DNA of 20,469 nucleotides, from positions 1 through 20,469 of the IMG/VR virus record IMGVR_UViG_3300006790_000144; one strand, given 5' to 3'. The position numbers were made by a program, and so were the translations under genes. This stretch comes from a virus. The notes beneath the pieces were generated by a model. The model searched no databases. It was not told the DNA's origin and was given only the letters and a program-made list of their open reading frames with translations. Positions 1-20,469 of this stretch are shown in pieces (positions within the stretch are counted from its first letter, which is position 1; every line of letters starts with the position of its first letter).

Positions 1-13
1 AACTTCAAAAAAC

Positions 14-1153
14 ATGGGTTTACAGCCATCAAATAATTTACCGGACAAAAAAATGTTTCTTCGCTCCCCATTCTGGGTGACCAAGAACAGGACTAATTTA
101 GACTACATTATTGTTTCTATGTGGATATGGACTGGTGACGTGATTACAGACGAACCAACAGACCCCACTTTAGAGCTTAGAAGCACAGCTTTTGAAGGCA
201 CTGCTGCCATTGATGTTGCAGAATTTGCAAGAGACCAAGTAGAAATATTGTTTGACGGCAACCAAGAGAGCAATGTTGTCTGGGTTAAGACCCAAGTATA
301 CTATGTAGACACAGATGGAACAACAACAGGAACTGATGCTGCAGAGTACTACGCTGGCTTAGACGGATTTAGCTACTTTGAGGAGGGTAAAAATTACCAG
401 TACACAGGAAACATCCTTATGGGAACTGACAGGGTTAAATCTGCAGAGGGAGAAAGATATAATGTCCCTGTATTCACTGAAAAGCTGGTTTCATGGGGTC
501 TTCAGAACTACCAAGCGCCTAACTGGGTGCAGTATCATACAGTGTCTGGACTAACGCCAACCACAGACAGCGCAGACTATGTAGAGTACATACCTAACAC
601 TGCCGGAAACGTATACGCGCAGAGACTGCAATTAAACTTCGACGATGGCGCAGGAGGAACAACTAATGAATATGTATACTTTGACTACGAAGATTGTTAC
701 CAATACGGTCCTGTGAGCCTATACTTTGCTAACCGATTTGGCGCCATACAGCAACTAGTTTGTTTTGGTCGCATTGACGTGTCCATGTCTACTCAGGATG
801 AAAAGTTTAAAAGAAGCATCGTTCAGTATGACGGAAGCTACGACGAAAAAAGACACCAGAACAAGGTTCTTTACAAAAACGGTCAGATTAAGATTAGGCT
901 AAACACTGGGTTCTACGAAGAGTCATATAATGACCTATTTTCTGAACTCATGCTATCTGAGCAAATATGGATTAAGGTGGAGGGGACCGACTTAGGATTT
1001 GGCTTCTCTCCTGAACAGAGAAACTCATCAATTATATTCCCTTGCAACTTAACTAGCCAGGAGTTTCAGATGAAAAAGCTTAGAGCTGACAAGCTTATTA
1101 GTTATACATTCGACTTTGAAGCGGCTGCAGACCGAATTAACAGTGTAAGATAA
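14..1153 (+). CDS. Phage tail protein (distal tail/baseplate type), unknown exact role
   Basis: A 379-residue protein with no signal peptide or membrane segment, rich in aromatic and acidic residues as usual for beta-sandwich tail proteins. Its last ~65 residues (IWIKVEG ... FPCNLTSQEFQMKKLRADKLISYTFDFEAA) resemble the end of uncharacterised tail proteins in flavobacterial phages, where a residue stretch of the type 'DKLI-YTF-FE' closes the protein; this is from memory of the family, not a search. The stop codon overlaps the next start (TAATG), so it is probably translationally coupled to the large protein downstream. Position ahead of a baseplate-like protein and the tape measure supports a tail role. 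The ATG at 14 follows an A-rich leader; only 13 bases of upstream sequence are visible, so a more upstream start cannot be ruled out. Confidence 0.6.
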   Translation: MGLQPSNNLPDKKMFLRSPFWVTKNRTNLDYIIVSMWIWTGDVITDEPTDPTLELRSTAFEGTAAIDVAEFARDQVEILFDGNQESNVVWVKTQVYYVDTDGTTTGTDAAEYYAGLDGFSYFEEGKNYQYTGNILMGTDRVKSAEGERYNVPVFTEKLVSWGLQNYQAPNWVQYHTVSGLTPTTDSADYVEYIPNTAGNVYAQRLQLNFDDGAGGTTNEYVYFDYEDCYQYGPVSLYFANRFGAIQQLVCFGRIDVSMSTQDEKFKRSIVQYDGSYDEKRHQNKVLYKNGQIKIRLNTGFYEESYNDLFSELMLSEQIWIKVEGTDLGFGFSPEQRNSSIIFPCNLTSQEFQMKKLRADKLISYTFDFEAAADRINSVR

Positions 1154-3522
1154 TGGCATTAAACATCGCTTTATACTTAGATACCGTAGATTACAACGGA
1201 ACACCTGACCCGGTACACAACTGGAGGAGGCTTGACATGGATAAATCCGTGCAGGTTATCCTTAATGACTCCATAAAAGACGCAAAGGACGTCGCTAAAG
1301 TCATGACAGCGTACTCTCAGCCGTTCAATTTGCCTGCTTCTAAGACAAACAATAAGGCATTTAAGTATTTTTACTCTCACAATGCTCTAACCGGCTTTGA
1401 TGCTCGTAGAAAGCATCCAGCCTTACTAAAAATTAACGGATTTGACTTCAAGAAGGGCTTTCTGAAGCTAAATTCCGTAAATATGCGCGATAATCTGCCT
1501 CAGAGCTACTCTGTGCAGTTTTTCGGTGAGCTAGCGTCCTTAAAAGACATTTTAGGAGAAGACTACCTACATTCTTTGAGTTACCTCAACAGGTATAATC
1601 ATGCTTTTGACCACGCGACTGCAAAAAACGGCTTTGAGAACGGATTAGCGTTCGATTTTACCGATTTAGACAATATTGGCATCAGCACAAGTATTAATGG
1701 CGACATAAAGTACCCTTTTATCTCTCACACAAGAGGTTTTGAGTACGACAACGACGGTCTTCACCGTATTTTATCGCTAGAAGAGCGAGATGGCACATAT
1801 ATAGACCCTGTTACCGGTAATCCGGCCGGGTCTCCATATAGCCCTGTTCCTGCCGACAGGCTACATTACGCGGACCTAAAGCCTGCGTTGCGTGTCTCTA
1901 AGATATTTGACGCTATAGAGGCTGGATATCCTCAGATAAAGTTTAACAAGACCTGGTTACAAAGTAGTCCATTTAACGACCTTTTTATATGGCTACACAG
2001 AACAAAAGGGTACGTTTCTTACGAACAAGGTGTTCTTGGCGAGGATTCTCACGCATGGAGAGGAACTCTTGGTGACCCAGATTCAGGTGTTGAGATGCCT
2101 TACATTACTGGCTCTGGAGACGGCGTGGATTTAAGGTCGTCTGACGGCTCGTTCTGTACCGATTCAGGTGGCGGAGGAAATACAGTTTCGTATACAGTTT
2201 CTTTTGGATTTAGCAGCGGTGTTGGAAGCGGAAATGTTACGCTTAGAATGACTCGCTACAAGGGCAACACCATGATAGGCGACCCTATTGAGGAAGATTT
2301 TGACATAAGCAATTCATTTGCGAATATAGATACTAGCTTTGCGCATCCATGGGGTTGTGGATGGCGTGTTGAGTTAGAGATACTAGCAGACAACACGGTA
2401 GTTAGTCTTGTGCCAGGTTGCGAGGTGATAAAATTCGTATACGGTGGGACACAAGACCCCGATTTCGAGTATTATGCTGACTACGGCTTCGGAACAACAA
2501 CCCTTAACCTTACAAATCAGATTCTTGTTCCGGCTCTAATGCCTAAGAAGAAGATTATTGAGTTCCTCACAGACATATTTAAAATGTTTAACCTTGTAGC
2601 GTATGAGGAGAGAGATTTTGACGGCAGCTACAAGATAAATATTAAGCCTCTCGACGATTACCTGGATGGCGGCACGGCTTACGATATTACCGACCAAGTG
2701 GATATATCTGCCAGTACTGTCGAAAGAATAACGCCTTACGGCTCTATCGAGTTTGACTGGGCAGACCCTAAGACTTTCTTAGCAATCAACCAGGCAGAAA
2801 TAACCGGAGACGACTTCGGGGCTGTTAGATTTGACGCTAAGTACTTTGACGAAGGTCCTGGTGGAGACAATAGCTTGCTGTTTGACGGAGGAAAGTACGA
2901 GGTGCTTCCTAAGCTAGAGAAGATGATGTACGAGCGAATGGTAGACGTAGACACGGAAGCTCAGACAGACATTCAGTGGGGTTGGTTCGTAAATGACAAC
3001 AAAGAGAATGTTCCTGAACCTACAATCGGTGAAGCATTGTTTATGTTCATTAACCAGGAGACTGAAATAGACACAAGCATAAGATGGAACACTGACGAGT
3101 TTTCGCTAAGGTACAACAGACCGTCTAGCGTAATCGCTGACGGCTCTCAGACGCTACACTTTAACGGTGAGAATGACGAGTGGACCTTGCTCATAAACGA
3201 AGAGAGCTTGTTCAAGAATTACTACGACAAATATATTGCAGGCATATACTCTCCTTATGCTAGAAGATTTAAGGTTAGCGCATATATGAAAGCTTCGACC
3301 TTTATGAAGGTCAAGCTTCAAGACACTATTGTAATTAATAATGTCCCATTCACTATTGAGAAGATTAAGACCAATCTCACAACTGGTAAGAGTGAGCTTG
3401 ATTTGCTTAGAATGACTGATTTCGAAAGAGTATATACTGACCCTAACACTGAAGGAGCTCTTAATTGGAGCGCTGTAGACCAAAATTGGGAGAATGTAGA
3501 CGATAACTGGGAAAACATGTAA
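1153..3522 (+). CDS. Large tail/baseplate structural protein
   Basis: A 789-residue protein. The N-terminal ~150 residues contain a segment of the type 'AKVMTAYSQPFNLPASKTNNKAFKYF', a pattern I associate with baseplate or tail-tip proteins of Bacteroidetes phages (ordered N-terminal adaptor domain, then large beta-rich body). Residues ~695-757 (YARRFKVSAYMKASTFMKVKLQDTIVINN, then LTTGKSELDLL) look like the hub-type ending in which a 'lkD-I-ing--Y-I' strand pair is followed by 'TTGk--leLL'. The extreme C-terminus carries a short Trp repeat (NWSAVDQ, NWENVDD, NWENM). Start overlaps the previous stop by one base. Likely part of the tail tip assembled around the tape measure; whether it is the hub, the distal tail protein or a receptor-binding platform is not resolved. 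Confidence 0.6.
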   Translation: MALNIALYLDTVDYNGTPDPVHNWRRLDMDKSVQVILNDSIKDAKDVAKVMTAYSQPFNLPASKTNNKAFKYFYSHNALTGFDARRKHPALLKINGFDFKKGFLKLNSVNMRDNLPQSYSVQFFGELASLKDILGEDYLHSLSYLNRYNHAFDHATAKNGFENGLAFDFTDLDNIGISTSINGDIKYPFISHTRGFEYDNDGLHRILSLEERDGTYIDPVTGNPAGSPYSPVPADRLHYADLKPALRVSKIFDAIEAGYPQIKFNKTWLQSSPFNDLFIWLHRTKGYVSYEQGVLGEDSHAWRGTLGDPDSGVEMPYITGSGDGVDLRSSDGSFCTDSGGGGNTVSYTVSFGFSSGVGSGNVTLRMTRYKGNTMIGDPIEEDFDISNSFANIDTSFAHPWGCGWRVELEILADNTVVSLVPGCEVIKFVYGGTQDPDFEYYADYGFGTTTLNLTNQILVPALMPKKKIIEFLTDIFKMFNLVAYEERDFDGSYKINIKPLDDYLDGGTAYDITDQVDISASTVERITPYGSIEFDWADPKTFLAINQAEITGDDFGAVRFDAKYFDEGPGGDNSLLFDGGKYEVLPKLEKMMYERMVDVDTEAQTDIQWGWFVNDNKENVPEPTIGEALFMFINQETEIDTSIRWNTDEFSLRYNRPSSVIADGSQTLHFNGENDEWTLLINEESLFKNYYDKYIAGIYSPYARRFKVSAYMKASTFMKVKLQDTIVINNVPFTIEKIKTNLTTGKSELDLLRMTDFERVYTDPNTEGALNWSAVDQNWENVDDNWENM

Positions 3523-3524
3523 AA

Positions 3525-3680
3525 ATGCAAATAAAAAGAATCATTGAAATGTTAAACGCAGACGAATGGATGGTTAACGACTATGACATTCAGTTTGCCA
3601 AGGGGATGAAAGAGGCTCCTGCTAAGTTAAAAGAATTAAGACCATATTTAAAACGAAACTTATTCTACCATGGCAAATAA
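3525..3680 (+). CDS. Small hypothetical phage protein (51 aa)
   Basis: ATG at 3525 lies two bases after the previous stop, and the ORF (MQIKRIIEMLNADEWMVNDY ...) ends by overlapping the tape-measure start by 11 bases (start at 3670, stop at 3678-3680). The protein is basic, predicted helical, with no recognised domain. The tight packing fits the rest of the operon, and a small ORF immediately before a tape measure is where tail-assembly chaperones usually sit, but I see no frameshift signal or sequence likeness to gpG/GT-type chaperones, so no function is assigned. Confidence 0.6.
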   Translation: MQIKRIIEMLNADEWMVNDYDIQFAKGMKEAPAKLKELRPYLKRNLFYHGK

Positions 3681-5826
3681 TGTAGAGACATTCGAGTTTA
3701 GGATAAAGCTGACTGCAGATGAGGCAAAAGCATCCTTAGTAAACTACAAGGGCGAGGTTATTGCTGCCGGCATCGCTGTAGATGCATTAAACAGCAAGCT
3801 TAAACAAACTGGTCAGGCTACGGCTGCTCAAGGCAAGGCTGTGCAGCTTAGTAAGAAAAATGTAGAAGACTTAAGGATGAGTGCCCAGGGGGCGTCCATG
3901 GCAACAGGTGCGGCCTCTGCGTCTGTTATGGAATTTGGTCGTGTTCTTTCGGATATGCCTTACGGTATCCGTGGTGTTGCGAACAACTTGCAGCAGTTAA
4001 CATCGAACATTATGTTCATGGCTACGGCTCAAGATTCTGTAACAGGGAAAACTGTAGGTTTTGTAGGTGCGCTTAAGAACATGGGTAAAGCCATGATGGG
4101 CCCGTTGGGTATCATGGTGGCTATTCAGGGTGCTATCGCGCTTTTAGACCACTTCATGAACAAAGTGGATGATACTACCAAGGCTATCGAGAGCTTCTCA
4201 AGCTCTCACATTACTAATGCTACCACAAGGCTTGGTCTTTTAAGGCAAGCCCTTGACGACAGCTCGGTATCTATGGAGGACAAAAAGGAAGCCGTTAGAA
4301 GAGCTAACTTGGAGTTTAAAGACCTAAACATAGAGCTAGACGAGAACGCTAGGTTAACCACGGAGGCTTCTGCTCAACTTGACCACTATATAGACAACTT
4401 GATGCGTGTTGCTCAGGCAAAGGCAGTCGCTAGCGCCATTGAGGAGCAGTTAAAGCTATTGTTTACGATGGAGGCTCAAGGAACAAGGACCCTGGAGTGG
4501 TATGAGCAACTTAGTAGCGTCTTTTTGTCTACTATGAGCGGTATGTCTATTGAGACAAATCAGCAACTCCAGGCGCTGGAGAAAATGGGTGATGTTGCTA
4601 AGGTAATAGACAACCTTAAAAACATGTTAACAGACAAAGGTCTTATCCCATTCTTATTTGACGGAGGAGATAGAGGAGCTGGGAGAAAGCAGAGAAAGAG
4701 GGTGCAGAAATTATTTCAGCAGAGTTTCCTTGACCTGGAAAAAGAATACAACGCATATTTGCAAAGACAAGCTAATGCTGACGAGAAAAACATATTTAAA
4801 AGGCTAGAGCTTAAGCAAAACGCCGAGGACATGGCTCTTATGCAGAGCTACGAGTCTTTCGTTCAAGGAGAGGAAGATAAACTACAGGCGTTTATAGAGA
4901 AAGAGCAGCAAAAGATTGCTGCAATAGAAGACCCTTCTCAAAGGGCAGCGGCAGAGGCAGAGTCGCAAAAGGCCATTGAAGACGCTAAGATGAAAGTAAA
5001 GGAGTCTAGCGACCAAGCCCTTATGGAGTACAACTGGGCGCAAGGAGAGCTTGAGCTGGCCCAGGAGAAAGAGATGAATGCTCTGAAAGAGAAGGAGGAG
5101 CAGGCTCATATGAATAGGTTAATGAAACAGCTTCAGCGCTTCGACCAGTTATACAACCAGCGCCAGCAACAGTTCATGATTAACGAGGACGATAGGCTTG
5201 AAATGCAAAGACAGGCTACAGTGGACGAGTTCAATGCCAAGGCTCAGTCGCTAGAAAACAGAATGACTCTTGCAAGAGAGAAAGGTCTTGAGATTGACGA
5301 TTTAGAGCAAGAGATGCACAACCTCGCTATAGAGCGAGCTATGAAGCTTACTGACATCGAAAAGCAGGAGACGGAAAACCGTATAGAAACTATGGGTTAC
5401 TTCGGTGCTGCTGCCGGTGCATTGTCAGACCTTTTGGGTGAGCAGACTCAGGCCGGAAAAATATTCGGTATTGCTGCTGCCACTATCGACACCTACGTTG
5501 CTGGGGCTAAGGTTATGACTGATGAAAGCATACCTAACACAGCCGCTCGTGTTGCTGCCATGATTGCTGTTATCGCTCGTGGTCTTGCTAATGTTAAGAA
5601 GATTGCGGAGGTAAAGGTTCCAGGTAAAAGTGGTGGAGCCGGTGGCGCAGGCCCAACAACTTTTAACCCTAACTTTAACGTGGTGGGCCAATCCGGGCAA
5701 AACCAGCTTGCAGAGACTGTCGCTGAAAGAACTAACGAGGGGACAAGAGCTTATGTTGTATACGACGACATTGCTCACGCACAAGATATTCAGGCTAACG
5801 CACAGAGCGCCTCGTCGTTAGGTTAA
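3670..5826 (+). CDS. Tail tape measure protein
   Basis: A 718-residue protein that sets tail length and is probably ejected into the host with the DNA. The N-terminal ~130 residues are alanine-rich and polar, followed by a hydrophobic stretch at ~138-158 (MGKAMMGPLGIMVAIQGAIALL). Residues ~355-570 are long, highly charged Gln/Glu/Lys/Ala helices typical of coiled coil. Residues ~575-650 form a second hydrophobic, Gly/Ala-rich helical region (MGYFGAAAGALSDLLGEQ ... AAMIAVIARGLANVKKI) characteristic of the C-terminal part of Bacteroidetes phage tape measures. At about 1.5 angstrom per residue the length would imply a tail near 100 nm, an inference from the usual scaling. It is short for the family but intact. 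The start lies inside the preceding 51-aa ORF. Confidence 0.88.
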   Translation: MANNVETFEFRIKLTADEAKASLVNYKGEVIAAGIAVDALNSKLKQTGQATAAQGKAVQLSKKNVEDLRMSAQGASMATGAASASVMEFGRVLSDMPYGIRGVANNLQQLTSNIMFMATAQDSVTGKTVGFVGALKNMGKAMMGPLGIMVAIQGAIALLDHFMNKVDDTTKAIESFSSSHITNATTRLGLLRQALDDSSVSMEDKKEAVRRANLEFKDLNIELDENARLTTEASAQLDHYIDNLMRVAQAKAVASAIEEQLKLLFTMEAQGTRTLEWYEQLSSVFLSTMSGMSIETNQQLQALEKMGDVAKVIDNLKNMLTDKGLIPFLFDGGDRGAGRKQRKRVQKLFQQSFLDLEKEYNAYLQRQANADEKNIFKRLELKQNAEDMALMQSYESFVQGEEDKLQAFIEKEQQKIAAIEDPSQRAAAEAESQKAIEDAKMKVKESSDQALMEYNWAQGELELAQEKEMNALKEKEEQAHMNRLMKQLQRFDQLYNQRQQQFMINEDDRLEMQRQATVDEFNAKAQSLENRMTLAREKGLEIDDLEQEMHNLAIERAMKLTDIEKQETENRIETMGYFGAAAGALSDLLGEQTQAGKIFGIAAATIDTYVAGAKVMTDESIPNTAARVAAMIAVIARGLANVKKIAEVKVPGKSGGAGGAGPTTFNPNFNVVGQSGQNQLAETVAERTNEGTRAYVVYDDIAHAQDIQANAQSASSLG

Positions 5827-5851
5827 AAGGAGAACACAAGAGTCAAAATTT

Positions 5852-5865
5852 AGTTTTAATAGTAT
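5852..5865 (+). repeat. 14-base leader repeat AGTTTTAATAGTAT, copy A
   Basis: The sequence agttttaatagtat occurs exactly here and at 10415-10428, with a related copy (agttttaattatat) at 8108-8121. This copy ends 12 bases before the protease start codon, in the 51-base gap after the tape measure. It could be a phage-specific promoter element or an AU-rich translation enhancer; no TAnnTTTG host promoter is present in this gap. Confidence 0.45.
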
Positions 5866-5877
5866 AAAGTATTAGCA

Positions 5878-6813
5878 ATGGATGATTTAGAAACAATAGA
5901 ATTATTTGTTGACGACTTGGAGGATAGCGGTATAGACGCTATATCTCTAGTCGAGTACCCGGCAATCGAGGAGAACTTTGTCGCTCTGTCCAAGCAAAGG
6001 ATAGAGATGAAGACAATGGATGAGGAGAAGAGATTGGTTGTTGGGCTTGCTCTTGTTCCAAATAAGAAGATTTACCGCAACAACGGAGGCTTTGAGTACA
6101 ACATTACCTTCAGCGAGCAAACTGTCCGCAAAGCGGCTGAAAAGTACCTTAAATCACTTAAGATACACAACACAACTGTAGAGCATGAGACAGAGGTTGG
6201 TGGAGTTTTTTTAACTGAGTCTTGGATTGTTGAGGACAGCAAGAAGGACAAGACTGCTTTATACGGCCTAAACGCTCCTAAAGGAAGCTGGGCTGTTTCT
6301 ATGCGTATAGAGAATGAGGAGGTGTGGAACAAGGTCAAGGCTGGAGAATATTTAGGGTTTTCTATTGAAGGTGTGTTTAGTGACAAAGAAAACTTGTCTA
6401 GTCAAGAGATTGAGGTTATTGAAAAAATGAATGAACTTATTGATGAGTTTGTTGAGTCTCAACGGCTAAATAAATACCCAAAAGAGGGGAAGAAGGAGGA
6501 AATGGAAGAGTCGTATAGCGACTATCCTCAGGCTGCTATAAACAATGCTAAACGCGCTATAAAATACAAGGAGGAAAATGGCAGTTCTTGCGGCACCAAT
6601 GTGGGCTGGACTCGTGCATCGCAGCTCGCTAGCGGCAGTGCTTTGAGCCGCTCAACGATTGCCCGCATGGCGTCGTTTAAGCGTCATCAGCAAAACAAGG
6701 ATGTTCCTTATAGCGAAGGCTGCGGAGGTATCATGTGGGACGCCTGGGGTGGTGACGCAGGGGTAAACTGGGCTATCAGAAAACTAAAGGAGATAGACAG
6801 TGAGAAAAAATAG
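5878..6813 (+). CDS. Prohead protease, XkdF-like (S78_2 type), fused to an extra C-terminal domain
   Basis: Residues ~10-165 match the XkdF-like head maturation protease layout: an N-terminal 'GIDAISLVEYPAIEENFVAL' strip, a 'TVEHETEVGGVFLTESWIV' block with candidate catalytic His103, a 'PKGSWAVSM' block, and a 'GEYLGFSIEG' block with candidate nucleophile Ser162. It would cleave scaffold and/or capsid protein during head maturation. After a charged linker (~170-212), residues ~213-305 form a second domain: YSDYPQAAINNAKRAIKY, then EENGSSCGTNVGWTRASQLA, then GCGGIMWDAWGGDAG-NWA. I have seen this second module in other phage head proteins but know no established function. Catalytic residues are assigned by motif similarity and not proven. 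Stop overlaps the next GTG start by 14 bases. Confidence 0.8.
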   Translation: MDDLETIELFVDDLEDSGIDAISLVEYPAIEENFVALSKQRIEMKTMDEEKRLVVGLALVPNKKIYRNNGGFEYNITFSEQTVRKAAEKYLKSLKIHNTTVEHETEVGGVFLTESWIVEDSKKDKTALYGLNAPKGSWAVSMRIENEEVWNKVKAGEYLGFSIEGVFSDKENLSSQEIEVIEKMNELIDEFVESQRLNKYPKEGKKEEMEESYSDYPQAAINNAKRAIKYKEENGSSCGTNVGWTRASQLASGSALSRSTIARMASFKRHQQNKDVPYSEGCGGIMWDAWGGDAGVNWAIRKLKEIDSEKK

Positions 6814-7018
6814 ATACTTATTAGGGCCCTACTCTTCACCAAAAAACAACAAGAGGGGGTGCTTGTGTAAGGGAAAAGATACTTACTCAAGAAAGTGCTG
6901 CAAGGGCGAGCTCATTAACCAGGGCATAGGTTCTCTTCAGGGCTTGTTTATGTTGTTAACCGAGGACAAGGAGTTTATTAGACAAGAAAATAACTCACGA
7001 ATTTATATAACAGAATAG
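6800..7018 (+). CDS. Small Cys-motif phage protein (72 aa)
   Basis: GTG start at 6800, overlapping the protease stop by 14 bases; the only later ATG is deep in the protein, so GTG is the sensible start. The core is RGCLC-KGKDTYSRKCCKGELINQGIGSL, with Cys21, Cys23, Cys33 and Cys34, a pattern (CLC...YS--CC-G---QGIG) that recurs in small proteins of Bacteroidetes phages as I remember them. Four clustered cysteines could bind a metal or form disulfides. Location between the protease and scaffold genes suggests a virion or head-assembly component. Function unknown. Confidence 0.65.
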   Translation: MRKNRYLLGPYSSPKNNKRGCLCKGKDTYSRKCCKGELINQGIGSLQGLFMLLTEDKEFIRQENNSRIYITE

Positions 7019-7020
7019 AG

Positions 7021-7470
7021 ATGGCAAATCAACCAATTTCAGGGCTACCAGAGGCGAGCGCATTACAAGGCGACGAGCTTATGGTTGTCGTTCAGTCAGG
7101 AGTGACTAAACACACCAAGTCGAAAGAAATAAACAATTACATTCCTTCTTACAGTCAAACTGTAGGCCCGGATGACACTGTAGACCTTTCTGAGGAGGAC
7201 TATGCAGATATATTAATGGTAAAGTTTTCTTGGGACGGAAACTCAGGAACTGCAACTGCAACTCTTCCTCCTGCTGCTGACAACACAAATAGAACAATGA
7301 GGTTCATAAGTGACAGCACATTTCACACTAGCACTAGACTAGACTTGGCTCCTGCTGCTGGAGAAGAGCTTGACGGAGCAACCAGCGCGTACACAATTAA
7401 TAAAGCTTACGAAGGCATTAAAATATGGTCCGACGGAAGCGAATGGTTCATAATCCAGAAAAAAGCATAA
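7021..7470 (+). CDS. Virion appendage/fibre-like protein with PISGLPEA N-terminus
   Basis: 149 residues. The N-terminus, ANQPISGLPEASALQGDEL followed by a Val-rich strand and GVTKHTKSKEI, is a widespread N-terminal module of phage fibres and appendage proteins ('k-IS-LP-a--l-g-ElvpvvQ-G-T'). The C-terminal part (TLPPAADNTNRTMRFIS ... GATSAYTINKAYEGIKIWSDGSEWFI) resembles small beta-structured fibre tips in which a 'DGs-W-I' strand ends the chain. Likely a short head or tail appendage. Starts two bases after the preceding stop. Its position among head genes hints at a head fibre, but this is inference. Confidence 0.6.
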   Translation: MANQPISGLPEASALQGDELMVVVQSGVTKHTKSKEINNYIPSYSQTVGPDDTVDLSEEDYADILMVKFSWDGNSGTATATLPPAADNTNRTMRFISDSTFHTSTRLDLAPAAGEELDGATSAYTINKAYEGIKIWSDGSEWFIIQKKA

Positions 7471-7473
7471 GCT

Positions 7474-8079
7474 ATGAGTTTATTAGGGTACGGAGACATA
7501 TATTGTAAGTCCGAATGGGGCTTACCGGAAGATGGAGACTACGGAGACGTGTATTATGATATAGCGACAGATTGTAATGGTGGTGGAGGAACAAGTCCAT
7601 CAGGCAGGCCGGTTATATTGCTGTTTTGGGATACTACACAGAGTCCGAGTGGGGGATACGACTATACCTACAGGAACCTATCTGGGGACTTAGTTAACGC
7701 AACGCTCCCTGACGGCACCTCTGTGGCTTATGCAATATCGTCTGAAGCGTATTTTAGCGATATAGCTATTACAAATGAGTCAGGAACAGCACAGGTTATA
7801 TCTGGTGGGCGAAGAACTTACACATCGCTAACTAATATAAGTCAAGCCGTGCCTGTCACTCCAACGTACTACGCTAAAACCCCACCTAGCTTGACAAGAA
7901 GCAACTGGCCTCAAACTATTGCGCCCGCTACAACATGGACTGGTTCCTTAGAACTATTGCCCAGACCTAATGGGGGATTTGACGGAGACACAAGCGTTAC
8001 GTCTATATTTGACGATAACGCCAAAACAGGTAGCCCCGTATTTACAACGCAACTGGCTCCTTCTGACGTAACCCCCTAG
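7474..8079 (+). CDS. Hypothetical structural protein (201 aa)
   Basis: Not recognised. A Gly/Ser/Thr/Tyr-rich, largely beta-predicted protein with a short Gly-rich hinge near residues 35-42 (CNGGGGTSPSG), then 'RPVILLFWDTTQSPSGG' and no membrane segment. It follows the appendage protein by three bases and precedes the scaffold gene, so it is probably co-expressed with head genes and may be a decoration or appendage protein. Two early cysteines (in IYCKSEW and ATDCNGG) are notable but no metal motif is complete. Confidence 0.5.
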   Translation: MSLLGYGDIYCKSEWGLPEDGDYGDVYYDIATDCNGGGGTSPSGRPVILLFWDTTQSPSGGYDYTYRNLSGDLVNATLPDGTSVAYAISSEAYFSDIAITNESGTAQVISGGRRTYTSLTNISQAVPVTPTYYAKTPPSLTRSNWPQTIAPATTWTGSLELLPRPNGGFDGDTSVTSIFDDNAKTGSPVFTTQLAPSDVTP

Positions 8080-8107
8080 TAAAAATAAAACAGATTAACT
8101 GTTTATA

Positions 8108-8131
8108 AGTTTTAATTATATAAATTAACGG
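8108..8131 (+). repeat. AT-rich leader with two repeat motifs before the scaffold gene
   Basis: Bases 8108-8121 (agttttaattatat) are a diverged copy of the 14-base leader repeat at 5852 and 10415. Overlapping it, 8112-8131 (ttaattatataaattaacgg) matches 9707-9726 (ttaattatataggttaacgg) at 18 of 20 positions. The two 20-base copies bracket the scaffold plus capsid pair. This may mark a late promoter or RNA processing element; no TAnnTTTG host promoter is seen. Confidence 0.45.
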
Positions 8132-8134
8132 ACT

Positions 8135-8743
8135 ATGAGAACACCTAAGCAACTATTTGAAGAAATAGTAAAACTAGCATCTTCTGTCGACAAGACTGAA
8201 GAGGTTGTTTTGTCTGAGCAAGTAGACCTTGAGGACGCTATCCAAGAGATAGAGGACGAGGTAAAGCTTGACGAGGATGAAATGGAAGAAAAAGCGCCTG
8301 AAGAAGCGCCTAAAGAAGAACCTAAAGTAGAGGTTGAAGAGGAGATTAAAGGGGACTATGTATCTCGCGAAGAATACACCGCTGCCATCTCTGAATTAAA
8401 AACAATGTACTACAAAGTACTAGAGGTAGTATCTCCATCTACTCCATCTGACGTTCCTGCTGAGTTATCTTCAGACGTTGAGGTTGAGTTAGAGGGTGAG
8501 GCTGCTCCGGTAGCTGAGGCTCCGGTAGCTGAAGCTGCGCCTGAGGTAGAGGCCGCTCCAGAGGTTTCTGAAGAGCCAGCTCAAGAGGCTGCTCCGGTTA
8601 ATGAAGCTGCTGTAGAGCCAAAAGACGACTTAATTCACACTCCAGAAAACGGGGTAGACTCTAAACAAACCTTCCTTTACGGGCAAGGACGAAAAATGAC
8701 AACTCAGGACCATGTATGGGCCTCGATGTTTGCAAAAAAATAA
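8135..8743 (+). CDS. Acidic capsid scaffold-like protein
   Basis: 202 residues, extremely acidic with a long Glu/Pro/Ala low-complexity stretch (roughly residues 50-75 and 105-165), including a 15-base tandem DNA repeat (8504-8518 and 8519-8533) that encodes repeated APVAEA units. Between them sits a helical block GDYVSREEYTAAISELKTMYYKVLEVV, and the C-terminus is a conserved-looking cap (FLYGQGRKMTTQDHVWASMFAKK). Immediately upstream of the major capsid gene, this is the expected place and composition of a scaffold that would template procapsid assembly and be removed by the upstream protease. Assigned by context and composition, without a family match. Confidence 0.68.
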   Translation: MRTPKQLFEEIVKLASSVDKTEEVVLSEQVDLEDAIQEIEDEVKLDEDEMEEKAPEEAPKEEPKVEVEEEIKGDYVSREEYTAAISELKTMYYKVLEVVSPSTPSDVPAELSSDVEVELEGEAAPVAEAPVAEAAPEVEAAPEVSEEPAQEAAPVNEAAVEPKDDLIHTPENGVDSKQTFLYGQGRKMTTQDHVWASMFAKK

Positions 8744-8774
8744 ATACTAAAATCAATCTTTAAATTAATTTAAA

Positions 8775-9710
8775 ATGGCTACAACCACTAACATTACAAG
8801 CACTTATGCAGGGGAACATGCGTTACCTTACCTGCAGGCTGCTTTATTGAACCCAAGCACTATCCGCAACGGTGGTGTTACTGTTAAACCGAATGTAAAA
8901 TTTAAGCAAGTCTTGAAGAAAGTCGCTATGAGCGACCTTATCAAAGATGGAACTTGTGACGTTTCCTTGACTGGTCAGGTTGACATCACTGAGAACATCC
9001 TTGAGCCAAAAGAGTTTCAAGTAAACTACCAACTTTGTAAGCAAGACTTCCGTGATGACTGGGAAGCTATCCAAATGGGTCTTTCTGCTCACGACAACCT
9101 TCCTCCAAACTTACAGTCTTTCATCATCGCTAAGACTGCTGCTGAGGTTGCTTCTGCTAACGAAACAATCATCTGGAACGGAGACTCTAGCAACGCTGGA
9201 GAGTACGACGGCCTAGTTACTTTAGCTGCTGCTGACGCTACTGTTGTTGACGTTGCTGGCTCTGCTGCCATCGACGCCTCTACAGTTATCGCTGAATTAG
9301 GAGCTGTTGTTGATGCTATTCCACAAACAGTATTCGGAAAAGAAGACTTGTTCATCTTTGTCGCCCCTAATGTATACCGCGCTTACGTTCGCGCTCTTGG
9401 CGGATTTGGAGCTAACGGCCTTGGAGCTGCTGGTTTCGAAGGACGTGGAAACAACCAAACACTCGGAGACCTTACTTTCGACGGTGTTAAATTGTTCTTG
9501 GCTGAAGGTATGCCTGCCGGCTACATGATGGCTGCTCAGTCTAGCAACCTTTTCTTCGGAACATCTTTGATGTCTGATTGGAATGAGGTAAAAGTACTTG
9601 ATATGGCTGACCTTGACGGTTCGCAGAATGTACGCTTCATCATGCGTTACACGGCTGCTGTTCAGTTTGCTTACGGAAGCGAGATTGTACTTTACACTCC
9701 GACTGCTTAA
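8775..9710 (+). CDS. Major capsid protein
   Basis: 311 residues, forming the head shell. The gene follows the scaffold-like gene by 31 bases and has the composition of a shell protein: no membrane segments, alternating beta strands and loops, Gly/Ala-rich segments (GGFGANGLGAAGFEGRGNNQ) and a closing block (NVRFIMRYTAAVQFAYGSEIVLY) like the last strands of capsid proteins of Bacteroidetes phages. Codon use is strikingly biased to GCT, AAC, GAC, TTC and GGA compared with neighbouring genes, as expected for the most abundant virion protein. There is no long N-terminal delta domain, consistent with a separate scaffold. A perfect GC hairpin lies just after the stop. An HK97-type fold is likely but not demonstrable here. 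Confidence 0.8.
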   Translation: MATTTNITSTYAGEHALPYLQAALLNPSTIRNGGVTVKPNVKFKQVLKKVAMSDLIKDGTCDVSLTGQVDITENILEPKEFQVNYQLCKQDFRDDWEAIQMGLSAHDNLPPNLQSFIIAKTAAEVASANETIIWNGDSSNAGEYDGLVTLAAADATVVDVAGSAAIDASTVIAELGAVVDAIPQTVFGKEDLFIFVAPNVYRAYVRALGGFGANGLGAAGFEGRGNNQTLGDLTFDGVKLFLAEGMPAGYMMAAQSSNLFFGTSLMSDWNEVKVLDMADLDGSQNVRFIMRYTAAVQFAYGSEIVLYTPTA

Positions 9711-9726
9711 TTATATAGGTTAACGG
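9707..9726 (+). repeat. 20-base repeat, second copy, at the capsid gene end
   Basis: ttaattatataggttaacgg here pairs with ttaattatataaattaacgg at 8112-8131 (18/20). It contains the capsid stop codon and runs into the GC hairpin. Confidence 0.45.
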
Positions 9727-9740
9727 GGGCTTCGGCCCCC
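9725..9740 (+). terminator. UUCG hairpin after the capsid gene
   Basis: Perfect 6-bp stem GGGGGC/GCCCCC (9725-9730 with 9735-9740) closed by a TTCG tetraloop, an exceptionally stable hairpin. It is not followed by a T-run (next bases are tattaccctt), so it may act as a weak terminator or as a 3' stabiliser of the capsid mRNA rather than a classical terminator. Confidence 0.6.
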
Positions 9741-9784
9741 TATTACCCTTAAAATATTCTATAACACTTAAACACTTTATTATT

Positions 9785-10324
9785 ATGTCTTGTGATATAT
9801 CATTAGGAAGATTAAAACCTTGTAAGGACAGTGTTGGTGGCATCAAGAATATCTACTTTGTTAACTTCGGAGACTTCGGACAAATCGACTACAACTCGAC
9901 CGATACGGACGTAATTGACAGCTTGGATGGTGCTGCTGCTGGTACAACAGACGCTTATAAGTATGAGGTTCACTTTTCTTCATCTTTCACCCAAAACATC
10001 CAGTCTTCTAGCGAAAACGGAACGACAGCTTTCGAGCAAGTTCTTGAAATGACACTACACCGTTTGAGCAAAGAAGACCATAAGGAAATTAAAATGTTGG
10101 CTTGGGGTCACCCTCACGTTATCGTTGAAGACCAAAACGACAACTTCTTTGTTGCTGGCTTGGTTAACGGTATGGAGGTTACTGGCGGTACTATCGTTAC
10201 CGGCCAGGCGCTCGGAGACCTTTCTGGCTACACTCTCACTCTAACAGGTATGGAGCGAGTTCCTGCTAACTTCTTAGCAAGTGACTTGACTACTGCCGGT
10301 GTAAATGTAGTAGAGGGAACATAA
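9785..10324 (+). CDS. Probable major tail tube protein
   Basis: 179 residues starting MSCDISLGRLKPCKDSVGGIKNIY, a start I associate with an abundant structural protein of flavobacterial phages, with Cys3 and Cys13. The C-terminal part (LGDLSGYTLTLTGMERVPANFL) resembles the closing beta strands of tail tube proteins. Codon bias is like the capsid gene, implying high expression. The gene is bounded by the capsid hairpin upstream and a strong terminator downstream, so it can form its own abundant transcript unit. It could instead be a head or neck protein; tail tube is the best inference from the motif and expression signs. Confidence 0.55.
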   Translation: MSCDISLGRLKPCKDSVGGIKNIYFVNFGDFGQIDYNSTDTDVIDSLDGAAAGTTDAYKYEVHFSSSFTQNIQSSSENGTTAFEQVLEMTLHRLSKEDHKEIKMLAWGHPHVIVEDQNDNFFVAGLVNGMEVTGGTIVTGQALGDLSGYTLTLTGMERVPANFLASDLTTAGVNVVEGT

Positions 10325-10346
10325 AACCTTTTCCGTGTTTCTTTTT

Positions 10347-10384
10347 AGAGGGGATTGCTTTTTACAGCAGCCCCTCTTTTTTTT
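10347..10384 (+). terminator. Rho-independent terminator after the tail tube gene
   Basis: Stem AGAGGGG (10347-10353) with CCCCTCT (10371-10377), an inner GCT/AGC pairing, and a run of eight T (10377-10384). It lies 22 bases after the tail tube stop. The reverse strand lacks a T-run, so it acts in the plus direction only. Confidence 0.88.
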
Positions 10385-10414
10385 GTAATATTAAAAACAA
10401 AACAGGTGTTTTTG

Positions 10415-10428
10415 AGTTTTAATAGTAT
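10415..10428 (+). repeat. 14-base leader repeat AGTTTTAATAGTAT, copy B
   Basis: Identical to 5852-5865. Here the last two bases are the first two bases of the ATG at 10427, so if it were a promoter box the transcript would start within the gene. That geometry argues for a role in translation, or for chance in this copy. Confidence 0.4.
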
Positions 10429-10792
10429 GAAGAGAGTAAATCCCACTTTGGAGGTTAACACGCTGAACTTTATTCCTCGTGACTTCAGTCCTGTTAGCTC
10501 TGAAATAAGGCTAACCATCACTCAGGATGGTAGCAACGCGTCTGAGGTGCTGGACCTGTCTTATAGCCTTTCTAGCAATGGCAACTACATGGTTGTCGAT
10601 TGTGAATGGACTATTTTAGAAGAAGACTCAGTTTACTTCCTAGAGGTCCTTGATGGTCCTTCAGGGGCTCTCATGTATAGAGACAGACTTTACTCAACCT
10701 CAACAGACGGATACAGGCGAACCATAAATAGTGGTGAGTTTGTTGTGAACACGGCAGACGAGGACGAGCAATATATAATCTTAGAAGACTAA
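10427..10792 (+). CDS. Hypothetical protein between tail tube and portal (121 aa)
   Basis: The open frame extends upstream to a TTG at 10355, but that start lies inside the terminator hairpin, so I chose ATG at 10427 (MKRVNPTLEVNTLNFIP). The 121-residue product is beta-rich (LTITQDGSNASEVLDLSYSLSSNGNY ... DCEWTILEEDSVYFLEVLD) with an acidic end (ADEDEQYIILED) and resembles an immunoglobulin-like or neck-type sandwich in composition only. It ends one base before the portal start, so it is co-translated with portal. Function unknown; a head or neck accessory role is likely from position. Confidence 0.6.
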   Translation: MKRVNPTLEVNTLNFIPRDFSPVSSEIRLTITQDGSNASEVLDLSYSLSSNGNYMVVDCEWTILEEDSVYFLEVLDGPSGALMYRDRLYSTSTDGYRRTINSGEFVVNTADEDEQYIILED

Positions 10793-10793
10793 T

Positions 10794-12056
10794 ATGGACA
10801 AGAAAAACCCATCTGTTAGAGTAGTTAATCTTGCTAACTACGAAAGACCCACTGTGAAGGAATGCAATCACGCAGATTGGGTTGAGTATGGCGAGTACAA
10901 TGATTACTTCGACATAATGATTGAGCGATACCTAGGTTCTCCTACTAACGCTCGTTGTATTAACGGAATCAGCGACATGATTTTCGGCCGAGGAATTGAA
11001 GCCACCGACCGAACCGTCAATGTTGACGCATACCTGCAAATGAAGCACTTAATCGACGACAGGGAGCTTCGCAAAATTGTAGGAGACAGAAAGCTTCTTG
11101 GCCAGGCTGCAATTAAGGTTGTTTACAATAAGAACAAAACCAAGGTTGCTGCTATAAAGCACTTTCCAATGGAGACCCTTAGGGCTGAGAAGACTGTTGA
11201 TGGAATTGTTAAGGCATACTATTACCATCCAAGGTGGAAAGAGATTAAATCCTCTGACCAGCCAAGACGCATCCCCACGTTTGGCAATGGCTCTAAGAAA
11301 GAGACTGTAGAGTTATATATTGTAAAGCCTTATGTATCTGGTTTTTACTACTACTCTCCATGCGACTACCAGTCGTCTCTACAGTATAGCCAACTAGAAG
11401 AAGAGGTATCAAACTACCACCTTAGCAATATCGAGCACGGCCTTCAGCCTTCGCTCTTGATTAACTTTAACAATGGCACCCCCTCAGAGGAGATTCAAGC
11501 CATGTTAGAGAATAAGATTGCAGACAAATTCTCTGGCTCTTCTAACGCAGGTAAGTTCATCTTAGCCTTTAATGAGGACAAGGACACCGCTGCAACTATC
11601 GACGCTATCCACTTGCCTGACGCTCACGCTCAGTATCAGTTCCTTGCGGACGAGAGTCGTGAAAAAATTATGTTGGGACACGGTATTGTTTCTCCTATCT
11701 TATTAGGTATTAAGGACAACACCGGTTTCGGGAATAACGCCGAGGAGCTTAGAACCGCCAGTATAATTATGGACAATATCGTTATACGCCCGTTCCAGCA
11801 AAATATCATTCAGGCTTTGGATGACATCCTTGCCTACAACAGAATATTCCTTTCTCTATACTTCAAGACTCTACAACCAATCGAGTTCGTAGAAATGGAT
11901 AACATCGCCACAAGCGTTGTTCGTGAAGAAGAGACTGGCGAAAAGTTATCTGCTGACATTAGCACAGAGGAGTTTGAGGCCATGTTAGATTCTACTAGCG
12001 TAGAGGAAAAAGATAACGCCATCAAGAAAATGTGGAACAAACTAACAAGTAAGTAA
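10794..12056 (+). CDS. Portal protein
   Basis: 420 residues. It forms the dodecameric ring at the head vertex through which DNA passes. The signature region is at ~250-330: NAGKFILAFNEDKD, then LPDAHAQYQFLADESREKIMLGHGIVSPILLGI and the GFGNNAEELRTA block, which matches the portal pattern 'N-GK-il--...D-qf-------e-I---hgv-p-llG-----nnaEe'. The N-terminal half has the usual clip/wing features (NARCINGISDMIFGRGIE; KLLGQAAIKVVYNKN). The C-terminal ~30 residues are acidic and then basic. Stop overlaps the next start (TAATG at 12054-12058), coupling it to the connector. Unusually the gene lies downstream of capsid and tail tube, not upstream. Confidence 0.85.
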   Translation: MDKKNPSVRVVNLANYERPTVKECNHADWVEYGEYNDYFDIMIERYLGSPTNARCINGISDMIFGRGIEATDRTVNVDAYLQMKHLIDDRELRKIVGDRKLLGQAAIKVVYNKNKTKVAAIKHFPMETLRAEKTVDGIVKAYYYHPRWKEIKSSDQPRRIPTFGNGSKKETVELYIVKPYVSGFYYYSPCDYQSSLQYSQLEEEVSNYHLSNIEHGLQPSLLINFNNGTPSEEIQAMLENKIADKFSGSSNAGKFILAFNEDKDTAATIDAIHLPDAHAQYQFLADESREKIMLGHGIVSPILLGIKDNTGFGNNAEELRTASIIMDNIVIRPFQQNIIQALDDILAYNRIFLSLYFKTLQPIEFVEMDNIATSVVREEETGEKLSADISTEEFEAMLDSTSVEEKDNAIKKMWNKLTSK

Positions 12057-12562
12057 TGACAGCACTATTCATCTCCACTAAATATATGAAGCGCAAGAGT
12101 ATTCTTGACGGAATGGTTGACGATGACAAGCTTGTGCAGTTCATAGAAACTGCCCAGGATATTCACGTTCAAAACTACTGCGGAACTAATTTGTATAAAA
12201 AGCTACAGTCCTTAGTCATATCTGGCGATATTGACCTTACTGAGAATGCAAAATACAAGACTCTTCTTGTCGACTACATTAAGCCGATGCTGGCATGGTA
12301 TGCTCAATCTGAGTATATTCCTTTTAGCGCATACTCAATCAGTAACGGAGGCGTGTTCAAGCATCGCTCTGACAATAGCGAGCTTGCCACAGCAGAGGAG
12401 GTTGCAGGTCTAGCCAAAAGAGCTCAAGACAAGGCCATGTTCTATACAAATAGATTTATTGAGTACATGGAGATTAACGATAAAAATATTCCTGAATACA
12501 ACTCTTCTCAGGACGACATGTACCCTGAAAAAGATGTAACCAACTTTGGGTGGTATTTGTAA
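12056..12562 (+). CDS. Head-tail connector/adaptor protein
   Basis: 168 residues, mostly helical: DGMVDDDKLVQFIETAQDIHVQNYCGTNLYKKLQSLV, then a middle block LLVDYIKPMLAWYAQSEYIPFSAYSISNGGV and a helical C-terminal half (AEEVAGLAKRAQDKAMFYTNRFIEYM). This is the layout of small adaptor proteins that dock beneath the portal in Bacteroidetes phages (I recall a DUF6712-type family, unverified). Direct coupling to portal through TAATG supports the role. It would connect portal and tail tube. Confidence 0.7.
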   Translation: MTALFISTKYMKRKSILDGMVDDDKLVQFIETAQDIHVQNYCGTNLYKKLQSLVISGDIDLTENAKYKTLLVDYIKPMLAWYAQSEYIPFSAYSISNGGVFKHRSDNSELATAEEVAGLAKRAQDKAMFYTNRFIEYMEINDKNIPEYNSSQDDMYPEKDVTNFGWYL

Positions 12563-12563
12563 T

Positions 12564-12692
12564 ATGAGCAAAATAAATAAGTATAAACTTAAAAGCAACT
12601 ACGTTGGCTCTTTAGAAAAATTCATATCTAAGCTAACCAACGACGAGCAGAAAATAATAAAACAGGATGGGTTCAACGCTAACAGGAAATAA
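12564..12692 (+). CDS. Tiny hypothetical protein (42 aa)
   Basis: ATG one base after the connector stop; product MSKINKYKLKSNYVGSLEKF plus 22 residues, lysine-rich and helical. It overlaps the fibre gene start by 26 bases (fibre ATG at 12667, this stop at 12690-12692). Close packing on both sides supports a real gene. No recognised domain. Confidence 0.5.
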   Translation: MSKINKYKLKSNYVGSLEKFISKLTNDEQKIIKQDGFNANRK

Positions 12693-14970
12693 GGTAAAAG
12701 ACACTTACGATTCTCTACTCAAGTTAACTGACAATGATAACTTGACTGGAAGCCAGAAAGCCGTAACAGACGGCTTGGGCAATGACACCCCATTATCTTT
12801 GTCAACAACGGAGATTTCTTCTAGCGTAGACATAGAGGCTACTGGTTTTAAGACACCAACAGGAACTTCCACGCAGCTTCTTGTTGCTGACGGCTCTGTA
12901 GTAGAGTCCTCAACTATAGGCGGCGGCTCTGTTGGCGGAACTGGATTGGGGAATAAAATTGCTTTTTGGTCCAATGTAAACACATTGTCTTATGACACTT
13001 CTCTACATTGGGATGATACTAACAACTATTTGGGTATCGGAACGGCTAGCCCTTCTGCTTTATTAGAAATAGCTTCAACTGGTACTGGTGATTCGCTTTT
13101 AATAACTAATGACGACGCAACTAGTAGTGCTGCCCCAGTTATAACACTAAAAAGAGATAGCGCAACTCCAGCTGATGGAGACTATTTAGGACAGTTAAAA
13201 TTCAAAGGTGAAAATAGTACTGGCGGTGAAATAGTTTATGCTAAAATCACTGCAAAAATATCTGACGTAACAGCAGGAACTGAAGATGGACTTATAGAAA
13301 CAGCTATTCATAGTAATAGTTCTAATGTTATAGTTTCAAGACAAACAGGCACTGATTTAAAACTAATTAACGGTGTTGGTCTTCAGGTCGACGGTGACAC
13401 TGGTTTAGGCAATACGTCACCCACACAAAAACTTCATGTAACAGGGAGCGCAAGAGTAACTGGAGCATACTACGATTCAAGCAATTCTGCTGGGACATCA
13501 GGCCAAGTTTTGTCGTCTACCGGAACTGGAACTCAATGGACCACCAGTAGCGGCGGAGGCGGCGGCGCTAGTGAATTAAACGATTTAACTGACGTTTCAA
13601 TAGGGTCTTTCACTTCAGCATTAATAAATGTGCCATCAGGGGGCTTAGGCAGTTACAGTTTTGTCATGGGCATAGGCGCTGGTAATTCAATGAGTACTGG
13701 CGCTCAAAGTAATACATTTATTGGCTATAACGCTGGAAACGCTAGTGATGGAGACAATCATGTTATGATAGGGGCTCATGCTGGTGAAAGAAATGCTGCA
13801 ACTGTAGCATTTGGCAACGTTATGATAGGTAGATATGCCGGTAGAGGAGCGACTGGAAGCGATGCCCATTCTACTATAGCAATAGGCGAATCGGCTTTAG
13901 AGGCTGTAGAGGGTGGAGACAGGAATGTAGCGGTTGGTTGGACTGCTTTAAGAAGATTAACAACAGGCGGCTCAAATGTTGCTATAGGAAACGAAGCGGG
14001 GGAATTTCTTACCACCAACTCTAATTCAGTTATTATTGGCTATCAGGCTATGGAAAATTCTAATTCCGGACAATGCGTAGTCATAGGTAGTGGTGCGAAT
14101 GACATAGCCGTAACAAATTTTGGGACAGGAGCCATTCATATAGGCTATCAAGCGGGTAGGTCTTCTACAGGGAACCGGAGAGTAAATATTGGGTGGAATG
14201 CCGGGTATTCTCAAACTACAGGAGGTGGTGTAAACCTAGGAGAAAGAGCTGGTTATAGTAATACTAGTGCATCAGGCAGAACATGTATCGGTGGTTATTC
14301 ATCTCAGTACAACACGGGAAGCTCCAATACTTTTGTAGGGGAGTATTCTGGAAGAGGTACATCCGGGTCGTCATCGGGCGGTCAAAACACTGGTGTGGGG
14401 TATCAAGCGCTCGAAAACATTTCGTCCGGCTCATATAACGCTACACTAGGTTATCAAGCAGGTGAAGGGATTACGACCGGAGCTTACAATACAATTTTAG
14501 GTGGACATTCGGGAAACCCAGCAGGCAAACTTACTACAGGTGACAATAATGTAATTATAGGGGTAAATGCTCAAGCGTCTTCTGCTACCGTAAGTGATGA
14601 GGTTAGTATTTATAACTCAAGCGTATATGCTAGGTTTCAAGGCAGTGCGACTGCTTGGACATTTGTTTCGGATGAAAGAGATAAAAAAGATATAGAAGAT
14701 TTAGAACTAGGGCTTGATTTCGTCGAGAAATTAAAGCCAAGAAAGTTTAAATGGGATTTAAGGTCTTCCGATAAATATAACGGCAAAGAAGCATCAGGGT
14801 TTATAGCACAGGAAATAAAAGAGGTTCTTGATGAAATAGGAGGCGACTATACAGGAATAGTTAATACAGACGACCCCAATCAATACACGGTAGCCCAGGC
14901 TAACATTATACCGATGCTAGTTAAAGCTATCCAAGAGTTAAAAGAAGAAATAGAAATATTAAAATCTTAA
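12667..14970 (+). CDS. Tail fibre with YadA-like repeats and C-terminal S74 intramolecular chaperone
   Basis: A 767-residue trimeric-type fibre, likely for host recognition. Order: N-terminal attachment segment (1-90, STLTGNKVKDTYDSLLKLTDN); residues ~134-245, a module resembling one common in marine phage fibres (PVITLKRDSATPADGDYLGQLKFKG ... DGLIETAI ... DLKLINGVGL); a Gly hinge (294-300); residues ~348-632, about a dozen head-type repeats of the form 'N-v-IG--Ag' (FIGYNAG, MIGAHAG, IAIGESA, IIGYQAM, LGYQAG), as in YadA heads; and a Peptidase_S74 domain from Ser668. The 'SDERDKKDI' motif supplies Ser668 and Lys673, matching the Ser-Lys self-cleavage dyad of endosialidase chaperones, followed by KLKPRKFKW and GFIAQE. 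Codon use is more AT-biased than in neighbouring genes, suggesting mosaic acquisition. Confidence 0.88.
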   Translation: MGSTLTGNKVKDTYDSLLKLTDNDNLTGSQKAVTDGLGNDTPLSLSTTEISSSVDIEATGFKTPTGTSTQLLVADGSVVESSTIGGGSVGGTGLGNKIAFWSNVNTLSYDTSLHWDDTNNYLGIGTASPSALLEIASTGTGDSLLITNDDATSSAAPVITLKRDSATPADGDYLGQLKFKGENSTGGEIVYAKITAKISDVTAGTEDGLIETAIHSNSSNVIVSRQTGTDLKLINGVGLQVDGDTGLGNTSPTQKLHVTGSARVTGAYYDSSNSAGTSGQVLSSTGTGTQWTTSSGGGGGASELNDLTDVSIGSFTSALINVPSGGLGSYSFVMGIGAGNSMSTGAQSNTFIGYNAGNASDGDNHVMIGAHAGERNAATVAFGNVMIGRYAGRGATGSDAHSTIAIGESALEAVEGGDRNVAVGWTALRRLTTGGSNVAIGNEAGEFLTTNSNSVIIGYQAMENSNSGQCVVIGSGANDIAVTNFGTGAIHIGYQAGRSSTGNRRVNIGWNAGYSQTTGGGVNLGERAGYSNTSASGRTCIGGYSSQYNTGSSNTFVGEYSGRGTSGSSSGGQNTGVGYQALENISSGSYNATLGYQAGEGITTGAYNTILGGHSGNPAGKLTTGDNNVIIGVNAQASSATVSDEVSIYNSSVYARFQGSATAWTFVSDERDKKDIEDLELGLDFVEKLKPRKFKWDLRSSDKYNGKEASGFIAQEIKEVLDEIGGDYTGIVNTDDPNQYTVAQANIIPMLVKAIQELKEEIEILKS

Positions 14971-14974
14971 AAAC

Positions 14975-15229
14975 ATGAGGCGTAACACAGTATCTGTAGA
15001 GAAAGGGTATAATATAGACGATATAGTAAATATACAGAACCAACTGCCCAGGCAGTTACAAGAAATCTCCGTATCTGAATTTGAGGGAAAGGAATATTTA
15101 GAAATTCAAGGGCATTTTTTGTTTGTTTTAGCAAATGATTTTTACAAAGACGAGTTAACAGCAGAGCAAATAACAGAGATGGAGCGCTACCTGCCTGAAA
15201 ACTATGGAGAACTTTTCTACACAGACTAA
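14975..15229 (+). CDS. Small hypothetical protein after the fibre (84 aa)
   Basis: Starts four bases after the fibre stop. Product is acidic (MRRNTVSVEKGYNIDDIVNI ... YLPENYGELFYTD) with a predicted beta-hairpin (EYLEIQGHFLFVLAN) and helical end. No recognised family. Adjacency suggests a fibre-related accessory or assembly role, but nothing in the sequence proves this. Confidence 0.55.
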   Translation: MRRNTVSVEKGYNIDDIVNIQNQLPRQLQEISVSEFEGKEYLEIQGHFLFVLANDFYKDELTAEQITEMERYLPENYGELFYTD

Positions 15230-15268
15230 CTGTGTGCCCTTCTAAAAACCACCTTTACAACATTATCA

Positions 15269-15904
15269 ATGAAGCTGGAAAAACTAACTAAGCTAACTGA
15301 GGCGTTTGCTAGAGTGAGGACCACTTCGGTGTTTCTTGCTCTATGTTTCTTCTTCATGTGGTTGTTTCAGGTAGAGATAAAAAGAATCTTGGAGTTACGA
15401 TTCCTCAACGAAGACCCAATCTCCACTACAATAGATAACGACGTTCTTATTGACGGATTGCTGCTAGAGGCTATGGAGGTGGCTGGCGCAGACCGGGCTT
15501 ACATATTTAGATTCCACAACGGCGTAAGGTATTACAACGGGAGTCATAAGAATAAAATGTCATGCGACTATGAGGTGGCTAGACCAGGCACTTCGCTAGA
15601 GGCGAAGGGCCTTCAAGACATACCAGTCACCTTATTCCCTTATTTTATAAAGCAGGTCATGATTAATAGGATGGTTTACCCAGACGTCTCTAAGATACAA
15701 GATGTCAGGACTAGGTTAACTCTGGAAAGGCAGGGTGTGAAGGGAATAATATGCATGCCTTACTACAGGGATGACGTGTTGACCGCAATTATAGGTGTTG
15801 ATTATGTCCACAGTCAGTTTCCTGAATGCGATAATGTAGAGATGAATAGCCTCCTTTTTAACATGGAGGGGGTCTTTAACAATATAGGGGATTTATTATT
15901 ATGA
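15269..15904 (+). CDS. Membrane-anchored GAF-like domain protein in the lysis cassette
   Basis: 211 residues. Residues ~19-35 (TSVFLALCFFFMWLFQV) form a single hydrophobic segment after a short basic N-terminus. Residues ~65-205 look like a GAF sensor domain: 'VAGADRAYIFRFHNGVRYYNG' (71-91) for the first strands and 'ERQGVKGIICMPYYRDDVLTAIIGVDYV' (153-180), the typical GAF core hairpin. GAF domains bind small molecules in host signalling proteins. Here the gene overlaps the M15 endolysin by four bases (ATGA) and lies two genes before the holin, so it may be a lysis-timing sensor, antiholin-like factor or spanin substitute. That function is inference. Membrane anchoring and GAF likeness are read from the sequence by eye. 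Confidence 0.65.
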   Translation: MKLEKLTKLTEAFARVRTTSVFLALCFFFMWLFQVEIKRILELRFLNEDPISTTIDNDVLIDGLLLEAMEVAGADRAYIFRFHNGVRYYNGSHKNKMSCDYEVARPGTSLEAKGLQDIPVTLFPYFIKQVMINRMVYPDVSKIQDVRTRLTLERQGVKGIICMPYYRDDVLTAIIGVDYVHSQFPECDNVEMNSLLFNMEGVFNNIGDLLL

Positions 15905-16365
15905 AGGACAAAATATCTAAACACATAAGCTACGAAGAAGCCACTTACAGTACTACGGCTAAAAGACTAGGCATTGACAACACCCCTGACGACTTCCAGT
16001 TAGCCAGCATGGCGCTGGTCGCTGAGAAGGTGTTTGAGCCCCTTAGGAGGCATTTTGGCGTCCCTATAGGTGTTACGTCATTTTTTCGCTCAGAAGCTCT
16101 TAATACAGCTCTTAGAGGGTCAAAGACCAGCAGCCACATGAAAGGTGAGGCTATTGACATTGATGGAGACCTGTACGGCACAGTTAACAATGCCGATATA
16201 TTTAATTACATTGCTGACAACATGGAGTTTGACCAGCTCATCTGGGAGTTTGGTAATGACAACCAGCCAGCATGGGTGCACGTTAGTTACTCTTGCGAAG
16301 GAAACAGGATGCAGAAGCTTAAGGCTTACAAGTCTAACGGGCGAACTGCCTACAAATACATTTAA
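15901..16365 (+). CDS. M15-family peptidoglycan peptidase (endolysin)
   Basis: 154 residues. It would cleave peptide bonds in peptidoglycan (M15 carboxypeptidase/endopeptidase fold). Zinc ligands and catalytic residue are all present: His79 in SSHMKGEAID with Asp86 seven residues later (HxxxxxxD), and His127 in WVHVSY, with conserved Glu116 in LIWEF. The 'VTSFFRSEALNTALRG' block before it is the usual Arg-containing loop. No signal peptide, so export through a holin is expected, and a holin gene follows at 16367. ATGA overlap with the GAF-like gene suggests coupled translation. Late gene of the lysis cassette. Confidence 0.9.
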   Translation: MKDKISKHISYEEATYSTTAKRLGIDNTPDDFQLASMALVAEKVFEPLRRHFGVPIGVTSFFRSEALNTALRGSKTSSHMKGEAIDIDGDLYGTVNNADIFNYIADNMEFDQLIWEFGNDNQPAWVHVSYSCEGNRMQKLKAYKSNGRTAYKYI

Positions 16366-16366
16366 T

Positions 16367-16843
16367 ATGCCTAAAGAAACTTATAAGGAGAGAAACGGTA
16401 CTACTCGCGTTGGTGATGCGTTGCGCTGGTTAGCTGGAAATGGAAGAAAGATTGCTCCAGGAATATTGGACCTTGCTGGGAGCATTACTGGTATAGATGC
16501 GTTTAACAAAATGGCCTCTGCCATCGGCAAAGACCCTTCTTTATCGGGAGAGGACAAGGATTTCTTGTTACGTCAACTAGACGCAGACATGACAGAGAAC
16601 ATTGAGGTAAGCAAGAGATGGTCCAGCGACATGACAAGCGACTCTTGGCTGTCTAAAAACGTCAGACCGCTTAGTTTAATATTTCTAACTGTATTTACAA
16701 TGCTGTTAATATACTTGGACTTTTTTGATTCTGGCATCACAGTTCCTACTGAATGGATTGAGCTGTTAAAGTCTTTATTATTAGGCGTGTATGTTGCATA
16801 TTTCGGCTCTCGTGGTATTGAGAAATACAAAAGCATTAAGTAA
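16367..16843 (+). CDS. Phage holin (3TM-type family)
   Basis: 158 residues. I use ATG at 16367, one base after the M15 stop (the frame stays open further upstream, but that would overlap the endolysin extensively). The C-terminal third has two hydrophobic segments, ~101-120 (PLSLIFLTVFTMLLIYLDFF) and ~131-147 (IELLKSLLLGVYVAYFG). The motif 'DSWLSKNVRPLSLIFLT' and end 'AYFGSRGIEKYKSIK' fit the phage holin family (3TM-type/GTA holin, from memory). The N-terminal ~90 residues are cytoplasmic and helical. It would permeabilise the inner membrane for the M15 peptidase. Last gene of the lysis cassette. Confidence 0.78.
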   Translation: MPKETYKERNGTTRVGDALRWLAGNGRKIAPGILDLAGSITGIDAFNKMASAIGKDPSLSGEDKDFLLRQLDADMTENIEVSKRWSSDMTSDSWLSKNVRPLSLIFLTVFTMLLIYLDFFDSGITVPTEWIELLKSLLLGVYVAYFGSRGIEKYKSIK

Positions 16844-16867
16844 AAAATGTTAAAGTTTACAAAAAAC

Positions 16868-16898
16868 TTGCATATTAGCTAAAAATTTTGTAACTTTG
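16868..16898 (+). promoter_or_regulatory. Bacteroidetes-type promoter P1
   Basis: TTG at 16868-16870 and TAACTTTG at 16891-16898, spacing 20 bases, exactly the Bacteroidetes consensus TTG-N(17-23)-TAnnTTTG. Transcription would begin near 16903-16906, just upstream of the structured RNA. Confidence 0.8.
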
Positions 16899-16908
16899 CC
16901 TCACTGAT

Positions 16909-17000
16909 AAGTCAGTTAAGACTTAATAGCGGCCTCCAGGTGGAGGGTCTACAGAGCCCGACACCCTTATGCAGAGTAATGAGGTGTCTAGGTCGCATAT
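16909..17000 (+). ncRNA. Predicted structured RNA (multibranch) downstream of P1
   Basis: A cluster of pairings directly after P1. Hairpin AAGTC/GACTT (16909-16913 with 16920-16924). Outer stem GCGGCC/GGTCGC (16929-16934 with 16991-16996, one GU pair). Inside it lie TCC/GGA (16935-16937 with 16942-16944, alternatively CCTCC/GGAGG at 16933-16946), GGG/CCC (16945-16947 with 16957-16959) and a strong GACACC/GGTGTC stem (16960-16965 with 16983-16988) with a TTA/TAA extension. The arms are back-to-back as in a cloverleaf, but it lacks tRNA consensus bases. It could be a riboswitch-like leader or a small RNA. Pairing was done by eye without an energy model. Confidence 0.45.
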
Positions 17001-17010
17001 AGTTACTGTG

Positions 17011-17038
17011 TTGTATACGCCATAATTATATACTTTTG
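17011..17038 (+). promoter_or_regulatory. Bacteroidetes-type promoter P2
   Basis: TTG at 17011-17013 and TACTTTTG at 17031-17038 with 17-base spacing, the lower end of the allowed range. Would start transcription near 17044. Slightly weaker match than P1. Confidence 0.55.
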
Positions 17039-17093
17039 TAAAACTATGCCAAAATGTGGATAACGTAATTAGTAATGGTGGTAGTAAATTGCT

Positions 17094-17101
17094 TATATTT
17101 G
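17094..17101 (+). promoter_or_regulatory. Isolated -7 box TATATTTG (possible P3)
   Basis: Matches TAnnTTTG but has no TTG at the right distance upstream. If used, transcription would begin near 17106, exactly at the 5' side of the GATGATTG stem. Confidence 0.3.
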
Positions 17102-17105
17102 TATA

Positions 17106-17206
17106 GATGATTGGTTAAAGGCTTTGTGGTGGAGCTACAATCATCAGTCTAAAGTTTTGTTTCTTGTTTTGGTTATGGCCCCCACATTGTTGGGGGTCTT
17201 TTTTTT
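17106..17206 (+). ncRNA. Predicted ~100-base leader/small RNA ending at the terminator
   Basis: Perfect stem GATGATTG/CAATCATC (17106-17113 with 17138-17145). It competes with an alternative stem TTGTGG/CTACAA (17124-17129 with 17135-17140, one GU pair), since bases 17138-17140 are shared. A U-rich single-stranded linker and a terminator follow. This is the layout of an attenuator or sRNA. Mutually exclusive stems are seen in the sequence; regulation is inference. Confidence 0.45.
17178..17206 (+). terminator. Terminator touching the next start codon
   Basis: Stem CCCCCA/TGGGGG (17179-17184 with 17191-17196; a GU pair can extend it at 17178 and 17197), six-base loop, then eight T (17199-17206). 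The ATG of the next gene begins at 17207. Expression of that gene therefore requires read-through or an antitermination event. Confidence 0.85.
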
Positions 17207-17623
17207 ATGATGAAGACTAGAGTATTTGACTACAAGAATAGAGCTGACTACAATCGTCAGGGTTTACGGCATTTGTACTGGGAATTGTTCGACAGTCCGG
17301 ACCAACCAGGCAGCGCATTTAAGTATATGGAAAGAGAACCTATACTTGTCCTAGACGACATAATGGTAGAGCACAACCTATGGAGACCCAAGGTTGACTT
17401 GGCCTATGTGACTAAAACGCATGCAGATGTTTTAGGATTGCCTACGTCGTCTTCACATCGTGTTGGTCACGCTGTTCGACTCAGAGCAACAAACCCTAAA
17501 CAAAGGATGTTTATAGCATCCAACTTAATACGTCGGGGTATCGTCCGTATAGGCGTTGGCCGGGAGCACGTTTACTTCGATACAGACAACTATTTAAAAG
17601 AACCAGTTTTATATGTCCAATAG
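17207..17623 (+). CDS. Degenerate M15-like protein (probable pseudoenzyme)
   Basis: 138 residues. The layout follows phage M15A peptidases: 'FDSPDQPGSAFKYM' (28-41) where they have FDSPD-PGSG--M, then 'GLPTSSSHRVGHAVRL' (77-92) where they have PdSSHLKGLAADI, then 'RMFIASNLIRRGIVRIGVGREHVYFDTD' (100-127) where they have R-I-n-Ll--GftRIGIGktFIHvDvD. His84 is kept, but the Asp ligand seven residues on is Arg91 and the third ligand position is Tyr123. The usual 'SGYRT--HN' loop reads LAYVTKTHADVL. Zinc catalysis is therefore unlikely. It may serve as a binding or regulatory protein. Start is ATG 17207 or 17210, directly after the terminator; the frame closes upstream at 17150. Confidence 0.6.
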   Translation: MMKTRVFDYKNRADYNRQGLRHLYWELFDSPDQPGSAFKYMEREPILVLDDIMVEHNLWRPKVDLAYVTKTHADVLGLPTSSSHRVGHAVRLRATNPKQRMFIASNLIRRGIVRIGVGREHVYFDTDNYLKEPVLYVQ

Positions 17624-18038
17624 AAAGACAATCAATTACACAAAGACCACTGTAGATGGCATTAAGTTCGCTTCTAAGCTGGAGGCTTATATGTATACAC
17701 TACTTGCTGAGAATGGCTTTGAGCCAGGATACGAGACCGAGACGTTTATTCTGATTGAGGACTTTGCTTATGAATATGATTCATACGAGTACTACAGGAC
17801 TAGAGAGATGAAGAACAGCAAAGGTAAGAGGGTACAAGGCGTAACCTACACACCTGACTTTGTTGGTGATGACTATATTATAGAGGTTAAGGGTAGGGCT
17901 AATGAGGTGTTCCCTCTTAAATGGAAGATGTTTAAAAAGCATATAGCTGAAAACAGACCTGGCACAACCCTATACATGCCTAAGAACGATAAGGATTGCC
18001 AGCAAGTTATAGAATTACTAAAAAAAAGTAGTGAATAA
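17613..18038 (+). CDS. PD-(D/E)XK nuclease (DUF1064-like)
   Basis: 141 residues. Overlaps the previous gene by 11 bases. The nuclease core is clear: DGIKFASKLEAYMYTLL with Glu24, 'VTYTPDFVG' with Asp82, and 'YIIEVKGRANEVFPLKWKMFKKHI' with Glu91-x-Lys93, the PD...ExK signature. The spacing and the post-motif 'f-lK-k-f' fit the phage DUF1064-type endonucleases. Likely cuts branched or damaged DNA, or supports recombination or packaging. Neighbouring recombination and SSB-like genes support a DNA-processing role. No signal peptide. Family name is from memory. Confidence 0.75.
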   Translation: MSNRKTINYTKTTVDGIKFASKLEAYMYTLLAENGFEPGYETETFILIEDFAYEYDSYEYYRTREMKNSKGKRVQGVTYTPDFVGDDYIIEVKGRANEVFPLKWKMFKKHIAENRPGTTLYMPKNDKDCQQVIELLKKSSE

Positions 18039-18039
18039 T

Positions 18040-18070
18040 TTGCACACGTCGTTTTTATTTCGTATGTTTG
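18040..18070 (+). promoter_or_regulatory. Bacteroidetes-type promoter P4
   Basis: TTG at 18040-18042 and TATGTTTG at 18063-18070, spacing 20. It shares a 15-base block tttcgtatgtttgca (18058-18072) with P5 at 18961-18975. Drives the operon beginning at 18101, with a 5' leader of about 25 bases. Confidence 0.82.
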
Positions 18071-18100
18071 CAGAGTATTAATAATTAATCCATTACAGTT

Positions 18101-18490
18101 ATGAACACCGAAAGACTTAAAGAACTATACGTTCAATACGGCTTAGACAAAAGTGACGTATTTAAGCATCAGCACTATGTGATTATCACTAGGTCTGGTA
18201 TCGAGAAAATTGAAGGCAAAGCAGGTATCAAGGTACGATACGAAGAAAAAGTACTTGAGAAAGACTTTGCAGTTATCAAGGCTTACGCAAGCAAAGATGA
18301 CGTTACACTAGAAACTTATGGTAGTGCACTTAAAGGTGCTACACACAAAGAAGGCAACACCAACTCGTGGTATCTCGCCGAAATGGCAGAGAAGCGCGCT
18401 TTCAGTAGAGCAATCCTTAAGATTACCGGTTTCTACGAGTGTGGCGTGTTTGGCGAAGACGAGGCTGAAGACTTTAAACGTAAGTCATAA
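18101..18490 (+). CDS. Putative DNA recombination/ssDNA-associated protein (unassigned family)
   Basis: 129 residues. I recognise the pattern from Bacteroidetes phage early regions: 'YVIITRSGIEKIEGKAGIKVRYE' (26-48) and a C-terminal helix 'YLAEMAEKRAFSRAILKITGFYECGVFGEDEA' (91-122). The 'AEkRA-sRAiLk--G' helix recalls the corresponding helix of single-strand annealing proteins (Erf/Rad52-type), which is why I suggest a recombination link; this is weak similarity and not a domain hit. Own promoter P4 immediately upstream, with the SSB-like protein and ATPase downstream. It could equally be another early protein of unknown function. The stop overlaps the next start (TAATG). Confidence 0.5.
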   Translation: MNTERLKELYVQYGLDKSDVFKHQHYVIITRSGIEKIEGKAGIKVRYEEKVLEKDFAVIKAYASKDDVTLETYGSALKGATHKEGNTNSWYLAEMAEKRAFSRAILKITGFYECGVFGEDEAEDFKRKS

Positions 18491-18624
18491 TGAGCAGCGT
18501 AGGTAAGAAACTAGAGATTCCGGAGGAGGTTGGTGCATGTCACCCATTCTGGAAATATAAGGTCAACCCGATTGACATGAGAAGAAAAGACCCGGTTATT
18601 AACTTTATTAAAGAGAACGAATAA
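18490..18624 (+). CDS. Tiny hypothetical protein (44 aa)
   Basis: ATG overlaps the previous stop (TAATG), and its own stop overlaps the next ATG (TAATG at 18622-18626). Product MSSVGKKLEIPEEVGACHPF plus 24 residues, with one Cys-His (CHPFW). The overlap chain on both sides supports translation. No recognised family. Confidence 0.55.
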   Translation: MSSVGKKLEIPEEVGACHPFWKYKVNPIDMRRKDPVINFIKENE

Positions 18625-18797
18625 TGCCATCATCGGATTTAACAGCGTTTTTAACGCACAGAGTAGAGTCACTAGAAGAGGCTAATGCAGAGCTCAGGGA
18701 GCGAGAGGTTGAGCTGTCTACATTTATATTTGAGCTTGTGCAGCCTGACTGCCCTGAAGATTACAAGCGTGTTGTAAGGCAAGCAGTCTTTGGATGA
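18624..18797 (+). CDS. Tiny coiled-coil protein (57 aa)
   Basis: Second member of a chain of overlapping tiny genes. Residues ~12-38 (HRVESLEEANAELREREVELS) form a heptad-like coiled coil; the end (CPEDYKRVVRQAVFG) is helical. Stop overlaps the next start (ATGA at 18794-18797). Function unknown; small coiled-coil proteins in early phage operons often bind host partners, but this is speculation. Confidence 0.5.
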   Translation: MPSSDLTAFLTHRVESLEEANAELREREVELSTFIFELVQPDCPEDYKRVVRQAVFG

Positions 18798-18937
18798 CAA
18801 TGGCTGAAATGTATGTGGCCGGGTACGACTTATTCTCCTGCGCAAACTGCGGGAATGTCTACTTGCACAATGTATATGCAGATAATAAGTTTGAATGCGA
18901 CTGCGGTTGTGAACAATACACTGCATTATTTATATAA
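18794..18937 (+). CDS. Small zinc-ribbon-like protein (47 aa)
   Basis: ATG overlaps the previous stop by ATGA. Residues 16-19 (CANC) and 35-39 (CDCGC) give five cysteines in a CxxC ... CxCxC spacing, suggesting a compact zinc ribbon. ATG at 18794 is used; a second in-frame ATG at 18800 would shorten it by two residues. Such proteins often bind nucleic acid or host polymerase, but no partner is evident. Promoter P5 follows directly. Confidence 0.6.
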   Translation: MTMAEMYVAGYDLFSCANCGNVYLHNVYADNKFECDCGCEQYTALFI

Positions 18938-18942
18938 AAAAC

Positions 18943-18973
18943 TTGCGAGATACATATTTTTTTCGTATGTTTG
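18943..18973 (+). promoter_or_regulatory. Bacteroidetes-type promoter P5
   Basis: TTG at 18943-18945 and TATGTTTG at 18966-18973, spacing 20. Near copy of P4, including identical tttcgtatgtttgca. Drives the SSB-like gene at 19019. Confidence 0.85.
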
Positions 18974-19018
18974 CAAGGAATTACTCAAGGAATATTAACT
19001 TAATTTAAAAAGAAACAC

Positions 19019-19327
19019 ATGAGTGCAATTATTAATTTTAGTTTAGATTTGTCTAAGTTACCTAAAGAGAAAATGATTAAAGGTAAGAAAGGTACTTACA
19101 TCAACCTAACAGCATTTACCGGAGACACTGACCAGTTTGGTAACAACGTAGCATTTGCTGTATCGCAAACTCAGGAAGAGCGTGAAGACGAAAACGTCCA
19201 GCGTGTTTATGTCGGTAACGGTAAAGTAGCCTGGACCGATGGGAACATTGAGGTTGCAGAGCGTGAAGAGTCTATGGGTTCTCAAGCAGAGATTTCTGTA
19301 GACGAGTCTGACGACTTGCCGTTCTAA
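19019..19327 (+). CDS. Small ssDNA-binding-like protein
   Basis: 102 residues. The N-terminal part (INFSLDLSKLPKEKMIKGKKGTYINLTAF) is basic and beta-rich with a 'KGKKG-Y-nLT' motif, then 'DQFGNNVAFAVSQTQEEREDE' and 'RVYVGNGKVAW'. The C-terminus is acidic and ends DDLPF, the hallmark tip of SSB proteins that recruits partners. It matches a small SSB-like family in Bacteroidetes phages as I recall it, smaller than the ~150-180 residues of typical bacterial SSB. An OB-fold is plausible but not demonstrable. Expressed from P5; likely protects replication intermediates and works with the downstream ATPase. Confidence 0.68.
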   Translation: MSAIINFSLDLSKLPKEKMIKGKKGTYINLTAFTGDTDQFGNNVAFAVSQTQEEREDENVQRVYVGNGKVAWTDGNIEVAEREESMGSQAEISVDESDDLPF

Positions 19328-19346
19328 GAACAACTAGCCAAGCAAT

Positions 19347-19392
19347 AGCATGCCGGGTGGGCGCGTTCGAAAACAAACACCCGGCCTCTGCT
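19347..19392 (+). promoter_or_regulatory. Long GC-rich hairpin between the SSB-like and ATPase genes
   Basis: Perfect 8-bp stem GCCGGGTG/CACCCGGC (19352-19359 with 19378-19385), extended by AGCA/TGCT (19347-19350 with 19389-19392) across a small asymmetric internal loop (1 and 3 bases); loop of 18 bases. No T-run, so not a normal terminator. It may control translation or stability of the ATPase mRNA or be a protein-binding site. Confidence 0.5.
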
Positions 19393-19418
19393 AAAGTATC
19401 ACCACCAAACCACCTGCA

Positions 19419-20255
19419 ATGACAGCAGAAGAAAGAGAAACACAACGCATGTACTTTGAAATGATTGAGAGTGAACTACACGTTCCTCTTGATGCTGACG
19501 TTGAAAGACCGCCTATTGCAATATCTATAGGCACACATCAGTATTCGACGCCGAGAGGTACTCAGGTTGAGGAGACTCCGGTGGCAACATACGGCAACTT
19601 TACTTTCATCCAGGCACCACCAAAATCTTACAAGTCGTATCTTGTGTCGCTACTAGCTAGCGTTTACTTGAATGACGAAAACAGGTGGGCCGGGTCAAAC
19701 TTTAAGTCACACCGTAACGGCAAGCGCCTATTGCATTTTGATACTGAGCAAGGTCAGTGGCACTGCCAGCGAGCGTTTAGACGCGTAGCTGACATGGCCG
19801 AAACAACAGAAGGATACGAAACGTATGCGTTGAGAACTTTAGGATATAAGGACCGTCTAGGTTTTATTGAGCACAAGTTATTTGATAGCGAAGCTAACGA
19901 CATCGGCCTAGTCATTATTGACGGTATTGCCGACCTCGTAGCAGACGTAAACGACATAGAGAAAAGTAACGAGTGTATACAGAAGCTTATGAAATGGTCC
20001 GCTGAAAAACAATGTCACATAATTACTGTCATCCACAGTAACTGGGGTAGCGACAAGCCCACAGGGCACTTAGGGTCTTTTGCGGAGAAGAAGGCCGAGA
20101 CACAAATATCGCTAGAACGAGATGACGACATGGGTACAGTAAAAGTACATTGCAAGAGAAGCCGTAACTTTAGCTTTGACGACTTTGAGTTTAAAGTTAA
20201 CACTTACGGGTTCCCTGAGGTAATTGGAGTAGATTACCCTGAATTAAATTTTTAA
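19419..20255 (+). CDS. RecA-fold AAA ATPase (RepA/AAA_25-like)
   Basis: 278 residues. Walker A-like loop 66-73 (APPKSYKS), a variant of GxxxxGK[ST] with Ala and Tyr at the glycine positions; 'LLHFDTEQ' (104-111) with catalytic-type Glu110; Walker B 'IGLVIIDGIADLV' (162-174) with Asp168; 'ITVIHSNWG' (202-210) as sensor region; and 'TGHLGSFAEKKAET'. This is the order of RepA/AAA_25 and Sak4-like RecA-fold ATPases in phage early regions, which act in helicase loading or single-strand annealing. With the SSB-like protein upstream, a role in replication or recombination is likely. ATG at 19419 follows the hairpin. Confidence 0.78.
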   Translation: MTAEERETQRMYFEMIESELHVPLDADVERPPIAISIGTHQYSTPRGTQVEETPVATYGNFTFIQAPPKSYKSYLVSLLASVYLNDENRWAGSNFKSHRNGKRLLHFDTEQGQWHCQRAFRRVADMAETTEGYETYALRTLGYKDRLGFIEHKLFDSEANDIGLVIIDGIADLVADVNDIEKSNECIQKLMKWSAEKQCHIITVIHSNWGSDKPTGHLGSFAEKKAETQISLERDDDMGTVKVHCKRSRNFSFDDFEFKVNTYGFPEVIGVDYPELNF

Positions 20256-20270
20256 CCTAAAGTAATAGAC

Positions 20271-20469
20271 ATGAGTGCTAAGACACAGAAGAAATTAAGA
20301 AAACAAGAATTGGAGGAGATTGTAGCTATTCGTCAGAAGGCTGCTGAGATAGCTAAAGCAATCGGGTATGTGGAATTGAACAAGGCTCAATTTGTTGTGC
20401 AACTAGACGAGGTGAATGGTAGGGCGCAGAAATGGGAGAAGGCGATGGAGAAGAAATATGGAGAGGGTA
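20271..20469 (+). CDS. Partial gene, helical protein, cut by window end
   Basis: ATG at 20271, 15 bases after the ATPase stop, open to the window end (66 codons visible). Product MSAKTQKKLRKQELEEIVAI continues as charged alpha-helix (Lys/Glu/Ala rich, likely coiled coil). No recognised motif in the visible part. Confidence 0.5.
   Translation, partial: MSAKTQKKLRKQELEEIVAIRQKAAEIAKAIGYVELNKAQFVVQLDEVNGRAQKWEKAMEKKYGEG

Follow-up and report, generated by a model that had tools for sequence, protein, structure and literature searches.

The window, by which we mean the whole stretch of DNA that was analysed, comprises 20,469 bases and represents a whole IMG/VR virus record. Its capsid protein is 34.5% identical to the counterpart in the Nonlabens phages P12024S/L, and its AAA protein matches Flavobacterium phages. 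The named relatives are phages of Flavobacteriia, and the window appears to stem from a virus of Flavobacteria-type bacteria. The largest intergenic gap of the window separates the lysis module, consisting of M15 endolysin and holin, from the early and recombination genes (Table 1). On neither strand of this gap (16844-17206) is there an ORF of at least 50 aa, in agreement with the original prediction, which had described an RNA without ORF at this site. The first gene behind the gap, gene 17207, encodes a protein with a predicted M15/Hedgehog-like fold (structure model with pLDDT 83), whose closest PDB match is the Zn DD-peptidase 1lbu (E 2.3e-3). The motif SSHxKGLAVDI is kept in the relatives L094/L095, whereas the window and the L252 class carry HRVGxxVR instead; for this reason the product of gene 17207 may have a peptidase fold but no catalytic residues. 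The overlapping gene 17613 matches Pfam DUF1064 (1.6e-9) as well as the PHROG Holliday junction resolvase (7.5e-14) and is probably co-transcribed with gene 17207.

Table 1. Coordinates of the features in and around the gap between lysis module and early genes.
Feature	Position	Strand	Description
M15 endolysin	15901-16365		lysis module
Holin	16367-16843		lysis module, directly before the gap
Largest intergenic gap	16844-17206		between lysis module and early/recombination genes
Promoter P1	16868-16898	+	-33 TTG, 20-nt spacer, -7 TAACTTTG
5' hairpin	16909-16924	+	AAGTC/GACTT, precedes cloverleaf; pair probabilities 0.94-0.96 in transcript 16902-17000
Cloverleaf	16929-16996	+	outer stem around three arms (16935-16944, 16945-16959, 16960-16988)
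Outer stem	16929-16934/16991-16996		GCGGCC/GGTCGC, one G-U pair
First arm	16935-16937/16942-16944		TCC/GGA
Second arm	16945-16948/16956-16959		GGGT/GCCC
Third arm	16960-16965/16983-16988		GACACC/GGTGTC, lengthened by an inner stem
Putative antiterminator strand	16930-16950	+	5' half of cloverleaf, complementary to terminator hairpin
3' hairpin	16997-17031	+	ATATAGTTA/TAATTATAT, adjoins 3' end of cloverleaf; in MFE of longer transcripts
Possible second promoter P2	17094-17101	+	-7 element TATATTTG; sequence reading only
Intrinsic terminator	17177-17206	+	8-bp stem (6 G-C), 6-nt loop, then eight T
Gene 17207	17207-17623	+	138-aa protein, M15-like fold; ORF and structure model
DUF1064/resolvase-like gene	17613-18038	+	overlaps gene 17207
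Other early/recombination genes	starts 18101, 19019, 19419		19419: AAA ATPase

The host-type promoter that had been proposed upstream of the RNA is borne out by the comparison with the Bacteroidota promoter consensus TTTG/TANNTTTG (PMC6847099). P1 fits this consensus, and by the numbering used there transcription is predicted to start at 16903. Exact matches to TTG-N20-TANNTTTG occur four times in the window, compared to 0.32 expected. They are located at 16868, 18040, 18863, and 18943, confined to the plus strand and to the right quarter of the window, and three of the four precede recombination/replication genes. P2 has no TTG at -33 and is absent from these exact matches.

Behind P1, the original prediction had placed a compact cloverleaf-like RNA at 16909-17000, with a GC-rich outer stem enclosing three back-to-back helices. 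Folding recovers this architecture: the outer stem is present, and the three helices, including the GACACC/GGTGTC arm, are found with most pairs above 0.9 (probabilities of 0.91-0.99 in the nascent transcript 16902-17000). Lower values in the same transcript, 0.37-0.65, belong to the inner pairs within the GACACC arm and to the weakest pairs in the small arms. The GC content is 60% in the cloverleaf (16929-16996) versus 28% in the remaining gap. For 16909-17000 an MFE of -31.9 kcal/mol was calculated (z -2.67), whereby 4 of 200 shuffles were equally low, so that the fold, which holds up as a prediction, surpasses shuffled sequence only moderately. Among the 92-nt stretches on both strands of the whole window, a z this low occurs in 3.9% and an MFE this low in 0.4%; since 3.9% of the stretches reach the same z, the energy of the cloverleaf is by itself unexceptional. 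ARAGORN reported 0 tRNA genes, as had been anticipated. Rfam yielded no match in the window at the gathering threshold, and the near-misses (best score 23.2 bits, threshold 50) are attributable to chance.

Farther along the same gap there is an intrinsic terminator, which the original prediction had missed. Its hairpin (17177-17198) is followed by a T-run (17199-17206) and then directly by the start codon of gene 17207. As the eight T touch the start codon, no promoter fits between the terminator and this gene. Since the gap is closed by the terminator, the cloverleaf becomes the 5' part of a transcription unit of ~304 nt. Thus, the coordinates given for the cloverleaf were right, but the RNA is likely longer than 16909-17000 and would extend over about 16903-17205.

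The cloverleaf and the terminator are related to each other by a direct repeat, GTGGAGGGTCT / GTTGGGGGTCT, which connects the putative antiterminator strand 16930-16950 with the 3' arm of the terminator. The computation shows that pairing between cloverleaf and terminator excludes both structures. For the full unit, two isoenergetic folds were obtained, one with cloverleaf plus terminator (-82.1 kcal/mol) and one with the 5' half of the cloverleaf paired with the terminator (-82.8 kcal/mol). The terminator has a probability of 0.98-0.99 without the 5' half of the cloverleaf and of 0.53 with it. In growing transcripts, the probability of the cloverleaf falls from 0.90 (end at 17176) to 0.23 (end at 17186), which coincides with the emergence of the 5' arm of the terminator, and it recovers partially once the terminator is complete; in the full-length transcript, cloverleaf and terminator each stand at ~0.5. 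At 10-20 C, i.e., at lower, marine temperatures, the folding model leans to the terminator (0.72-0.78). The statistics of this competition were framed and computed after it had been noticed: the duplex of the cloverleaf 5' half with the terminator has an energy of -31.8 kcal/mol, which is matched in 0.9% of the dinucleotide-shuffled controls and by 0.04% of the window's other 32-mers, and the combination of high 5'-arm occupancy at 17190 with low final terminator probability is found in 1.0% of cloverleaf shuffles and 0.3% of leader shuffles. Taken singly, an equally low terminator probability occurs in 7-8.5% of cloverleaf shuffles and an equally high occupancy in 18%.

Kin of the virus were sought via six proteins (endolysin, ERF-like protein, DUF1064 protein, MCP, 17207 protein, and holin), which led to several hundred loci. 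The phages recovered with a capsid protein of more than 80% identity, L175-L182, have contigs that stop short of this gap. With the model R1, built from the window RNA alone, no convincing homologue came up, either in ~260 of the loci or in 87 whole viral records. At E 10 there was no match in 173 loci, nor in 73 further loci; among whole records, none was obtained in 37 at E 10 and none in 50 at E 1, and with filters off the matches were at chance level only. Likewise, blastn with the gap and with the whole window against annotated phages returned nothing relevant, and no closer kin was found in bacterial genomes. With no homologue detected, the support that the original prediction had hoped to draw from compensatory changes in related phages is missing.

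In the surveyed relatives, the gap after the holin is A+T-rich and has other content. The order of holin, gap, and 17207-protein homologue is kept in L252, L233, L261, and L264-L268, where the gap contains a minus-strand promoter, TTGCATAT-N10-TTTTGTAACTT, of the same class as P1. In most of these relatives, an RNA that forms an outer stem plus two hairpins comes after the promoter, and a terminator-like hairpin stands farther on. The best R1 match in the gap of L266 lies at the site of this minus-strand RNA (10 bits, E 0.03 for 461 bp), whereby the outer stem and one arm are compensated and the loop CUACAGA is shared with the window; the match in L267 is similar and weaker, and L261 has none. 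A second model, R2, built from the minus-strand RNA of the relatives, recovers L233, L252, L268, L269, and L284, several of which are among its members, at E 1.1e-18 or better. In this reciprocal search it misses the window RNA. Homology between the two RNAs is therefore a one-way suggestion that failed the reciprocal search and is not claimed here. No covariation is seen in alignment A4, whose members are too alike. As judged by sequence, the 17207 homologue of the relatives seems to be served by a promoter of its own that immediately precedes the start codon, with no terminator between, and thus only the window has the arrangement of leader and terminator within this set. For L235, the relative nearest by capsid, inspection by eye had suggested a terminator ahead of the next gene; the scan did not call it, and it was discarded.

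Two further candidate units came up in the relatives. Between the holin and the 17207 homologue of L266, the minus strand of 2520-2876 carries a promoter and behind it an RNA rich in hairpins, together with CAGCCTTCGGCTGGTGTTTTAG and a conserved motif of the TTGTATTAAGGGATAA type; the same applies to L233, L252, L261, L264, L267, and L269. This minus-strand RNA is a candidate for a separate family of phage ncRNAs. In L215, a plus-strand promoter-like site, ~110 nt, and the terminator GGAGGGTCTAAAAACTCTCCTTTTTT follow the holin (11406-11557), which makes this region a candidate for another sRNA unit at the junction of lysis and early genes.

The window locus is most economically explained as a transcription attenuator that acts on gene 17207, an account which we put forward tentatively, as the switch is computed from predicted folds. 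Host RNA polymerase would start at P1 and produce a leader of ~304 nt with the cloverleaf as its 5' domain, and this leader would control gene 17207 and its overlapping gene by attenuation. In the OFF state, the folded cloverleaf would allow the downstream hairpin to form, and transcription would end in the T-run 17199-17206. In the ON state, the free 5' half of the cloverleaf would pair with the terminator hairpin, and the polymerase would read into 17207. The balance might be shifted by a ligand, by a phage or host protein, or by the speed of the polymerase. We infer the existence of the transcript, a working switch, and the role of gene 17207 as its target. The attenuator is suggested by a promoter of the right class, the T8 terminator at the start codon, the two folds of equal energy, a duplex that is rare among shuffles, and the loss of the cloverleaf as the 5' arm of the terminator emerges. 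Against it stand the single measures, which are weaker than the combined one, the ease with which GC-rich hairpins pair within an A+T-rich gap, a pairing that spans ~230 nt, the preference of the model for the terminator at 10-20 C, and the fact that no homologue was found, hence no covariation. The riboswitch-like or regulatory role that had been proposed for the RNA gains plausibility since a terminator able to pair with the cloverleaf sits before the next gene; it does not gain from the relatives, whose counterpart lies on the other strand and failed the reciprocal search. A more specific proposal is unlikely, namely a phage-borne attenuator at the late/early boundary in a flavobacterial phage, in which a four-way junction would be an undescribed sensor domain and its 5' half would at the same time serve as antiterminator. 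As there is a single sequence without covariation, the claim stops at an orphan candidate.

The main rival to the attenuator is a stand-alone phage sRNA of ~304 nt that would start at P1, always be terminated, and act in trans on targets in the host or the phage, whereby the terminator would insulate the early genes from late transcription. We regard this as rather doubtful. Promoter, structured 5' end, terminator, and missing ORF are the anatomy of an sRNA gene, too, and the gap of the syntenic relatives has a promoter and a hairpin RNA on the opposite strand, ending in a terminator-like hairpin; being encoded on the other strand, that RNA cannot serve the 17207 homologue as a leader. The plus-strand unit of L215, with promoter, ~110-nt RNA, and terminator after the holin, points in the same direction. 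However, nothing points to trans targets, there is no sequence homologue, and gene 17207, for which no promoter of its own would fit behind the terminator, would need some read-through or another arrangement. It is improbable that the element lacks any RNA function and is either a GC-rich remnant that folds by chance or a stretch of DNA with a different role, for example as a replication origin. An equal z in 3.9% of genome windows, the lack of conservation, and one perfect DnaA box (TTATCCACA, 17055-17063) would fit, but the fold is better than 98% of its own shuffles, and the GC island in which it lies comes immediately after a promoter. The DnaA box is on the minus strand and is the sole exact one in the window, within the same gap. 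An origin was rejected, since origin repeats and a GC-skew turn are absent.

Two further readings have slim prospects. The window ncRNA might be an inverted homologue of the minus-strand RNA in L252, L233, and L264-L268 that was flipped between lineages, which we consider very improbable. The relatives carry the identical promoter, and the top match of the window-only model in the L266 gap, together with the weaker one in L267, falls on that RNA, but the model of the relatives misses the window RNA and L261 is unmatched. Moreover, the shared promoter is weak evidence of homology, as it precedes unrelated sequence in L270 and L280. The slimmest chance of all is given to a put-like RNA antiterminator, in which the promoter-proximal RNA would bind RNA polymerase, as put RNA does at the zinc-binding domain of the beta' subunit, and let it pass later terminators. 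The position, just 3' of an early promoter and before an intrinsic terminator, and the similar size recall HK022 putL (PMC9378689); against this, the RNA forms a four-way junction instead of two long stem-loops, a single terminator is nearby, and no homologue was found.

Little is known about the timing of phage gene expression in Bacteroidota. Should the attenuator function, a Bacteroidota phage would possess an RNA switch that is compact and directly testable in vitro; as it stands, with one sequence and no relatives, the window RNA is a lead and not a discovery. Leaders and sRNAs of such anatomy are of a known kind, whereas the window RNA is outside known families and no homologue was detected. 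The lambda OOP RNA and the lambda 6S late leader are phage small RNAs that end at an intrinsic terminator. Like these, the window unit would be a short terminated transcript at a phage operon boundary, but it is longer, has a branched 5' domain, and has no known target. The four-armed outline resembles a tRNA, from which the RNA differs by its 6-bp outer stem, its arms of 3 and 4 bp, and the negative ARAGORN result. The HK022 put RNA is a phage RNA antiterminator of ~70 nt with two long stem-loops near an early promoter (PMC9378689). The window RNA is likewise structured, close to an early phage promoter, and upstream of a terminator; unlike put, it is a four-way junction that is itself able to pair with the terminator. 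Compared to bacterial attenuators and terminating riboswitch leaders, it lacks a known sensor domain (Rfam negative), resides in a phage, and has a switch that is only computed. It shares with them the succession of promoter, structured domain, terminator-competing pairing, and start codon, whereby the terminator lies between the leader domain and the gene, and an alternative pairing that excludes the terminator is predicted with moderate controls.
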